Shown here piece after piece: positions 1-64,000 of a DNA stretch of 64,000 nucleotides (positions are counted from its first letter, which is position 1; each line of letters starts with the position of its first letter). Under the pieces are notes generated by a model. The model worked only from the letters and a program-made list of their open reading frames with translations, was not told the DNA's origin and ran no database searches. The translations under genes and the position numbers were made by a program. The stretch covers positions 479,277 to 543,276 of the forward strand of contig MEUD01000001.1 of the NCBI GenBank assembly GCA_001771575.1, given 5' to 3'. The DNA comes from a candidate division WOR-1 bacterium RIFOXYB2_FULL_45_9. GTDB taxonomy: Bacteria; Margulisbacteria; WOR-1; O2-12-FULL-45-9; XYB2-FULL-48-7.

Positions 1-215
1 TCCCCTCCCCCCTTGATCACATCCCATTTGACCTTAAGACCAAGTTCATTATAAAGAGGGACGGTCCGATGGAGCATTTCCGCCACACCGCCGCCAACCG
101 AAGTTGAATTGACCATTTTGACGGTCCTTCCCCGCAAACGCTCCGCCAGAAGGAGGAGCTCGTCAAGGTTCTGTCGTCTGGTAACCTGCGCGTAATCGTT
201 GATATTGATCTTCAT
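1..215 (-). CDS. TreT-like trehalose synthase (GT4), N-terminal 71 residues only
   Basis: The ATG at 215-213 opens a frame that runs off the left edge. Residues 36-50 read VNSTSVGGGVAEMLH and are followed by a KVKWDVIKGG stretch. This is the characteristic N-terminus of retaining GT4 enzymes of the TreT type, which join NDP-glucose and glucose into trehalose. The start overlaps the DUF5752 stop as ATGA, so translation is probably coupled. It is the last visible gene of the otsA-otsB-DUF5752 operon, so the operon may offer a second route to the same solute. Only the N-terminus is visible, so a related GT4 specificity such as glucosylglycerate is possible. Confidence 0.75.
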   Translation of the reverse strand, partial: MKININDYAQVTRRQNLDELLLLAERLRGRTVKMVNSTSVGGGVAEMLHRTVPLYNELGLKVKWDVIKGGG

Positions 216-907
216 GATATTTTGATCAATCTGCTTATAATATTCATAATAAAATTACCTTTCTTTCGCGGCAGGCAAAAAGAGATGATCCGGTCGCGCA
301 ATTGATCGAGCGTCATAAAATACGGATCGAGCGCTTCGATCCTCGCGGCCAGGGCTTCGTCGTTGAAATTGCTTCTGATCCAGTTGGAAAAGTCGTTCGT
401 TTTATGGCCCAGCCTAAGCCGGGCGTCAAAAAAATGGTAGTAGATGGAGCGCATCCCGACCTGCCTCAAGGCAAGGGCGAACTCTTCGATCGTCTTCGCT
501 TCATATTTGGTCGGGATAACGATCCCGGTATTCCGCAAAAAATAAAACTCCCTCCCCGGCAGGGCCTTGCGGTTATTAGGGGACTCGGCCAAATACTTTT
601 CGACGATCGCGATCAAAGCCTGACGAAGCGTTTCCAGGTCGGTCACTTCCTTAATGTTGACCGAAGCGAGCTTTTCCGCCAGCGGAGTCTCCTCCAGCTC
701 TTCCGAGACCCAGCGGGCAAAATCGTTTGAATATTGTCCCGGGGCGAATGAGTATTCGCGAAAGGCGTGATGGACATGATAAAAAATGGATGAAGCGTCG
801 ATCTCGCGCAGGATCCGCAGGAACGACGGCAGATCTTCCGCCCGGCGCCCGGTTATTTCGACCAGCAGGGACGATGTATAGAATTTAAATGGGACCATGG
901 CGTTCAC
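212..907 (-). CDS. DUF5752 family protein, internally duplicated
   Basis: A 231-residue protein without signal peptide or membrane segment. It has two visibly homologous halves. Residues 40-63 hold SIFYHVHHAF then NDF; residues 154-173 hold SIYYHFFDAR then NDF. Each half ends in a helix-rich stretch. From memory DUF5752 proteins sit beside trehalose or glucosylglycerol genes, as here, but I know of no assigned biochemical role. The start is GTG, overlapping the otsB stop as GTGA; an internal ATG three codons on (898-896) is the alternative. A regulator or scaffold of the solute enzymes is inference from context only. Confidence 0.75.
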   Translation of the reverse strand: MNAMVPFKFYTSSLLVEITGRRAEDLPSFLRILREIDASSIFYHVHHAFREYSFAPGQYSNDFARWVSEELEETPLAEKLASVNIKEVTDLETLRQALIAIVEKYLAESPNNRKALPGREFYFLRNTGIVIPTKYEAKTIEEFALALRQVGMRSIYYHFFDARLRLGHKTNDFSNWIRSNFNDEALAARIEALDPYFMTLDQLRDRIISFCLPRKKGNFIMNIISRLIKIS

Positions 908-1629
908 GCGAACCTCCCGATCAAACGATATACGTCGCCGATCGTCCCCAGCCTGCGGTCGGCGGCCGTTCGCCCTCCTCTTCCGACTAAAATGGAGAGC
1001 CCTTTTCCCTTAAGCGCCTTAAAAGCATCCTCGTCGGTCTTGTCATCTCCGATATAGATCGGCTGGTAGGCCGACAGCTTAAGTTCCTTGATAAGCCACA
1101 GGACCGCCCTTCCCTTGTCCCAATCGAGCGGCGGGCGAACTTCGTAAACCGCTTTGCCACGGGTTACTTTGACCGCTTTCCGCCAGCGTTTCATTATTTC
1201 GGCAAAGAGCCGGTAAAACTCCTTAAGTTTTGTTTTCGCGATCATCCGGTAATGCACGCTTAAAGTCAGACCTTTGTTTTCGATGAGGCATCCTTTTATC
1301 TTAAGCCCCTTTTGCAACGCGTCATTGATCAACCGCATGACCTTGAGATGTTTTTTCGCTCCGGCAACAGTCCGGTGTTTCCCTCCAACTTCCATCTCAA
1401 AGCCGTGGTTTCCGACATAAATAAAGCCCGGGATCCCGACCAGGCGTTTGAGGACATCAAGCTTGCGGCCGGAAATAATGACCGTCTTAACCAGCGGCTG
1501 ACCAAGCAAACGTCGCAGTTTTCCCCTGTTTGCCTCCGTAAGCCGCGCTTTTTCCGGCCGGCTCCTGATCGGCGTCAGGGTACCGTCAAAATCAAGAAAT
1601 AAAAGGATCTTATTTGAATTAGCCGTCAT
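904..1629 (-). CDS. otsB: trehalose-6-phosphate phosphatase (HAD-IIB)
   Basis: A 241-residue HAD phosphatase of the OtsB family, expected to dephosphorylate trehalose 6-phosphate in the cytoplasm. Motif I is DFDGTLTP at residues 13-20 (nucleophile D13, acid/base D15). ISGR lies at 52-55, GNHG at 73-76, the motif III lysine near 172, and GDDKTDEDAF (motif IV) at 194-203. I chose the ATG at 1629, just after the otsA stop at 1632; an in-frame start at 1674 would overlap otsA by 43 nt. Glucosylglycerol-phosphate phosphatase is an alternative because the substrate depends on the partner synthase. Confidence 0.88.
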   Translation of the reverse strand: MTANSNKILLFLDFDGTLTPIRSRPEKARLTEANRGKLRRLLGQPLVKTVIISGRKLDVLKRLVGIPGFIYVGNHGFEMEVGGKHRTVAGAKKHLKVMRLINDALQKGLKIKGCLIENKGLTLSVHYRMIAKTKLKEFYRLFAEIMKRWRKAVKVTRGKAVYEVRPPLDWDKGRAVLWLIKELKLSAYQPIYIGDDKTDEDAFKALKGKGLSILVGRGGRTAADRRLGTIGDVYRLIGRFA

Positions 1630-1631
1630 TC

Positions 1632-3101
1632 TTACGCCAATCGGAGCAGGGCCTGGATTATTTTCCCCGCCCACTTGTAGATGTTGCTTTCGGCGATCAT
1701 CTCTTTCATTTTCAAATTGCGCTTTTCTTTCTCTTCCGGCGGCATCTCCAGCGCGGTCTTGATCTTTTCGGCAAAACTGTCGGAAGCGTAGGGGTTGATC
1801 AAAACGGCGTCGGTCAGCTCCCTGGCCGAACCGGTGAAACGGGACAAGATCAGCATCCCCTTTTTAGGGTCGGTCGCCGCCACAAACTCCTTGGCGACCA
1901 GGTTCATCCCGTCGTGCAGGGAAGAAACGACACAAATATCGGCCATCCGGTAAAGGACGATCAATTCTTTGGGAGAAAAATGGCGGCGGAGCATGACGAT
2001 CGGCTGCCAGCTGTCGCTGCTGTATTTCCAGTTTATCTGCTCGACCACGGCGTTGATCTCGTCGTTCAATTCCTTATATTTTTTAATGTGGATGCGGCTC
2101 AAGACCCCGGCCTGAAGAAAAGTGAATTTCCCCAGGTATTCAGGATATTTTTCCAGGAACTTATCGATCGCCCTGAACCGTTCCAGTATCCCCTTGGTGT
2201 AGTCAATGCGATCGGTCCCGATACCGATAAACTGGGCGGTCAGGTTGTACTCTTTCTTGATCCGCTCGATCTGCTCCGGAATATCTGGGGAGGAAGCATC
2301 TTTTTGGATCTGGTCAAAATCGACGCTGATCGGAAAGGGCCGGACCAATGTTTCTCTCCCGCCGGAAACGACACTGGAGCTGACCCGGTCAGCCCTGACC
2401 TCAAGGGTCTGGTCGACGGTGCTCAAGAAATTATCGGTGTGATAATGAATATGGAAACCGAGAAGATCGGCGCCAAGCATCCCGTTTAAGATCTCCTCTT
2501 TCCAGGGATTGATCCGAAAAGCCTCGGGATTGGGCCAGGGAATATGCCAGAACAGCGCGCTCTTGATCTCCGGATTTGCCTCCCGTAATAATTTAGGGAG
2601 GAGGGCCAAATGATAGTCCTGGATAAAAACAAACGCCTTTTGGCCGGCAACTTCGTCGATGATCGTTTTGGCGAATTTTTCGTTGACCGCTTTGTAGTGA
2701 AGCCAATCGGCCTCTTCAAAAGTCGGCTTATTGTAGACAATGTGGCAGAGAGGCCAGAGGGTTTCGTTGGAAAAGCCGTAATAGTAGCCGGTCTCTTCCG
2801 CTTTGTTAAGCCAGATCCGGCGAAGGGAATATTTTGGATCTTCGGGCGGGACCCTAACCTTGTTTTTTTCATCAACCACCTGGCGATCGGCATCGCCGCT
2901 CCCGTGCGCGATCCAGGTGCCGCCGCTGGCCCGCAGTACCGGATCAAGAGCCATGGTCACACCGCTGGCCGGGATCATGCACTTTACCCCTTCCAGTGTC
3001 TTTTTATGGATAAACGGTTCACGATTGGAAACAACAATAAAGTGAGAGCCGTTAAGCTTTTCTTCGATCAATTGTTTTAGAGTCTCCCGGGTCCATTCCA
3101 T
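1632..3101 (-). CDS. otsA: trehalose-6-phosphate synthase-like GT20
   Basis: A 489-residue GT20 glycosyltransferase, predicted to make trehalose 6-phosphate from NDP-glucose and glucose 6-phosphate. Visible motifs are VVSNREPF (23-30), QDYHLALLP (161-169), a histidine-rich acceptor loop GFHIHYHTDNF (215-225), GTDRIDYTKGI with the phosphate/UDP-binding R298 and K303, and a C-terminal HDGMNLVAKE nucleotide-binding motif. The length is near the family norm. An SD GGAGGGGA precedes the ATG. It heads the otsA-otsB-DUF5752-treT operon. GT20 also includes glucosylglycerol-phosphate synthases, which I cannot exclude by eye. Confidence 0.87.
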   Translation of the reverse strand: MEWTRETLKQLIEEKLNGSHFIVVSNREPFIHKKTLEGVKCMIPASGVTMALDPVLRASGGTWIAHGSGDADRQVVDEKNKVRVPPEDPKYSLRRIWLNKAEETGYYYGFSNETLWPLCHIVYNKPTFEEADWLHYKAVNEKFAKTIIDEVAGQKAFVFIQDYHLALLPKLLREANPEIKSALFWHIPWPNPEAFRINPWKEEILNGMLGADLLGFHIHYHTDNFLSTVDQTLEVRADRVSSSVVSGGRETLVRPFPISVDFDQIQKDASSPDIPEQIERIKKEYNLTAQFIGIGTDRIDYTKGILERFRAIDKFLEKYPEYLGKFTFLQAGVLSRIHIKKYKELNDEINAVVEQINWKYSSDSWQPIVMLRRHFSPKELIVLYRMADICVVSSLHDGMNLVAKEFVAATDPKKGMLILSRFTGSARELTDAVLINPYASDSFAEKIKTALEMPPEEKEKRNLKMKEMIAESNIYKWAGKIIQALLRLA

Positions 3102-3124
3102 TAATATCCCCTCCGACTTCTTTT

Positions 3125-3154
3125 AGTATCCCCTTTCAAACAGGAGTTTGTCAA
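3125..3154 (-). promoter_or_regulatory. sigma70-type promoter for the otsA operon
   Basis: A perfect -35 TTGACA lies at 3154-3149, then an 18-nt spacer and a -10-like GATACT at 3130-3125. The otsA ATG is at 3101 with an SD between. The -10 matches consensus at only four positions, so this rests mainly on the -35. Confidence 0.45.
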
Positions 3155-3159
3155 GAAGG

Positions 3160-4203
3160 CTAGAAACTCCAGGTCAGTCTGGCCATTAAAAGTGTTCCCG
3201 CTTTTTCGTATTCCGATCCGGCTCCCCCGCGGCTAAAAAGGGCTTCCAGGTTCAGATCAAGCTCTTCTCTTAAGCTCCTGGTCAAAGCGGGATAAAAAAT
3301 AAAGCTCCGGTCATCCAGATTAGTTAGAAGTGATACCCGGATCCCGGTCAGTTCGTCCAAAGTTTTGTTGGCGCTTAAGAAAAGATAGTTGATCGCCAGC
3401 TGGCTGATCGTTCCATTTCGCAAGGCGGTCCAATCATAGTCTGCCGATGACTTTTTGCCAAAACCATTGAAAAAATACTCCAAGTTCAGGCCAATACCGC
3501 TCTCCAGGGTGTAATCGCACCCCCAGACCGATTGTATATAATGTGTGGCTCCGACCGGCCTTTTGAAAGCAAGCTCACTTCTGACCCCCAGGCCAAGCAG
3601 TTCCCCTACCGCGTCAAACCCTCCCTGGTCGCCGCTCCCAAAGTCGACGTAGCTGACTGCCAGGTCAAAAAGCCCGACAGTATTCTTGACCCTTCCTCCC
3701 TTTTTGGCGCTCGGGCCGGAGGTCGCGTAAAGATCGAGTGAGGCGGCCGGGCCAAGAGGAGCTTCACAGCGGATCGCTTCAACGTTGCTTTCGTCCTCTT
3801 CTTTGACCGCGAAGGAAAGGACAAAGGGATTGAAAATATCGGTCGGGTTCCAAATATAGCCGCTCCCCCAGGCGATCCGCTGTTTTCCGGCGGTCAGGTT
3901 ACATAAGGAAGAATAATATTTGAGGTAAGCCCGGTCCCAGGTCAGCTGATCAAGCCCGGTCGCGCCGACCAAAGGGAGGTTGCTGGAATTAAGCAGTAAA
4001 TAGTAACGGGGTTCGAGACGGAGGGCAAGACTATCGCTCAACTTATTATCGATACGGAGCCGCAAACGGTTCAGGTCGGCCAAAACAGCGCTGCCATCCG
4101 ATCCGATCAAACCGACCAGGTCGGTCTCATAATAACCGGTAAAATCAAGTGCCCCGGCGGTTGAAGCCAGCAAGCAGAAAAGCATCAGCAAGACGCGTTT
4201 CAT
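3160..4203 (-). CDS. outer-membrane beta-barrel protein
   Basis: A 347-residue protein with a signal peptide (KR, then LLMLFCLLASTAGA, cleavage near residue 18) and many amphipathic alternating strands such as LRLRIDNKLSDSLALRLEPR. It ends in ARLTWSF; a C-terminal Phe is the usual BAM signal of barrels. A QRIAWGSGYIWNP segment resembles the aromatic strand-turn region of DUF1302/porin-like barrels. It is the last gene of the export cluster and overlaps the LolA-like gene by ATGA. The likely role is the outer-membrane end of that exporter; the cargo is unknown. Stop is TAG. Confidence 0.7.
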   Translation of the reverse strand: MKRVLLMLFCLLASTAGALDFTGYYETDLVGLIGSDGSAVLADLNRLRLRIDNKLSDSLALRLEPRYYLLLNSSNLPLVGATGLDQLTWDRAYLKYYSSLCNLTAGKQRIAWGSGYIWNPTDIFNPFVLSFAVKEEDESNVEAIRCEAPLGPAASLDLYATSGPSAKKGGRVKNTVGLFDLAVSYVDFGSGDQGGFDAVGELLGLGVRSELAFKRPVGATHYIQSVWGCDYTLESGIGLNLEYFFNGFGKKSSADYDWTALRNGTISQLAINYLFLSANKTLDELTGIRVSLLTNLDDRSFIFYPALTRSLREELDLNLEALFSRGGAGSEYEKAGTLLMARLTWSF

Positions 4204-4937
4204 TTGGTCAAACTGCTCTGGGTAAACATTTCCGCCGGGAGCGACAGGTCAAACTCCGCTTTGGTGATGATCAATTCGGTCAAGGTGTTCTGTCTAAGCA
4301 GGTTGCGCATCGACATGTAGAGCGGATAATAGCGACTGCCGTACTTCTGAACGTTCCCCAGAGTCATGACCTTCAGTTTTTTACCGGACATGGCGAAGAG
4401 CTCTTCCCTGACCGGGACAAAAAGTTCTTTGTCGACCCAGACGAGCCGCCGATAATAGGTGATCTCTTTGACCCGGGCGGTCAGGTCGACCACGAAACAG
4501 GGCCGCTGTTTGACCACCTCTTCCGAGACCAGCGTGGCGGTGTATTTATCGAGGAGGTCGCCGCTCTCCAGCGCGTCCTCGTAGCTCAAGTCGGAGCCCA
4601 TCATCGACTGGCGGAGCATATGCCCGGCGATCTTGATCGTTTTGTCGACGTCGGGAAGGTATATCCACATGTTATCTTTTAGTTTGAGGTATTTCACCCC
4701 CTGGTCGCGCGGCGGGGAAAGAAAAACGGAGAACGAACTCTCCCGCCCCTTCTGGTAGGTCCGCATAGTTTTGGTCCTGACCTCGCTCCAGATGTGGATA
4801 ATCATTTTCGCTTCCATCCGGGCGCTTTTATAGATCAAGTTTTCGTCGACCTTCCTGATGATCTCCGCTCCGGTCGCCGCGAGAACGGCGCCGGCCAACC
4901 ATGCGGCAATCGCCAGAGTAAAAAGCGTCTTCTTCAT
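4200..4937 (-). CDS. LolA-like outer-membrane lipoprotein-sorting protein (PF17131 type)
   Basis: A 245-residue exported protein with signal peptide MKKTLFTLAIAAWLAGAVLA. The core matches the LolA_like family: LKLKDNMWIYLPDVDKTIK followed by a MMGSDLSYEDAL segment near residues 130-142. This family adopts the open beta-barrel of LolA/LolB and carries lipids or lipoproteins through the periplasm. It overlaps the ATPase gene upstream (ATGA) and the barrel gene downstream (ATGA), so all three are probably co-translated. The cargo is unknown; lipoprotein or lipid transfer between membranes is the family-based expectation. Confidence 0.8.
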   Translation of the reverse strand: MKKTLFTLAIAAWLAGAVLAATGAEIIRKVDENLIYKSARMEAKMIIHIWSEVRTKTMRTYQKGRESSFSVFLSPPRDQGVKYLKLKDNMWIYLPDVDKTIKIAGHMLRQSMMGSDLSYEDALESGDLLDKYTATLVSEEVVKQRPCFVVDLTARVKEITYYRRLVWVDKELFVPVREELFAMSGKKLKVMTLGNVQKYGSRYYPLYMSMRNLLRQNTLTELIITKAEFDLSLPAEMFTQSSLTK

Positions 4938-5617
4938 TGTCTCTCGTCCGATTCGATCTGGCCGTCGCGGATCATGATCAGCCGCCGGGCGAACCGCATA
5001 ACTTTGGGGTCGTGAGTGGAAAAGATAAAGGTCGTTTTATGCTTCTGGTTCATCTCCCGCATCAGGTCAAGGATCTCCTGTCCGGTCTTGGTGTCGATGT
5101 TGGCGGTCGGCTCATCGGCCAAAACGTAATCGGGATGCTTGACCAGCGCCCGGGCGATGGCAACCCTTTGCTGTTGGCCGCCGCTCATCTCCCCCGGCCT
5201 CCGGCCAGCCAGGTCCCCTATACCGACACTCTCGAGCATCTCCATAACCCGGGTCTTGCGGTGCGCCGGCAATTCGTTGAGCAGGACAAGCGGAAATTCC
5301 ACGTTCTCAAAAGCGGTCAAGACCGGGATCAGATTAAAGCTTTGAAAGATAAAGCCAATATGATGGTTGCGGACATCGGCCAGCTGGTCGGGGTTAAGGG
5401 TGATGATGTCGTGTTCTTCGATAAAGACCTTGCCGCTGGTCGGCTTATCAAGACAGCCAAAAAGATTGAGCAAGGTGGTTTTCCCTGAACCGGATGGTCC
5501 GGCGATAGCAGTAAATTCTCCTTTTTCGATCGACAGGGTCAGTCCGCGCAAAGCGGGGACCTCGACCTTACCGACTTTATAGTTTTTGACCGCGTTCTCC
5601 ATTTTTACTACCGACAT
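4934..5617 (-). CDS. LolD/MacB-type ABC transporter ATPase
   Basis: A 227-residue ABC ATPase of the LolD/MacB/FtsE class. Walker A is GPSGSGKT at residues 40-47; the Q-loop is in IGFIFQSFNLIP; the signature SGGQQQRVAIARAL precedes Walker B YVLADEPTAN and an H-loop in STHDPKVM. The length is typical for LolD. It works with the two FtsX-type permeases encoded upstream (5630-8101). Such ATPases are mechanotransmitters that push substrate out of the inner membrane's outer leaflet rather than import it. An SD-like GGAGATGAT lies just before the ATG. Confidence 0.9.
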   Translation of the reverse strand: MSVVKMENAVKNYKVGKVEVPALRGLTLSIEKGEFTAIAGPSGSGKTTLLNLFGCLDKPTSGKVFIEEHDIITLNPDQLADVRNHHIGFIFQSFNLIPVLTAFENVEFPLVLLNELPAHRKTRVMEMLESVGIGDLAGRRPGEMSGGQQQRVAIARALVKHPDYVLADEPTANIDTKTGQEILDLMREMNQKHKTTFIFSTHDPKVMRFARRLIMIRDGQIESDERQ

Positions 5618-5629
5618 ACGATCATCTCC

Positions 5630-6865
5630 TTATATCTCTTTTAAGGACTCGGTCGGCTCCATCTTTGCCGCGCGCAGAGCGGGCGGCACGGCCGCCGCGA
5701 CCGAGAACAAGATCCCCATGCAAAAGCCAAAAAAGACGATCCCCCAGCTGAACAGGGCGTGGTAGACGGAAGAGATGGGGAAATTGATCGTCCCCATCGT
5801 TTCAAAGGTCGCGGTAAAATCGAGCCCCCTGGTCGCCAGATAATAAGCGATCCCCGAACCCCAAATCGCGCCGATAAAACTGGCGATCGTCCCGATCAGA
5901 AGGGCTTCCAGCATGACGATCCCCATAACCTGCCGGTTCTTCATCCCCAGGGCTTTCATCATGCCAATCTCCTTGGTCCGCTCCAGCACCGACATGAACA
6001 TTGTGTTGAGGATCGTGAAGCTGGCCAGAAAGAGGACCAGGAAGTAGAGCCCAGCATAAACGTTCCTGGCGATTACCATATAAAAATAAAGGAGCTCCTG
6101 CTCCTGCCACGCCTTGGCCATATATTTTCCCGGATAGGCCAGGTCCAATTTGGCCCGGATCTCTTTGGCAACTTCCGGCCCCTTGTTTTTATCCTTTATA
6201 AAAATAAAGATCTCGGTCGCCGAATTTTCCAGATCAAGGAGTTTTTGCGCCCGGTCTAAAGGGATAAAGAAGGTCGTCTTGTCCATGCTCTGCACTCCGT
6301 AGCTGAATATCCCGACGATCTTCAGGTTCATGGCGGTGATTGAGCCGTAGGCGGTCTGGGTCACCACGGTCAGGGTGTCGCCAAGTTTCAGGCCAAGCTC
6401 CCGGGCGAGGCTGGCGCCAAGATTCATCTCTTCCTTCCCCATCTCGATCATTCTCCCCTCAACGATCTTCTGGTCAAGATGGGAGATGGGACTTTCATTT
6501 TCGGGAACAATGCCGGTCCCAAAGACCGGTTTATTTTTCCCCTTGTATTCCAGGAGGACGCCGAACTTGATCCTTCCCACGGTAAGGGTGACGTTCCGAT
6601 CGGCGTCGGCGAGCCTGGCTACCGCCTGATAATCTTTGATGTTGGCTTCCAGAGGCAGAAGTCTTTCGCGTTTGACGTAATCGGTGTTGAGGATCCGGAC
6701 ATGGCCGTAGTTCAAACGGATCATGTTGTCAAAAAGATCGTCCATGATCCCCGAGATCAACGACCAGAGGTAGACCGCGATCATGACCGCGACCGCGATC
6801 GACAGCCCGGTCAGCACCGACCGGCGCTTGTTGCGAAAAATATTTCTTAAAGCTATTTTAAACAT
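5630..6865 (-). CDS. FtsX/MacB-type ABC permease
   Basis: A 411-residue permease with LolC/LolE/MacB topology: one N-terminal helix (about 16-40), a large periplasmic core and three C-terminal helices (about 270-400). The N-terminus ALRNIFRNKRRSVLTGLSI and the region TKEIGMMKALGMKNRQV before the second helix are FtsX-family hallmarks; the latter is the coupling helix. The C-terminus MEPTESLKEI is the usual family ending. It is adjacent to a homologous permease at 6875-8101, so the transporter is probably a heterodimer. Confidence 0.88.
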   Translation of the reverse strand: MFKIALRNIFRNKRRSVLTGLSIAVAVMIAVYLWSLISGIMDDLFDNMIRLNYGHVRILNTDYVKRERLLPLEANIKDYQAVARLADADRNVTLTVGRIKFGVLLEYKGKNKPVFGTGIVPENESPISHLDQKIVEGRMIEMGKEEMNLGASLARELGLKLGDTLTVVTQTAYGSITAMNLKIVGIFSYGVQSMDKTTFFIPLDRAQKLLDLENSATEIFIFIKDKNKGPEVAKEIRAKLDLAYPGKYMAKAWQEQELLYFYMVIARNVYAGLYFLVLFLASFTILNTMFMSVLERTKEIGMMKALGMKNRQVMGIVMLEALLIGTIASFIGAIWGSGIAYYLATRGLDFTATFETMGTINFPISSVYHALFSWGIVFFGFCMGILFSVAAAVPPALRAAKMEPTESLKEI

Positions 6866-6874
6866 TCGACCCCC

Positions 6875-8101
6875 TCACGCTTTCCTCAACGCCTCGGTCG
6901 GCTCCATTTTACTCGCTACCCGGGCGGGATATATACTGGTCAGGGAGGAGATCACGATCCCGGAAACAAAAGCGATCGCGATCATCTTTATGTTCCAGAC
7001 CCCGCGCGACACACCGGTGACGCGATATCCGATATCCCCCACGTCCCTCATCACAAAACCCCAGTCAAATCCGTATTGAACGAAAGGAATGTTGACCAGA
7101 ACGCCGAGCAAACAGCCGGTGATACTCCCCAGGATACCGATCATCGCCCCTTCCAGTACGAATAACCTGATTATTTGTCCGCGCCTCATCCCCAGGGCGG
7201 CCATCATCCCGATCTCACGGGTCCGCTCAAAAGCGGCCAGCAGAATCGTGTTGCTGATGCCGATCAAAGCGATCACAAAAACGCTGAACAAAACAAACGA
7301 GGTCCCCCCGCGTTTAGCCTTGGCAATGGCGACTACATCAGCCGCCAAATCCTTCCAGGTGGCGATCTCCATCCCAGGGACCTCCCTGGCCAGTCTGGCC
7401 CGAAACTCTTCTATCCTGGCCGGCTCTTTTAATTTAATATCGATCTCGGTCACCCCTCTCCCCATGTCCAATGAGTCTTGCCCCACTCCCAGAGGGATCA
7501 CCACCGCCGACCAATCAATCTTGGGATCTTCGGTCTTGAGGATCCCTTTGATCCGCAGATCGATCGCCTGGTAGGTATCGTATTTGGTCCGGGTCAGGAC
7601 GGTCAAATAATCCCCCACATCGACACCAAAATCATCCGCCAACCCTTCGCCCACCAGCATCGCCGCTTCCCCGCTCCTCAGGAACTCCCCTTTGGCCACC
7701 GCTTGCCGCAAAAGAAAAACCGATTGGTCGTCGGCCGGATTGACCGCGATCCCGACGGCCGGATATTGGTCGATCCCGTCCGAAAGCATGATCCTAAAAT
7801 TAATGCGGGAGGTCACCCCAGCGACATCAGGGTCCTCCCCGACCTTTTTGATGATGGGAGCCGGATCGGCGATCGCTTTGTCGAGAGGAAAGTTCTCTTC
7901 GTCTTCCCGATATCCCCGGTCAAAGATCTTAATATGGCCGGTCTCATAATTAATGATCCGATCGAACGATTCCTGATCGATCCCGGTCAGCATGGAATCA
8001 ATGATTATCAGGAACATCAGGCCAAGGGCGATCGACAGGAAGGTCAAAAAAGTCCGGCTAAAATTGCGGAAAATATTTCTAAAAGCCAGTTTTATCAGCA
8101 T
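6875..8101 (-). CDS. FtsX/MacB-type ABC permease, partner subunit
   Basis: A 408-residue paralogue of the next permease. The start LAFRNIFRNFSRTFLTFLSIA, the coupling-helix region TREIGMMAALGMRRGQI and the end MEPTEALRKA mirror its neighbour. One N-terminal and three C-terminal membrane helices flank a periplasmic domain of about 220 residues. It is the first gene of the export unit, 24 nt downstream of the P-type ATPase stop, so it may be transcribed with that gene. The two permeases differ mainly in the periplasmic domain, as in LolC/LolE where one subunit recruits the carrier. Confidence 0.88.
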   Translation of the reverse strand: MLIKLAFRNIFRNFSRTFLTFLSIALGLMFLIIIDSMLTGIDQESFDRIINYETGHIKIFDRGYREDEENFPLDKAIADPAPIIKKVGEDPDVAGVTSRINFRIMLSDGIDQYPAVGIAVNPADDQSVFLLRQAVAKGEFLRSGEAAMLVGEGLADDFGVDVGDYLTVLTRTKYDTYQAIDLRIKGILKTEDPKIDWSAVVIPLGVGQDSLDMGRGVTEIDIKLKEPARIEEFRARLAREVPGMEIATWKDLAADVVAIAKAKRGGTSFVLFSVFVIALIGISNTILLAAFERTREIGMMAALGMRRGQIIRLFVLEGAMIGILGSITGCLLGVLVNIPFVQYGFDWGFVMRDVGDIGYRVTGVSRGVWNIKMIAIAFVSGIVISSLTSIYPARVASKMEPTEALRKA

Positions 8102-8125
8102 ACTCGTTTTTCTTTCCCGTGTTCA

Positions 8126-10528
8126 TTATCGGTTAAACCCTCTTTTTCTTAGTTCGAGCGATCCAATAATCAGTCCGGTCGCCAGGGCGATAAGCGCGAG
8201 CAAAAGCGGATTGAGGGGGACCAATTGAAGGCGGGTGCTGATCTCCGGAACATAGAGCCCGACCAGCAGGGCCCCTATTGCCAGGACCATCCAGATATTG
8301 ATGACCTTATTATTAAAGATCCCCAGTTTATACAGGAGGAGACGATCTGACCTGGTGACGTAGGCTAAAAAGATGTGGGCAAAGATCCAGGCGGCAAACG
8401 CGGCGGTCTGGGTCTGGCTGACGCTGAATTTATTCAGCAAGGCAAAGAAGTAAACCGCCATGACCGCGGCAAACAGGACCACGCCCTTAAGTAAAATATC
8501 GGCGATGGTTTGGAGATCAAAGAGCTTCGCTTTTGGATCGCGCGGCTTGCGCGAATAAAGGCCCTTTTCCTTTGGTTCATAAACAAAACCGGCCGAAGCG
8601 GCCAGGTCCATAAAAAGTTCCAATAAAATTATCTGGATCGGGGCAAAAGGCATTGGAATGCCAAGGAGGACCGGAAGGAGAAAGATCAAGATCAGGGCGG
8701 TTTTTACCGACAAATAATATTTCACTCCTTTAAGGAGGTTGTCAAAGAACTTTCGACCTTCAAATATCCCCTGCGTAATAGTAATGTAATTATCGTCGGC
8801 CAGGACCACTTCGGCCGCTTCCCTGGCGACATCGGTCCCCCTGATCCCCATGGCGATGCCGATGTCGGCCCCGCTTAAAGCGAGCGCGTCGTTGATCCCG
8901 TCGCCGGTCACCGCGACGATCTCTTTTTCTCTTTGCAGAGCCTGGACGATCCGGTACTTGTGCTGAGGTGAAGTTCGGGCGAAGACCGAGATTTCCTTGA
9001 CGACGACCGCCAGCGCCTGGTCGCTCAATTTATCAAGCTCTTCTCCGGTCATGACCTTGGCCCCGCCGCTGATTATCCCAACCTGTTCGGCAATATAGGC
9101 GGCGGTCTCCGGATGGTCGCCGGTCACCATGATCGTCCTGATCCCGGCCGCGGCGGCAGACAAGATCGTCTCTTTGACCCCAGGCCGCGGAGGATCCTCA
9201 AAAGCGACCAGCCCGCCAAAATCAAGCCCGCTTTCCAAAGCGTCGAACCGCCGCTCGCTCTCGTCCAGCGCCAGCTTCCTGGAGGCGACCGCGATCACCC
9301 GGCGGCCCATCCGGGCCTGCTTTTCGAGCTCCCGCCTGATATCGTTATCAACCGCCCGGCAGGCGGCAAAGATCTCTTCCGGCGCGCCACTCATGAAGAG
9401 CTCTCTCCCCTCATGGCCGCCCCGGATCACGCTCCTGCTCTTGCGGCCGTTATTGAAATCGCGCTGGTTGACGATAACCCCGGAAAAAGGGCCAAGCTCC
9501 TCTCCCCGCCGTTTAATTTCCTGATCGAGCGGAGAAAGGGGGAATTCGGAAAGAGCGAGATAAGCGAGGCGAATCACTTTAGGATCGTCCGGATAGACAG
9601 CGGCGATCGACATTTTATTCTCGGTGATCGTCCCGGTCTTATCGGTGACGATAACGGTAGCGCTCCCCAGGGTCTCAGCCGCTTTGATCTTTTTAACCAA
9701 AAACTTCTTCCGCGACAAAGTATAGGCGCCAAGGCCAAGCACCATGGTGATAATGATCGGCAATTCTTCCGGGATGGTGGCAAACGCCAGCGAAAGCCCG
9801 GTCAGGAACATTGTCTTAAGATCTCCCCCCCGGAACCAGCCGATAATGGGGATGACGGTCGAAAAGAAAACCGCGACATAGACCAGCTCTCCGGCCAGCG
9901 TCTTCATCATCTGCTGAAGCGGGGTTTTGGGAGGACGGACCATTTTGGCGTCGGCGGCGATCCGGCCCAGCCTGGTGGCGCTTCCGGTGAGGGTCACGAC
10001 CGCCACTCCCTCGCCGTTGACGACCGTCGTCCCGGCATAGACCACATCACCCGCTCTTTTTTCGACCGGGAACGACTCTCCGGTCAGAGCTGATTCGTCA
10101 ACCTGCAAGCCGAGCGAACGCTCCACCCCGGCATCGGCCGGGACCCTGGCCCCAGTCGACAGGACCAAAACGTCGTCGGGAACAACCTCTTCGGAGCGGA
10201 CCTCAACGATCTGATCGTCGCGCCTGACCCTGGCCCGCGGAGCGGCAATTTTGGAAAGCGAGTCGATCGCTTTTTTCGCCCGGTATTCATTAATGACCTC
10301 GACCATGACCAGAAGGAAGATAACGATAAAAATGGTCACCGCGTCGGCTAGGTCACCCCAAATACTATAAAAAATACCGACCACGAGAAGGAGAAGGATC
10401 ATCGGTTCGGTCACTTCGTGCCTGGCGGTACCGAAAAAGCTGATCCGCGAGGGCTTAAAGATCTGGTTAGGTCCGAATTTTTTGAGGTTCGCCTTCGCTT
10501 GTTTCGCAGTTAAACTGCCGGGTTCCAT
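8126..10528 (-). CDS. P-type cation-transporting ATPase, P2 (Ca2+-like) class
   Basis: A P2-type ATPase of 800 residues when started at ATG 10528. It has a short N-terminal cation_ATPase_N segment, TGES (about 149-152), membrane motif IPEELP (about 252-257), phosphorylation site DKTGT (about 296-300), TGDHPETA and TGDGINDALAL hinge motifs, and a C-terminal block of helices. PEEL rather than PEGL is seen in bacterial PMR1-like pumps; Ca2+ or Mn2+ export is likely but the ion is not settled. An in-frame TTG at 10564 exists, but it forms part of an apparent -35 element whose TATAAT lies 7 nt before the ATG, so I favour a leaderless ATG start. Confidence 0.88.
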   Translation of the reverse strand: MEPGSLTAKQAKANLKKFGPNQIFKPSRISFFGTARHEVTEPMILLLLVVGIFYSIWGDLADAVTIFIVIFLLVMVEVINEYRAKKAIDSLSKIAAPRARVRRDDQIVEVRSEEVVPDDVLVLSTGARVPADAGVERSLGLQVDESALTGESFPVEKRAGDVVYAGTTVVNGEGVAVVTLTGSATRLGRIAADAKMVRPPKTPLQQMMKTLAGELVYVAVFFSTVIPIIGWFRGGDLKTMFLTGLSLAFATIPEELPIIITMVLGLGAYTLSRKKFLVKKIKAAETLGSATVIVTDKTGTITENKMSIAAVYPDDPKVIRLAYLALSEFPLSPLDQEIKRRGEELGPFSGVIVNQRDFNNGRKSRSVIRGGHEGRELFMSGAPEEIFAACRAVDNDIRRELEKQARMGRRVIAVASRKLALDESERRFDALESGLDFGGLVAFEDPPRPGVKETILSAAAAGIRTIMVTGDHPETAAYIAEQVGIISGGAKVMTGEELDKLSDQALAVVVKEISVFARTSPQHKYRIVQALQREKEIVAVTGDGINDALALSGADIGIAMGIRGTDVAREAAEVVLADDNYITITQGIFEGRKFFDNLLKGVKYYLSVKTALILIFLLPVLLGIPMPFAPIQIILLELFMDLAASAGFVYEPKEKGLYSRKPRDPKAKLFDLQTIADILLKGVVLFAAVMAVYFFALLNKFSVSQTQTAAFAAWIFAHIFLAYVTRSDRLLLYKLGIFNNKVINIWMVLAIGALLVGLYVPEISTRLQLVPLNPLLLALIALATGLIIGSLELRKRGFNR

Positions 10529-10535
10529 ACCGGGT

Positions 10536-10564
10536 ATTATATCCTTAACAAAATTAAAGTCCAA
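10536..10564 (-). promoter_or_regulatory. promoter for the P-type ATPase, predicts leaderless mRNA
   Basis: -35 TTGGAC at 10564-10559, 17-nt spacer, perfect -10 TATAAT at 10541-10536, then 7 nt (ACCCGGT) to the ATG at 10528. Transcription would begin at about the A of the ATG, and no Shine-Dalgarno is present. Confidence 0.7.
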
Positions 10565-10579
10565 GCCGTTTTCCCGAAC

Positions 10580-10607
10580 TTGTTTTTATAAATGATAGTG
10601 CTAAAAT
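10580..10607 (+). promoter_or_regulatory. promoter for the GyrI-like gene
   Basis: -35 TTGTTT at 10580-10585, 16-nt spacer and extended -10 TGCTAAAAT at 10599-10607. The predicted start near 10614 puts the hairpin at 10621-10654 in the 5' leader. Confidence 0.5.
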
Positions 10608-10620
10608 CCCAATATGCAAC

Positions 10621-10654
10621 GGAAACCTGCCCCGATCCGATCGGGGCGGTTTCC
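10621..10654 (+). promoter_or_regulatory. strong hairpin in the 5' leader of the GyrI-like gene
   Basis: The arms 10621-10637 and 10639-10654 pair over 16 bp with one bulged T (10628). The centre is a self-complementary GATC-C-GATC. No T-run follows, so it is not an obvious terminator. The SD (GGGAGG, 10673-10678) lies 19 nt downstream. Confidence 0.55.
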
Positions 10655-10683
10655 TGGATTTAATGTATTAATGGGAGGTTTTT

Positions 10684-11244
10684 GTGAAAATACTTAAAAT
10701 TGTTCTTTGGGTAATTGCTCTTCTCACGGCGGCGCTGGTCATCTGGCTATATTACATGGGCTTTTTAGCCAATTTAGAGGTAGTGGAGCGGGATGCCGGC
10801 CCCTACACCCTGGTCTATGAAGATTATATCGGCCCTTACCAGAATACCGGATCGATCGTGCAAGCGGTTTACGATCGATTGGCCAAAGACGGGATCAAGC
10901 CGGCCAACGGTTTCGGCATTTATCTGGACGACCCGAGCAAAGTTAAAGCTTCCCAGCTCCGGAGCCAGGTCGGCTGTGTAATTACCGACAAAGAGCTCCC
11001 CGCTTTTTATCGGGTCGCCAGAAACTATAAGGTGATTGGCTGGAAAAAAGGGAAAGTGCTCGCTACTGAATTCCCGATCAGGAACAACCTCTCTTACATG
11101 CTCGGCCCGATCAAAGCCTACCCCGCCCTGATGAAACATATGGAAGCAAAAAAGATCACCAGCGACCAGATCGGTCTCTGCATGGAATATTACGACATGG
11201 CGGGGAGTAAGATTATTTTTATGTTTCAGAGGAAGGGGCGGTAG
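10684..11244 (+). CDS. membrane-anchored GyrI-like domain protein
   Basis: A 186-residue protein with one N-terminal helix (about 4-27, VLWVIALLTAALVIWLYYMG) followed by a GyrI/BacR-like small-molecule-binding fold. The fold shows as GPYTLVYEDYIGPYQ, later an IYLDDP segment and VGCVITDKE. GyrI-like domains bind varied small ligands. The membrane tether and absence of a DNA-binding domain suggest a sensor or sequestration role rather than transcription control (inference). The start is GTG with SD GGGAGG 5 nt upstream. The stop is TAG, followed at once by a purine-rich repeat. Confidence 0.7.
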   Translation: MKILKIVLWVIALLTAALVIWLYYMGFLANLEVVERDAGPYTLVYEDYIGPYQNTGSIVQAVYDRLAKDGIKPANGFGIYLDDPSKVKASQLRSQVGCVITDKELPAFYRVARNYKVIGWKKGKVLATEFPIRNNLSYMLGPIKAYPALMKHMEAKKITSDQIGLCMEYYDMAGSKIIFMFQRKGR

Positions 11245-11390
11245 GCAGAGGCAAAGGCAGAGGGCTCGGGCAAGGGCGGGACAAGGGAAACGGAAATACG
11301 GGACACGAGGTACAGGGACGGGAAGAGAAGGCCAAGACAGTAGAAAGGGCAAGGCAGGAGACAGAGGCAAAGGCGGGACGCGGGAAAGAA
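11245..11390 (+). repeat. G/A-rich degenerate repeat block A
   Basis: About 145 bases, nearly free of T, begin directly after a TAG stop. They consist of variants of GGCAAA, GGCAGA and GGCGGGA. Five G-triplets at 11262-11287 form a canonical quadruplex motif. It shares CGGGCAAGGGCGG with block B and GGAGACAGAGGCA with the 29-kb block. Confidence 0.75.
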
Positions 11391-11426
11391 ACCCTAACCC
11401 AGACTTTAATTAATGATCGAAATAAT

Positions 11427-11650
11427 TTTCAAAGCAGTGTAATCGAAGCATTCAATTTAATGATTCTAGGGAAACAAACAAAGCCCAAAAGATTTTGCTC
11501 GATCAATTAGGGCATTCACAAACGACACCCCATTTCCAAGGCTTTGCCACAATATAAGCTTAACAACAAAAATATGGTATGGATTGTCAGGATATTTTCA
11601 AGTCAAAGAAATTAATGACCTAGTAAATATGCCATACATTTCAAAGCAGT
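11427..11650. repeat. 12-bp direct repeat flanking the A+T-rich segment
   Basis: TTTCAAAGCAGT occurs at 11427-11438 and again at 11639-11650. Both copies are followed by three variable bases and ATCG. The copies are 212 bp apart and bracket the unidentified fragment. Confidence 0.5.
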
Positions 11651-11670
11651 TGGATCGCATTTTCGTCTAA
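11470..11670 (+). pseudogene. unidentified A+T-rich coding-like fragment without a start codon
   Basis: After a stop at 11467-11469, 66 codons remain open to TAA at 11668. The reading includes SPKDFARSIRAFTN and ends GYFQVKEINDLV...ISKQLDRIFV. The KDFAR start and the GY...EIN.L...ISKQL end vaguely recall the four-helix-bundle (S23/IVS) family, but the middle does not match. Another frame is open just upstream (about 11412-11508), so a frameshifted remnant is possible. It lies in an A+T-rich pocket between repeat blocks A and B, flanked by a direct repeat. A chance open frame remains quite possible. Confidence 0.25.
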
Positions 11671-11687
11671 GGAAACCGCGGCGCCTG

Positions 11688-11790
11688 TCCGCCATCTGTT
11701 TTGCCCTTTGTCCCGCCCTTGACTTGCCCTCTGTCTCGCCTTCTGTCTTGCCCTTTCTCCCGCCTTCTGCTCCGCCCTTGCCCGATCCCT
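11688..11790 (-). repeat. G/A-rich degenerate repeat block B
   Basis: Read on the minus strand, it starts immediately after the TAG stop of the 101-residue membrane protein. It is almost T-free and carries GGCGGGAGAAAGGGCAAG, an exact 18-mer also in block C, and CGGGCAAGGGCGG, also in block A. Confidence 0.75.
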
Positions 11791-12096
11791 CTACCCCACC
11801 ACTTTCCCCAATATTCCACCCAAAATAGCGGTCATAATGGTCATGGGAATGAGAGAAAAAGGCTCTTTCGCCCCTACTATTATATAGACCGGCAAAGCAA
11901 TGAGAAAAGCAACGAGAATCCCCTTCAATATAGGAAATATTCTCAACTCCGACGTTGAGATCAAAAAGCCAGCGACTACCCACATCGCGAAAGCCGATAG
12001 GTTCGCTTCCCAGCTCAACCCCTGCGCCACCATCGGAATAACATCGATCACTCCCGCAATCGCACCAAACAATAAGCCTTTAACTATTTTGTTCAT
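11791..12096 (-). CDS. small hydrophobic membrane protein, unrecognised
   Basis: 101 residues with about three hydrophobic segments: GLLFGAIAGVIDVIPMV, LSAFAMWVVAGFLIS and ILVAFLIALPVYIIVGA, plus a glycine-rich C-terminus IMTAILGGILGKVVG. I do not recognise a family. The ATG at 12096 follows the SD GGAGGATA. The frame is open further upstream only because the repeat block there lacks T, so the longer version starting in that block is probably not real. It follows the 221-residue anchored protein; stop is TAG. Confidence 0.65.
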   Translation of the reverse strand: MNKIVKGLLFGAIAGVIDVIPMVAQGLSWEANLSAFAMWVVAGFLISTSELRIFPILKGILVAFLIALPVYIIVGAKEPFSLIPMTIMTAILGGILGKVVG

Positions 12097-12225
12097 TATC
12101 CTCCCCTCCCTTTGCCTCGCCCTTGCCCCTACCTTTGCCTCTGCCTTTGCCTGTGCCATTTTTCCCGCCCTTGTCCCCGCCTTTTGCCTTGCCCTTTCTC
12201 CCGCCTTTGCCCAAGCCTTCTCTCC
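12097..12225 (-). repeat. G/A-rich degenerate repeat block C
   Basis: On the minus strand it runs from the TAG stop at 12228-12226 to the SD of the small membrane gene. It contains runs such as GGCAAAGGCAGAGGCAAAGG with roughly 6-nt periodicity, and shares the 18-mer GGCGGGAGAAAGGGCAAG with block B in the same phase relative to the preceding stop. Confidence 0.75.
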
Positions 12226-12891
12226 CTATTTAAACAACTTAATCTTAATCGTCTCGATCTTATGGCTCGCCGCGTGGGGCTTGTTGTCGGCAAAGAACTT
12301 CAGCTCAACCTCTTTCTTCCGGACCTTGACCCCCTGCGACAAAATGGTCCGGACCCGCTCGCTCCGGTCAAAATAATTGACCACTTCAATGTCCGTCCGG
12401 GTCCATTCAAACTCACTGATCCGCGGGTCGGAAGAGAGGAGCCCGTCATAAAGCCTGGTTACTCGGAAGACCCCAAAAATATACTTGATAACGATCGGAT
12501 GGGTCCCCCAATAGTCGGCCCCGATCTCCCCCCAGCTCGTCACGATCATCAGGTTCATGAGTCTTTCCTGCGCAAGATCGACGCTTTCTAAACGGAGCGG
12601 ACGAGGGTATCCCGCGCTTTTGGGAACAACGGGAGCATAGCGATAGACTAATTTTTGCCCGGCCGGCGTCACCCGGTAGATCGCCAGGAACGACCAGGGA
12701 ACAACACCGTCTTCAGCCGCCTGATAAGCGACAATATTGAGGCTCTCTTCGGTCGTCGAGACAAAGGCCTTCCGCTCAAAAACTATCCGGTATTTGAGCA
12801 TGTCGACCTCTCCTTTTGGCGCGTGCCCCCAAATAAGATAACCGGCAACTATGACCAGGACGCAAAGGATTAGGATCAACACTTTTTTCAT
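12226..12891 (-). CDS. membrane-anchored extracytoplasmic protein, unrecognised
   Basis: A 221-residue protein with one N-terminal hydrophobic segment (about 4-22, VLILILCVLVIVAGYLIW) and an otherwise soluble body, so it is probably anchored facing the periplasm. The body has alternating strand-like segments, for example YRIVFERKAFV and WSFLAIYRVTPAGQKLVYRY, and no cysteines that suggest metal sites. I recognise no domain. It shares a base with the TMEM175-like gene (TAATG) and is in the same operon. Stop is TAG, followed by repeat block C. Confidence 0.6.
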   Translation of the reverse strand: MKKVLILILCVLVIVAGYLIWGHAPKGEVDMLKYRIVFERKAFVSTTEESLNIVAYQAAEDGVVPWSFLAIYRVTPAGQKLVYRYAPVVPKSAGYPRPLRLESVDLAQERLMNLMIVTSWGEIGADYWGTHPIVIKYIFGVFRVTRLYDGLLSSDPRISEFEWTRTDIEVVNYFDRSERVRTILSQGVKVRKKEVELKFFADNKPHAASHKIETIKIKLFK

Positions 12892-13517
12892 TATTGATCA
12901 CCCCTACTTCGAAAATATGGAAAAGCCAGGATAACAGGGATCAACAGGTAAGCGTAAGACGAATAAGCCGGGTTGAAAAAAGCCAAACCTATCGCCAGCA
13001 ATGCCGCCAGCGGCATGACCAGGGTCCGCCGCCATCCGCTCCTAATCCTCTCTTCCTCCATTTCGCTGTCGACCAGCCGATGCCCCAGGGTCGCGTAAGC
13101 CCAGTTCAAGAACAATAAGCTCCCGACAACAAAGAGGTTGAGGTCAAAAAATATTTCCGCCGCGGCCGAGCGGGGATAATCGCCGATCAGAGAGGTGGAA
13201 AACGGGATCAGCGCAACAAACATCAATAAAAAGATGTTGATCCAGAGATGGCTGTGGTCGGTCCGGCGGATGACGTGGAATTGCTGATGGTGGATGAGCC
13301 AAACGACCGCGATCAGGACAAAGCTCAAACCGTAATTGTAAAATTTGTCGCTCTGGCTGATCAGCAGTTGAGAGAGAGGGACTAAATGGGCCGCCGGGTC
13401 CGGCAGGTTGATGGTCATGACCAGCAGGGTCATGGAGAAGGCAAAGATCCCGTCGGTCAACCCTTCGATCCTGTTGGTACCCAGGCCGACGGTCATTTTC
13501 CGAGGTTTGATTCCCAT
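12891..13517 (-). CDS. TMEM175/DUF1211-family membrane protein, putative K+ channel
   Basis: A 208-residue polytopic membrane protein of about six helices. The first helix carries RIEGLTDGIFAFSMTLL at about residues 17-33, matching the R...FSDGVFAIAITLL signature of the DUF1211/TMEM175 family, whose bacterial members form K+-leak channels. The usual FSD is LTD here. A WLIHHQQFHVI segment sits after helix 3, as in the family. The length is typical for a bacterial half-channel. It lies 1 nt after the DUF1622 stop in the same operon. Confidence 0.8.
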   Translation of the reverse strand: MGIKPRKMTVGLGTNRIEGLTDGIFAFSMTLLVMTINLPDPAAHLVPLSQLLISQSDKFYNYGLSFVLIAVVWLIHHQQFHVIRRTDHSHLWINIFLLMFVALIPFSTSLIGDYPRSAAAEIFFDLNLFVVGSLLFLNWAYATLGHRLVDSEMEEERIRSGWRRTLVMPLAALLAIGLAFFNPAYSSYAYLLIPVILAFPYFRSRGDQ

Positions 13518-13856
13518 TTACTTCCCCTTGATTTTTTCTTTAAGCTCCAATCCAAGGAAATAGCTCAAGACGGTCCGCAGGGCGATGATCGCCGCCAGCA
13601 TACCAATGTCGTTCCAGTCGGGCCGGGTGATCGTCCGGATAATATCGGCCGCGATAAAGAACTCGAGCCCTAAGATCAGGTAGGAACCAAGCTTCTGGCG
13701 CATCAACCGCTGTGAATTGGGGTCGTCGGAAAAAAGTTTTTGAACAAAATCTTTGAGGACCATCAAGAGGCCCCAGAGGATCACCAACATACCGAGAACG
13801 CTGACGATCATGACCAGATAATTGACCAGAATGAACAATTTTGACATCTTTATCAC
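13518..13856 (-). CDS. DUF1622 family membrane protein
   Basis: A 112-residue protein with three hydrophobic segments. The central and C-terminal part (RQKLGSYLILGLEFFIAADIIRTI, then GMLAAIIALRTVLSYFLGLEL) closely follows the DUF1622 pattern. Function is not established. The ATG at 13856 or the next one (13847, MSKLF) could start it; SD GGGAGTGATAA fits either. It lies next to a TMEM175-like channel, an SH3b protein and a secreted small protein, so a cell-envelope role is plausible. Confidence 0.8.
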   Translation of the reverse strand: MIKMSKLFILVNYLVMIVSVLGMLVILWGLLMVLKDFVQKLFSDDPNSQRLMRQKLGSYLILGLEFFIAADIIRTITRPDWNDIGMLAAIIALRTVLSYFLGLELKEKIKGK

Positions 13857-13875
13857 TCCCTAATGGTGATTTGCT

Positions 13876-14313
13876 TTAACCCCACAAAAACCGACCGTGC
13901 AGCCAACCTTCGATCGGTTCCGGTCCGTCGATCACCAGGATCTTGTGCCAAACCCCTTTTCTGGAGATCAGCTTCACGATCATCCCCTGATAGAGCTTGG
14001 TCAGGCTTGAGTATCTCGTCCCCGGACCGCTCCGCAGGGTAACATTTGACCGCCTCACCACCCCGGTCGATTCGCCGGTGATCAAATTAGACTCGACCCA
14101 CCCCTGGCAATTGAGCCAGTCGGTCACCAGCGCCCAGCCACCGCTCCGTTTTAAAACCTTTAACGGATAACTGCGCGGCAAGTCGATCTTGACCTCTTCA
14201 GCCTCGCTCGGGCCGGTCCGGAGCAGGGCCCCTTCATCAATCGTGCTCGGGTAAGCCAGCGCGGCCCCCGCGGTAATGATCAAACTGACGAGGAATATAA
14301 AACTCTTATTCAT
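13876..14313 (-). CDS. secreted protein with two SH3b domains
   Basis: 145 residues. A signal peptide (about 1-20, FIFLVSLIITAGAALA) is followed by two bacterial SH3 repeats. The first spans about 25-78 (ALLRTGPSEAEE, then GWALVTDWLNCQGWVESNLI); the second spans about 86-145 (NVTLRSGPGTRYSSLTKLYQG, then WLHGRFLW). ALLRTGPS and LRSGPGTRY are the usual SH3b opening motifs. Such domains bind peptidoglycan or peptides. No catalytic domain is present, so it is likely a periplasmic binding module. Confidence 0.8.
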   Translation of the reverse strand: MNKSFIFLVSLIITAGAALAYPSTIDEGALLRTGPSEAEEVKIDLPRSYPLKVLKRSGGWALVTDWLNCQGWVESNLITGESTGVVRRSNVTLRSGPGTRYSSLTKLYQGMIVKLISRKGVWHKILVIDGPEPIEGWLHGRFLWG

Positions 14314-14328
14314 GGCGAGTTCACTCCT

Positions 14329-14667
14329 CTATTTATTTAGTTCAAGGACCTCGGTTTTTGTCCCGTAAATACTGCAAGTCGCGGAAACCGTTAACGTTGA
14401 ATGTTTTCCGGCCAGTTCCGGAATTTCATAGATCGCGATCTGCCCCAGCGGCGTTTGCAGAGAATAATTTTGTTCAATTATCTTTTTTCCGTCGAGCTTG
14501 ACAATAAAGGACTTGACGTAATGCGCGTCAACTTTTTTGGTCCCATGCAGGGCGTTGACGATGAGGCGCTTGCCGGTCAATTTGATCTCGATCTTTTCCG
14601 GCTGGTGGGCCAGTGAGGCCGAGGCGGTCAGCAGAAGAAGCGCCAGAAGAAGCGCGAGTTTTTTCAT
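14329..14667 (-). CDS. small secreted beta-sandwich-like protein
   Basis: 112 residues with a strong signal peptide (KKLALLLALLLLTASASLA). The mature part of about 92 residues reads as an all-beta domain: IEIKLTGKRLIVNALHG, then HYVKSFIVKLDGKKIIEQNY, then a C-terminal LTVSATCSIYG. The HYVKSFIV...CSIYG pattern loosely recalls superoxide-reductase/desulfoferrodoxin-like folds, but most metal ligands are absent. The SD AGGAGG precedes the ATG and a good promoter lies upstream, making this the first gene of a minus-strand operon. Confidence 0.6.
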   Translation of the reverse strand: MKKLALLLALLLLTASASLAHQPEKIEIKLTGKRLIVNALHGTKKVDAHYVKSFIVKLDGKKIIEQNYSLQTPLGQIAIYEIPELAGKHSTLTVSATCSIYGTKTEVLELNK

Positions 14668-14694
14668 AAAACCTCCTCAAACATTTACCATCGA

Positions 14695-14723
14695 ATAATA
14701 ACAGATAGCTTCGGTCAGGTCAA
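14695..14723 (-). promoter_or_regulatory. sigma70-type promoter for the 14667-11791 operon
   Basis: -35 TTGACC at 14723-14718, 17-nt spacer, extended -10 TGTTATTAT ending at 14695. The -35 overlaps the stop of the epimerase gene. A leader with SD AGGAGG follows. Confidence 0.65.
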
Positions 14724-15757
14724 AAGAAAAGCTTGGCCAGTTTCAGTATCCCCTGCTTCCAGGGAACCCGGTGCGAAATGCCGCTCCGCCCTTCGATCGC
14801 GCCGATATTGGCCAGGTACCATTTATAATTGCGGACCAGCGCCTGTTTGTTGGAGTATTGAGGTTTGAAACCAAGAACTCGCTCTGCTTTTTCGATCGAA
14901 ACGAACGAATCTTTGGATGCGGTCTCATAGACCCATTTGTAAAGAGGCGAGAGATGAAAAAACTCAAGGAGCCGCAAGATCCAGATCATCGGCCAGGCGG
15001 GAAACCCGCGGACCTTTTTACCAAAGCCGGCAGAGTCTAAGACCGCCTGGTAATCTTCTTTCATGGTGGTAAATTCTTTCGCCCCAATATTGAACGTGTC
15101 GTTGACCTTTTGGCGATCGAGGGTCTGGCAAAGATAGATCGAAGCGCAGAGGTCTTCCACGTCAAGCAATTGGTAGCGGTTGTTGCCGCTCCCGATCATC
15201 GGGAACCCTTTCCCGTCCTTCGCCCAATCATAGAAAAGGGCAAAAACCCCCAGCCGCTCCGGCCCAATAAAAGATTTAGGCCGAATGATCGGCACGATCA
15301 TCCCCCTGCCGCGGAACTCCAGGCAAACCTCTTCCGCCTTGATCTTGGCAATGCCGTAAGGGCCGACCCCGTCCAGCCTGTCGGTCTCCACAAGGGGATG
15401 GTGGTCGGGGATGCCGTAAACGGCGGTCGAAGAGATGTGAACAAAACGCTCAACTTTATTTTTCTCCGCCGCCGCCAGCAGATTGCGGGTTCCGTCGATA
15501 TCGGTCGAGAAGATGTCTTCCTTCCTGTACAGAGGGAGGGCGGCCGCGGTGTGGATGACTTGAGTAACGCCAGCCATCGCTTCGGCAACTTTCGCCCGGT
15601 CGCGGATATCACCGACAATAACCTTGACCCGCCCCTTTTCAGGGTAATCGAACTCGGCGACATCCAGAGATACTATATCGGTGATCCCTTTGCTCAAAAG
15701 ATAGCGGATCATGTTAATCCCCAAAAAACCGGCGCCGCCGGTCACCAGAACTCTCAT
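14720..15757 (-). CDS. NAD-dependent epimerase/dehydratase (extended SDR)
   Basis: A 345-residue extended SDR. It has the Rossmann motif TGGAGFLG (7-14), the catalytic serine region HISSTAVYG, a YxxxK pair in PYGIAK (about 144-149) and the C-terminal RPKSFIGPERLG substrate loop. It probably converts a nucleotide sugar (epimerase, dehydratase or reductase), but the substrate cannot be read by eye. It stands apart from the main glycan cluster, just downstream of uvrA. SD GAGGAGAGG lies before the ATG. The preceding 100-base gap has two hairpins. Confidence 0.8.
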   Translation of the reverse strand: MRVLVTGGAGFLGINMIRYLLSKGITDIVSLDVAEFDYPEKGRVKVIVGDIRDRAKVAEAMAGVTQVIHTAAALPLYRKEDIFSTDIDGTRNLLAAAEKNKVERFVHISSTAVYGIPDHHPLVETDRLDGVGPYGIAKIKAEEVCLEFRGRGMIVPIIRPKSFIGPERLGVFALFYDWAKDGKGFPMIGSGNNRYQLLDVEDLCASIYLCQTLDRQKVNDTFNIGAKEFTTMKEDYQAVLDSAGFGKKVRGFPAWPMIWILRLLEFFHLSPLYKWVYETASKDSFVSIEKAERVLGFKPQYSNKQALVRNYKWYLANIGAIEGRSGISHRVPWKQGILKLAKLFF

Positions 15758-15781
15758 AGTTACCTCTCCTCTCGATATTAA

Positions 15782-15798
15782 CAGCGGCGTTCAGCCGC
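15782..15798. repeat. small inverted repeat upstream of the epimerase
   Basis: CAGCGGC and GCCGCTG pair around a 5-nt loop (GTTCA). GCGGCGTTC followed by A/G and GCC is also present in the terminator near 28680. Confidence 0.5.
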
Positions 15799-15838
15799 TG
15801 TGCTTCGTTTCCACCGCGACTTTGCCAATATTTTTTCC

Positions 15839-15860
15839 CCGCGACTAAACGTCGCGGTTA
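15839..15860 (-). repeat. hairpin attached to the uvrA stop codon
   Basis: On the minus strand the TAA stop is followed at once by CCGCGAC, loop GTTTA, GTCGCGG. An A-run, not a U-run, follows, so it is not a standard intrinsic terminator for uvrA. Confidence 0.55.
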
Positions 15861-18674
15861 GGGCTTCAACAATTTCCTCAAATACTTCCCGGTATAACTG
15901 CCGCTGATTTTTGCCACTGCTTCCGGGGTCCCTTCCGCAATGATCTCTCCCCCCTCTTCCCCCCCCTCCGGCCCCAGGTCGATAATATGGTCGGCAGTCT
16001 TGATCACGTCAAGGTTGTGCTCGATCACGATCATTGAATTTCCGGCCGCGACCAGCCGGTGCAGGACCTCAAGCAGTTTTTTGATGTCGTCAAAGTGGAG
16101 ACCGGTCGTCGGCTCGTCCAGCAGATAGAGGGTCCGGCCGGTCGAGCGGGTCGCCAGCTCCGTCGCCAGCTTGATCCGCTGGGCCTCGCCGCCGGAAAGA
16201 GTGGTCGCCGACTGGCCAAGTTTTATGTAGCTTAAGCCGACGTCGGACAAGGTTTGCAGTTTGCGCTCGATTTGCGGGATGTTCTCAAAAAGCTGAAGGG
16301 CTTCTTCCACCGTCATGTTCAGCACGTCGTAAATGTTCTTCCCTTTGTAATGGACCTCCAGCGTTTCCCGGTTGTAGCGTTTCCCCTTGCAGACATCGCA
16401 CGGGACGTAGACGTCGGGGAGAAAGTGCATTTCGATCTTGACCAGGCCGTCTCCCGCGCACGCTTCACAGCGGCCGCCGCGGACGTTAAAAGAGAAGCGT
16501 CCGGTCTTGTAGCCGCGAATCCTGGCTTCCTGCGTCATGGTAAAGAGATTGCGGATGTGGTCAAAAACCCCGGTATAGGTCGCCGGGTTGGAGCGCGGGG
16601 TCTTGCCGATCGGCGTCTGGTCGATAATGACCACTTTGTCGATATGCTCCAGCCCCTTGATCTCGTCGTAGCGCCCCGGCTTGTCAACCGCCCGGTAAAA
16701 CTTATTCGCCAACGCTTTGTAAAGGATGTCGTTAATCAGCGAGCTCTTCCCCGAACCGGAAACGCCGGTCACGCAGGTAAAGTTCCCGAGCGGGAATGAG
16801 ACGTCGATCTTTTTAAGGTTGTGATGCTCCGCCCCGATGATCTGGAGATAATGGCCGTTTCCGGACCGGCGGTCCCTGGGGAGCTCGATCTTTAGCTCTC
16901 CGGAAAGATATTTTCCGGTGATGGAATTTTTTTCCTTGATCAAGTCGTCGACCGATCCGGCCGCGACGATCTTTCCCCCGTGCACCCCCGCTCCAGGTCC
17001 GATGTCGACCAAAAAATCGGCCGAGCGCATCGTCTCTTCGTCATGCTCAACCACGATGACGGTGTTCCCCAGGTCGCGCAGGCGCGTGAGGGTCTCGATC
17101 AGCCGCTTATTGTCCCGCTGGTGGAGGCCGATCGATGGTTCGTCTAAAATGTAGAGGACGCCGACCAGGCCGGAGCCGACCTGGGTCGCCAGCCGGGTCC
17201 GCTGGGCCTCTCCCCCGGAGAGGGTCGACGACTGACGGTCGAGCGACAGGTAAGCGAGACCGACATTGATCAGGAAGGCGAGCCGGGCCTTGATCTCTTT
17301 GATGATCTGCCTGGAAATGGTCTGCTCCCGCTCATTAAAACGGAGGTCCTCGATGAATTTTTGGATGACGTTGATCGGCATCGCCGCCAGTTCGGCGATC
17401 GATTTGCCGCCGACCAAAACCGAGAGCGATTCCGGCTTGAGCCGTTTGCCGCCGCAGACCGAGCAGGGGATCGAGCTCATGTAGCGGTATAGATAAAACC
17501 GGACGTTCTCCGATTTGGTCTCCAGGTAGCGGCGGCGCAGGTTAACGATCACTCCTTCAAAGGTCCCCTCGTTCTCCCAATACCCCCGGTCCATAACGTA
17601 CTTAAATTTGATCGGCTTCTTACTGCCGTATAAGATAACATTCAGTTGTTCTTTGTTCAGTTTTTTGACCGGCGTGTTCAGGTCAAAGCCAAAGGTCTCG
17701 CCGACCGCTTCCAGTTTTTGCAGGTAATAGGAGGCGGCATCTCCCCAGGGGACGATCGCCCCTTCCGCCAGGGTCAGGTTCCTGTTCGGGATGACCAGGT
17801 CGGGGTCAAACTCAAGCTTGTCCCCCAAACCTTTGCATTCGGGACAGGCGCCGTACGGGCTGTTGAAAGAAAAGATGCGCGGGGTGATCTCGTCGAATGA
17901 AATGCCGCAGTCGGCGCAGGCGAATTTCTCGCTGAAGACCTTTGGCTTCGCCCCGGCTTTTTCCGGCAACAGCTCAACGATCCCATTCCCCCAGCGAAGG
18001 GCGTTCTCGACCGATTCGTTGAGCCTTTTTCTGTTTCCCACCCCAACCACCACCCGGTCAATGACAATGGAAATGTCGTGTTTTAGTTTTTTGTCGAGAT
18101 CGGGGACATCGGCGAGCTCAAGGACCTTGCCGTCAACCCGGACCCGGATAAAACCGTCCTTCTGAATATCGGCAAAGAGGCTCTTGTACTCCCCTTTCCG
18201 CCCGCGAATGACCGGCGCCAGGACCATGACCTTTTCCCCTTCCGGCAGTTCCAGGATCTGGTCGACGATCTGTTGGGCGGTTTGCCGCTCGATCTTCCGC
18301 CCGCATTTGGGACAGTGCGGCACGCCGATATTGGCGTAAAGCAGACGGAAGTAATCGTAGATCTCGGTGACGGTCCCGACGGTGGAACGGGGATTGCGGG
18401 GCGGCGCCTTCTGGTCGATCGAAATTACCGGCGAGAGGCCGTCGATCGAGTCGACGTCGGGTTTGGCCATCTGCTCTAAAAATTGGCGGGCATAAGCGGA
18501 GAGAGATTCAACGTAACGCCGCTGGCCTTCCGCGTAAAGGGTATCGAAAGCGAGGGACGATTTACCGGAACCGGATAGACCGGTGAAAACGATCAGTTTG
18601 TGACGCGGCAGTTCAAGATGGATATTCTTGAGGTTATGCTCCCGCGCCCCTTTGATGATGATTTTTTCTATCAT
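15858..18674 (-). CDS. uvrA: excinuclease ABC subunit A
   Basis: About 938 residues, full length for UvrA, the damage-sensing ATPase of nucleotide excision repair. It has two ABC cassettes: Walker [11 protein letters not shown] near the N-terminus and [10 protein letters not shown] in the second half, each with an LSGGEAQR signature. Zinc modules are CADCGI...CPEC and CEACAG...CDVC. The start [18 protein letters not shown] fits the family. The ATG at 18674 lies 10 nt after an extended -10 (TGTTAAAAT). An in-frame ATG at 18686 overlaps that -10 and would add four residues. Confidence 0.97.
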
Positions 18675-18684
18675 TGAACTATAC

Positions 18685-18693
18685 ATTTTAACA
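18685..18693 (-). promoter_or_regulatory. extended -10 for uvrA, predicts a leaderless or near-leaderless mRNA
   Basis: TGTTAAAAT at 18693-18685 ends 10 nt before the ATG at 18674. No SD lies between. I see no clear -35. Confidence 0.5.
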
Positions 18694-18700
18694 AAAATCG

Positions 18701-19618
18701 ATGAAATTGAACAGCGTCCGGGTAGATAAACAAATGAGGTGCCTATTAATGCATATTAAACCAATCATGACGGTCCCAGTTTCCAGAAATGGCTTGGCCG
18801 GGGGCGGAAGGGAAACCGCTTCCCTGACAATAAAACACCCTTCCAGAAGGGAATTGTCCCAATTGACGGATCTATATAATTCAGTCATCGATCTGATCCA
18901 TGAAAAGGGGTTATTGATCACGCGCGGGCAGATCGCCAGCCGCCTGGAGCGCGATCCGGGAAGCATTTTTGCCGGATACGTCAATGGCTCCCTGGTTGGT
19001 ATGATCAACGTCATCAAGCTTCGTCTCGCAAGCCAGGGGATGATGCCGACCGACCATCAGAGCCTGACCGGCGAAGACACCTGGTCGACGACCGACCCAA
19101 AAAACGCCAACGTTTGGATCTGTCCCTGGGTTGCAACCCATCCGGACCTTGGCCGCGGCTGGAAGGGGGAATACGCCGGTCAAACCCGCTCGCTGGGCCA
19201 ACTAATGGTCCGATCGGTGGCGGTCAAAGCTACCGATTCCCCCTCACCGATCGATTACATCGTCGCCTACTCCCGGCCGGCCGGTTTACGCGCTCATTTT
19301 GAATCACGATGGGGAAATTTAACTTTTGGTGAAATTGCACAATCGCCATACGCCCAAATGAGATTAGCTGATCTGGGCGAGATCAAGGTTTTTGATGCCG
19401 GACTATACTCTCGATATTCGGTCGGATCGTGGGACTGTCTCTATTCAGTCATAAATTACGCGGAAACTCGAACTAAAGAAGGAAGGATGCTTGATCCGGT
19501 CATCCGCTTTCACATTGAGAACGGCGCCCGCCTGATACGTGATCTGATTTTTCCGTACGGCCACACCGGCGACCAAAACTCACTCTTCTATCGCACCTGT
19601 TTGGGCTACCGGTTGTAA
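18701..19618 (+). CDS. GNAT-like acyltransferase, substrate unknown
   Basis: A 305-residue soluble protein read divergently from uvrA. The segment [20 protein letters not shown] is the central beta-strand pair of a GNAT fold. [17 protein letters not shown] resembles the acetyl-CoA pyrophosphate loop region, and [18 protein letters not shown] near the C-terminus matches the terminal strand-helix of GNAT N-acyltransferases. I cannot name the substrate. The first ATG is only 14 nt from the alternative uvrA start and lacks an SD, so translation may start at a later ATG (codon 12 or 17). Confidence 0.6.
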
Positions 19619-19623
19619 TTTTC

Positions 19624-19632
19624 TGTTATAAT
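19624..19632 (+). promoter_or_regulatory. consensus extended -10 for rluE, predicts leaderless mRNA
   Basis: A perfect TGTTATAAT lies at 19624-19632. The ATG at 19638 begins after only 5 nt, so transcription should start at or within the first codon. Confidence 0.65.
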
Positions 19633-19637
19633 TGATC

Positions 19638-20186
19638 ATGCTCAAATACGTCGTATTTAACAAGCCTTTTGAGGTCCTCTGCCAGTTCACCGACGAACTG
19701 GGACGGAAAACGCTCAAAGATTTCATCAAGGTACCCGGCATCTATTCCGTCGGCCGCCTCGATTACGACAGCGAAGGGCTCCTGCTCCTGACCAACGACG
19801 CCGCCATGAACCACCGGATCAGCAACCCTAAGAACAAAGTGGAGAAGACTTATTGGGCGCAGGTCGAAGGGATCCCAACCGAAGAACAGCTGGCCCAATT
19901 GTCAGCCGGGGTATTGATCGAGGGGTATAAAACAATGCCGGCCAGGATTAAAGCGATCGAAGAGCCAAAACTCTGGGAACGATCGAAGCCGATCCGATTT
20001 AGAAAAAGCATCCCCACTTCCTGGATCGAGTTGACGATCCGTGAAGGAAAAAACCGCCAGGTAAGAAAAATGACCGCCGCTGTCGGGCTCCCCTGTCTCC
20101 GCCTGGTCCGAGTAGCGATCGGCCCGCTGAAGCTCGACGGACTGCCGCTGGGAAAATACAAAGAGATAATCAAACCGGTTATTTAA
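19638..20186 (+). CDS. rluE: RsuA/RluE-family rRNA pseudouridine synthase
   Basis: A protein of 182 residues from the ATG at 19638. It isomerises a uridine in rRNA. The catalytic loop GRLDYDSEGLLLLTND (about 38-53) contains the nucleophilic Asp. KPFEVLCQF near the start, KTYWAQVEG and REGKNRQVRKM are family signatures. The lack of an S4 domain and the short length point to the RluE branch (23S rRNA U2457 in E. coli) rather than RluB or RluF; the exact site is inference. A TTG two codons upstream lies in the -10 and is unlikely to be the start. The end overlaps crcB convergently by 4 nt. Confidence 0.85.
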   Translation: MLKYVVFNKPFEVLCQFTDELGRKTLKDFIKVPGIYSVGRLDYDSEGLLLLTNDAAMNHRISNPKNKVEKTYWAQVEGIPTEEQLAQLSAGVLIEGYKTMPARIKAIEEPKLWERSKPIRFRKSIPTSWIELTIREGKNRQVRKMTAAVGLPCLRLVRVAIGPLKLDGLPLGKYKEIIKPVI

Positions 20187-20569
20187 ATAAACCTGAAGGC
20201 TAACCGTGTAATCCCATAACCAATAAAGACCAGAAATATACCCAAAATATTGTTTAACAGTATATTTATGATCGCCAGCGTCATTTCACCATCACGAAAA
20301 AGATGAAAAGTATCAAGCCCGAAGCTGGAAAATGTCGTATAACTACCCAGTATCCCGATAAAAAAGAAAAGGCGCCAGCTATGCGATAGGTCGTACTGAT
20401 CAAAGATCCCCCACAATATCCCGATTACCAGTGATCCGCTTAAATTAACGAGTAACGTGCCAAGCGGAAAATGACCAACATAGAGTTTATGCGTCCCGGC
20501 AGAGAGAATGTAGCGGGCTAGAGCGCCGATCACCCCACCAGCGGCAACATAAAAGAATTTTGCCAGCAT
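20183..20569 (-). CDS. crcB: fluoride ion channel CrcB/Fluc
   Basis: 128 residues with four membrane helices. Family motifs are GGVIGALARY (11-20), GTLLVNLSGS with the conserved Asn, and GSYTTFSSFGLDTF with the phenylalanine/threonine-lined pore. Fluc proteins form antiparallel dimers that export F- passively. The start follows the hisI stop directly, with no room for a fluoride riboswitch in front, so expression depends on the hisI transcript. Confidence 0.93.
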   Translation of the reverse strand: MLAKFFYVAAGGVIGALARYILSAGTHKLYVGHFPLGTLLVNLSGSLVIGILWGIFDQYDLSHSWRLFFFIGILGSYTTFSSFGLDTFHLFRDGEMTLAIINILLNNILGIFLVFIGYGITRLAFRFI

Positions 20570-20890
20570 TTAGATCAGCTTATTGAAGAAACAGCTTCGG
20601 TTTCCCGTGTGGCAAGCTATATCTCCGACCTGCTCGATCTTGGCGACCAGGGCGTCGCCGTCGCAATCGTAATAGAGCTCTTTGACCTTTTGAATATGGC
20701 CGGAGGTGTCCCCTTTGTGCCAAAGGACCTTGCGGGAGCGGGACCAGTAGACCATCTCTTTGGATTCCAGCGTCTTTTGGAGCGACTCTTTGTTCATGTA
20801 AGCGAGCATCAAGACCGTTCCATCCTTATAATCCTGCGCGATCACCGGGACCAGACCTTTATCATCGAACTTAATTTTGCTGATATCCAT
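20570..20890 (-). CDS. hisI: phosphoribosyl-AMP cyclohydrolase
   Basis: A 106-residue single-domain HisI (no HisE fusion), the third step of histidine biosynthesis. Motifs: [10 protein letters not shown] (about 28-37), [19 protein letters not shown] (about 46-64), the Mg-binding DCDGDAL (about 74-80) and the zinc-site [10 protein letters not shown] near the end. SD AAAGGAG lies 7 nt before the ATG. No other his gene lies nearby, so it is orphaned between a KilA-N gene and crcB. Confidence 0.95.
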
Positions 20891-20957
20891 TGTTATTCTC
20901 CTTTTATCGATTTATTATCTTTTCGCTTTGGCCGCCGGCCGGAAAGCCGCTGTTTGC

Positions 20958-21779
20958 TTACTTCAACTTTCTTATTGAGGTGTTGCCCATCAAAGATTTC
21001 ATCTGGCTTATCGCCATTTCGTTAAGCCTCCTCAATCTTTCACCTTGAGGCAATCCCAATCGGATAAGTTCAGCATTCATGCTTTCGAGATTGGACAGAA
21101 CCACCAGCTGTTCAACTGTCGCGGAATCCCTGACATTCCCTTCTTTGCCTATATTTTTATCCCTCCATTCCTTAGCCGTTATACCAAACAATGCGACATT
21201 CAAAACGTCAGCTTCGCTGGCATAAATCACATTCATTTTCTGCTTGGAAATTTGCGGGGGAACAATATGCTCTTTTATGGCATCGGTATGGATTTTATAA
21301 TTTAATTTTGCCAGCATCCGTTTCATATCCCAGCCAAGAACAAATCGTTGATTCTCTTCAGTTTTTAATCTCTGAAATTCCTTGATCAGGTAAAGCTTAA
21401 ATTCCGCGCTAAGCCATGAACCAAATTCAAACGCTATATCTTTATGGGCATAAGTCCCGCCGCCGTATCGCCCGGCCCTTGAAATCAGCCCGATAGCTCC
21501 AGTGGCGTCAACCCATTTTCTGGGGGTTAGGGAAAAGCTATTCATGCCGGCTTGTTTTTTAAAGGTCTCGAATTCGACACCTTTAAAATCAGGGTTGTGT
21601 ATCTGCTCCCAAATCCCTAAGAATTCAACCGTATTCCGATTACGCATCCATTGGTAGATGAGAACATCGTCTCCAAATTTCTTTGTCATGTCGGTCAAAG
21701 AAATAAAGTCATTATCCCCATCGCGCAACAAGATTCCGATCTGACTTCCTTGTACAACAACTTTTTTGTTTTTAACCAC
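20958..21779 (-). CDS. KilA-N domain DNA-binding protein
   Basis: 273 residues. The N-terminal half is a KilA-N domain, a DNA-binding fold common in phage and mobile DNA: FISLTDMTKKFG (about 25-36), IYQWMRNRNTVEFLGIWEQ, WVDATGAIGLIS, then GTYAHKDIAFEFGSWLS and LYLIKEFQRLK. The C-terminal half is helical, with an IYASEADVLNVALFG segment seen in similar proteins. The start is GTG with SD-like AGGGG upstream. It lies beside a restriction-modification gene, so it may be an island regulator or defence-associated factor; no phage structural gene is visible. Confidence 0.85.
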   Translation of the reverse strand: MVKNKKVVVQGSQIGILLRDGDNDFISLTDMTKKFGDDVLIYQWMRNRNTVEFLGIWEQIHNPDFKGVEFETFKKQAGMNSFSLTPRKWVDATGAIGLISRAGRYGGGTYAHKDIAFEFGSWLSAEFKLYLIKEFQRLKTEENQRFVLGWDMKRMLAKLNYKIHTDAIKEHIVPPQISKQKMNVIYASEADVLNVALFGITAKEWRDKNIGKEGNVRDSATVEQLVVLSNLESMNAELIRLGLPQGERLRRLNEMAISQMKSLMGNTSIRKLK

Positions 21780-21801
21780 TCCGTATCCCCTTTAATACCT
21801 T

Positions 21802-21921
21802 TTAACCGATCAATTTATTATTTTTCGACCCTTGCAAATGCTCTTTTCCATCATTTGTCTTCATTTTCAACTGTCCGATTTTTTCGGACGCTTCTTGAAA
21901 CAATTTTTTTGCTTCGCTCAT
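21802..21921 (-). CDS. possible 39-residue small protein upstream of the KilA-N gene
   Basis: The ATG at 21921 opens MSEAKKLFQEASEKIGQL and continues lysine-rich to TAA at 21802, 22 nt before the KilA-N start. The first 20 residues would form an amphipathic helix. SD support is weak (GGGTTGAA). It could be a leader peptide or small partner of the KilA-N protein, or a chance frame. Confidence 0.3.
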   Translation of the reverse strand: MSEAKKLFQEASEKIGQLKMKTNDGKEHLQGSKNNKLIG

Positions 21922-21929
21922 TTCAACCC

Positions 21930-22030
21930 GTGACTATTTGTCACAAGCTCGCCGCCTTCTGTCTTTATCTAAAGGGGGGTGGCAATTTGCCCCCACCCTT
22001 TAGTCAACTATCGACAAACTGTCGACAGTT
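21930..22030. repeat. cluster of inverted repeats between the KilA-N and R-M genes
   Basis: Three separate palindromes: GTGAC-5 nt-GTCAC (21930-21944); arms 21969-21985 and 21987-22003 pairing at 15 of 17 positions around one base; and the perfect 14-bp AACTGTCGACAGTT (22017-22030). Apart from the possible 39-codon frame, the 370-base gap holds no convincing gene. Confidence 0.65.
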
Positions 22031-22065
22031 CAGTGTATTTTTTCGACTCTTCTACCAACTAAGTA

Positions 22066-22093
22066 GGAAGAAACCCCACACGAAGGTGCGGGG
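22066..22093 (-). terminator. possible terminator of the restriction-modification gene
   Basis: Minus-strand hairpin CCCCGCAC-CTTC-GTGTGGGG (22093-22074, one A:C mismatch) is followed by TTTCTTCC. It lies 55 nt after the R-M stop. The U-tract is interrupted, so termination would be weak. Confidence 0.45.
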
Positions 22094-22147
22094 AATTAAT
22101 AAACAACCAACCTAGCATACGCCCGTATACCGCCAGTGCAACGGACA

Positions 22148-25087
22148 TTAAGCCTCCCCCTCCACCACCCCAACCTCATCTATCTCCTTCATAATCCTAT
22201 CTGTCTCCGCCAACGCCACAATAATTTTCTGATAATGCTCTATATCAGCATTCGTCAAAACCCGCCCCTTGCGGTCTTTTAACCATTTCTGCGCCGGCTG
22301 GTAGCCTCCTATGTAAAAGTTCCAGGCGATTTCCGGCACTTTGCCAAAATATTGCTCCTTATTGATAAAGACTTTCCCATCCTCGTAGGACACCTTTTCA
22401 ACAACATTCGACCCAGTTACAGGATAGGTTGTTATAAATTCATTAACTTTGGGCGATTCAAGCAGATGGAGCAAACGCAACTCAGTCCCAAGTTTAACCA
22501 GCGCTTTAAATGTCTTCGCGTCTTTCGGATACGGCACGCGTGGAAAATCGATTTTCAGGAACTCTTTATATTTCTCACGATAACTTGGCGAGTGGAGAAC
22601 GGCATAAATATAATCAAAAATGTCTTCAGGGGTAACCTTGCCAACAGTTTTCTCCATATCAGCAATGATTTCCTTTTTGAGGTTTGGGGCACGAGAACCA
22701 TCATCGGCATATAAATATAGAGGGAAATTGTAATATGCCGCAAAAGGCTGCGAACTAATATCATGCAAGATATTAGAACACGATAGAATAAAACGTTTGC
22801 CGCCCCCAAACTGTTTTGATGTTATTAAGCTAATATTTTTATGGTTTAGAGTATGCTTCATAACTTCATATCTATGTCTTTCAACTTTTTTTAGATTATA
22901 ATCTATATACCGATAATCAAATGGTCTATATAAATATGGAACATTAAAGTCGCTCTCAAGCTTATCAAATGAGACCAATTCATTATCATGATGCGTTTTT
23001 ATCCCAGATGTATTGATTGGACATAGGTCGTCTATTTTGAATCCTTTAGCATATTTATCTTTCAATTCAAATTCTTTTGGCACAAAAAAATAATGCGGCT
23101 CAATATAGTCAAGCTTATTCCATTTTACATCCCTAATGTCATTTATATTGAGTTCTGAGAATTTGCATTCCCTTTCACCATAAAGCTCGGCATGCCAAAC
23201 CACTCCCAGACCTTTTTTCTTCTCTGTTGTACGTACAAATATAGATATTGCTACACCTTGCTGAATATCAAACACATTTTCATCTTTACCACCGTCAGGG
23301 GCCTTTTCTTTTTTCTTTGAATTGCCATGTAGATCAAAAACATAAATATCATTAAAGGTTTGGAGAAGGTGCTTCCTCATCTGACGATGGATAATTCCGT
23401 CAAGGAAAGAATTATTAGTTATCATAGCAACAAGACCACTATTGTTTTTTTCAATGAGGTTTTCGGCAAAACGAATGAATTTAATATAATCATCTGAGAG
23501 AGGTTGAATATTTCTTTCATTAAGTTCTGTTTTATAATCTTTTATAAGATTTTGTATCCATTCGCCCTTGTTTGAAGAACTGACGCTATACGGCGGATTA
23601 CCGACAACAACCATAATCGGCGTTTTGTCTTTAATGATCGAAGCCTGCCTGGATTCCTCGGCAATGCTTTCGGCAAAGCCAAAACCGTCAAACAAAGACG
23701 ACTGCTTAGTGCTCACCTCTAGAGAATTCGTAAGATAAACCCCAAGACGCGTATTATTGAAATATTTAAACCCAGTTTCTTTGAGTACCATCCCAAGTTT
23801 AAGGTGAGCAATGGTATATGGGGCCATCATCAGTTCAAACCCGTGCAGCCGAGGTAGCAAATCATGATGGACATAGGTCGGCCAGCGACCCGCTTGGCCG
23901 GTAAAGCGTGTTTTAATATTATGCAGAACTTCGGCCAGGAAGGTCCCAGTCCCGGCCGCCGGGTCAAGAATTTGCACCCGATGCATGCCATTTGATAATT
24001 TTGAGGTATCAGCTAGTCCGGCCGGGAGACCGAACTCTTTTTCCAGAAGATGGTCGACGGATCGGACAATAAAACGGACTACGGGCAAAGGGGTGTAGAA
24101 AGCCCCCATCCTCTTGCGCAGTTCCGGATCATACTCCTTCAAAAAGTCTTCATAGAAATGGATGACTGGATCAGGCCCTTCTTCGGTTCCACCCCACAGG
24201 TCATTCTTGAAATACTGCTTCATCAGCACCTGAACATTCGCATGCAAAAACACTTCGCATAATTCATTTACTATGTATTCAAGCCGCTTATCAAAGTCCG
24301 CCCCGACAATGTGGTCAAAGAAGTGCCGCAATAATGGATTTGATTTCGGCACAAGCTCTACCGCTTCCCGGCGAGAAAATGTTTCTGGCGTTTCGTCATG
24401 AAAGCGGGCAACAAAAAGGCCATAGACCAGAGTTTGAGCGTACATGTCGGCGAATGTGTCATGATTCAAGTCGTGGACCAGGAGTTTTTTAATAGTTTCA
24501 TAAACCCGCATGATCTCGGTATTTTTATCCGAAGGATTAGCTAGCTTATGCCGAATATTATCCCTGATTCTCTGCGCTTTCCCTCCCATAATCTTAGCAA
24601 GGTGCTCCCCCGATTTGATCGGCTCCTTATGCGATTGGGTAAAATCAACCAGTGTCTTGGCAAGATGTTCATAATTATCCGGGATGACCGTGAGTGTTCG
24701 ATTCTTGATATCAAAATCAGCTATTTTTATCGGCTCTTCATAGCGTTGCCCATTTCTATAGAATCGAAATTCAACATAATCCGTCAGAACCAGATTGGCA
24801 TAACCATAATACCTGGCCATCTGTTCTGATTTTTCAACTTTGTCCAAAGGAACACCGATATCTTTGGCTTCCAAATACAGGATCGGCACGCTGTTTTTCA
24901 TCACGATAAAATCCGGCTTATTGCCTTCTTGCGCTCTGGCATCGTGATCAATACGCCGGACGTTGATGGCTTCAAATATTTCTTTTAGGAGAATCTCAAA
25001 ATCCGTGCGGTAGCCCATTTCGCTGGTTTCTTTGTGAGAAAACTTAGCAGAAACGGATTGGAGGTATTTTTCAAATATATTTTCCAT
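22148..25087 (-). CDS. single-chain restriction-modification enzyme (type IIG/ISP-like)
   Basis: A 979-residue fusion. The N-terminal part (about 40-110) has a PD-(D/E)XK-type nuclease with PDFIVMKN then ILYLEAKD. The middle is a gamma-class N6-adenine methyltransferase with motif I DPAAGTGTF (about residue 375) and motif IV GNPPYSVS (about 495). The C-terminal region (YNFPLYLYADDG onward, with VTPEDIFDYIYAVLHSPSYR) matches the type ISP specificity domain. No DEAD-box helicase is present, so it is shorter than true type ISP enzymes such as LlaGI. Codon use is A+T-rich in 22.7-23.6 kb, suggesting transfer. A GTG start at 25117 is possible; ATG 25087 begins the conserved MENIFEKYL. Confidence 0.85.
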   Translation of the reverse strand: MENIFEKYLQSVSAKFSHKETSEMGYRTDFEILLKEIFEAINVRRIDHDARAQEGNKPDFIVMKNSVPILYLEAKDIGVPLDKVEKSEQMARYYGYANLVLTDYVEFRFYRNGQRYEEPIKIADFDIKNRTLTVIPDNYEHLAKTLVDFTQSHKEPIKSGEHLAKIMGGKAQRIRDNIRHKLANPSDKNTEIMRVYETIKKLLVHDLNHDTFADMYAQTLVYGLFVARFHDETPETFSRREAVELVPKSNPLLRHFFDHIVGADFDKRLEYIVNELCEVFLHANVQVLMKQYFKNDLWGGTEEGPDPVIHFYEDFLKEYDPELRKRMGAFYTPLPVVRFIVRSVDHLLEKEFGLPAGLADTSKLSNGMHRVQILDPAAGTGTFLAEVLHNIKTRFTGQAGRWPTYVHHDLLPRLHGFELMMAPYTIAHLKLGMVLKETGFKYFNNTRLGVYLTNSLEVSTKQSSLFDGFGFAESIAEESRQASIIKDKTPIMVVVGNPPYSVSSSNKGEWIQNLIKDYKTELNERNIQPLSDDYIKFIRFAENLIEKNNSGLVAMITNNSFLDGIIHRQMRKHLLQTFNDIYVFDLHGNSKKKEKAPDGGKDENVFDIQQGVAISIFVRTTEKKKGLGVVWHAELYGERECKFSELNINDIRDVKWNKLDYIEPHYFFVPKEFELKDKYAKGFKIDDLCPINTSGIKTHHDNELVSFDKLESDFNVPYLYRPFDYRYIDYNLKKVERHRYEVMKHTLNHKNISLITSKQFGGGKRFILSCSNILHDISSQPFAAYYNFPLYLYADDGSRAPNLKKEIIADMEKTVGKVTPEDIFDYIYAVLHSPSYREKYKEFLKIDFPRVPYPKDAKTFKALVKLGTELRLLHLLESPKVNEFITTYPVTGSNVVEKVSYEDGKVFINKEQYFGKVPEIAWNFYIGGYQPAQKWLKDRKGRVLTNADIEHYQKIIVALAETDRIMKEIDEVGVVEGEA

Positions 25088-25104
25088 ATTATGAGTATTT
25101 CCGG

Positions 25105-25157
25105 CCCTCACTATCACTCTACCCCTCTCCCTCTGGGAGAGGGGTTAGGGGTGAGGG
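25105..25157. repeat. two-tier REP-like palindrome
   Basis: Inner stem CCCCTCTCCC/GGGAGAGGGG with loop TCT (25122-25144); outer stem CCCTCAC (25105-25111)/GTGAGGG (25151-25157). I recall near-identical CCCTCTCCC-type palindromes followed by TTAGGGGTGAGGG in unrelated bacterial genomes. It abuts the dnaE stop. Confidence 0.7.
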
Positions 25158-28100
25158 TCATACCGCGACTTTTTCCCTCTTCCTCACGCTCATTTTAACA
25201 TCAACCGAACCGCTTCCCAAGAGCTTTTCCAGCTCTTCGACCAGCGATGGGTCGATCGCGACCCGGAATTCAGGCCCCAGTTCAACGCTCTTCCCATCCA
25301 TTTTAATGATGACCGGATCCCCCCCGGGAAAGCGGCCAAGCAGAGCGCGGAGCTGGCTTAAGATCTGCTGGTTGTTAAAATCGACCAGTTCAATAAAAAT
25401 GGTCCGGGTCTTTTCAAACCCTTTGAGCGGTTCTACCGTCTCGGCAACGACGTTCAGCTCTTCGGTCCGCGAATCTCGGTTGAGCTTCCCTTTGATCACC
25501 ACCACTTCGTCATTGTTGAGGATAGCGGAGGCTTTCTCAAAAACCTTGGGAAAGACGACCAATCCGACCAGGCCGGAGAGGTCTTCGATCGCCGCGATCA
25601 GCATATTGTCCCCCCGCTTGGTCACCACTTTACGACTGTTGGTCAGCATTCCGGCGATCGTCACCACCTGTTCTTCTTTCATATCCTGGATATCGATCGC
25701 CTGGACGCTCGCCATCCCTTCCAGGGCGTCCCGCACGTGGTCAAGCGGGTGGGAAGAAATGTAGAGGCCAAGGAACTCTTTTTCCAAACGGAGGAGCTCT
25801 TCGGGCGGATATTCCGGGGTGTCGACCGCCGCCGGACCGGTTTCTCTGCGGGTCTGAACCGGCTGGTCGCCGCCAAAAAGCATCTCCTGCCCGCTGGCGA
25901 TCTCTTTGAGCTGGGCGGAAACGTCCCCCATGATCCTGGCCAAATTCTCGACCAGGTAAGCCCGTCCCAACCCGAGCGAATCAAAGGCGCCGCACTTGAT
26001 CAGGCTTTCGATCACCTTCTTGTTGACCGCCCGGCTGTCGATCCGGCGGATAAAATCGTCGATCGAAGTGAACGGCCCCCCAGCTTTTCGAGCGGCCAGG
26101 ATCGATTCGATCGCCGCGATCCCAACGTTCTTGATCGCGCCGATCCCATAGCGGACCCCCTGCCTGGTCACGGTGTAATTTTTTTCGCTCTCGTTGACGT
26201 CCGGCTGAAGCATCTTGATCCCCATCTTTTTCGCTTCCGCCATATAAAGCCTGGTCTTATCGGTGTTCCCGATGATCGAGGTCAAAAGGGCGGCCATAAA
26301 CTCGACCGGATAGTTGGCTTTGAGGTACGCGGTCTGGTACGAGATAAACGCGTAAGAGGTGGAATGCGATTTGTTGAACCCGTACCCGGCAAATTTGGCG
26401 CACAAGTCAAAGAGCGCGGTCGCTTTCGCTTTGGAGACCCCCTTCTTGACCGCTCCGTCGACGAAAAACTCTTTTTGGCGGGCCATCTCCTTGACTTTTT
26501 TCTTCCCCATGGCGGCGCGGAGAATGTCCGCCTGCCCCATGGTAAAGCCAGCGATTTTACTGGCGATCTCCATAACCTGCTCCTGATAAAGAATGACCCC
26601 ATAGGTCTCGCGGAGGATCGGCTGGAGCTGGGGGAGATCGTAATGGATCGGGATCTTGCCGTGCTTCCGTTTAACGAAATCGTCGACCATCCCGGATTCC
26701 AGCGGCCCCGGACGGTAGAGGGCGAGCAGGGCGATAATTTCTTCAAAGGTCGTCGGGTTAAGCGATTTGATCAGGGTCCGCATCCCCTGGCTCTCCAGCT
26801 GGAAGATCCCCATCGTGTCCCCTTCGGCAAGCCGCCGGTAGGTCTTTTCGTCATCCAGCGGAATGGTATTAGGGTCCATCTCGATCCCCTGGGTCACTTT
26901 CAAGAGATCGCGAACATAGGCGATCATCGTCAGGTTGCGCAGGCCCAGGAAGTCCATTTTCAGCAGACCGATCTTCTCCAGGTCGGTCATGGTGTACTGG
27001 GTGACGATCACGTTCTCGTCCAATTTTTGCAGGGGGGCGTATTCCGAGACCGGTTTTTGCGAGATAACTACCCCCGCCGCGTGGACCGAAGCGTGGCGGG
27101 CCATCCCCTCGATCTTCATCGCGGTATCGAGAAGTTGTTTGATCCTGGGATCGCCATCGTAGAGGGCGCGCAGATCTTTAACGCTCTCCAGCGCCCCTTT
27201 CAGGTCAACGTCGGGACCAAAGGGGACCAGTTTGGCGATCTTGTCGACTTCCGGGAGCGGGACCTGCAGGACCCGTCCGACGTCGCGGATCGCCCCTCTC
27301 GCCGCCATCGTCCCGAAGGTGACTATCTGGGCGACGTGGTCGCTCCCGTATTTTTTGGAGACGTATTCAATGACCTCTCCCCGGCGTTCGAAGCAGAAGT
27401 CAACGTCGATATCAGGCATGGAGACGCGCTCATCGTTCAAGAAACGCTCAAAGATCAGCCCATACTTAAGAGGATCGATATTGGTGATCCCCAGCGCGTA
27501 GGAGACAATGCTCCCGGCCGCCGAACCCCTTCCCGGCCCAACCTCGATCCCGCTCAACTTCGCCCAATTGATAAAATCCTGAACAATTAAAAAGTAAGCG
27601 GCATACCCCATTTTTTCAATGACGTACAGCTCGTATTTGACCCGGTCAATGATCTCCGGCGGTAGAAGGACCTTTCCGTCCGGGCTGACGGTTTCGTGGT
27701 ACCTTTTTTTAATCCCCTCCCAAACCAATTTTTCCATGAACGTGTCGGGGTTATCCCCTTCAGGGACGGTAAAGTCAGGAAGATGGAGTTTGCCGATCTC
27801 GATCTCCAGATTGCATTTTTCAGCGATCTCCACCGTACTCTTGATCGCTTCAGGGGTCTCCCTGAAGAGCTCGATCATCTCCTCCGGCGACTTGTAGTAA
27901 AACTCCTTGGTCTCCATCTTAAAACGGTTAGTGTCGGCATGAAAGGCGTTGGTCTGGATGCAGAGGAGAATATCCTGGTAATAGACATCTTCTTTATTGA
28001 CGCAGTGAACGTCGTTGGTCGCGACCAGTTTGACGGCGGTCTCTTTAGAAAGCCGGATCAGCTCCGGATTGAGACCGGCCAGCTCCGGCAGGCCAAGCTC

Positions 28101-28634
28101 CATGATCTCAATGTAAAAGTCTTCACCGGCCAGCTCCTTGTACCAGAGGGCGGTTTTTTTGGCTTCGTCATAATGGCCTCCCCTGATCAGCTTGGCGATC
28201 TCCCCTCCGGCACACCCCGACATCAGGACCAGATCTTTAGCGTACTGTTTAAGCAGATCTTTGTCGACCCTGGGCCTTGAGTAAAAACCTTCGATCGAAG
28301 CGATGGAGACCATCTTGATCAGGTTCTTATAACCCGCCTCATTCTTGGCCAGAGCGGTCAAATGGAACGGGGAGCGGTCCTCTTTGGTCTCTTTATCAAA
28401 GCGGGTCCGGGGGGCGACGTAGAGCTCGCACCCGATGATCGGTTTAATCCCCAGCTCTCTGGCCGCCAGGTAGAACTCGACCGCCGCGTACATGTTGCCG
28501 TGGTCGGTCACCGCTACTGCCGTTTGGCCGTATTCCTTGGCCTTAGCCAGCAGGTCAGCTATCCGGCAGGCGCCGTCAAGCAGACTGTATTCGGTATGGT
28601 TATGGAGATGGACAAACTTCTTTCCGTGTGGCAT
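25158..28634 (-). CDS. dnaE: DNA polymerase III alpha subunit
   Basis: 1158 residues, full length. This is the replicative polymerase catalytic subunit. The PHP domain begins FVHLHNHTEYSLLDG (about 7-21). The palm aspartates lie in PDIDVDF (about residues 403-409) and KMDFLGLRNL. A helix-hairpin-helix region (about 860-890, GIGAIKNVG) and an OB fold (VTIAGMLTNSRKVVTKRG) follow. It is DnaE1-type rather than PolC. The ATG at 28634 has no SD; an extended -10 TGTTATAAT ends 9 nt before it. Confidence 0.97.
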   Translation of the reverse strand: MPHGKKFVHLHNHTEYSLLDGACRIADLLAKAKEYGQTAVAVTDHGNMYAAVEFYLAARELGIKPIIGCELYVAPRTRFDKETKEDRSPFHLTALAKNEAGYKNLIKMVSIASIEGFYSRPRVDKDLLKQYAKDLVLMSGCAGGEIAKLIRGGHYDEAKKTALWYKELAGEDFYIEIMELGLPELAGLNPELIRLSKETAVKLVATNDVHCVNKEDVYYQDILLCIQTNAFHADTNRFKMETKEFYYKSPEEMIELFRETPEAIKSTVEIAEKCNLEIEIGKLHLPDFTVPEGDNPDTFMEKLVWEGIKKRYHETVSPDGKVLLPPEIIDRVKYELYVIEKMGYAAYFLIVQDFINWAKLSGIEVGPGRGSAAGSIVSYALGITNIDPLKYGLIFERFLNDERVSMPDIDVDFCFERRGEVIEYVSKKYGSDHVAQIVTFGTMAARGAIRDVGRVLQVPLPEVDKIAKLVPFGPDVDLKGALESVKDLRALYDGDPRIKQLLDTAMKIEGMARHASVHAAGVVISQKPVSEYAPLQKLDENVIVTQYTMTDLEKIGLLKMDFLGLRNLTMIAYVRDLLKVTQGIEMDPNTIPLDDEKTYRRLAEGDTMGIFQLESQGMRTLIKSLNPTTFEEIIALLALYRPGPLESGMVDDFVKRKHGKIPIHYDLPQLQPILRETYGVILYQEQVMEIASKIAGFTMGQADILRAAMGKKKVKEMARQKEFFVDGAVKKGVSKAKATALFDLCAKFAGYGFNKSHSTSYAFISYQTAYLKANYPVEFMAALLTSIIGNTDKTRLYMAEAKKMGIKMLQPDVNESEKNYTVTRQGVRYGIGAIKNVGIAAIESILAARKAGGPFTSIDDFIRRIDSRAVNKKVIESLIKCGAFDSLGLGRAYLVENLARIMGDVSAQLKEIASGQEMLFGGDQPVQTRRETGPAAVDTPEYPPEELLRLEKEFLGLYISSHPLDHVRDALEGMASVQAIDIQDMKEEQVVTIAGMLTNSRKVVTKRGDNMLIAAIEDLSGLVGLVVFPKVFEKASAILNNDEVVVIKGKLNRDSRTEELNVVAETVEPLKGFEKTRTIFIELVDFNNQQILSQLRALLGRFPGGDPVIIKMDGKSVELGPEFRVAIDPSLVEELEKLLGSGSVDVKMSVRKREKVAV

Positions 28635-28643
28635 TGGGGGTTC

Positions 28644-28652
28644 ATTATAACA
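28644..28652 (-). promoter_or_regulatory. consensus extended -10 for dnaE, predicts leaderless mRNA
   Basis: A perfect TGTTATAAT at 28652-28644 is followed by 9 nt (GAACCCCCA) and the ATG. It sits immediately after the terminator of the upstream gene, so dnaE has its own promoter. Confidence 0.65.
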
Positions 28653-28692
28653 AAAAAGACCGCGCCGCTCAACGCGGCGTTCGGCCTTTTTT
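28652..28692 (-). terminator. intrinsic terminator of the DUF5679 gene
   Basis: Minus strand: GGCCG-AA-CGCCGC, loop GTTGA, GCGGCG-CGGTC, then six T. It is a strong rho-independent signature 24 nt after the DUF5679 stop, and an A6 on the other side makes it possibly bidirectional. Confidence 0.85.
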
Positions 28693-28715
28693 GCGTTCCG
28701 ACTTAATTAGAGAGA

Positions 28716-28862
28716 CTAGCCACCGATCTTAAACATGCTGGTGCCGCAAACAGGACATTTCCCCTTGGAGGCTTTGCGACCATTTTTCATCGTCACCTGT
28801 TTAACGTCATTCATGATCTGTTTCTTTTTGCACTTCACGCAATAAGCTTCAACATCTGCCAT
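28716..28862 (-). CDS. DUF5679 zinc-ribbon mini-protein
   Basis: 48 residues: MADVEAYCVKCKKKQIM, then KQVTMKNGRKASKG and KCPVCGTSMFKIGG. Two CxxC pairs (C8/C11 and near C37/C40) form a zinc ribbon, and the sequence follows DUF5679 closely. Function is unknown; such proteins resemble small ribbons bound to nucleic acid or topoisomerase tails. The start is the ATG at 28862, preceded by a perfect SD AAGGAGGTGG. A longer in-frame start at 28922 would cover the promoter. It is flanked by a clear promoter and terminator, so it is monocistronic. Confidence 0.88.
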   Translation of the reverse strand: MADVEAYCVKCKKKQIMNDVKQVTMKNGRKASKGKCPVCGTSMFKIGG

Positions 28863-28894
28863 CGAAAAATCCACCTCCTTACTGAATACGAGGC

Positions 28895-28922
28895 ATTTTA
28901 CACTAATGAAAAGAAGTGTCAA
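28895..28922 (-). promoter_or_regulatory. sigma70 promoter of the DUF5679 gene
   Basis: Perfect -35 TTGACA (28922-28917), 16-nt spacer, -10 TAAAAT (28900-28895). The leader of about 25 nt contains the SD. Confidence 0.8.
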
Positions 28923-29009
28923 GGGGGGAAGGAATGCGCTAAAAAAGAATCCTTGACCAAACAGCAGTTAGTTGCTTGGAGGAAACCTGCGACTTCGTGG
29001 TTCCTTGGG

Positions 29010-29120
29010 GAACACTGCCTCTGTCTCCCTTTATTAACCGCGCAATTAATTGCGCGGTTAAATGAAAGTACGGGTTCCCTTCTTCCCTCTTCCCTTGCTT
29101 TCCCCTGATCCCTCTGTTAG
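29010..29120 (-). repeat. G/A-rich degenerate repeat, split block D
   Basis: Minus-strand purine tracts lie on both sides of the 28-bp palindrome: AGAGGGATCAGGGGAAAGC near 29115 and GGAGACAGAGGCA near 29020. The latter is an exact 13-mer of block A, and AGAGGGATC also occurs in block B. Unlike A-C it does not follow a recognisable stop codon. Confidence 0.5.
29034..29061. repeat. perfect 28-bp palindrome
   Basis: TTAACCGCGCAATT followed by its exact complement. It lies in the 309-base gap between divergent genes and shares TTAACCGCG with the hairpins at the uvrA and rmd stops. The rest of the gap holds the DUF5679 promoter, purine-rich tracts and a promoter for the next gene. Confidence 0.75.
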
Positions 29121-29128
29121 AATGCCTC

Positions 29129-29157
29129 TTGAACGCATGTTTTTGGCTATTTAATAC
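29129..29157 (+). promoter_or_regulatory. possible promoter of the charged-protein gene
   Basis: -35 TTGAAC (29129-29134), 17-nt spacer, -10 TAATAC (29152-29157). The ATG at 29172 is 14 nt beyond, with no SD, so the leader would be very short. Confidence 0.4.
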
Positions 29158-29171
29158 GATAAATATATATA

Positions 29172-29972
29172 ATGGCTGAACAATTCATTACCCCAATTGT
29201 TCCAAATATTGGCCCGGTCGGAGAAGCAGTCGCCGGGAACGCCGGAGCTGTTTTTACCGCAACAGACAAGAAAATAATCAAAGAACGGGTCGGCGACGAA
29301 GTAAATCCAACCAGAAACTTCGGGGAGGTCTTTCTAAGCCGGAGTTTAACCCCTAAAGTTGAAAATGAGCTTACCTCTGTTCAGCCGGAAGAGAACCCAA
29401 AAGAGATCGAAAGCCGCCGTAAGGACCACGAGAGAATGCTCAAGCACGCCCCGATCGCCGTCGCTCGCGACCGGGTAGAGATCACAAACCTGACTCCGGA
29501 AGAGCGATTAATGGAAAAGCCGGCCGAATTCAACGCTCCAGCGGATGAGACGATCACTATTGCCACGGAGGACGATCAAAAGCGGGAAGAACAGAAAAAA
29601 CGCGAAACACTCCGCAAAGAGACCTCCAAGATCGCGAAAGAGCTCCTGCTCAATTCAACTTCGCTTTTTGATCAATTCACGATCGAGCAAAACGAGCTTC
29701 ACACCCTAGTCTCCCGGATCAAAGAACATCACCTAAAACGGCTCCTCTGCGCCAGCCGGGAAGAATTTGAGAAGCTGACCGAACAAATCAAAACGGAGAC
29801 CCTGCATTCCGCCAAACCGGAAGCAAAGGGATGGATCGAAGCGCAGTTAAAGGAACTGACCAAAAGCGCGGCTGATTACAAATTAAAACTTCTCCGTTCG
29901 CTTCAGGATATGGGCTTTAACCCGATACGGGATAAGAACATCAAGTGGCTCGAGAAGATCGTTAACCTCTAA
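29172..29972 (+). CDS. highly charged helical protein, unrecognised
   Basis: 266 residues, no signal peptide or membrane helix. Residues 1-30 are Gly/Ala/Val-rich (MAEQFITPIVPNIGPVGEAV). A middle part of about 80 residues is low-complexity Glu/Lys/Pro. Residues 140-266 look like coiled-coil or helical bundle (RETLRKETSKIAKELLLNS, EAQLKELTKSAADYKLKLL). I do not recognise the family. It is the only plus-strand gene between 20 and 64 kb and ends overlapping queE convergently by 4 nt. Confidence 0.6.
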   Translation: MAEQFITPIVPNIGPVGEAVAGNAGAVFTATDKKIIKERVGDEVNPTRNFGEVFLSRSLTPKVENELTSVQPEENPKEIESRRKDHERMLKHAPIAVARDRVEITNLTPEERLMEKPAEFNAPADETITIATEDDQKREEQKKRETLRKETSKIAKELLLNSTSLFDQFTIEQNELHTLVSRIKEHHLKRLLCASREEFEKLTEQIKTETLHSAKPEAKGWIEAQLKELTKSAADYKLKLLRSLQDMGFNPIRDKNIKWLEKIVNL

Positions 29973-30712
29973 GCCAGCCCCATAAGTTTATGAACCTGCG
30001 GGATCACCCGAACGCTCTTCAACTTTCTTTTGGCCGCGGTGTGAAAAGCCAGGAGATGCTGAGCGTCGGGACGGTGCTTAACCAAACCATGAGGTGTGAC
30101 CGGCTGGATAATAAAAGGGATCCGCTCATCGACCTCGGCGACCAGAGCCGCCGCTTCTTCCAGCTCCTTGATCTTCGTCTCTTTCCCGACGACAACCTTA
30201 ACGAAGAGCTCTTTTAAGAACGCCGTTTCGAGAAATTCGCGGTGTTCTTTCCAGTAAGCGGACTGGCCGGTCGTACTGGGAAGTTTAATGTCCATCGCCA
30301 CAATGTCGACCTCTTCAATGATCTCCGCTAAAAAACCGGGCAAGACCCCGTTGCTTTCCAGGTAGATCGGTAGTTTGACCTCTTTTTTGACCACCGGTAA
30401 AAACTCTTTTAAAAAATTCACCTGCAGGAGGGGTTCTCCCCCGGTCAAGCTGATCGAGTGATGGACCCCGACCGGCTTGTTCAAGCCGGCCACTTCGCCG
30501 ACCAACCGCTCGACGGAGACCGGGTTATCCAGATTTTCGGTCCTTTCGATCCGGTAACTTTTGGTCAGTTCCAGCGCGGCGGGAGAATCGCAATACTGGC
30601 AGTTCAGATTGCAGGTCGCGAAGCGAACAAAGATCTGCCGCTCTCCGACATACGGCCCCTCTCCCTGAATTGAAGTAAAAAGCTCGTTAAGCTGGGCGTT
30701 CGTGGTGCTCAT
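29969..30712 (-). CDS. queE: 7-carboxy-7-deazaguanine synthase
   Basis: A 247-residue radical SAM enzyme converting 6-carboxytetrahydropterin to CDG for queuosine or other 7-deazaguanines. The N-terminus LFTSIQGEGPYVGERQIFVR is diagnostic, and the cluster motif CNLNCQYC (CxxxCxxC) is at about residues 34-41. HSISLTGGEPLLQ is the SAM-binding GGEP segment. The start lies 26 nt inside the end of the WecA-like gene. No other queuosine gene is in the window. Confidence 0.92.
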   Translation of the reverse strand: MSTTNAQLNELFTSIQGEGPYVGERQIFVRFATCNLNCQYCDSPAALELTKSYRIERTENLDNPVSVERLVGEVAGLNKPVGVHHSISLTGGEPLLQVNFLKEFLPVVKKEVKLPIYLESNGVLPGFLAEIIEEVDIVAMDIKLPSTTGQSAYWKEHREFLETAFLKELFVKVVVGKETKIKELEEAAALVAEVDERIPFIIQPVTPHGLVKHRPDAQHLLAFHTAAKRKLKSVRVIPQVHKLMGLA

Positions 30713-31736
30713 AAACCTTGACCCGAAGAAGGAGCATGGTAAAGCTCACAAAAAAGACCGCCACAATAAGCAGGAGGGCGAAAAACTGCTGGATATCGGC
30801 CCTGATCATCGCCAGACCGATCGAGCCCAGGACGATCTGGACCGCGTACAGGGTCAAGACCGTCGCCTTCTGGGAAAAGCCCATCAGGTGGATCCGATGA
30901 TGGGAATGGTCCTTCCCCGGCTGGCTGAACTTTATCCGATGAAGAAAACGGTTGGAAAAAACAAAGTAGGTGTCAAAGATCGGGATCCCCAGGATGATCA
31001 GCGGCACGACAAATGAAATGATCTGCAGACGCTCGATCCCCAGTGAGAGGGCGATGTTCCACAAAGTAAAGATATTGAGCTTGACCGCCAGCATCGCCAT
31101 CAGGAACCCTAGGAGGGTCGATCCGGCCTCGCCTAAAAAGATCGAAGCGGGATTAAAGTTGTAGCGTAAAAAGCCGAGCGCCCCCCCCATGATCGCCAGC
31201 GATAATAAAAGCAGGTCCTGCTGTCCGCTGTTAACCGCCAAAACGGCAAAAAATCCGGCCGTGAGGCAGGAGAGCCCGGCGACCAAACCATCCATCCCGT
31301 CGAGCATGTTCATGGAGTTGGTCATAAAGGTGATAAAACAAGCGGTGATCAGCCAATTGATCCAATCCATGGAGAAAAAAGTTAACGTTATCCCGGAAAA
31401 ATATATAAACATGAATGAAAAAAGCAGATGGGAAAGTATCTTGTTCCGGGCCCTGATCTTGATATCGGCATCATCGATCAAACCAAAAACAACAAAAAGG
31501 AAACCAAAGAGGAGGACCGACCATAATTCCCGCTGGTTTGGAAAATAAAAAAGCAAGCCCATGGCAATCGCTAAAAGGATTGCTTCCCCTCCCATTCGCG
31601 GGATCGGCTGGTCATGGATTTTGCGAAAGCCCGGTTTATCAAGGATCCCGGTCTTAACGGAGAGCCATTTGGCAAGCGGAGTAAAAATAAGCGCACCGAT
31701 TAGCGAGATAATAAAGACCATCAAATTTGTGACCAT
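30687..31736 (-). CDS. WecA/TagO/MraY-family polyprenyl-phosphate sugar-1-phosphate transferase
   Basis: A 349-residue, about eleven-helix membrane enzyme. Cytoplasmic motifs include GLIDDADIKIRARNK (DD pair, about 86-100), NSMNMLDGMDGLVAG (about 137-151) and DHSHHRIHLMG, the HxxHH-type loop of the WecA/TagO branch. It should load HexNAc-1-phosphate onto undecaprenyl phosphate, the first membrane step of glycan assembly. It sits just beyond the end of the glycan locus and shares an operon with queE. Its own TATAAT lies 8 nt before the ATG with no SD. Confidence 0.9.
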   Translation of the reverse strand: MVTNLMVFIISLIGALIFTPLAKWLSVKTGILDKPGFRKIHDQPIPRMGGEAILLAIAMGLLFYFPNQRELWSVLLFGFLFVVFGLIDDADIKIRARNKILSHLLFSFMFIYFSGITLTFFSMDWINWLITACFITFMTNSMNMLDGMDGLVAGLSCLTAGFFAVLAVNSGQQDLLLLSLAIMGGALGFLRYNFNPASIFLGEAGSTLLGFLMAMLAVKLNIFTLWNIALSLGIERLQIISFVVPLIILGIPIFDTYFVFSNRFLHRIKFSQPGKDHSHHRIHLMGFSQKATVLTLYAVQIVLGSIGLAMIRADIQQFFALLLIVAVFFVSFTMLLLRVKVYEHHERPA

Positions 31737-31744
31737 TACAGGTA

Positions 31745-31773
31745 ATTATAGAACAATAAATGCTGGGGGGCAA
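31745..31773 (-). promoter_or_regulatory. promoter of the wecA-like/queE operon, predicts leaderless mRNA
   Basis: -35 TTGCCC (31773-31768), 17-nt spacer, perfect -10 TATAAT (31750-31745), then 8 nt (TACCTGTA) to the ATG at 31736. Confidence 0.65.
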
Positions 31774-31785
31774 TTATTTAACCGC

Positions 31786-31830
31786 TAACCGCGGAATTCT
31801 TGCCCGCCGCAGGAGGGAATTCCGCGGTTA
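31786..31830 (-). repeat. 14-bp hairpin built on the rmd stop codon, end of the glycan locus
   Basis: Arms TAACCGCGGAATTC (31786-31799) and GAATTCCGCGGTTA (31817-31830) pair perfectly around a 17-nt loop. The rmd TAA is the first three bases of the transcript-side arm. No U-run follows; it may stabilise the 3' end or assist termination. Confidence 0.65.
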
Positions 31831-32772
31831 AACTAATTTTCTCCAGTACTCCAAAATATCGACCAGGGTCTTTTCGATAGATATACCAGGCCGCCAGCCG
31901 GTCTCTTTTTGAAGTTTACGATTATCAATTTTCATGCTGGTCAGGTCGGAGGGCCGACAGCGCTCGGGATCAATTGTCACCTTGATCGGCACCCTGGCTA
32001 AACCGATCAGTCGGTCCACCAGCTCTTTTAGCCGCCGGGTCTCTCCGCGGCAAATGTTATAGGCTTCGCCGCTTCTCCCTTTTTCCGCCATAAGGATGTA
32101 AGCATCCACAACGTCACGGACATCGGTAAAATCACGATCCATCTCGATATTGCCGACCCTGATCTCCCCTCCTCCGGTCTTTTCCAGTTCGACGATCTGG
32201 CTGGCGACGGAAGGGAGGAACAAAGGCTTTGTTTGTCGCGGGCCGATATAACTTGCTGGCCGGGCGATAATGATCTTTAGTCCGTAGTTTTTCGCGTAAA
32301 CTTTCCCAAGCATATCAACCGATGCCTTGCTGACCGCGTAGTGGCTCCTGGGGAGGATCGGGGCCTCTTCATCAATTAACAAGTGATTAGTTAACGATTC
32401 GCCATAGATCTCACTGGATGAAGCCAGCAACAAGGCCGCGCCGGGGAGTTTGAGCCGCGAGATCTCCAATAGATTTAAACTCCCTAAAACATTGACCTCA
32501 AAACACCGGCGGGGATCGCTTAAGGAGTCGTTGACGTTGCTGATCGCGGCCAGATGATATATTTCATCCGGTTTTTCGGCCAACAAAGCTTTTTCAAGCG
32601 AACGGTAATCGTTGAGGTCCAACGTGATCAGAGATAATTTTGGAATTCCAGCGAGATTATCAAGCGGGGTCCCGGATTGAATTGAACCGGAAACTTGCCG
32701 TCCTTTTTTGATCAGGGATTCTGCCAGATAGCTCCCGGCAAAGCCGTTAATGCCGGTAATAAAGGCTTTCAT
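31828..32772 (-). CDS. rmd: GDP-6-deoxy-D-mannose (4-keto) reductase-like SDR
   Basis: A 314-residue extended SDR. TGINGFAGSYL (6-16) binds NAD(P), SSSEIYG and HYAVSKASVD (Y/K pair) are catalytic, and GNIEMDRDFTDVRDVVDAY is the signature stretch of RMD/GDP-fucose-type enzymes. The C-terminal RPSDLTSMKIDNRKL also fits Rmd. It directly follows gmd, so the pair should make GDP-D-rhamnose (Rmd) or a related GDP-6-deoxyhexose. It is the last gene of the glycan locus. Confidence 0.85.
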   Translation of the reverse strand: MKAFITGINGFAGSYLAESLIKKGRQVSGSIQSGTPLDNLAGIPKLSLITLDLNDYRSLEKALLAEKPDEIYHLAAISNVNDSLSDPRRCFEVNVLGSLNLLEISRLKLPGAALLLASSSEIYGESLTNHLLIDEEAPILPRSHYAVSKASVDMLGKVYAKNYGLKIIIARPASYIGPRQTKPLFLPSVASQIVELEKTGGGEIRVGNIEMDRDFTDVRDVVDAYILMAEKGRSGEAYNICRGETRRLKELVDRLIGLARVPIKVTIDPERCRPSDLTSMKIDNRKLQKETGWRPGISIEKTLVDILEYWRKLV

Positions 32773-33732
32773 TTAGGCTTTTTGCTGAAGCTTAAGATCG
32801 GAATCAACCATCATTTTCACCAGCGCGTCAAAACTGACCTTTGGTTTCCAGCCCAGGGTCTTTCGGGCTTTGGTATTGTCCGCGACCAAAGACTCGACTT
32901 CCGCCGGCCGCAAAAGACGCTTATCGATACTCACGTATTTTTTATAATCAAGGCCGACATACCCGAACGCGATCTCAAGAAATTCGCGCACGCTGTGAGA
33001 TTCTCCGGTCCCAATGACAAAATCAGAAGCTTTAGGCTGTTGAAGCATTAGATACATCGCCTCAACGTAGTCCCCCGCGAAACCCCAATCCCGCCGGGCC
33101 TCCAGATTGCCCAGCATCAGCTTGTCCAGCTTGCCAAGCTTGATCCTGGCGACGGAGTCGGAGATCTTGCGGGTAACAAACTCTTTTCCCCGCCGCGGCG
33201 ATTCGTGGTTAAAAAGGATCCCGGAACAGGCGAATAAGTTATACGATTCCCGGTAGTTAACGGTGATAAAGTGCCCGTACGCTTTTGCCACTCCATAGGG
33301 ACTTCGGGGATAGAATGGGGTCGTTTCTTTCTGCGGGCTCTCCAAAACCTTCCCGAACATCTCGCTTGAGGAAGCCTGGTAGTATTTGATCTTTGGATCG
33401 ACCAGACGGATCGCTTCCAGCATCCTGGTCACGCCCAAAGCGGTAAATTCACCGGTCAAGACCGGCTGGTTCCAGGAAGTTGGGACAAACGATTGGGCCG
33501 CCAGATTGTAAACCTCGACCGGTTTTACTTCCTGAATAACTTCGATGATCGACAGCTGGTCAAGCAGGTCAGCCTGCTTGAGCGATATTTTGTCCATCAA
33601 ATGATTGATGCGATCATAACTTTCGGTACTTGAGCGCCGGACCATGCCAAAAACTTCATACCCTTTGCTAAGTAAAAGTTCCGCTAAATATGACCCATCC
33701 TGTCCTGTTATCCCGGTAATTAGTGCTTTCAT
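32773..33732 (-). CDS. gmd: GDP-mannose 4,6-dehydratase
   Basis: 319 residues. The motifs [41 protein letters not shown] and [12 protein letters not shown] (YxxxK) are standard for Gmd, which makes GDP-4-keto-6-deoxymannose. The later NHESPRRG and [16 protein letters not shown] stretches are also diagnostic. The ATG at 33732 lies 6 nt after SD AAGGAG; an in-frame TTG two codons earlier is less likely. It abuts rmd. Confidence 0.94.
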
Positions 33733-33748
33733 CTCCAACTCCTTAGTT

Positions 33749-34723
33749 CTACAACTGCTGGTTCAGCTTCAGCCATTTGATCGTTCGAGCGATCCCTTCC
33801 TTCAGCGTGAATGGTTGGGGACCGACGACTTCCTTTAGAGGGGACATGTCAAAAACATATTCGGTCAGGATATTTTTCAGCCTGAAGCTTTGCAGGGGAA
33901 CGTTTTCCCAGCCCCGGCCCCTTAAAAAATCGCCGATAGCCGCGAGGACCTTTATCGGCATAAGCGGCAGATGGAAGATACGCCGGGCCTTCAATTGCGC
34001 CCCGATCTCATTGGCCATATCATACAGATCGGCCGGTTCGTAATCCGCTATGTAAAAAGTTTTCCCGGAAACCTTTTCCAGGGGGGCGCGCAGCAGCTTA
34101 TAAATTGAAAACACGGCATTCTCGACATATCCCAGTGATCGCCGGTAGTGCCCGCCGCCGATATGAAAATACCACCCTTGTTTAATTGATCTGAATAAAT
34201 TTATGTACGGTTCTTCTCCCCAGGGGCCCCAAATGGAGATCGGCCTGATGATCGTCCAGGAGAAGTTCAAATCCTTTTGCTCGCGCACGATTTTTTCGCC
34301 GATCATTTTGCTCTCTCCGTAAAACGTCGACGGCTTATAGTCGGTGTCATGCTTGGGGATATAGCCCATTTGGCAAACAAGCAGAGATGAAGTAAAGATC
34401 GCTCTCTGGACCGCCGGGGCCAGCTTGAGCGCTTCGAACATGTTCCTTACTCCGACCATGTTCTCCGCGTAGCAATCAAGCCGCGCCCTGGTCAATCCTG
34501 TTTTAGCCGCTAAGTGAACCACCAATTCCGGATTGAAGGCTTGAATTTCTTTTTTGAGCGCTCCGAGGTCCAAAATATCGCATTGGCGCCAGTATTGGGA
34601 GTGCTTGTTTTCCCGAGGCGGCTTAATATCGATATTCAAAATATCGATATAGCCCTCTTTAAGAAGGAGTTCGATCATATTCGTGCCGATGAATCCGGAG
34701 CCCCCGGTAACCAGTACTTTAAT
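33749..34723 (-). CDS. NAD-dependent epimerase/dehydratase with apparent ATT start
   Basis: The first ATG in frame (34678) would cut off the nucleotide-binding motif. Extending upstream gives (ATT)[15 protein letters not shown], a complete Rossmann N-terminus, and the ATT at 34723-34721 lies 7 nt after a perfect AAGGAG. Initiated there, the protein has 324 residues. Other motifs are [10 protein letters not shown] and a YxxxK in FYGESK, and SIWGPWGEE. It is an extended SDR with low similarity to typical UDP-sugar epimerases; substrate unknown. The SD overlaps the stop of the upstream epimerase gene. Confidence 0.8.
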
Positions 34724-34730
34724 AAAGACG

Positions 34731-34736
34731 CTCCTT
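34731..34736 (-). promoter_or_regulatory. Shine-Dalgarno that supports the ATT start
   Basis: AAGGAG at 34736-34731, with a 7-nt spacing to ATT. No ATG, GTG or TTG lies at workable distance in the frame that carries the Rossmann motif. Confidence 0.65.
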
Positions 34737-35773
34737 TATTTGCAGACCATCGCCCTGACGGCCGAAGAGGCGCCCGGGCCAAAGCTGGCCGCTTGCTGGA
34801 TATTTTCCCAGTTCTCCTTGAACCAGTCGATCGCTTGAGGCAAACCTTCTTCAAAGGTCGTGTTCGGAGTATAGCCGATCAGTTTATTGGCCCGTTCGAC
34901 CGAAGCCAGGATCCTGGATTTGGTGTCCCATTTCCGCCGCGGCGCGAAATTGATCCCCGCCTTGTTCCCCGTCAATTTATTGATCATTTCAGCCAGCTGT
35001 TTGATCTGGATCTCCCGACCGGACGCCAGGTTGAACTCCTGTCCGACCGCTTCCGGCATGACGCCGGCCCTCAAGAGACCGTCGACGATGTCTTCAACAA
35101 AAGTAAAGTCGCGGGTCTCCTCGCCGGTCCCGGTAATGGGGAGTGGCTTGCCGCTCATCGCCCAGTAAATAAAATTAGGGATGACGTTCCGATACTGGCC
35201 GGGGATCTCTCCCGGACCATAAGAATTAAAGAACCTGGTTTTGACGCAGGGAACCTCGTACTGGTGCTGGAAAAAGTTGCAATACAATTCCCCCAGCATT
35301 TTAGTGATCTGATACGGCGTGCTCAAATGCATCGACATGAAATCTTCCTTCAGCGGCATGGGAGCGTGACTGCCGTAGATCGAACAACCAGACGACGCGT
35401 AAACAAAGCGCTTAACCCCGGTCAGCGCGCTGTATTCCAACAATTTAAGAGTGCCGAAGCCGTTGACCTGCAGGTCGCGTTCCGGATGGTCGATCGAATT
35501 CTGGTTGGCAAAGAACGCCGCCAGATGAAAAACATATTCCGGCTCTTCGAAGAAGACCCTTTTCAGCTTGATCTCGTCGACGATATCCCCTTCGGAAAAC
35601 AAGACGTTCGGCAGTGAAGGGACGTTCCACCTCTCCGATGAAGAGAGGTCGTCAAGGACGATGACTTTTCCGGCGCCTAAATTCCCCAACGCCTTGACCA
35701 GGTTCGACCCAATGGCCCCCGCCCCACCCGTGACCAGGATCGTTTTTCCTTGATACTGTTTTTTATAATCCAT
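34736..35773 (-). CDS. UDP-glucose 4-epimerase-like extended SDR
   Basis: 345 residues with TGGAGAIGSNLVKAL (15-29), DDLSSSERWNVP, the catalytic region ASSGCSIYGSH and the YxxxK in TPYQITKMLGELY. KTRFFNSYGPGEIPGQYRN is the NAD-epimerase substrate loop. Specificity is uncertain (GalE-like C4 epimerase or 4,6-dehydratase). SD AAGGAGG lies before the ATG, which shares bases with the preceding GT stop (TAATG). Confidence 0.85.
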   Translation of the reverse strand: MDYKKQYQGKTILVTGGAGAIGSNLVKALGNLGAGKVIVLDDLSSSERWNVPSLPNVLFSEGDIVDEIKLKRVFFEEPEYVFHLAAFFANQNSIDHPERDLQVNGFGTLKLLEYSALTGVKRFVYASSGCSIYGSHAPMPLKEDFMSMHLSTPYQITKMLGELYCNFFQHQYEVPCVKTRFFNSYGPGEIPGQYRNVIPNFIYWAMSGKPLPITGTGEETRDFTFVEDIVDGLLRAGVMPEAVGQEFNLASGREIQIKQLAEMINKLTGNKAGINFAPRRKWDTKSRILASVERANKLIGYTPNTTFEEGLPQAIDWFKENWENIQQAASFGPGASSAVRAMVCK

Positions 35774-36999
35774 TACTTCCTCCTTGAAAGGGCGTCATTG
35801 AATATTTTTTCGTAAATGGTAACGCAGTTTTCCCTGGAAAAGGCGGTTTCCGCCCCGTGGCGGCCATTTTTACCCATGGTTTCGCGCAACGACGAGTCAT
35901 TATACAATTTTCTAATAACCGCCGCAAGGTCGGCCGGATCGTCCGGCCTGGCGGCCAGCCCGCAATTAAATTCCGCCAGGATCTTTGGCGCGTCCCCCTG
36001 CAAAGGCATACTGGCGACGACCGGTTTCCCAGCGGCCATAATGCTGAGCATTTTCCCGGGAACGACGGGAGTTGCCAGGTCTTTTCTTAAAGTAACGAGA
36101 CAAAGATCGGAAGCGTGCAGGATTTGCGGATAAATTTTAAGCGGCTGGGTCGGGACAAAAAGAACGTTCTCCAGTTTTTTCTCTCTGGCCAGCGCCTCCA
36201 GTTCCCCTTTTTTTACCCCATCCCCAACCAAAACGAACTGGATGTTCTTCTCTCCTTTTAATATTTCAGCCGCTCCGACCACAACCTCAAGCCCCTGCGC
36301 GAAACCCATCACCCCGGCGAAAGAAATAACGAATTTTTCCTTAAGGCCGTGCTTGCGGCTAAAATCGTTATCCCTGGGGGACGGCTTGATCTCGTCAATG
36401 TCGACCCAGTTATGGACCACCTCGACCAGGTTACCGCTCGCGCCGTGCGACCTTACGTACTCCTGGTTGCCGGACGAATGGACGGTGATCGCGTCCGACT
36501 TCCGATAGATGAACTTTTCCATGCGGCGCGACACGTCGATCAGCAGTTTGTTTTTGAGCAGGCCGAGGTCGATGACCGTCTGCGGGTAGAGGTCCTGAAT
36601 ATTGACCACCACGGGAGCGCGCTTGATCTTGCCGAGCCAAAAACCAGTCACGCCGAGCGGCAAAGGGGGCGAATAGACCAGAATAATATCCGGCCGACCG
36701 CTGAACAGCCCGCCCCAAAAAAAGATCCAGCCCAGGATAAAATGTTCAAATCCCCTGATCAGCGGGATGGTCCGGGCCAGCGGAGGGGTCCGCAGGCGCC
36801 GCACCTCAACGCCGGAAAGTTTTTCCCGCGCCGGGATGCCGGAGAGATCGGTCCCGTCGGCCACGTTATAACGGGGCATCCGGGTAATGACCGAGACCTC
36901 GTGCCCCCGTTTGACCAATGATTCCGCGAGCTCAAAAAATAAGGTCGACGCCGATTTGGTTTCCGGCGGAAAAGCTTCGGACAAAATAAGGATCCGCAT
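35773..36999 (-). CDS. GT4 glycosyltransferase, WbuB-like
   Basis: 408 residues from the ATG at 36999. The GT-B fold begins MRILILSEAFPPETKSAST. VVNIQDLYPQTVIDLGLLKN is typical of WbuB-like GT4 enzymes that transfer 6-deoxy-HexNAc in O-antigen assembly. The catalytic C-terminal part has VPGKMLSIMAAGKPVVAS and a DAPK segment in place of the canonical Ex7E context. It is closely similar to the GT4 at 39179-40414, with which it brackets the fused oxidoreductase. A longer in-frame start is embedded in the oxidoreductase gene and is unlikely. Confidence 0.88.
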   Translation of the reverse strand: MRILILSEAFPPETKSASTLFFELAESLVKRGHEVSVITRMPRYNVADGTDLSGIPAREKLSGVEVRRLRTPPLARTIPLIRGFEHFILGWIFFWGGLFSGRPDIILVYSPPLPLGVTGFWLGKIKRAPVVVNIQDLYPQTVIDLGLLKNKLLIDVSRRMEKFIYRKSDAITVHSSGNQEYVRSHGASGNLVEVVHNWVDIDEIKPSPRDNDFSRKHGLKEKFVISFAGVMGFAQGLEVVVGAAEILKGEKNIQFVLVGDGVKKGELEALAREKKLENVLFVPTQPLKIYPQILHASDLCLVTLRKDLATPVVPGKMLSIMAAGKPVVASMPLQGDAPKILAEFNCGLAARPDDPADLAAVIRKLYNDSSLRETMGKNGRHGAETAFSRENCVTIYEKIFNDALSRRK

Positions 37000-39158
37000 T
37001 ACAGGACCGACTTGATCTCGACCGGCCGGCCGGTCTTTATCGACTCCATAATGGCGAAGGTCGCCAGAGTGGTGTTGACGTATTCGGAAAAATCGACCGG
37101 TATCGGGCGGCCGCTTTTCAGGCAATTAAAGAAGGTTTCAAACTCATTTTGATGCCCCCGGTCGATATTGAATTTTTTCTTCTTTTCCTTTTTTCCGTCC
37201 CGGACAAATTCCATGCCGACATAATTATCGAGCACGTAACTCTGGTTGTTGCCGAAAACTTCGATCCTTTCCCGGGCGATCCCCTTATGGCCGACGGAGG
37301 TATAGAGCAGGGTCGCGACCGACCCGTTCTTCAGCTTCATGGTAACGGCGATATTATCCTCGTTCGTCACCTGATCGTTGCCTGATGAGATCGTTTCAGC
37401 GAATACCTTGACCGGGACCGAAGAGGTCGCGTATTGGATCGAATCGATGAAATGACATACTTCGCCGATGACCCGACCTCCCCCTTCATTGTTCAAGGTC
37501 CAGTGAGCTTTGGGCACGAAACCGGCATTGACCCGGCAATTGACGGTCACGGCGCCAACTTCTCCCATTAACTCCTTAGCCCGGACCGCCGAAGGCGCAA
37601 AGCGGCGATTAAACCCGACCATTAAGCGTTTGCCCGATCTCTCATAAGCGTCCCTGATCTCTTTTAGCTCCGCTTCGTTCATGGCGAGCGGTTTTTCCAC
37701 AAAAACGTCTTTGCCGGCGGCCAGTGCCTTGACGATCATTTTAGCGTGGAGATCGTGGCGCGTGGCAATGATGACCGCGTTGATCTTGTCGTCATGGAGG
37801 ATCTCCTGATAATCGGTAGTACAGTACTCAAAGCCATACTGGCTGGCGACGTTACGTCCGGAAAGTCCGGTCGCCGTCGCCACCCCTCTCAAAGTAAGGC
37901 CGGAGATCTTCTTTAAACATGGAAGAATGGTCACGTTGGTGAACAATCCAGCCCCGATCAGACCAACGACCGGTTGGCCGGGTTGATGATCGATCTTTGG
38001 AGAAGCAACAACGATTTTTTTCTCCTGGGCGGGTTTTTCCTTGTACTGAAGCAAAACGCCAAGATAATAAGGATGGTCCTTGCTTAGGAGAAGATCATAA
38101 GCCTTTAAGGCGTCATCAATGCTAAAACGGTGGGTAATGACCGGAGCCATGGTTACCCGCCCGCCGGCGACCAGGTTCAGGTATTCCTTCATGTTCCCCG
38201 CCTGCGTCCAGCGGACCAAGCCGAGTGGATAATTATGGCCTTTTAGCTCCCAATCCGGGTCGAATTTCCCGGGGCCGGTCGCGCGGGAAACGATAAGGGA
38301 AAGCTCTTTTTCAAAAAACACGTTGCGCGGCACTTCAAGCTTGACCAGTCCGCACGCCACGATCTTTCCCTTCTCCCTGGTAATTTCCGCGGCCAGGTCC
38401 AATGGGTCATTGCTGTTAGTTGAAGCCATAATAATTGTCGCGTCAAAGCCCGGGCCACCGGTCAATAGCTTGGCTTTGGTCGCCAATTCCTGCCGATCGG
38501 TCGTCGCCCCCCTGGCCCCCAATTCGATTGCCAGACCGACTTTTCTCGCGTCAAGATCAAAACCGAACGCGTCACAGCCCCAGGCCCTCAAGACCTGGAC
38601 CGAGATCTGGCCGAGCATTCCGAGTCCGATCACAGCAACCTTTGAGCCGAAGGTCAGGTCGGCGCTCCGGATGGCGTGGATGGCGATCGCCGCGATATAA
38701 GCAAACGCGGCGTCTTCTTCCGATACCCCATCGGGGACCTTAACACAGTCGTTTTTCGGCACCCAGGTGATTTCGGAATGGGTCGCGAACAGATCACTGC
38801 CGCAGGCGACGCGATCGCCGACTTTAAACTCATCAACCCCTTCGCCCACCGCCAGGACTTCGCCGGCAGAACTGTAGCCGAGCGGCTGTTGGGTTTCCAT
38901 TCGCCCCTTGACCGCCTGATACGCTTCCATAACCCCTTCGGTTTTAACTTTGTCGATTAATCGGCGGACCAGGTCCGGCCGCGACATCGCCTTGCCGACC
39001 AAATTCTGCTGGGCCAGGTTAACGATCAGTTTTTCCGTGCCGACGCTGACCGCCGAGCGGGTGGTCTTGACCAGGACCCCGCCTGGCTTGACCTGCGGGG
39101 CCGGAACATCTACCAAGTTCAATTCTCCAGTTTTAAAGCTCTGCACGACTTGTTTCAT
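36999..39158 (-). CDS. fused zinc-type alcohol dehydrogenase + Gfo/Idh/MocA oxidoreductase
   Basis: 719 residues. The N-terminal half (about 1-350) is a medium-chain dehydrogenase: GEVLAVGEGVDEFKVGDRV and a Rossmann VIGLGMLGQISVQVLR. The C-terminal half (about 375-719) is a Gfo/Idh/MocA protein: VGLIGAGLFTNVTILPCL, the EKPLA motif (VFVEKPLAMNEAEL), and GGGRVIGEVCHFIDS. This bi-domain enzyme is known from polysaccharide clusters, often near heparinase-like proteins and WbuB-type GTs; its reaction is not firmly known. The ATG at 39158 follows SD AAGGAA; a longer in-frame start lies in the upstream GT gene. Confidence 0.88.
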   Translation of the reverse strand: MKQVVQSFKTGELNLVDVPAPQVKPGGVLVKTTRSAVSVGTEKLIVNLAQQNLVGKAMSRPDLVRRLIDKVKTEGVMEAYQAVKGRMETQQPLGYSSAGEVLAVGEGVDEFKVGDRVACGSDLFATHSEITWVPKNDCVKVPDGVSEEDAAFAYIAAIAIHAIRSADLTFGSKVAVIGLGMLGQISVQVLRAWGCDAFGFDLDARKVGLAIELGARGATTDRQELATKAKLLTGGPGFDATIIMASTNSNDPLDLAAEITREKGKIVACGLVKLEVPRNVFFEKELSLIVSRATGPGKFDPDWELKGHNYPLGLVRWTQAGNMKEYLNLVAGGRVTMAPVITHRFSIDDALKAYDLLLSKDHPYYLGVLLQYKEKPAQEKKIVVASPKIDHQPGQPVVGLIGAGLFTNVTILPCLKKISGLTLRGVATATGLSGRNVASQYGFEYCTTDYQEILHDDKINAVIIATRHDLHAKMIVKALAAGKDVFVEKPLAMNEAELKEIRDAYERSGKRLMVGFNRRFAPSAVRAKELMGEVGAVTVNCRVNAGFVPKAHWTLNNEGGGRVIGEVCHFIDSIQYATSSVPVKVFAETISSGNDQVTNEDNIAVTMKLKNGSVATLLYTSVGHKGIARERIEVFGNNQSYVLDNYVGMEFVRDGKKEKKKKFNIDRGHQNEFETFFNCLKSGRPIPVDFSEYVNTTLATFAIMESIKTGRPVEIKSVL

Positions 39159-39178
39159 GGCAATTCCTTTCCATTCAT

Positions 39179-40414
39179 TTATTTCTTTCCGCGTCCCGCG
39201 ACCTCGGCAAACAATTCCTCGTACTTTTTCGAACAAACGGCCAGAGAATAGTTGGCGATAACCCACTCTCTCCCCTGCCTGCCGAATTTTTCGCCTAGAG
39301 CGCGATCGCTGAACAATTTTAGCACGGCGTCGCGAAAAGCGGCGGCGTCTCCCGCCTTAACTACGAGCCCGGAACCGGACCTTTCGATAAATTTCGGCGC
39401 GTCGCCGAAAAGCGGCAAACTGGCCAGGACCGGCCGGCCAGCCGACATGATACTAAGCATTTTCGACGGTACGACCGGCGTCGCGACCGAGGCGTTTAGC
39501 GTCAGCAGACCGACGTCCGAAGCAGCCAACAGTTTAACATATTTATCGCGCGGCTGAATAGGGATCATGACGACGTTTTTTAGGCCGAGCTCCCGCCATC
39601 TGGCTTCGGTCTCGGCGTGCTTGGGACCGTTCCCGGCCAGCAGGAAGACGAGCTTCTCTTCGCCCTCCAAAAGCCTGGCGCAGTTAAAGATGATCTCCAT
39701 GTCCTGCGATTCGGCGATGCATCCGGCAAAGGTCAGGACGAACTTGCCTCCCAGGCCCAAGGATTCGCGGAATTCATTCTCCTTTTCCCCCGGTTTAATG
39801 TAGTCGGTGTCAACCCAGTTGTAGACGACCGTCACCTTATCGGGATCGCCGGCGGTCTTTTCGACGATCGCCTTGTTGCTCTCCGACATCACCGTGATCC
39901 GGTCGACCAGGCGGTAGATCAGCTTCTCCAGAAAACGCGACATCCCGATCAACAGCCGGTTCTTCATCAGACCAAGATCGATCAAGCTCTGGGGAAAAAG
40001 GTCCTGCACGTTCATGACCACCCTGCTCCCGGTGATCGCCCTGATCAAAACGGCGGCGTACCCGACAACGATGGGTGGAGAATATACCAGCATAACGTCG
40101 GTCCGGCCGGCGCGCGCGGCGGCGACGACCAGGCAAACGATGTTCAGCAAGTGCTCGATCTCCCGGAGAAGGGGGATCCTTCTTGACAACTGCGGAATAT
40201 TGACCCTGATCACCCTGACCCCATCCCGCGCCTCTTCGACAAACCAGCCGCCGCTATTTTTCGGCCAGAGCTCACGGGGAATATGGCGGGGAAATCTGGT
40301 AACTACGACGACATCGTGCCCCTTCGCTTTAAGGTCCTGGGCCAATTCATAGAACTGATTGGCAGCGGCGCCGATCTCCGGAGGATAGCAATTGGTCAAG
40401 AGCAGTATTTTCAT
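39179..40414 (-). CDS. GT4 glycosyltransferase, WbuB-like paralogue
   Basis: 411 residues: MKILLLTNCYPPEIGAAANQ, VVMNVQDLFPQSLIDLGLMK, RFLEKLIYRLVDRITVMSE and VPSKMLSIMSAGRPVLASL. These match the corresponding segments of the GT4 at 35773-36999 almost block for block, so the two are tandem paralogues separated by the fused oxidoreductase. They probably act on consecutive acceptors. Gap to the next SPASM gene is 3 nt. Confidence 0.88.
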   Translation of the reverse strand: MKILLLTNCYPPEIGAAANQFYELAQDLKAKGHDVVVVTRFPRHIPRELWPKNSGGWFVEEARDGVRVIRVNIPQLSRRIPLLREIEHLLNIVCLVVAAARAGRTDVMLVYSPPIVVGYAAVLIRAITGSRVVMNVQDLFPQSLIDLGLMKNRLLIGMSRFLEKLIYRLVDRITVMSESNKAIVEKTAGDPDKVTVVYNWVDTDYIKPGEKENEFRESLGLGGKFVLTFAGCIAESQDMEIIFNCARLLEGEEKLVFLLAGNGPKHAETEARWRELGLKNVVMIPIQPRDKYVKLLAASDVGLLTLNASVATPVVPSKMLSIMSAGRPVLASLPLFGDAPKFIERSGSGLVVKAGDAAAFRDAVLKLFSDRALGEKFGRQGREWVIANYSLAVCSKKYEELFAEVAGRGKK

Positions 40415-40417
40415 GGG

Positions 40418-41440
40418 TCAAAACACCCTCGGACAGCTGCTGCACAATTTTGAGCCCTGTCTCCCTCGCAAGATCAGCCGCCGGAGCGCCCGATAACGGT
40501 CGCCGTTCCAGAGCTTCTTTACTCCGCCGTCAAAAGCGTTGCCGACGACATAGGTCTCGTTGTAATCAAAACAGCACGGGACCACTTTTCCGTCCCAGCC
40601 GACGATACAGCCGCTCCAGGCCCAGCCGCAGGTCCGATCGACTTTCATCACCGAAGGCATTATATTCTTGAACCGCTTATCCCTGGGGACATACTTCCCG
40701 GTATCTTTTTCACCGGCGGAATTTCCCAGATACATTTCCCAATAAGTTGAAAAATTGGCCTTGTCGACCCCTAGCTCTTTCGCCAGCGCCCGAAAAGTTT
40801 CCATTTCAGAGGTATTATTTTCCATCAGGATCATATTAATGGTCACGAACGGCCGCTTCAATCCAAGACGCTTCCTTAGTTCCATCAAACGTTTGATGTT
40901 TTCTTTAAGTCGATTAAAATCCCCTCCCGGCCGATTGACGCGGTAGGTCTCTTCTGAAGCGGCGTCGACCGAGACGATCAATTCTTCCAGGCCGGAGCGA
41001 ACCAATTTTTCCGCTTTTTCGGCGTTGAGCGCGTTGCCGTTGGTGCTAAGCATGACCGAAATATTTTTGCCGCGAGCGTATTCGATCATCTTAAAGATGT
41101 CGGGATGCAGTAACGGTTCCCCCAGATTGAAAGGCCCAACCTTATACAGATAAGGGGCCATTTCATCGACGATCCGCTTGTAGTTTTCAAAAGACATCAG
41201 GCCCCTTTTTCTGACCGAATAGCCCTTGCCCGACGAGCACATCGGGCATTGCAGGTCGCAAGTGTTGTTTACCTCAATGCTCATGTGCATGGGATAGCCC
41301 AGCACCCGGTCGGATTTTAAGACACGCCGGGAGATCTGGTTCAGTACCAGGTTAAGCAGTCTTCGCGGCGTGTGCCGCCGCGGAAACCCGGTCATCTGAT
41401 CGAATAAGAAATATTTAATATAATTCGTTCTTTTGTTCAT
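40418..41440 (-). CDS. radical SAM protein with SPASM domain
   Basis: 340 residues. CDLQCPMC (CxxxCxxC) at about 62-69 binds the SAM-cleaving 4Fe-4S cluster. Later VGPFNLGEPLLHPD replaces the GGEP segment. The C-terminal SPASM region has CGWAWSGC, VVPCCFDYN and KLCSSCP, binding an auxiliary cluster. SPASM proteins modify peptides or sugars; family members in glycan loci are usually uncharacterised. The overlap with the GT4 is ATGA. Confidence 0.85.
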   Translation of the reverse strand: MNKRTNYIKYFLFDQMTGFPRRHTPRRLLNLVLNQISRRVLKSDRVLGYPMHMSIEVNNTCDLQCPMCSSGKGYSVRKRGLMSFENYKRIVDEMAPYLYKVGPFNLGEPLLHPDIFKMIEYARGKNISVMLSTNGNALNAEKAEKLVRSGLEELIVSVDAASEETYRVNRPGGDFNRLKENIKRLMELRKRLGLKRPFVTINMILMENNTSEMETFRALAKELGVDKANFSTYWEMYLGNSAGEKDTGKYVPRDKRFKNIMPSVMKVDRTCGWAWSGCIVGWDGKVVPCCFDYNETYVVGNAFDGGVKKLWNGDRYRALRRLILRGRQGSKLCSSCPRVF

Positions 41441-42540
41441 TTAATTTCTCCAAATATTTTAATTATTTCCAGCACGGTATTGTCCCAGGTGAATTTTTGC
41501 GCCTTCTCCCTCCCTTTATCCGACAATTCCCGGCGCAGTTTTTCATCGCCGATCAGTTTAACAATGAGCCCGGTAAGTTGCAATTGATCAAATGGATCAA
41601 AGGTCAATCCGGAGGTCCCGATCATTTCAGGCAGACAGGTGGCATTGGAGGCGATCACCGGCATACCGGCCGCCATCGCTTCAATTATCGGCAAACTGAA
41701 GCTTTCCACCAGCGACGGGAGGACAAAGATGAGCCCTTCGGCGTAAGCCCGGGTCAAAGCGTCTCCCGCGAGCATACCGGTAAAAATAATGTTATCGCGC
41801 GTTTTCCGATCAACGCATAACTCCAGCAGCTGCTCGCGGTATTTTGCGTCGACCGCTCCGACAAGCTTCAACTTGTGCCGGTTTTTGATCTCCGCCGGCA
41901 GGGAATCGTAAGCCTTGATCAGCACTTCATAATTTTTACGGCTGGAAATATTGGAGACCGAAAGGATACCGCTCCGCGGGCGGCCCGCTTCCGGCATGGA
42001 AAAACGCTCTATATCGGCGCCCAAAAATATCCGCCGCGTCTTGCGGCGGTCGATGCCGGTCGCCTTCAGAGCCAGTTCCCTGGAATAATCCGAAGAAAAG
42101 ATAACGACGTCGGAAAATCTCATCGACAGCACGGTGATCTGTTTCAGGAGCCAAACCCTCAAACGTTTAAGCGCGCTCTCCCCGGCCACCTGAACGAACG
42201 GATCGATGTTTTGGATCCAAAGGACTTTTTTGCAAGGCGCGAAAAACGGGGCGATGTTCGCCGGACAGAACAGAACGTCGATCTTTTTATTAAAAATTAT
42301 CAAGGGGACGATGAATTGCTCTTTCAGCAGGCGGTTGATCAGGCCGGCGACTTTAATGACCACAACCCTGACCCGGCTGGCGAGGAGTTCCTTATCGCAT
42401 AGTTTTTCGTAATTCTCGTTGGAAACCAATAATTGATAATCATTGCCGGAGTCCATTTTCACGAGACGCGGAACGATGTTCTGAATGTAAGTTATGCCGC
42501 CGCCAAGTTTGGCGGACAGGGCGTTAATCGCGATCTTCAT
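41437..42540 (-). CDS. GT4 glycosyltransferase, WbpY/mannosyltransferase-like
   Basis: 367 residues of GT-B type: MKIAINALSAKLGGGITYIQN, then SGILSVSNISSRKNYEVLIKAY (start of the C-terminal nucleotide-sugar domain) and the donor-site Ex7E-like motif VLPSLVESFSLPIIEAMAAG (about 285-304). The gene overlaps its neighbours on both sides by ATGA. Donor is unknown; GDP-mannose or a GDP-deoxyhexose is plausible because gmd/rmd are in the locus. Confidence 0.87.
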   Translation of the reverse strand: MKIAINALSAKLGGGITYIQNIVPRLVKMDSGNDYQLLVSNENYEKLCDKELLASRVRVVVIKVAGLINRLLKEQFIVPLIIFNKKIDVLFCPANIAPFFAPCKKVLWIQNIDPFVQVAGESALKRLRVWLLKQITVLSMRFSDVVIFSSDYSRELALKATGIDRRKTRRIFLGADIERFSMPEAGRPRSGILSVSNISSRKNYEVLIKAYDSLPAEIKNRHKLKLVGAVDAKYREQLLELCVDRKTRDNIIFTGMLAGDALTRAYAEGLIFVLPSLVESFSLPIIEAMAAGMPVIASNATCLPEMIGTSGLTFDPFDQLQLTGLIVKLIGDEKLRRELSDKGREKAQKFTWDNTVLEIIKIFGEIK

Positions 42541-43832
42541 TTTGAACGCTCCAGAGCTAAAGCCCTTTTTCGCTTAAGATTGACCGCTCCTTCGGAAAAA
42601 AGCTGAACGATAAAGATCAGGAGCAACACTGAAAACACATTCTGGGTAAAATATCGGAAACACCAGGCGAATTTCTCGCTGACGATGTCGACGCCGGCCA
42701 CCCCAAGAAAACTGTAATAAAAAAACTGGCCCGATAGCCCGCGGCGGCGCATTCTCTCGAAAAAAATAAAAATAAAGGCCAGCAAAGCGCTAAAAGCGAT
42801 TATCCCAAAAAAACCTCCTGCCGCCATAGCTTCGGCAATGTAATGAAAACCTCCTTGAGGTGACATCCTGCCTATTCCGCCGTTATCATCCTGCCAAGAG
42901 GCCAGAAGGCCGCTTTCGGCGATCTTATTTTCCCCGCTCGCGGCATATACAAAGTTTGGCACGTAGATTAAAACCGAATCGACCAGATAGTGAGTAAACA
43001 TCGTATAATAGGTGATCCCTCCTCTTTGCCAACGATCGATGATATACAAAGCGGGATACGCGGAAAAAACGCTGTCGGCATAGATCGGCATCAGGAGATA
43101 TTTCGGCGTCCGCACGACCCGATCGATTATGTTGGAACGATAAAGCGCTATCGCTGATAAAAAAAGCGATCCGACCAAGCCTAGGATCACCAGATGCCTG
43201 ACGTTAATGATCCGCCGATTAAAAAGATAAGCCATATACGCCGCGGTGGCGACCAACAGATACATCCGTCCGCCGTAAAGAAAGGTCGAAAAGCAAAAGC
43301 CCAAAAAAACAATAAGTGTCAATAATTCAATTTTCTCAACCAACATATAGTAAATAAATACCCCGACAAAAACATTCCTGATATTGGCGTTGATCGAATG
43401 GGTTAGCCAGTCCGCCCCCATGTATCGCGTCTTAACGCTAAGAACAAGCATCAAAACGTTAAAAATGGTCAAGATCAAAAAAATGAAGAAAACATGCTTT
43501 TTGGCGTACTTCTTTTCTACCGGCGGCTCAAACGTTCTCGCGGCAGAGCGATCGATCCTGCCAAAAACCAGGTAAATAAGCGAGAACACAAAAAGGGAAA
43601 GCGCGTTAAACAACAAAAACACGCTAACAACCTCGCCATTGTTGTTGAGCGCCATTCCGCCAAAAACATTGTTCGGGAAAAAACCAATGATAATTAAATA
43701 AGTGCCAAGCCAATAATACAACCATTGGATACCAAAAAAAGAATAAAGCGAAAGCAGTCCCGGCCGACGCTTAATATAAACGTAGACGTAAAATATTGCC
43801 GATAATATTAAGACAAATATCGCGTTTTCCAT
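42537..43832 (-). CDS. polytopic O-antigen/repeat-unit polymerase-like protein (Wzy-like)
   Basis: 431 residues with about ten to twelve hydrophobic helices and a long periplasmic loop containing YAASGENKIAESGLLASWQDD and GGFHYIAEAMAAGGFFG. This layout and the position between glycosyltransferases fit Wzy, which polymerises lipid-linked repeat units in the periplasm. Wzy proteins have almost no conserved motif, so the call rests on topology and context. An oligosaccharide ligase is the alternative. No Wzx flippase or ligase was recognised in the window. Confidence 0.72.
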   Translation of the reverse strand: MENAIFVLILSAIFYVYVYIKRRPGLLSLYSFFGIQWLYYWLGTYLIIIGFFPNNVFGGMALNNNGEVVSVFLLFNALSLFVFSLIYLVFGRIDRSAARTFEPPVEKKYAKKHVFFIFLILTIFNVLMLVLSVKTRYMGADWLTHSINANIRNVFVGVFIYYMLVEKIELLTLIVFLGFCFSTFLYGGRMYLLVATAAYMAYLFNRRIINVRHLVILGLVGSLFLSAIALYRSNIIDRVVRTPKYLLMPIYADSVFSAYPALYIIDRWQRGGITYYTMFTHYLVDSVLIYVPNFVYAASGENKIAESGLLASWQDDNGGIGRMSPQGGFHYIAEAMAAGGFFGIIAFSALLAFIFIFFERMRRRGLSGQFFYYSFLGVAGVDIVSEKFAWCFRYFTQNVFSVLLLIFIVQLFSEGAVNLKRKRALALERSK

Positions 43833-43842
43833 TGAGGTTAAA

Positions 43843-45054
43843 TCATCGTTCCCCGCTTACCGGACCCAGCAGACGATACGTAATCCTTTCTAATTCCCGA
43901 TAGCAAATATTTTGATCGGCCCGTTCCCTGATTATCTCCGCGTTTCGCCGGCCAAATAAAGACCGTACTTCGCGATCTCTAATGACCTCTATAATAGCTT
44001 TTGCGGCCCCACCCACATCATCGGGCCTTAACAAGTAGCCGTTCCAACCAGGCTTGATCCATTCTCTGATGTTTGGCAGGTCTGAAACCACGGGAGTTGC
44101 CCCGCAAGCCATTGCTTCCAGCATTGATAAAGATCCGGAATCGGTAAAAGAAAGAGAGGCATAAACGTCGGCGCAACGATAATATCGTCCCATGCTTTCG
44201 TACTCGGATTTTCCAATCCATATGATCTTATCATATATTCCAAGAGACTTGGACAAATTTTCAAACTTATTTATTTCCGGAGCTGAATAATATTTCAGGA
44301 TCAAGCGCGCGGCCGGAACTTCAGCGACAACCAGGGCAAACGCTTTTAGCAGTCCGGAAATATTGTAATATTTATCGAACAGTCCCCTCGTGCTCAATAC
44401 AATGGGATGACCGTTCAGTCCAAATCTGTCAAGCAACGGTTGGGGATCGATCTCCGGATTAAAAAGCGAAAGATCAACGCCAAAGTGCTGGTACGCGGTC
44501 TTTTCGCTTGGCGCGCCCAGTTCTATGGCGAGCTGGTTTGACTCTTCGGAAGGATGAACAATGAAATCGGCCCTTTTTAGAATATATCTGGTGATCAATC
44601 TGTGCGAAAGGAATTTTCTTGGAAAAAACATGATATCAGCCCCACCCGTACAGATCATAAATGGATGAAAACCGGTAAAGATCCCGATATAGCCGCCAAA
44701 CCCGATATAAAAAGCCTGCAAAATATCGGGTCGCAGTTCACGAATTATTTTTCTAGCCCGGTAAATATATAACGGATACTTTAAGTAACTCAAATAATAA
44801 AACTTGATCTTCGCAATGAATTCCCGGATATAACCATCTTTTGTTTTCGCGGCCGTCGCTTCAGCGCTTCCCTTAACCGGCAAACGTTTGCCGGACAGAG
44901 AATGCACGGTTACTCCGGGCACGGGACAATCGGAATTAGACAAGAGATGCACCTCATGGCCCTGTCCGGCAAACCATTTGACCCAGCGCTGCACATGGAT
45001 ACTATCGGACCAGCCGATAAAACAAATTTTTAATTTTTTATTTTTTTTATCCAT
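43843..45054 (-). CDS. GT4 glycosyltransferase
   Basis: 403 residues: KLKICFIGWSDSIHVQRWVKW at the N-terminus, STRGLFDKYYNISGLLKAF (start of the second Rossmann domain) and the donor-site SLSFTDSGSLSMLEAMACG (about 295-313). The ATG at 45054 overlaps the preceding GT2 gene by 25 nt. The first codons are A-rich (an A8 then an A6 run). A -1 slip in the GT2 frame on the A8 run would enter this frame. Confidence 0.85.
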   Translation of the reverse strand: MDKKNKKLKICFIGWSDSIHVQRWVKWFAGQGHEVHLLSNSDCPVPGVTVHSLSGKRLPVKGSAEATAAKTKDGYIREFIAKIKFYYLSYLKYPLYIYRARKIIRELRPDILQAFYIGFGGYIGIFTGFHPFMICTGGADIMFFPRKFLSHRLITRYILKRADFIVHPSEESNQLAIELGAPSEKTAYQHFGVDLSLFNPEIDPQPLLDRFGLNGHPIVLSTRGLFDKYYNISGLLKAFALVVAEVPAARLILKYYSAPEINKFENLSKSLGIYDKIIWIGKSEYESMGRYYRCADVYASLSFTDSGSLSMLEAMACGATPVVSDLPNIREWIKPGWNGYLLRPDDVGGAAKAIIEVIRDREVRSLFGRRNAEIIRERADQNICYRELERITYRLLGPVSGER

Positions 45055-45944
45055 TTAATCAGTCTCCGCCATATCATTTCCAAGCTCAGACTGGTAGCGT
45101 AATAAGGATTATTCAACAAAGACATTGCCGCTGTCCGCAAACCCTGCCGTAATTGGCCATATAAAAAATGTCGATAACTCAATCGAAGATAGATCCTGGA
45201 CAAAGAAGAGCGGTAAAGCAGGAACTTATCGAGCGGATAACGGGAAACATACCCTTGAAAGTGCTTTCGCACGACCCTAAGCTCATTGTTGAAAGCCGTC
45301 GTGAAATCATGACTTAGATTGTTCTTATGGATCCGATAATCTCCCAATGTTTCGTTAAGGAAAAAAAACTTCTTTCCTCGAGCGGCCAATCGGAGCCAGG
45401 TTTCGTAATCTTCAACATGAACGAACCCTTTGTCCCCATCGAACCCTCCGATCTCGTCCATCGCTATTTTCTTGACCACGGTCGCGCTTCCCAGAACGCA
45501 ATTGCCCAGCAAAAGGGAGCGAAAAGCATCGCCTTTTTCCGGACCAACGAACAAAATCCCTCCCGGCCTCCCATGGACAACCGTGCGCAGGTCATGCGTC
45601 ACCAGATCAACTTCTGGATTTTCTGCGAATATTTTCATGACCCTGGCCAGCTTCTCCGGATACCAGGAATCATCTGAATCAAGATAGGCCAAATACTCTC
45701 CCCGTGCCAATTTCCCGCCGGTATTGCGCGGCCCGGCGACCGATCCGGTATCGGACTGATAATGATAACGTAATTTATCCCAGGCCAGCCGCTCCACCAC
45801 TTCTCTGGTATTGTCTGTTGATCCGTTATCGATCACGATCACTTCGTAGTCCAAATAGGTTTGCGCTTTGACCGAACCAAGGCAGTCAGGAAGAAAATGA
45901 GCGTGATTGTGCGCGGCGATAACGACCGATACCTTCGGGGTCAT
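45030..45944 (-). CDS. GT2 glycosyltransferase
   Basis: 304 residues. The GT-A fold starts VSVVIAAHNHAHFLPDCLGS, with VIVIDNGSTDNT, the DXD-like AYLDSDDSW (about 91-99) and GFVHVEDYETWLRLAARG (the ED acceptor-base motif). The C-terminus RRLIKWIKKIKN is cationic and may bind membrane. It overlaps the RmlD-like gene by ATGA and the GT4 by 25 nt. Confidence 0.9.
   Translation of the reverse strand: MTPKVSVVIAAHNHAHFLPDCLGSVKAQTYLDYEVIVIDNGSTDNTREVVERLAWDKLRYHYQSDTGSVAGPRNTGGKLARGEYLAYLDSDDSWYPEKLARVMKIFAENPEVDLVTHDLRTVVHGRPGGILFVGPEKGDAFRSLLLGNCVLGSATVVKKIAMDEIGGFDGDKGFVHVEDYETWLRLAARGKKFFFLNETLGDYRIHKNNLSHDFTTAFNNELRVVRKHFQGYVSRYPLDKFLLYRSSLSRIYLRLSYRHFLYGQLRQGLRTAAMSLLNNPYYATSLSLEMIWRRLIKWIKKIKN
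45042..45048 (-). promoter_or_regulatory. A-AAA-AAA slippery heptamer in the GT2/GT4 overlap
   Basis: In the GT2 frame the codons are ATA-AAA-AAA-ATA, so A-AAA-AAA is in the correct phase for -1 slippage, which leads into the GT4 frame. The GT2 stop is 10 nt beyond. I found no clear downstream stimulatory hairpin. Confidence 0.4.
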
Positions 45945-46801
45945 TGCCCCAATTCCTTGAACATCACTTTAACGTAGCGGTCGATCGCTTCTTCCCAGGT
46001 TGGGAGCGGCGCCAAACCGAGGTATTTTAAGTTCCAGTTATGCAGGATCTCGCAGTTGGGGACGTTCGCCCTGCGGGGGAAGGCGCTGGAATCGACCGCT
46101 TCGACCGCCGTCTTCAGGCCACAACTCTTAACGATCTGTTTAACATAGTCGGCCCGGCTCCCGCCGCCGGAATTGGTCACGTGGTAAAGACCGGTCTCGC
46201 CGGTCTTTACGATCTCATCGATCTTGGGAACCAGGTCTTCAACCAGGGTCGGCGTCCCGAATTTGTCTCCGGCCGATTTCAAGATCTGGTTCTTTTGCGC
46301 TTCCAGATAGCGCTGGTAAACAAAATTCTTCTTATGTTTCACGCTCCCGCCGAAGAGCCAGCCGGGACGGATGGCGTAGGTACGGGGATTTTCCCGCAGG
46401 GCCAGGACCTCCCCTTCATACTTCGAGCGGGCATAAACGGTCTTCAAAACAACAGGGTCATACTCGGAATAAGGCTTGACCTCGTCGCCAAAATAACCGC
46501 AGGAACTAATATAGATCAGCTCAATTTTCTGTTTAGCGCAAGCTCTGGCCAGTTGAGCCGAGGCCCAGCTGTTCAGTTTGTATGCCAGTTCCGGATCGTT
46601 CTCGCTGGCGTCAACGTGAAGACAAGCGGTGTGAAAAACTTGATCGGGCTTAAAAGCGGCCAGCGCGTCGGCGACCGCTTTTCGGTCCATGACGTCAAGC
46701 TCGGCATGGGTCGGCGCTTTGACCTCCACCCCATTCGCTCGGTAGTAGCTTTCCAGCGCCGTCGCCAGCATTCCCTTGCCTCCGGTAATTAGGATCTTCA
46801 T
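45941..46801 (-). CDS. RmlD-like NAD(P)-dependent sugar reductase
   Basis: 286 residues from the ATG at 46801. KILITGGKGMLATALESYY is the RmlD-type Rossmann start (GxxGMLG/A), the YxxxK lies in VYARSKYEGE, and RPGWLFGGSV is the RmlD substrate loop. Expected reaction: reduction of a 4-keto-deoxysugar nucleotide after a 3,5-epimerase, here encoded just upstream. A longer in-frame start inside the cupin gene is rejected because ATGA overlap fits the local pattern. Confidence 0.85.
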   Translation of the reverse strand: MKILITGGKGMLATALESYYRANGVEVKAPTHAELDVMDRKAVADALAAFKPDQVFHTACLHVDASENDPELAYKLNSWASAQLARACAKQKIELIYISSCGYFGDEVKPYSEYDPVVLKTVYARSKYEGEVLALRENPRTYAIRPGWLFGGSVKHKKNFVYQRYLEAQKNQILKSAGDKFGTPTLVEDLVPKIDEIVKTGETGLYHVTNSGGGSRADYVKQIVKSCGLKTAVEAVDSSAFPRRANVPNCEILHNWNLKYLGLAPLPTWEEAIDRYVKVMFKELGQ

Positions 46802-47247
46802 CGGTGGACCAGGCTCCAGTCGTATTTGATGTGGCTCTTGAGCGGATCGTAGCGGAGCATCTCGTTTTGTTCGTGCGGCTCGGTGGCGCAATTGGCGACG
46901 ATTGCCGGTTTCACGCCGATAGTTTTGTAGCCGTTGACCACGCCGACCGGGATCCTGATCAACTGATAGTTGTCTTCACCGGTAAAGATCTCCATCAGTT
47001 CGCCGTAGGTCTTGGAATCTTTCCGTTCATCGTACATTACCAGTTTGATCATCCCCGAAATGACGGCGTAGAACTGGGTCTGCTTGGTGTGGAGGTGCCA
47101 CCCTTTGATAACCCCCGGATAAGCGACGGAAAAATAAACTTCGCCGAACTTCTCAAAATGCGGGTCAGTCGTTCGAAGCATGTGCAGGATCATCCCCCGC
47201 TCGTCCGGAATCTTCTTTAACGGAATAATTTTAACCCCTTCGATCAT
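46798..47247 (-). CDS. RmlC-like dTDP-sugar 3,5-epimerase family cupin
   Basis: 149 residues from the ATG at 47247 (SD AAGGAGG). Cupin strands include PDERGMILHMLRTTDPHF, VIKGWHLHTKQTQFYAVISG (with the catalytic His-type KGWHLH) and IRIPVGVVNGYKT. It resembles RmlC but is shorter than the usual 180 residues, as in the QdtA/WxcM-like and RmlC-like side families. It probably epimerises C3 and/or C5, or isomerises a 4-keto sugar made by the adjacent SDRs. Confidence 0.82.
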   Translation of the reverse strand: MIEGVKIIPLKKIPDERGMILHMLRTTDPHFEKFGEVYFSVAYPGVIKGWHLHTKQTQFYAVISGMIKLVMYDERKDSKTYGELMEIFTGEDNYQLIRIPVGVVNGYKTIGVKPAIVANCATEPHEQNEMLRYDPLKSHIKYDWSLVHR

Positions 47248-47257
47248 GATTTCCTCC

Positions 47258-48292
47258 TTATTTTTTCGTCCAATAAAAATCTTGGTCGAGCTTGCCTTCT
47301 TTCTGCAGAAGGGCCAGGTGCTTGAGCCGGATAAATTTCTCCCCTTCGAACGCTTTAAGATCAAGGTTGTTCCGCTGGTAGGCGGCGTAAAGTTCCTCGA
47401 CCCCTTTCAAAACGTTCCAGGTCGGCTTGAAGTAATCTTTCAAAACGGTGTTGATCTTGGTGAAATCAACCTTATATGTCCGGGTATCGGCCCCATGCTC
47501 GCCGGTATATTCGACGCTGCAGCCGGGAATGACCTTTTTGACCGCGTCGGCCAGGTCTTTGACCTGGTAATTCTCGCTGTTCTGGCCGACGTTGAAGACC
47601 TGGTTGTGGATCAGCTCTTTGGGAGCCTTCAGGGCGGCGATAAAAGCGCGACTGAAATCCTGGATGTGGATCAGCGGCCGCCAGGGGGAGCCGTCGCTCA
47701 TGATCTTGATCTTCCCGGCGGTGTAACCCCAGGCGGTCAGATTGTTGACGACCAGGTCGAGGCGGAGGAGCGGCGAAGCGCCGTAAACGGTGGCGTTCCG
47801 CATGAAGACCGGGGAAAAATTATCATCAGCCAGCGGCGCGACCCCTTGCTCGGTCCCGATCTTCGATTTGGCATAGGCGGTCACCGGATTGAGTGCCCCG
47901 GTCTCGTCGATCGCCTTTCCTTCTTCGGCGATCCCATAAACACTGCAGGAAGAGGCAAAGACAAACCGGTTGACCCCGGCCTGCCTGGCAAGCTGGGCGC
48001 ATTTGACGGAGGCATCCAGGTTAATGACCTCGGTTATCCCGGGGTTGAGCTCGCCGATCGGATCGTTGGAGAGGCCGGCCAGGTGGATAACGGCGTCAAT
48101 CCCCTGGAAGTCTGCCTCTTCGATCTGGCGGATATCTTTGATAATCTGCTTAATCTTAACTTTTCTTTTTTCAAATTCGCAGTCGTCAAAATAATTCGAA
48201 TCGAGGCCGATAACGTCGAACCCTTCCGCCATAAGCATCGGGCACATGACGTTGCCGATATAACCATTATTTCCGGTAACCAGTACTTTCAT
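47258..48292 (-). CDS. NAD-dependent epimerase/dehydratase (SDR)
   Basis: 344 residues from the ATG at 48292, which overlaps the rfbF stop by ATGA. TGNNGYIGNVMCP (Rossmann), FASSCSVYGIAEEG and the YxxxK in TAYAKSKIGTE are visible, with MRNATVYGASPLLRLD as substrate loop. It is similar to SDRs that stand beside glucose-1-phosphate cytidylyltransferase genes. It could act as the 4,6-dehydratase or epimerase of a CDP-sugar; no canonical RfbG was recognised in its place. Confidence 0.82.
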   Translation of the reverse strand: MKVLVTGNNGYIGNVMCPMLMAEGFDVIGLDSNYFDDCEFEKRKVKIKQIIKDIRQIEEADFQGIDAVIHLAGLSNDPIGELNPGITEVINLDASVKCAQLARQAGVNRFVFASSCSVYGIAEEGKAIDETGALNPVTAYAKSKIGTEQGVAPLADDNFSPVFMRNATVYGASPLLRLDLVVNNLTAWGYTAGKIKIMSDGSPWRPLIHIQDFSRAFIAALKAPKELIHNQVFNVGQNSENYQVKDLADAVKKVIPGCSVEYTGEHGADTRTYKVDFTKINTVLKDYFKPTWNVLKGVEELYAAYQRNNLDLKAFEGEKFIRLKHLALLQKEGKLDQDFYWTKK

Positions 48293-49074
48293 TGCCATTT
48301 CCTCCAAAACGCTTTATTTTTCAGCCAAAGATTGTTCAGATGTTCCGTTTCCCTGACCGTATCCATGCACTCCCAAGATCCCTTATGATCGTAAACCATC
48401 AGCTGTTTTTCTTCGGCCAATTTTTCCAGCGCCCCCAGTTCAAAGTCGCACGCTTCGTCTTCGGTTAAATAGTCGAAAATCTTCCGGTTGAGGACGAAAT
48501 AACCACCGTTGATCAAACCGGCTGAAGCCTGTGGTTTTTCGGTGAATTTTTTCACCTGCCCGTTCTCCACGATCAAGTCGCCAAAACGGGAAGGCGGGCG
48601 GACGCCGGTCAACGTCCCGATTTTACCATGTTTATCATGAAAGGCGATCAGGTCCTTAAGATCAACGTCAGCAATCCCGTCACCGTAAGTCAACATGAAC
48701 TTGTCACCGTCAATGTACTTCTCGATCTTCTTGATCCTGGCCCCTTTGAGAGCGTTGAGCCCGGTATCGACCAGGGTCACCTGCCAATCGACCTCATCAG
48801 CCTGGTTGTGGTATGACACTTCCCGCTTGCCGTCAAGCTTGATGGTAAAATCGTTCATCAGGACGTTGTAGTGGTAGAAATAATCCTTGATCATGTCGCC
48901 TTTGTAGCCGAGACAGAGAACGAATTCGTTGAAACCGTAGTGCGCGTAGCCTTTCATGATGTGCCAGAGGATCGGCCGACCGCCGATCTCGACCAGCGGC
49001 TTGGGCCGCATTTCGGTCTCTTCCCTCATTCGGGTCCCTTTACCGCCGCACAGAATCACGACTTTTGTGGACAT
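48289..49074 (-). CDS. rfbF: glucose-1-phosphate cytidylyltransferase
   Basis: 261 residues. VILCGGKGTRMREETEMRPK (the GGxGTR...RPK nucleotide-binding motif) and PLVEIGGRPILWHIMKGY begin the protein. FMLTYGDGIADVD (about 128-140) supplies the Mg-binding Asp, and CDFELGALEKLAEEKQL fits RfbF. It makes CDP-glucose, entry to CDP-3,6-dideoxyhexoses and branched sugars. Confidence 0.93.
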   Translation of the reverse strand: MSTKVVILCGGKGTRMREETEMRPKPLVEIGGRPILWHIMKGYAHYGFNEFVLCLGYKGDMIKDYFYHYNVLMNDFTIKLDGKREVSYHNQADEVDWQVTLVDTGLNALKGARIKKIEKYIDGDKFMLTYGDGIADVDLKDLIAFHDKHGKIGTLTGVRPPSRFGDLIVENGQVKKFTEKPQASAGLINGGYFVLNRKIFDYLTEDEACDFELGALEKLAEEKQLMVYDHKGSWECMDTVRETEHLNNLWLKNKAFWRKWQ

Positions 49075-49085
49075 ATTTGCTCCTC

Positions 49086-50081
49086 CTATACGTTATATAT
49101 ATCCGGCTTATACCTGTCAAGATTTTTAGCGATAAAATCGATCGTCTCTTTCAACCCGTTTTCCAGCGAGTACTTTGGCCGCCAGCCGGTATATTCCAGC
49201 GCTTTTTTATTATCGCTGATCAGTCTCATGACTTCGCTTTTTTCCGGCCTGACCCGCTGTTCGTCGCTGATAATTTCAACTTTTGTTCCCATCAAGCTGA
49301 TGATCTTATCGGCCAATTCCCCAACCGTCACCCCGCTCCCAACCCCCAGATTGATCACTTCGCCGCTACTCCGGTCACTCTCGGCAATATTAACAAATCC
49401 TTCAACGGTATCTTTAACATAGGTCAGGTCACGGACCGGGGTCAGAGAACCAAGCTTGATCTTTTTCGCCCCCGCCGCGATCTGGCTGATGATCGTCGGA
49501 ATGACCGCCCGGGCCGATTGCCGGGGGCCGTAAGTGTTGAACGGCCGGCAGGTCGCCACCGGCAGGTTGAAAGAGCGGTAAAAACTTTCGGCGATCATGT
49601 CGGCGCCGATCTTTGAGGCCGAGTAAGGCGACTGCCCCTGGAGAGGATGTTTTTCGTCGATCGGCACGTAAATGGCGGTCCCGTAAGTTTCGCTGGTCGA
49701 AGTGTGGACAAACTTGGAGACTTTTTGGTCCCGCGCCGCCTGCAAAACATTCAGCGTCCCCATGACGTTGGTCGAGACGTATGATTCGGGCGAGTAATAG
49801 GAATATGGAATAGCAATGAGAGCCGCCAGATGAAAAACGACATCGATCCCGTCCATCGCCTGCCGAACATTATAAGCTTCGCAAATATTTCCGGTAAAAA
49901 CTTCTACCTTAGCCAGTTCCGTCTTAGGCAAAGTCTCCAGCCAGCCCCAGTTGTTAAATGAATTATAAAGAACAAAAGCGCGAACATCGGCCCCCAGCAC
50001 GACCAACCGCTCGACCAGATGACTGCCGATAAACCCTTCCGACCCGGTCACTAAAACTTTCTTTCCTTTTAAATCCATCAT
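49086..50081 (-). CDS. LegB-like NAD-dependent 4,6-dehydratase
   Basis: 331 residues. KVLVTGSEGFIGSHL, AFVLYNSFNNWGWLETLPK, STSETYGTAIYVPIDEKHP, YSASKIGADMIAESFYRS and FNTYGPRQSARAVIPTII follow the LegB family (the GDP-GlcNAc/UDP-GlcNAc 4,6-dehydratase of legionaminic acid pathways). This supports a nonulosonic-type sugar in the glycan, with NeuB- and NeuA-like genes nearby. The aminotransferase (LegC), acetyltransferase (LegH) and epimerase (LegG) are not visible in the window. Confidence 0.85.
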   Translation of the reverse strand: MMDLKGKKVLVTGSEGFIGSHLVERLVVLGADVRAFVLYNSFNNWGWLETLPKTELAKVEVFTGNICEAYNVRQAMDGIDVVFHLAALIAIPYSYYSPESYVSTNVMGTLNVLQAARDQKVSKFVHTSTSETYGTAIYVPIDEKHPLQGQSPYSASKIGADMIAESFYRSFNLPVATCRPFNTYGPRQSARAVIPTIISQIAAGAKKIKLGSLTPVRDLTYVKDTVEGFVNIAESDRSSGEVINLGVGSGVTVGELADKIISLMGTKVEIISDEQRVRPEKSEVMRLISDNKKALEYTGWRPKYSLENGLKETIDFIAKNLDRYKPDIYNV

Positions 50082-50093
50082 TTTCGCCCCTTT

Positions 50094-50798
50094 TTATTCA
50101 TATTTTAACAGGTCACTGACCAGGCTCTTGGGGAGCCGGACCAGCCGGTCCAGGATTATCAGGTCGTAGATCGAATTGACCATTCGGGAATCGTGGAAAT
50201 CCAGCTCGCAGTAGCCGATCCTCGCCTCCGGCCCGCCGCGCCACTTTTCACTCCCAAGATTATACGCGTAGATCCCGCCGAGCTCTTCAAACTTCTTGAC
50301 CGCCCGTTGCCGGCTCGTCCGCTCCTTGTCGATCATTAATTTCAGCCCTTTTGGCCCCTCTTCCCAAAAATAATTCTGATGGCCGAAAAGCGGAATGACC
50401 AGGTCGTTTTTTTCCGCCTGATCAAGGAAACGCTGGATCAACTCCCTGCTTTTAAACGGCGCGTTCGGGTAAAGATTGAGCAGGTAATCAAACTTCTCCC
50501 CTTTGGCCTGGAAATGAACCAGCATCTCTTCAATGATCGGCACCATGACGGTATTTTCCGCCGCCAATTGTCCGGAGCGGAGAAAAGGAACTTCAACGCC
50601 AAGCGAACAACAATAATCGGCAATTGTCTGGTCTTCGGTCGAAACGACCAGCCGGTCGATAAAATCACACGCCTGCGCCGCCTTGATCGTGTAATAGATC
50701 AAAGGCTTTCCACCAAGCTCGCGCATGTTCATTTGCTTCAGTCCGTCATGCCCGCCGCGGGCAGGGATCAGGGCGATAACTTTTTTTCCTTTGTGCAT
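50094..50798 (-). CDS. CMP-nonulosonate cytidylyltransferase-like protein with altered P-loop
   Basis: 234 residues of the NeuA/KdsB type. The N-terminal motif reads IPARGGHDGLKQMNM instead of the usual ARGGSKGIxxKN, so the SK pair is HD and the KN is shifted. LNLYPNAPFKSRELIQRFL replaces LQPTSPLR. The C-terminal part retains the usual length. It probably still binds CTP but may act on an unusual acid or be a non-canonical homologue. It lies 2 nt after the epimerase stop and 12 nt before legB-like. Confidence 0.72.
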   Translation of the reverse strand: MHKGKKVIALIPARGGHDGLKQMNMRELGGKPLIYYTIKAAQACDFIDRLVVSTEDQTIADYCCSLGVEVPFLRSGQLAAENTVMVPIIEEMLVHFQAKGEKFDYLLNLYPNAPFKSRELIQRFLDQAEKNDLVIPLFGHQNYFWEEGPKGLKLMIDKERTSRQRAVKKFEELGGIYAYNLGSEKWRGGPEARIGYCELDFHDSRMVNSIYDLIILDRLVRLPKSLVSDLLKYE

Positions 50799-50800
50799 AA

Positions 50801-51673
50801 TTATTTGATCCGTCCTTCGGTTTTAAGGAGATCGGCCAGTCCAGCCGCAAAATCGTAGCGCGGCTCCCACCCCAGTTCCAGGCGGGCCCGGGTAATATCG
50901 GCGACCGTGTCCATGATCTCGTTTTTCCGGCTCTTTCCGGCCGATTCAATCGGTTTCCGGCGGCCGCTAAGCTTGAAGATCAGCTCCACCGCTTCGCCAA
51001 CCGAATAAGAAGCGCCGCACCCCAGGTTATAGGTCCGCGTTCCCGGCGCGTTCGACTGGCAGGCGCGCCACATCGCTTCGACCACGTCCTTTATGTAAAT
51101 GTAATCCCGCTTCGGATTGAGGTCGGCCACTTTGATCGCCGGCGATTCCGAATAGAGCTGGGCAATGACCGAAGGAATCAGGAACCTGGGGCTCTGCCCC
51201 GGACCGTAAACATTAAAATTCCGCAGGATTGAAGCGGCTATCCCAAAATCCTCGCTGTAAGCGGTGACCAGCTGTTCGCCAATAAGTTTGCTCCGGCCAT
51301 ACGGATTATTGATCATGACCGGATGAGTTTCATCGATCGGCAGAGTTTGCGGCCGGCCGTAAACATATGAGCTGGAATAAATAATCCGTTGGACCCGATT
51401 AAGACGACAATATTCCAGGAGATTGAGAGTGCCAAGCAGGTTATCGCGGTAAATAGGGAACGGCTTTTCAAACGCGGTCTGGACGTTGGTATTAGCGGCC
51501 AGGTGAACGACGATCGCCGCCGGCGGCAGGGCCAGTGTCTGTTTCAGGTCAAGCAGATCGTGCCCCAGGGAGAGATCGCATTCAATAAGCTCAACCGCTT
51601 CGGAACGGAGGCGTTCGATAAGCGACCGGCCGATAAAGCCGGCGGAACCGGTGATCAAGATCTTATTTGCCAT
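50801..51673 (-). CDS. NAD-dependent epimerase (extended SDR)
   Basis: 290 residues. NKILITGSAGFIGRSLIERL, IVHLAANTNVQTAF, IYSSSYVYGRPQTLP and a YxxxK in PYGRSKLIGEQ are clear SDR motifs, and LRNFNVYGPGQSPRFLIPS is the substrate loop. ATG 51673 has SD GGAGAAG and lies inside the end of the nucleotidyltransferase gene by 11 nt; an in-frame TTG (51679) is less likely. Probably a UDP- or GDP-sugar epimerase; substrate unknown. Confidence 0.85.
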   Translation of the reverse strand: MANKILITGSAGFIGRSLIERLRSEAVELIECDLSLGHDLLDLKQTLALPPAAIVVHLAANTNVQTAFEKPFPIYRDNLLGTLNLLEYCRLNRVQRIIYSSSYVYGRPQTLPIDETHPVMINNPYGRSKLIGEQLVTAYSEDFGIAASILRNFNVYGPGQSPRFLIPSVIAQLYSESPAIKVADLNPKRDYIYIKDVVEAMWRACQSNAPGTRTYNLGCGASYSVGEAVELIFKLSGRRKPIESAGKSRKNEIMDTVADITRARLELGWEPRYDFAAGLADLLKTEGRIK

Positions 51674-52367
51674 TTTCAATCTTCTCCAATAGCTCTATCG
51701 CTTTTTCGTAATCTTCTGCCCGGCCGATATCGAACCAGAAGCCCTGGATCTTATGAGTAATAACTTTTTCCCCATCACCGGTCAGCAGCTTTATGACCTC
51801 GGGAAAATCGATCCGCTGGCCATTGATGTGCTTAAAAACTATCGGAGATAAAACGTTAATCCCGGCGCTGATCAGATAATTTTCGACCGGTTTCTCTTTC
51901 ACGCCGATAAATTCACCTTTCGGCCCGCTCTCAACCACTCCGTACGGGACCTGCATGGCGTAATCCTTGACCCCCAGGGTCAAAGCGGCCCCCGCCTGTT
52001 CATGGCCGGCCGCCAGCGCGGCGACGTCGACCCGGTTAATGATGTCGGCGTTAATGACCAGGAACGAACCGGACAGATCCGTTTTTATCTTATGGATCCC
52101 GCCGATCGTCCCGGATTTCGCGTCTTCCTTGACCAGTTTGATCTTCACCCCGTATTTCTTTTGATAATCGAGGCAGACCTGGAACTTTTCATGCTGATAA
52201 TAGACCAGGATAAAGACCTCTTTGATCCCCTGCTCCGCCAGGCCGCGAATAATATATTCGATCACCGTGTAATCGCGCAGCGGCAGAAGGGGCTTAGGTA
52301 TAGCGTAGGTCAAAGGCCGCAAACGGACCCCTTCACCACCGGCCATGATCACCGCCTGTTTGATCAT
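51663..52367 (-). CDS. sugar-1-phosphate nucleotidyltransferase
   Basis: 234 residues. AVIMAGGEGVRLRPLTYAIP is the GGxGxRLxPLT NTP-binding loop, with KPLLPLRDYTVIEYIIRGL and the Mg-site FLVINADIINRVD. It is of the short ManC/HddC-like class (no C-terminal left-handed helix), consistent with mannose- or heptose-1-phosphate guanylyl-type enzymes; donor base not determined. Overlaps the GT2 stop by ATGA. Confidence 0.88.
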   Translation of the reverse strand: MIKQAVIMAGGEGVRLRPLTYAIPKPLLPLRDYTVIEYIIRGLAEQGIKEVFILVYYQHEKFQVCLDYQKKYGVKIKLVKEDAKSGTIGGIHKIKTDLSGSFLVINADIINRVDVAALAAGHEQAGAALTLGVKDYAMQVPYGVVESGPKGEFIGVKEKPVENYLISAGINVLSPIVFKHINGQRIDFPEVIKLLTGDGEKVITHKIQGFWFDIGRAEDYEKAIELLEKIENGK

Positions 52368-53068
52368 TTTATTTTCCTCGGATGGCTGGGACCGGTCTTA
52401 TATTCCAACCCATATTTGGCAGCGATCTGACAGCCGGTCGCTTCGATCAATTTGGTATTATCGCTCATGCTCGCGCCGTGGACCCGGTATTCGAACAACG
52501 GCCCGGCCAGGTGCCGGCCAACGATCTTGTTTTTCATCAGCCGAAGGATGAGCTCATAGCTCTCCAGCGTCGGTAAATTTTCGTCATACAGGCCGACCCG
52601 GTCAAAAAGTGAGCGTCTAAACATCGTCCCGCCGCTTAAAAAATCTCCCCGGCCAAGGAGCTCGTCGCGATCAAAGGCGGGCAGTGTTTTACGGACCGTT
52701 TCTCCGGTCTCTTCAATTAAATAGTTGTAGTCGGGATAAACAAAATCGACCGGCTCTTTATCCAGAACGGCCGCTTCTTTGGCCAGGATCCCCGGATAGA
52801 AAATATCATCGGCATCGAGCCGGATCACATATTCCCCCCCGGCCTTTTTAATCCCAATATTACTGGCATTCGCCAATCCCTGCCCGGTCTGCTTGATGAT
52901 CTTGATCTTATCCCGATAGCCGGCCAAAACCTGTTCAGTGCTGTCGCCCGATGGCCGGTAAACCACCAGAATCTCAAAATCCGGATAATCCTGCGCCAGG
53001 GCGCTGTCCAGCGCCCCTTTCAGGTATTGTCCGTAATTATAACTTGTTATGATAACGCTGACCTTCAC
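52364..53068 (-). CDS. short GT2 glycosyltransferase
   Basis: 234 residues, GT-A fold: VSVIITSYNYGQYLKGALDS, GLANASNIGIKKAGGEYV, the DXD-type IRLDADDIFYPG (about 91-102), and a C-terminal ESYELILRLMKN. It is shorter than typical GT2 because the C-terminal extension is lacking. It abuts the NeuB-like gene, and its product may act next to NeuB-derived residues or not at all; context gives no donor. Confidence 0.87.
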   Translation of the reverse strand: MKVSVIITSYNYGQYLKGALDSALAQDYPDFEILVVYRPSGDSTEQVLAGYRDKIKIIKQTGQGLANASNIGIKKAGGEYVIRLDADDIFYPGILAKEAAVLDKEPVDFVYPDYNYLIEETGETVRKTLPAFDRDELLGRGDFLSGGTMFRRSLFDRVGLYDENLPTLESYELILRLMKNKIVGRHLAGPLFEYRVHGASMSDNTKLIEATGCQIAAKYGLEYKTGPSHPRKIK

Positions 53069-54130
53069 TTAGATCATGCTCCAATTAAGGATCTCGTCTT
53101 CGTTAATGTTGACCTTGGCTTCGCGCCCGACGATCTGTTCCAGGAAACGGGGATAGATCCCGGTCCCGGGCCGCTTGCAGGCAAGCATCGACGCGGTGAT
53201 CCTGGTCCCCTTTTTGATCGGCTTGATCGCGACGACACTTTTCCGCGCTAAGGCGTGAGCCTTGGCTTCCGCTTCGTAATATCCGCTTAGGGATGTGCCG
53301 ATCGCCGATTCAACCCGGCGGACATCTTTCATGAAACCGGGCAATTCTTCCGCGCTTAAGGAAAGCCCGTGGTCGGGACTGTCGGGTAGACTTTTATCTA
53401 CAGTGTAATGTTTCTCGATCGACCGCGCCCCCATGGCAACCGCCGCCAGCGGGATCAGGCTCCCTAAAGTGTGGTCGGAATAACCGACCGGGATCTCCGG
53501 GAAGATCTGCTTTAAGCGGAGCATTTTGGCCAGGTTGGCATCTTTATCCTTGCAGGGATAACTTAAAACACAGTGCTGGAGCGCGACCTGCTTGTTCCCG
53601 GTCTGAAAGATCGTCTGCAGGGCGTCTTCCACTTCGCCGATGGTGCAGGCCCCGGTCGAGAGGATGATCGGCTTACCGGTCTCGGCAACCAACCGGATCA
53701 GCGGCAAATTGGGGACCTCGGCCGAAGCGATCTTATAAAAATCAACGTCGAGCTTGATCAGAAATTTCGCGCTCTCCATATCAAAGGGTGAAGAAGAAAA
53801 AGCGACCTTCAGTTTTTTGGCGTATGCTTTCAGTTCAAAGTAAGCGTCTTTGGGAAGCGAGTCGACTTTCTTGAACATGTCGTACTGACTGCCGCCGCCA
53901 TCGGTATCAAGCTTTGAATCCCAGTAGCGGGGCGCTTTCCGGGTGCTGATCCCCCCGGCAGTGTAAGTCTGGAACTTGATCGCGTCGGCCCCCCCGTCTT
54001 TGGCAGTTTTGATCAGGTCTTTTGCTCTTTGGACATCATTATTATGGTTAACGCCGGCGTCAAGCAGGATCACGCAGTGGTGATCTCCCCCTAGTTTAAC
54101 GCCGTTCCCAAGATTTATCGCTCTTTGCAT
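53069..54130 (-). CDS. NeuB-family nonulosonic acid synthase
   Basis: 353 residues. It condenses phosphoenolpyruvate with a hexosamine-type aldose. The barrel has GGADAIKFQTYTA, the substrate site LSTGACTIGEVEDAL, LQHCVLSYPC, GYSDHTLG and EKHYTVDKSLPDSPDHGLS, so both metal histidines (SDH and EKH) and the PDH are present. A C-terminal SAF antifreeze-like domain begins RKSVVAIKPIKKGTRITASM. It is standard in length and motif order. It precedes two other unusual proteins (the SpsF-like and the second NeuB-like). Confidence 0.9.
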   Translation of the reverse strand: MQRAINLGNGVKLGGDHHCVILLDAGVNHNNDVQRAKDLIKTAKDGGADAIKFQTYTAGGISTRKAPRYWDSKLDTDGGGSQYDMFKKVDSLPKDAYFELKAYAKKLKVAFSSSPFDMESAKFLIKLDVDFYKIASAEVPNLPLIRLVAETGKPIILSTGACTIGEVEDALQTIFQTGNKQVALQHCVLSYPCKDKDANLAKMLRLKQIFPEIPVGYSDHTLGSLIPLAAVAMGARSIEKHYTVDKSLPDSPDHGLSLSAEELPGFMKDVRRVESAIGTSLSGYYEAEAKAHALARKSVVAIKPIKKGTRITASMLACKRPGTGIYPRFLEQIVGREAKVNINEDEILNWSMI

Positions 54131-54139
54131 GTTAGCCTC

Positions 54140-54877
54140 CTATTTGAACTTGATCTGGTTTTTTATTTCCGCCGCCGCGACCGGATCGTTTACGACCCGG
54201 GGATATTCCGTTAAAGTCTTGCAATACGCGACGACTTCTTGCAGGGATGGGATCCGGCCGAAATGGTCAAAGATCTTTTGGATAAAGATCAGGTCCGATT
54301 CGTAATCGACGGTCAGCCGAAGTTCCGGAAAGCGGTGTTCCGGTCTCACTTCGTAGAGAGTATTTTTAATGAATGGGGCCATTTCAAAAAAGTAGGTCAT
54401 GTATTCGGTCAGATCGTGCGACAGGGTCCGGCGGCTAAGTTCGCGCAGGGCTTCGGTCCGGATCACTTCGCAGGCGGTCCCGAGCGGCACCCCCATTTGG
54501 CGGGAATAATCCCCCCGGTTCGCCTTCATGTAATCGAAGCATTCGCGCATGGTCAGGAAATCGGTCAGCGGGTTATCGCCGGTGATCCGGACGACATATT
54601 CTGATGGGACAAGGGCTGTCGCTCCCAGAAACCGGTCGAGAACATTTTTTACTTCACCGCGGTAACATTTCACCTTTTTGGCCCGGCAAAACTCTTCGAC
54701 TTTGTCGTCCGAGGGATTGACGGTCGTGCAAATAATAAAATCGTCCAGTTCCTTGGTCGCCAGTAAACGGTCGACCAGGACCTCCAAGAGCGGTTTGCCG
54801 GCCAGCGGACGGAACGCTTTCCCCGGCAGACGGGTCGATTCGGTCCGGACCGCGACCAGTCCAACGATCTCTTTCAT
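54140..54877 (-). CDS. SpsF-like cytidylyltransferase
   Basis: 245 residues. VAVRTESTRLPGKAFRPLAG (cf. IQARMGSTRLPGK in SpsF/NeuA-like), FIICTTVNPSDD, GEVKNVLDRFLGA and VRITGDNPLTD are the family motifs; the last carries the Asp pair binding the metal. In B. subtilis SpsF pairs with the NeuB-like SpsE; here one NeuB-like gene sits on each side. It may CMP-activate the acid made by one of them. Confidence 0.85.
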   Translation of the reverse strand: MKEIVGLVAVRTESTRLPGKAFRPLAGKPLLEVLVDRLLATKELDDFIICTTVNPSDDKVEEFCRAKKVKCYRGEVKNVLDRFLGATALVPSEYVVRITGDNPLTDFLTMRECFDYMKANRGDYSRQMGVPLGTACEVIRTEALRELSRRTLSHDLTEYMTYFFEMAPFIKNTLYEVRPEHRFPELRLTVDYESDLIFIQKIFDHFGRIPSLQEVVAYCKTLTEYPRVVNDPVAAAEIKNQIKFK

Positions 54878-55866
54878 CGTAAATTCTCCTTCAAAATAAT
54901 TTCTCCGGCCGGCAAGTCCAGTTTCAAGGTCCGGCCGATAAGTCCGGTTTCATTCCGATGGAACGGCCGGTCAATCGCTTTGAAATCGATCCGCAGGAAC
55001 CGAATGTCTTTCGCCGCTAGTTTTTCGCCCGCTTTCAGGTCGCGTCCGGCAACAGCACAGCGCCGGTATTTTTTCCGGTATTCCTGCTCCAGTTCGCTAA
55101 GCGAATAATTCGACTTACCCAGGGCGGCGGCGGTCATTTCCAGGTCCGCTTTGAGCTGGTCAAGTTCGGCCGGATCAAAAGCCGATTGCCAATCGTATTT
55201 GGTCTTTAAATCCTTCAGGAAAACGTGTTTTTCTATTGTACACGCCCCTTTCAGTAATGCCAAGCAGGGTAAGGTCCGGGCAAATTGGGTCTCCCGGCCA
55301 ACGTGGTCCATATAACCGACCGCGCAGCGATAGCGCTCTTTCAAAAAGGTCAGGCGGTTGAGATTGGCTTCCTCCGCCGGGGTCGGAAAGTTTTGAAAAC
55401 CGACCATCAGACAAACGGTCCGCCCTTTGGCCAGTCTCATGACCCGGTCGATCTCCGGCAGGGTCGCGCCGCCGGTCGAGAGCATCAGCGGCAATTTGGC
55501 TTTGACGATCTTGGCGATCAGCGCCAGGTTATCGAAATCCATGGCATGGATCTTCACGAAGTCGACCCGGCATTTAAGGGCCAAAGCGAGCGATTCTTCG
55601 CCGTAAACGTCGAAGGCGACTTTTTTACCGGTCTCTTTCACTTTACCGATCAATTCAACCCAAAGCTCAGTCTTAAATTCCAACTCTTTAAAGATCTGGT
55701 ACTGGCTGTGCCGGGCGGAAATAAATTCCGCCGCGATGATCGGCTGGAACTTGACCGCGTCGGCCCGCGACTTAAGCAGTTGGGAAAGCAATTGCCGCAA
55801 ATACTTTTCGTCCCCGCCGTGGCAATTGGCGACTTCGGCAATCAGAGAGGGAAATATAAACTTCAT
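54874..55866 (-). CDS. divergent NeuB-family synthase
   Basis: 330 residues of NeuB fold: SLIAEVANCHGG, SRADAVKFQP, MLSTGGATLPEIDRV, MVGFQNFPTP, VGYMDHVGRE and CTIEKHVFLKD, then a C-terminal SAF-like RRCAVAGRDLKAGEKLAAKDI. The metal-ligand His of GYMDH and EKH remain, but the usual GPDHxxS after EKH is replaced by KTKYDWQSAFDP and the Thr of SDHT is Val. It is therefore a second, diverged synthase and may use another substrate. Overlaps: ATGA with SpsF-like and with the SPASM gene. Confidence 0.8.
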   Translation of the reverse strand: MKFIFPSLIAEVANCHGGDEKYLRQLLSQLLKSRADAVKFQPIIAAEFISARHSQYQIFKELEFKTELWVELIGKVKETGKKVAFDVYGEESLALALKCRVDFVKIHAMDFDNLALIAKIVKAKLPLMLSTGGATLPEIDRVMRLAKGRTVCLMVGFQNFPTPAEEANLNRLTFLKERYRCAVGYMDHVGRETQFARTLPCLALLKGACTIEKHVFLKDLKTKYDWQSAFDPAELDQLKADLEMTAAALGKSNYSLSELEQEYRKKYRRCAVAGRDLKAGEKLAAKDIRFLRIDFKAIDRPFHRNETGLIGRTLKLDLPAGEIILKENLR

Positions 55867-56861
55867 AGGTAATTGACCTCACAGCCGACACAGGCGGCAA
55901 CGTCGTCATAACGATGCTTCAAGTGAAGTTCACGGATCGCGTTCAGTTTTGCTCCCCGCCAGATCTCGGCTAACGGCGTTTCCTTAGCGTTGCCGATTGG
56001 GCTCCGCATGTGGTGGTCACCACAGCACATCAGGACCGTGCCGTCCCAGAGAACGACCATTCTCTGCCAGAGCTGGGAACAAGGAAACCGTTCGCCAAAT
56101 TTCTGGACCCGTCCCTTTTCCCCAACCCGGTTCTCGCCGCTCCGGTAGCGGGAAAAACCGATCCGGTTAACCTTGTTCTCCCAGAACTTAATGTAATCGA
56201 GCGCTTCCTCCTGGTTATCCGCCATATAAACCATCTGGACCTGGACGCTGGGGAGCTTGCGGCCGAGAGAGTTACGGATCTCAATAAATTTCTCGATCTT
56301 GGGGATCGTCTGATCGTAAGTCGTGCCGCGACGGATCGAATTATAAACTTCCGGGGTCACGCCATCGACCGAGAACTTGATCCGGTCGAGCCCCGCTTCG
56401 ATCAATCCCCGGGAAAGGTCATCAGTTAAAAGGGCTCCGTTGCTGTTGAACTGGACCTCCAAGACCCCCGCCTCTTTCGCCAGACGGACAAATTCAACGA
56501 TCTTCGGATGCATCAGCGGTTCACCCCGGAAATTAAATTTGACCGACGGCAGGAAGTGCTGCTTAACTTCACTCAAAACTTTTTTGTAGAGCTCAATGTC
56601 CATATAGCCGCTCTCCATCTTGCCGAACGGGATCTGGCACATGGTACAGCGGAGGTTGCAGGTGTTGGATGTTTCCAGGTCGAGATGGAGCGGAAAATCA
56701 CCGACGATATGCTCCCTGGGATTTTTCTGCCAGGCGGCCCGGTAAGCGGCAAATTTCTCCCCCATCAGTTTATTGGCATCCTCGACCCGATCGGTCCCCA
56801 GGACCTCGAAAAAATCAGGGCTAACCCGGTTGATCAGCGACGCGTCAATTTTATCGAGCAT
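55863..56861 (-). CDS. radical SAM protein with SPASM domain
   Basis: 332 residues. CNLRCTMC (CxxxCxxC, about 68-75) and NFRGEPLMHPKI (GGEP-like) form the radical SAM core; the C-terminal cysteines lie in CSQLWQRM, VLMCCGDHHM and ACVGCEVNYL. It resembles the SPASM protein at 40418-41440 in layout but is not close in sequence. It starts 11 nt inside the end of the large unrecognised gene upstream. A role in modifying a sugar or glycan substrate is inference. Confidence 0.85.
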   Translation of the reverse strand: MLDKIDASLINRVSPDFFEVLGTDRVEDANKLMGEKFAAYRAAWQKNPREHIVGDFPLHLDLETSNTCNLRCTMCQIPFGKMESGYMDIELYKKVLSEVKQHFLPSVKFNFRGEPLMHPKIVEFVRLAKEAGVLEVQFNSNGALLTDDLSRGLIEAGLDRIKFSVDGVTPEVYNSIRRGTTYDQTIPKIEKFIEIRNSLGRKLPSVQVQMVYMADNQEEALDYIKFWENKVNRIGFSRYRSGENRVGEKGRVQKFGERFPCSQLWQRMVVLWDGTVLMCCGDHHMRSPIGNAKETPLAEIWRGAKLNAIRELHLKHRYDDVAACVGCEVNYL

Positions 56862-58524
56862 AACTACTCCTTTTTTCCGTGAACAACATCATTTTTTCCG
56901 GCGTGACCGCGGCCAGGTAACGTTTAACAAACTCCACCCCTTTTTCGGCCATTTCCAACCGTTGTCCGCCGTCCATGGCCATGATCCAGGCAACTTTGCT
57001 CAAAAGCTCGGACGGGGAAGAAGCTTCGCTCTTCCCCCGAAAGCCAAGCAAAGGATCAAAGCTCAACAGATCATCGAAGCGGAGATGAACGACCGGCCGG
57101 CCAAGGGCTAACGCTTCCAGTCCGACCGCGCTTAGATCATACAATACGACCGCCGCTTCAGTCAGGTCGGTTAGCAGGTCAGAGTTCGAAACAGTGAAAG
57201 GGACTTTTCCTCTCAATGGCGAGGCGGGATGAGGCCGCAGGACAACCTGATAATCGGTCCGCTGGAAAGCCTGGGTTAGCCAGTCGATCATCATCCCCGC
57301 TCGCGGCTGACAGCCAAGGACCGTCAGGACCTTTTTCCCGCTGGGCGGAAGCAGAGCCGTTCCGGTCTTGAAACGGAGAGCACAGCCGACCTTTATCTTA
57401 TCCCGCTCGTACCCGCCTTTGTTGATCAGGAAATCGGCGGTCACTTCCCCCAGGGTGATGATCCGGTCAGGGAAGGGGACGATCTTTTGCTCCGCCGGGC
57501 CCAGATAAACATTGGTCAGGGCCGGATAGAGGGCGCTGTGCTGATAACCAATCGTCGCCGCCTTAGCGGCGTATCGTTTGATCGCCAGCAGGGACATTTT
57601 TTCCCAGGGATAATTCTCGTGGGTCAGGATATAACGTTCGACCGCGACTTTTTCCGCCAGCCTCCGGGCGTAATAATAGTAAATCGAGTTGTTCAATGTC
57701 TGGCCTTGTTCATGCTCTTGCCGCAAAGTCGCGTTGAGCAACGCACTTATCTCTTTGCCGTTGAACAGGACCGGCCTTTTAACCTGGATCAGGCCATGGC
57801 GATCATCCAATACCGCCCGTAATGGATCAAAGATTTTCAGGAATGTTTCCTGGGCCAGGAGGGGAGCCGGGTTCTTGGCCATTGCTTTGATCGTCCGCCA
57901 ATAGTTACCAAGCACTCCGCCGACGATCAGCAGGTTATATTCTTTCAAATACTCCGGCAGAGCGCCAAAGTAATCGTCAACAAAGGGACAGCGGACAACG
58001 CTCCGCTCAAGAAGCCAGGTACGTAAAACCGTCACCCCCACCCGATCGAACGTTTTTAATTTGCGCGCCAGATAAAATCTGGCGATCATGGTTTTACCTA
58101 TTTCTTTAGCCACAAAAAGCAAGCGATTCTTCAGCCGGACCAGCCAGCTTTTTACCGGCCGGACAAGCCTTGCAAATCGAGCTTCAATTATCGTCACCGG
58201 GAGCGATCGCTCCCGGCAATAAGCGACCAGCGCCGCGCGCAACGCCCGCGACGGCACGTAAACAATAAATGACTGCCGCCGTTTCAATTCTTCAACGATC
58301 TGGTCAAAACAAACCAGGTCGCTAAAAAAAGCGGAACTGTAATAATCCTTGGAGGCAAGCGGATAGCGCCACCAGGCGTCGGACTGGTAATCGCGGCTCA
58401 ATTCGCCGATCAGCTTAACGTACTCGCGCAGGTAGGCTTCGCCGTCAACCCGATTCGCGAGGAAAAGTTCGCCGGTCCCGCCGGGTTTAAGCCGATTAAG
58501 GTTATCGATGATCGTTAAGCTCAT
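56851..58524 (-). CDS. large GT-B-like surface-glycan protein, unrecognised
   Basis: 557 residues, no membrane helix. The C-terminal half resembles GT-B capsule/CDP-glycerol-type transferases: GYQHSALYPALTNVYLGP, FPDRIITLGEVTADFL, LRPHPASPLRG and LYDLSAVGLEALALGRPVVH (the pattern of hydrophobic strand, small residues, EA..G.PV). The N-terminal half has LFLANRVDGEAYLREYVKL and FIVYVPSRALRAALVAY, apparently the acceptor domain. I know no named family. It is adjacent and similar in layout to the next gene, and both follow the nonulosonic genes, so transfer of a CMP-sugar is a testable guess. Confidence 0.6.
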   Translation of the reverse strand: MSLTIIDNLNRLKPGGTGELFLANRVDGEAYLREYVKLIGELSRDYQSDAWWRYPLASKDYYSSAFFSDLVCFDQIVEELKRRQSFIVYVPSRALRAALVAYCRERSLPVTIIEARFARLVRPVKSWLVRLKNRLLFVAKEIGKTMIARFYLARKLKTFDRVGVTVLRTWLLERSVVRCPFVDDYFGALPEYLKEYNLLIVGGVLGNYWRTIKAMAKNPAPLLAQETFLKIFDPLRAVLDDRHGLIQVKRPVLFNGKEISALLNATLRQEHEQGQTLNNSIYYYYARRLAEKVAVERYILTHENYPWEKMSLLAIKRYAAKAATIGYQHSALYPALTNVYLGPAEQKIVPFPDRIITLGEVTADFLINKGGYERDKIKVGCALRFKTGTALLPPSGKKVLTVLGCQPRAGMMIDWLTQAFQRTDYQVVLRPHPASPLRGKVPFTVSNSDLLTDLTEAAVVLYDLSAVGLEALALGRPVVHLRFDDLLSFDPLLGFRGKSEASSPSELLSKVAWIMAMDGGQRLEMAEKGVEFVKRYLAAVTPEKMMLFTEKRSSYAR

Positions 58525-60497
58525 TGGCTCCCCTTCACTATTTTATCGCTCCCCCAGGCTTTGGCATATTGCTCGTCAGCGTAAGCCAGCGCTACCTGAC
58601 GGTCAGCCCCCTGGTTCAATTTCTCCAATAAGTTTTCCAGATAAGTTGCCATCCGCTTGGCCGCCTGTCCATCCTGAAACGGATCTTTTTCCTTCAAGTT
58701 GGGGACTAAGTCCGCCCGGCCGATCGCCACGCCCGGATCGCGGCGGACCTGGTCGATCGCCGACATTAAGGCTTCGAGGTCGTCAAAAACAAGTGTCCCT
58801 TTCCCCCACTGATATTCTTCGTATGAATAAAGTTTTTCCAGATCGAGGTAAACGACCCGGGAACCGGCCAGAAAACATTCCAGGGCGGTCGTCCCGCCGA
58901 GCAGAAGCGTGATCGTGATATCGGCCGCCAGCGAGGCTTGGGCCGGATAGCTCTCCGTTCCGTATTCGCCTTCGAGAAAGACACAGCGGCCGGTCGCTTT
59001 AGCCTGGTCAATAAGCTGGGCAATTTCCGGCAACCGCTTAAGGAGAGTTTGTGGACGCTTGGGACTGCAGATCAAGCCAAGGGATTTATCCGCTAAAACG
59101 GCGTTAAGAAGTTTTTTATAGACCTTTAGGCTCCGGTCGTTGGGAATAATGCTCAAGCTGTCGTCAGAGGAATTCTCGTCAAAGTAGCAGATTATAAACT
59201 GTGCCCCTTTAGCTTGCAGTTTTTTTCTTAGTTCGTCCCCTTTAGCCCGTGCGGCAGGAAAAGAGTAATCGGTCGGATAACCGGCAAAGAGGTAACGCCC
59301 GCAGCGTGAACCGACCGCCCGCTGGCGCGTCAGATAATACGGCCCAAAAAGAAATAGGAGATCGGCCCCCGACGCCAGGATCGGGTTGGGGAGCGGCCAA
59401 TTGGAATTCTGGTAACTGACTCCGATCCCGCCATTGGCCGCGATGGCCAGATGCCGGGCGATCCGGTAGGGATCAAAGTCAACGAAGTCGACGTTCACTT
59501 TAACCCCCTGTTGGAGATAAAAATCATGATAACGGGCATATTCGGCAATAAAGCGGAACGACCAGACCAGATAATATAAAGAACGCATCCCGCCGCCATA
59601 ACGGAGATAATAATAGATCGTTTTGATTATAGGCTTACTTTGCCGAATAAAATCGAGCGACGGACGGTAGACCTGAACATCAGCGGTCGCGGCCGCTTTC
59701 GCCGTCAGAGCGGCAGACTTGATCTTACGACTGGCCAATTCCTTGACCATTCCCCCGGTTACCGGCAGATCTTCCCGTTCAAAATAGAGCAGGGATTTTT
59801 CGCCCGGAAATTGCAAAAGCCAGGGAAAATCGGAACGCTTATCGGTCGCGAAGTTAAAGCCCTTTAAAGTGTACAAATTACCAAGCAAGCCATTTCCCGT
59901 CGGCCGGACCGGTTTTAATTTCAGCAACGCGGCTAACCAGCCTTTAACAAAGCGCCAGATCATAAAGCCAAGTTTCGCTCCCTGGGTAAAAAGATCGGCC
60001 AAAGAATAACGGCTGACCACTTTGATCCCGTATTTTTTAGCGGCATGATCCGCTAAGGCGGGAACAAATGGCGACCAAGGGAGAAGATAGACAAACGTTC
60101 GTTCCTCCTGCTTTGCCAGCCAGGCCAACGCTTTTAGGACAATGACCTGTCGTTCAAGAAGATTGTTGGCGCTCTTTTTGAAGAAAAGGGCCATTTTCTC
60201 CGGTTCGCCAAAAAGTGCGCCGAACAGTTTCACGAACTCGTTTTGGGCGATCGCTTTTTCCGCTTCATTAACAACACTCAACAGATCCTGCCGATAAACC
60301 AGGGGAAAGGAAGATCCGCCATCATCTTCCATTAGTTCATAGAAATGGAAGGCCAACGGCCGCAAACGACCTTCCAGCTTCAAAACTTTAATTAATTTCC
60401 GCCCCAGGCTGGTCGCGCGGAAGTATCTTCCCTTCCCCCTGGAGCAGGCAAAAGCGAGTACCTCCCAGCTATTTAGCTGATAATAGCAACTGTTCAA
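58521..60497 (-). CDS. large GT-B-like surface-glycan protein, second copy type
   Basis: 658 residues, no clear membrane helix. The C-terminal half repeats the layout of the neighbour: IGVSYQNSNWPLPNPILASG, LLFLFGPYYLTRQ, and ITLLLGGTTALECFLAGSRVV before a YLDLEKL strand. The N-terminal 250 residues (RGKGRYFRATSLGRKLIKVL, VYLLPWSPFVPALADHAA) are distinct. It is not a recognised family; capsule-type GT or KpsS-like export-linked transferase are possibilities. It overlaps the methyltransferase gene and the next GT-B gene by ATGA. Confidence 0.6.
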   Translation of the reverse strand: MNSCYYQLNSWEVLAFACSRGKGRYFRATSLGRKLIKVLKLEGRLRPLAFHFYELMEDDGGSSFPLVYRQDLLSVVNEAEKAIAQNEFVKLFGALFGEPEKMALFFKKSANNLLERQVIVLKALAWLAKQEERTFVYLLPWSPFVPALADHAAKKYGIKVVSRYSLADLFTQGAKLGFMIWRFVKGWLAALLKLKPVRPTGNGLLGNLYTLKGFNFATDKRSDFPWLLQFPGEKSLLYFEREDLPVTGGMVKELASRKIKSAALTAKAAATADVQVYRPSLDFIRQSKPIIKTIYYYLRYGGGMRSLYYLVWSFRFIAEYARYHDFYLQQGVKVNVDFVDFDPYRIARHLAIAANGGIGVSYQNSNWPLPNPILASGADLLFLFGPYYLTRQRAVGSRCGRYLFAGYPTDYSFPAARAKGDELRKKLQAKGAQFIICYFDENSSDDSLSIIPNDRSLKVYKKLLNAVLADKSLGLICSPKRPQTLLKRLPEIAQLIDQAKATGRCVFLEGEYGTESYPAQASLAADITITLLLGGTTALECFLAGSRVVYLDLEKLYSYEEYQWGKGTLVFDDLEALMSAIDQVRRDPGVAIGRADLVPNLKEKDPFQDGQAAKRMATYLENLLEKLNQGADRQVALAYADEQYAKAWGSDKIVKGSQ

Positions 60498-61276
60498 TGG
60501 CTTTTATCCTTGGCAAATAATTGGATTGTATTATTAATGTAAACGTCTTTCTCTTCGTATGGAAATGGAAATTCCCTGCACCCTTCAGAAAAGAGCTTGC
60601 TCATTACCAGTTTTAACCCGGCCCGCTCGAAAAGCTTTTTAAAATCGCGCGGATAAGCGAAGAGACTTCCTTCGTTTTCCAGGATCAGGACCATTTTTTT
60701 GCTCACTCTGGCTATTTCCCGGAAAATATAATTATATTTTGGATGGATATTGACCAGGACCGAATGGCAAAAGACCAGGTCATATTCGGCGGTCGGGATC
60801 TTTCTAATTTCCAGCGGGGCGCTGCCGACGATCAACCTGCTATCCCCGGCCATTTCCGGAAAAACCGTTTGGGACATTTCAACCGCTTTGGGACCGATCT
60901 CTATCCCGGTGAGATTCTTAAAACCAAGCTTATGGAGATAATTGAGGGACCGCCCAACGTTACAGCCGAGTTCCAGGATCTTGCTCTCTTTATTGAGATA
61001 CGGCAGAACTTCTTTAAATAGTTCAACCAGAGAACTGTCTTCCTTAATATATGTCTCCGGCCGGTCGGCGCTCCCTTCGGTCCCCTGTCTCTGCCAGCGT
61101 TTTGCCAGATCCGAAGAAGCCAGCGGCGGTTGGAGCCCCAGCCCACCCAAGATAGCCGCCAGCCTTAAATATTGATATTTCAGGTAACGGTTGTTCAAGA
61201 CCAATTGACTGGCCCGATATTGTAATTTCAACGCTAAAGCGGAAACGATTCTTTTTAATGTTTTCAAGATCAACAT
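60494..61276 (-). CDS. class I SAM-dependent methyltransferase
   Basis: 260 residues from the ATG at 61276. The SAM-binding motif ILELGCNVGRSLNYLHK (about 93-109), the acidic LTGIEIGPKAVEMS and YDLVFCHSVLVNIHPKYNY are methyltransferase signatures. The N-terminal 70 residues are helical and basic. It probably methylates a sugar. SD AAGGAG sits directly before the ATG, so a TTG start one codon later is also plausible; a longer in-frame start overlaps the SDR gene. Confidence 0.78.
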   Translation of the reverse strand: MLILKTLKRIVSALALKLQYRASQLVLNNRYLKYQYLRLAAILGGLGLQPPLASSDLAKRWQRQGTEGSADRPETYIKEDSSLVELFKEVLPYLNKESKILELGCNVGRSLNYLHKLGFKNLTGIEIGPKAVEMSQTVFPEMAGDSRLIVGSAPLEIRKIPTAEYDLVFCHSVLVNIHPKYNYIFREIARVSKKMVLILENEGSLFAYPRDFKKLFERAGLKLVMSKLFSEGCREFPFPYEEKDVYINNTIQLFAKDKSH

Positions 61277-61283
61277 ACTCCTT

Positions 61284-62042
61284 TTACCAGGCGCTCCAGC
61301 CGCCATCGACGCTTAAAACTTCGCCGGTTACGTAATCGGACATCGAAGAAGCCAGGTACAAACAGGCATTGGCAACGTCGCCGGCGCTCCCCCACTTCTT
61401 CTGCGGCGTCCGGTCCAAAGTGAACTGGTACAGATCTTTATTCTGCTTAAAATTGTCAGCATAGGAGGTTTCGCAAAAACCGGGAGCAATGACGTTAACA
61501 TTAATGCTATGCCCCGCCCATTCGACCGCCAAACACTTGGTCAACGTAATGATCCCTCCCTTTGAAGCGCCGTAAGCGGAAAGATCGGGGAGCCCCAAAG
61601 TCCCAATAATCGAGGCCAGATTAATAATCTTCCCGGCTTTTTGCTTAACCATAAGACGTCCAACCTCTCGGCACATCAGATAAACAGTGCCGAGGTTGGT
61701 GTTAATGACCTTCTGCCACTCTTCGGTCCCGATCTCCAGGAACGGTTTGCGAAATCGGATCCCGGCATTATTGACCAGGACGTCAAAACGGCCGAACATG
61801 GCCAACGCCTGGCCAATAAAATCGACGACGATTTTCTCCTCCGAAACGTCGCCGGCATAGGTCAAAACCCGGTCGTCGGCAAAGCCCTCTGCCTTTTTCA
61901 AACCGGCCAGATCGGCCGGATCGCGGGAGATCAGGGCAAGCTTGGCCCCCTCCCGGTAAAAAAGCTTCGCCGTTTCCAGGCCAATCCCTTTCCCCGCTCC
62001 GGTAATGACGCAAACCTTATCCTTCAATATTTCTTTTTCCAT
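61284..62042 (-). CDS. short-chain dehydrogenase/reductase
   Basis: 252 residues, classical SDR. TGAGKGIGLETAKLF (15-29), VNNAGIRFRKP (about 91-101), LASIIGTLGLPD with the catalytic Ser and YGASKGG (YxxxK, about 157-163). The ending DYVTGEVLSVDGGW is standard. The substrate is probably a polyol or keto product made in this cluster, e.g. the adjacent AroB-like cyclase product (inference). Confidence 0.9.
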   Translation of the reverse strand: MEKEILKDKVCVITGAGKGIGLETAKLFYREGAKLALISRDPADLAGLKKAEGFADDRVLTYAGDVSEEKIVVDFIGQALAMFGRFDVLVNNAGIRFRKPFLEIGTEEWQKVINTNLGTVYLMCREVGRLMVKQKAGKIINLASIIGTLGLPDLSAYGASKGGIITLTKCLAVEWAGHSINVNVIAPGFCETSYADNFKQNKDLYQFTLDRTPQKKWGSAGDVANACLYLASSMSDYVTGEVLSVDGGWSAW

Positions 62043-62051
62043 ATTTCACTC

Positions 62052-63179
62052 CTATATAATGGTCGCTTGGAACGCTTGCTCGATCAGGGCGAAAGGCACG
62101 TCATTATAAACGGTGCTCCGACCGATCTCCTTGACCAAAACCATTCTGATCGCGTGATCTTTTCGTTTCTTGTCTTTCTTGACGTTGCGGAGACACTCTT
62201 TGATCAACACTCCACGATCAAAGCCGATCTTGGTTGAATCGACGGAGACCGGAAGCTGGTATTGCTCAAAAATCCTTTGCTGAGCCGCGGCCGTTTCGTC
62301 CGTAAGCCCCAAATGGTTCCGGGCAATGAACACCGCCGCCATGATCCCCAACGCGACCCCCTCGCCATGCCGATAAGTATCCCCTTTTTCGGTCACGGTG
62401 GATACTTCGATCGCGTGGCCAAGTGTGTGCCCGTAATTAAGTTTTAGCCGGGCTCCCCCTTCATGGACATCGCCGGTCACGTGCTCGATCTTGATCTCGA
62501 TCGATCGCTCGATCACCTTCAGCAGATCCGCTTCCTCTTTTTTCAGGATCGCGACCCGCCGGCCCAAAAGAAACTGGAAGAAATTGGCGTCCGCGATGAT
62601 CGCGCATTTGATCGCCTCGGCCAGACCGGCCCGGTAATCGCGAAGCGGCAAAGCGTCGATAAAATCAAGATCGATCAGGTTAATGATCGGATGGTAATAA
62701 CTGCCGATCGCGTTGATCGTTTTACGAAAGTTAATGGCGACCTTCCCGCCCAAACTGCTGTCGATCATCGCCATCAGGGTCGTCGGGACATGGACCAGAT
62801 TAATCCCGCGCAAATATGTACTGGCAACAAAGCCCCCCAGATCGCCGACCACTCCGCCGCCAACCGCGATCAGCGTCGAATCGCGGGAAAAGTCCTGGCT
62901 TTCCAGGAGACCGTAGATCTTGAGCGCTTCGTTGATATTCTTGTTGACCTTCCCTCCCTCGAGCGGATGGAGAAGGACGCGGAAACCGGCGGCCCGCAGG
63001 CTGGCGGCCAGTTTGTCATTGATTGAGGCTTCGAAATAATTATCGTAAACGATCAAAACGTCGCGATTCCTGGTCCGCTCGGCCAGCAACCCGGCCAGCT
63101 CGGTAAGGGTCCCCCGCCCGATCAGGAGCGGGTAACTCGACCGGTCAAAAACGACTTCTTTTTTAATCAATATGCTCAT
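62052..63179 (-). CDS. AroB-like 3-dehydroquinate synthase-family cyclase
   Basis: 375 residues. NAD-binding GGGVVGDLGGFVA (about 107-119), the zinc ligands E188 (GLAEAIK), H251 (GHTLGHA) and H271 (YRHGEGVA), plus K230, R244 and N248, all as in DHQ synthase; the C-terminal KKDKKRKDHA also fits. It begins inside a glycan operon between a CMP-transferase-like gene and an SDR, so it may make a cyclitol-type precursor; or it is the cell's ordinary AroB captured here. No other shikimate gene is near. Confidence 0.85.
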   Translation of the reverse strand: MSILIKKEVVFDRSSYPLLIGRGTLTELAGLLAERTRNRDVLIVYDNYFEASINDKLAASLRAAGFRVLLHPLEGGKVNKNINEALKIYGLLESQDFSRDSTLIAVGGGVVGDLGGFVASTYLRGINLVHVPTTLMAMIDSSLGGKVAINFRKTINAIGSYYHPIINLIDLDFIDALPLRDYRAGLAEAIKCAIIADANFFQFLLGRRVAILKKEEADLLKVIERSIEIKIEHVTGDVHEGGARLKLNYGHTLGHAIEVSTVTEKGDTYRHGEGVALGIMAAVFIARNHLGLTDETAAAQQRIFEQYQLPVSVDSTKIGFDRGVLIKECLRNVKKDKKRKDHAIRMVLVKEIGRSTVYNDVPFALIEQAFQATII

Positions 63180-63844
63180 TTTAGTGGTTGGAAAAAGCCG
63201 GCATTTACCATCAGCTCGGCAATCTCAAAATCTTCCGGCGTGTCTATGTCGTGCCCCTCAAAATGATCGATGTTCTTGATGTAAGGCTTATCACCGATCC
63301 GGCGGTGGCGGCTCTGAAACAGATCCCGCCGAAAGACGTACAGGGACGATTGTTCGATCACGACCGGATCGATGTCCTGGGTCCGCGGCGTAGGCAGGTC
63401 AAGTGAATAATTAAGCGGCTTTCCCCTGAACCAGGCAAATTTCTTGAAAGCGTAAGCGGTAAAAGCGGAATCGTGCTCGCCGGAGACCACCTTGTCGATA
63501 CATTCGGCGATCGTCGCCGGCTTAAGGAACGGCGAAGTGATGTGGAGTAAAACAATAATGTCGGCATCGGATAATTTCAGGAACTCACCGATGATATCCT
63601 GGATCGTCGCGGTCTGGGTATCGAGCGACTTCGGCCGTTCGAGAAAAGTATACTTCAAGTCGGCCTCGATGTGCTTCGTAATGCTCGGCTCTGAAGCAAA
63701 TAAGACCAGATCGTTTAAGGCTTTTACCTTGTTCAGCGCCCGCAGGGAATAGTTGATCAGCGGCACCCCCCCCAGCAGTTTGACGTTCTTGGACGGGACC
63801 CGTTCACTGTTCAATCGTGATGGGACAAAGGCGACGATTTTCAT
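63176..63844 (-). CDS. NeuA/KdsB-like CMP-sugar cytidylyltransferase
   Basis: 222 residues. VAFVPSRLNSERVPSKNVKL contains the NTP-binding R..S.R.P.KN motif, followed by GGVPLINYSLRAL, LHITSPFLKP (cf. LQPTSPLR), and the C-terminal FEGHDIDTPEDFEIAELM, which is strongly typical of the NeuA/PseF family (IDTxxD). It overlaps the AroB-like gene by ATGA and the partial gene upstream by ATGA. Confidence 0.86.
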   Translation of the reverse strand: MKIVAFVPSRLNSERVPSKNVKLLGGVPLINYSLRALNKVKALNDLVLFASEPSITKHIEADLKYTFLERPKSLDTQTATIQDIIGEFLKLSDADIIVLLHITSPFLKPATIAECIDKVVSGEHDSAFTAYAFKKFAWFRGKPLNYSLDLPTPRTQDIDPVVIEQSSLYVFRRDLFQSRHRRIGDKPYIKNIDHFEGHDIDTPEDFEIAELMVNAGFFQPLK

Positions 63845-64000
63845 AAAACTCCTTTGCCGCTAAGCGCGGACTTCACATATTTGTACAAATTAGCTTCGTA
63901 ATTATCATTGTATTTATAATTTAAAAAGTTAAGGTCCTTTTTAAAGCCCCGGATCGCGTTAGCCAGCTGATCGGCTTGATCGACATAAACAACCGGCTGG
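63841..64000 (-). CDS. C-terminal fragment of an unidentified glycan-locus protein
   Basis: The frame enters from the right edge and ends at TGA 63843-63841. The visible C-terminus contains QPVVYVDQADQLANAIRG, then FLNYKYNDNYEANLYKYV. PVVYVDxxDQLAxAI resembles the end of CDP-glycerol-type or related transferases, but 52 residues are not enough for a family call. It is the upstream neighbour of the CMP-transferase gene. Confidence 0.55.
   Translation of the reverse strand, partial: QPVVYVDQADQLANAIRGFKKDLNFLNYKYNDNYEANLYKYVKSALSGKGVL

Follow-up and report, generated by a model that had tools for sequence, protein, structure and literature searches.

The purine-rich blocks A, B and C, which lie directly behind TAG stop codons in a Candidatus Saganbacteria (WOR-1) genome, are in our estimate, with roughly three chances in four, copies of a lineage-specific, dispersed and degenerate short tandem repeat that is kept at tolerant sites. 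The position after a stop is one of several landing places of this repeat, and not a new reading signal. The stretch of DNA analysed, 64,000 nucleotides long and called ‘the window’ here, is G000:C1:479277-543276 of a 1.67-Mb single-contig genome (G000, the host genome). Three relatives are referred to repeatedly: G001, a sister species of the same genus; G003, from another genus of the same family; and G004, a further relative. Genome statistics are based on pattern searches and on a 464-kb sample, which covers 28% of the genome and includes 341 confidently called genes with at least 90 nt of flank. Genes were called with a home-made hexamer finder, below the threshold of which gene B falls. 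Arrays were listed by combining a pattern search with a Markov model that had the blocks as its training set (null maximum 17.7 bits), and dispersal was assessed with a degenerate 18-nt pattern, the reversed pattern serving as control.

Block A (11236–11393, plus strand) is a degenerate purine array at the end of gene A (10684–11244, plus strand), which encodes 186 amino acids with no Pfam match and ends in TAG at its native C-terminus; orthologs in relatives stop within one or two codons of the same place, mostly with TAA. Counted from the stop codon, the block occupies 11245 to about 11393. It probably starts some bases upstream of the TAG (AAG|GGGCGGTAGGCAG), because the orthologous proteins end ..FK-VVR* and ..QVKK*. 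An orthologous array occurs in G001 (L032:7577-7669). Block A also holds ACGGGACACGAGGTAC-type words, which resemble a 15-nt array elsewhere in the genome. Next comes the remnant of a decayed SIR2-like gene (11394–11668, plus strand), identified by inspection from its match to an intact G001 gene (L032:7691-8629; SIR2_2, PF13289, E 1.5e-9). Block B (11676–11790, minus strand; period 12/24) follows the TAG of gene B (11791–12096, minus strand), which encodes a small membrane-type protein. To judge from the reading frames, gene B likely starts at the ATG at 12096 (MNKIVKG..); this start and the protein are conserved in G001, and the alternative ORF start at 12159 takes in part of block C. Block C (12099–12225, minus strand; period 12/24/36) fills the gap between gene C and gene B and ends in a Shine–Dalgarno-like word, GGAGG. 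Gene C (12226–12891, minus strand; 221 amino acids, no Pfam match) ends in TAG, and its C-terminus is conserved in G001.

Two further features of this neighbourhood can be recorded. The SIR2-like remnant is flanked by arrays in inverted orientation, and the SIR2-like gene is possibly an insertion into a palindromic array. A GGAAACC..GGTTTCC hairpin lies upstream of gene A in both sister species (at about 10620–10665 of the window); G001 has a second copy after its SIR2 gene (L032:8628-8662), and block B ends inside a half copy.

The original prediction, that the three blocks begin directly after TAG, are purine-rich and are nearly free of T, is borne out by the ORF list and by T counts: the first 110 nt of each block contain three or four T. 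Among the 341 confidently called genes of the 464-kb sample, only those before A and C have six T or fewer in the 90 nt after the stop, and so the after-stop feature is real and rare. The repeat unit is approximately 12 nt, RRRGGCRRGACA, with C spaced 5+7 or 6+6 and one strand nearly without T; tandem periodicity is strongest at 12, 24 and 36 in blocks B and C. The exact words said to be common to the blocks are, if anything, longer than claimed. In place of an 18-mer, B and C share a 20-mer (AAGGCGGGAGAAAGGGCAAG), and simulated B/C pairs share at most 17 nt (300 simulations per model, Markov order 0–3); A and B share a 14-mer, and A and C a 15-mer. The phase relative to the stop, held to be the same in B and C, is the same in A as well: each of the three blocks has its first GGC in phase 2. 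The proposed distant partner, a 13-mer (GGAGACAGAGGCA) at 29016 on the minus strand, does not belong here; it is an isolated, chance-like match among a few such 13-mers, with no array around it.

The repeat is dispersed. G000 contains about seven intergenic and five in-gene arrays. On the sense strand they follow TAG at blocks A, B and C and after lexA. Elsewhere, the array at L134 is directly beside a TAA of the other strand, the array at L136 lies between divergent genes, and so does a 15-nt relative of the repeat (L013:10858). Others are in frame within genes: in a UvrD-family helicase (L013), twice in an M13 peptidase (L135; the G001 ortholog, L143, also has two), in the N-terminus of a ThiD2/ThiE protein (L137) and, as the pyrimidine strand, in the signal peptide of a periplasmic binding protein (L030). 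Many of the G003 arrays are palindromic, with arms meeting at GGCGCC, between divergent or tandem genes; some (L140, L142) encode a membrane segment or a signal peptide, again from the pyrimidine strand. The 18-nt pattern matches 13 times in G000, 10 in G001 and 27 in G003, and in the other 71 genomes of the phylum it occurs about as often as its reversed control. The search for related blocks in the host genome and its relatives finds repeated hits only in its own genus and in one other genus of the family. In a collection of 84,980 species there are 49 matching stretches, and clear arrays come only from Saganbacteria contigs; public titles name the relatives with the same repeat Candidatus Saganbacteria. 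Of the explanations first offered, a ‘mobile low-complexity repeat’ is the one that these results support, at least in the sense of a dispersed repeat, with about a dozen loci in the host genome and further arrays in two related ones.

Wider sources were considered and set aside. Matches in other phyla occur once per stretch and are almost all under the array-score threshold, which one Lachnospiraceae stretch barely passes. The three viral matches are lone, with no array among them. An assembly artefact is unlikely, given orthologous arrays in two separate genomes.

Within proteins, the arrays can be seen as additions to conserved genes. The UvrD linker that carries the array is longer than in every relative aligned over the region, and both sister species have 12–16 extra amino acids at the second M13 site, compared with four relatives; in both cases the flanks are conserved. 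In every in-gene purine array, the phase mainly read is the one that gives alanine. In them, 23 of 37 alanine codons are GCA, against 6% genome-wide (p 2e-19); the repeat is therefore a DNA-level phenomenon and not a convergence of proteins. The pyrimidine strand supplies a signal peptide, MRNFGLCLALCLALCPA, that is missing in the sister species' ortholog; comparison of L030:9917-10744 with L216 shows that, in a periplasmic binding protein, the repeat encodes the signal peptide of G000 (GLCLALCLALCPA) and that the sister species has an unrelated one. We suggest, tentatively and at somewhat worse than even odds, that the repeat actively supplies protein segments: arrays would enter conserved genes in frame and soon give way to other arrays in sister lineages, with the purine strand giving Ala/Lys/Glu helical linkers and tails, and the pyrimidine strand signal peptides and membrane segments.

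Each array might instead have arisen where it stands, by pure local slippage or drift of base composition, the likenesses being convergent low complexity without common origin. The words are simple, and relatives bear other simple arrays at similar sites. We nevertheless regard this as very unlikely: the same 12-nt grammar recurs at about a dozen unrelated loci in two genera, the B–C 20-mer exceeds the Markov simulations, and the in-gene arrays use a codon, GCA, that is rare in the genome.

The placement of the arrays bears on whether the blocks are functional 3'-end elements, in which a purine arm, or a purine arm paired with a pyrimidine arm as a hairpin, would end or stabilise transcripts. 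Several arrays do lie on the sense strand directly behind stops, the palindromic G003 arrays form strong folds around GGCGCC (L036:1257-1483, −145 kcal/mol, z −9.9), and blocks A and B, inverted around the SIR2 remnant, pair with z −4.1. The GGGNATC repeats of Xanthomonas and Nostoc, moreover, are reported to occur preferentially near stops (within 50 bp) on the sense strand (PMC4692102). As a general rule, however, the ‘new 3'-end element’ of the original prediction finds no support, for arrays also occur in frame in genes, at gene starts and between divergent genes. Many are inside genes or upstream of starts, none matches an Rfam family above the gathering score, and block C lies between tandem genes, where termination would cut off gene B. 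This explanation is unlikely for the family, and individual arrays, especially the strong G003 hairpins, may have a transcript-end role. G-quadruplexes were also rejected as a common feature, 8 of the 13 arrays tested having no canonical G3N1-7 motif.

Arrays turn over rapidly, and the sites that hold them are shared with unrelated repeats. Compared with its G001 ortholog, array A has conserved ends, and G001 has 56 nt less inside (indels of 7 and 49 nt). The gap filled by block C is occupied in G001 by an unrelated REP-like repeat (CCCTCTCCC..GGGAGAGGG..GGGTGAGGG). G001 has REP-like copies at L032:8805-8887 and 9213-9305, one exactly at the stop of gene C and the other at the stop of gene B, where the copy supplies the stop codon. 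The UvrD linker contains a GGGATCAAGG repeat in G001 and GGGTAAGGGGTATGGGG in G004, an M13 linker in G003 contains AGCCGACAGCCGAA, and in G004 a GGGTAAC/GGGATAC palindrome comes after the lexA stop. Most arrays of the relatives are unrelated 7-nt ones: 257 kb of their sequence holds 18 arrays of period 7, where three order-2 simulations produced none. Given this slot sharing across relatives and the period-7 arrays, simple tandem arrays appear to fill and refill tolerant slots throughout the class, and the window's family is one local version of this habit.

What is odd about the after-stop arrays is the codon before them and their phase. TAG accounts for 7 of the 9 stops that have an array directly behind them, compared with a TAG usage of 20% (p 3e-4), and 7 of 8 such arrays have their first GGC in the alanine phase (p 0.003); both tests are post hoc and on small counts. 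In the tandem pairs examined (gene C–gene B, LexA–next gene in G001, and the L145 gene–next gene), the array and the gene behind it share the frame of the upstream gene. These are the signs that programmed or leaky TAG readthrough, adding Ala/Lys/Glu-rich tails or fusing neighbouring proteins, would leave. The open readthrough frames originally described hold for block C, which runs in frame into the next gene, and for block B (49 codons); that of block A extends only 32 codons to the next TAG. Conservation of such ‘readthrough tails’ as open frames is not found at gene A, gene C or LexA. The indels in array A change the frame of the gene A tail between the sister species, the gene C tail is replaced in G001 by the unrelated repeat, which has an in-frame TAA, and the LexA tail, open in one species, ends at a TAA in the other. 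TAG also terminates 60 of 297 ordinary genes. Anticodons CTA, TTA and TCA are absent among all 46 tRNAs typed, on which grounds readthrough by a TAG suppressor is rejected, and readthrough of any kind is extremely improbable here.

We return, then, to a dispersed repeat kept where it is tolerated. Its arrays are scattered over the genome, sit in frame in genes, change rapidly in length and share slots with other repeats. New arrays, we infer, would be seeded from other copies by gene conversion or template switching, after which slippage or unequal exchange would lengthen and shorten them, with selection filtering for T-free, in-frame tolerance. They would survive only at tolerated sites: very short gaps after stops or before starts, variable linkers, N-termini and signal peptides. 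Being without T, the purine strand rarely makes a stop codon; in its alanine phase it gives bland Ala/Lys/Glu/Gln/Arg helices, and the pyrimidine strand Leu/Ala/Cys/Phe hydrophobic stretches. Since the genome is about 92% coding, with a median intergenic gap of 52 bp, an intergenic array often touches a stop. Comparison with G001 suggests that the gap of block C was originally only about 10 nt (TAG-GGGGGGAGG-ATAATG); in so short a space, contact between an array and a stop is unavoidable. For the arrays we found neither a seeding mechanism nor a transposase, nor any proven target duplication.

The shared position and phase after TAG, singled out in the original prediction as needing explanation, are a real puzzle, and only partly explained. 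Passive tolerance alone fails to predict either the TAG excess or the alanine phase after stops. A G-leading array that entered after the TA of a stop could have created the TAG; at gene A, TAA is the usual end of the orthologs and the array seems to start a few bases before the TAG, which may therefore be array-derived. The TAG excess, the alanine phase and the next gene in the same frame would all follow from a constant left end (TA-GGGAAAGGCAGAGGC) or from selection against harmful readthrough.

Short tandemly repeated repetitive (STRR) sequences are known from filamentous cyanobacteria; they have a heptanucleotide unit and are mainly intergenic. The arrays of the window are, like these, degenerate short-unit tandem arrays at many loci of one genome. 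TAACTGA heptamer arrays occur in Beggiatoaceae, cyanobacteria and Bacteroidetes (PMC4679880). With both, the present family has in common short tandem arrays scattered over the genome, restriction to a lineage and no known mobility genes. It differs from the STRR heptamer in its unit of approximately 12 nt (5+7 or 6+6), purine-only on one strand, and in often being in frame inside genes; the STRR-like period of 7 is seen in other arrays of relatives in the class. STRR and TAACTGA arrays are mostly intergenic; of those in G000, about seven lie between genes and five within them. The GGGNATC repeats (PMC4692102) are similar in that the G-rich strand is the sense strand after stops in several of our arrays, and antisense upstream of starts in G003; they differ in unit, and our arrays are also present in coding regions. 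Rickettsia palindromic elements are repeat DNA found between genes and in frame inside unrelated genes, according to the account in PMC10969869 (citing Ogata 2000, 2002), and our arrays in the helicase, the peptidase, ThiD2/ThiE and the binding protein signal peptide are comparable. Those elements are conserved palindromes of about 150 bp with a conserved encoded peptide, whereas our arrays vary in length and sequence by site and species, and are palindromic only in G003. MITE/REP-type elements, finally, are likewise dispersed, non-coding and partly palindromic. The arrays differ from them in having no partner transposase, and appear to have no defined terminal inverted repeats; TA|GG and AT|GG recur at array edges, with no clean target site duplication. 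No description of this repeat family was found in the literature searched (Saganbacteria repeats; degenerate purine repeats after stops).

Short tandem repeats in bacteria tend to be regarded as clutter between genes. The family described here can be traced at the same orthologous sites in sister species, conserved genes included, and codon usage points to its origin at the DNA level. Two questions thereby become testable: by what means such arrays disperse when no transposase is known, and how frequently repeat DNA gives rise to new protein linkers and signal peptides. There is also a warning for annotation: in these genomes, repeats shape the ends and starts of ORFs, and apparent readthrough frames.

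Several other repeats accompany the arrays. Between divergent genes and upstream of the UvrD-family helicase, at L013:10871-11025 (G000:C1 about 90871-91025), GGGACAAGGGGATAC is repeated 10.3 times in a nearly perfect 15-nt tandem array that contains many G-quadruplex motifs. The arrays at L134 and L136 adjoin AAGTTTTT-N11-ACGATAA, upstream of small genes; this is a putative promoter resembling those of sigma-28 (FliA). In G003, the AAATTTCA motif beside several arrays proved to be a separate repeat of that genome and not an array terminus. A repeated motif of approximately 27 nt, often TATC-N15-17-AATTTCA, is present there on one outer flank of arrays, and elsewhere without arrays (sites at L034:8609, L036:302, L037:8320, L139:5197 and L034:14428).
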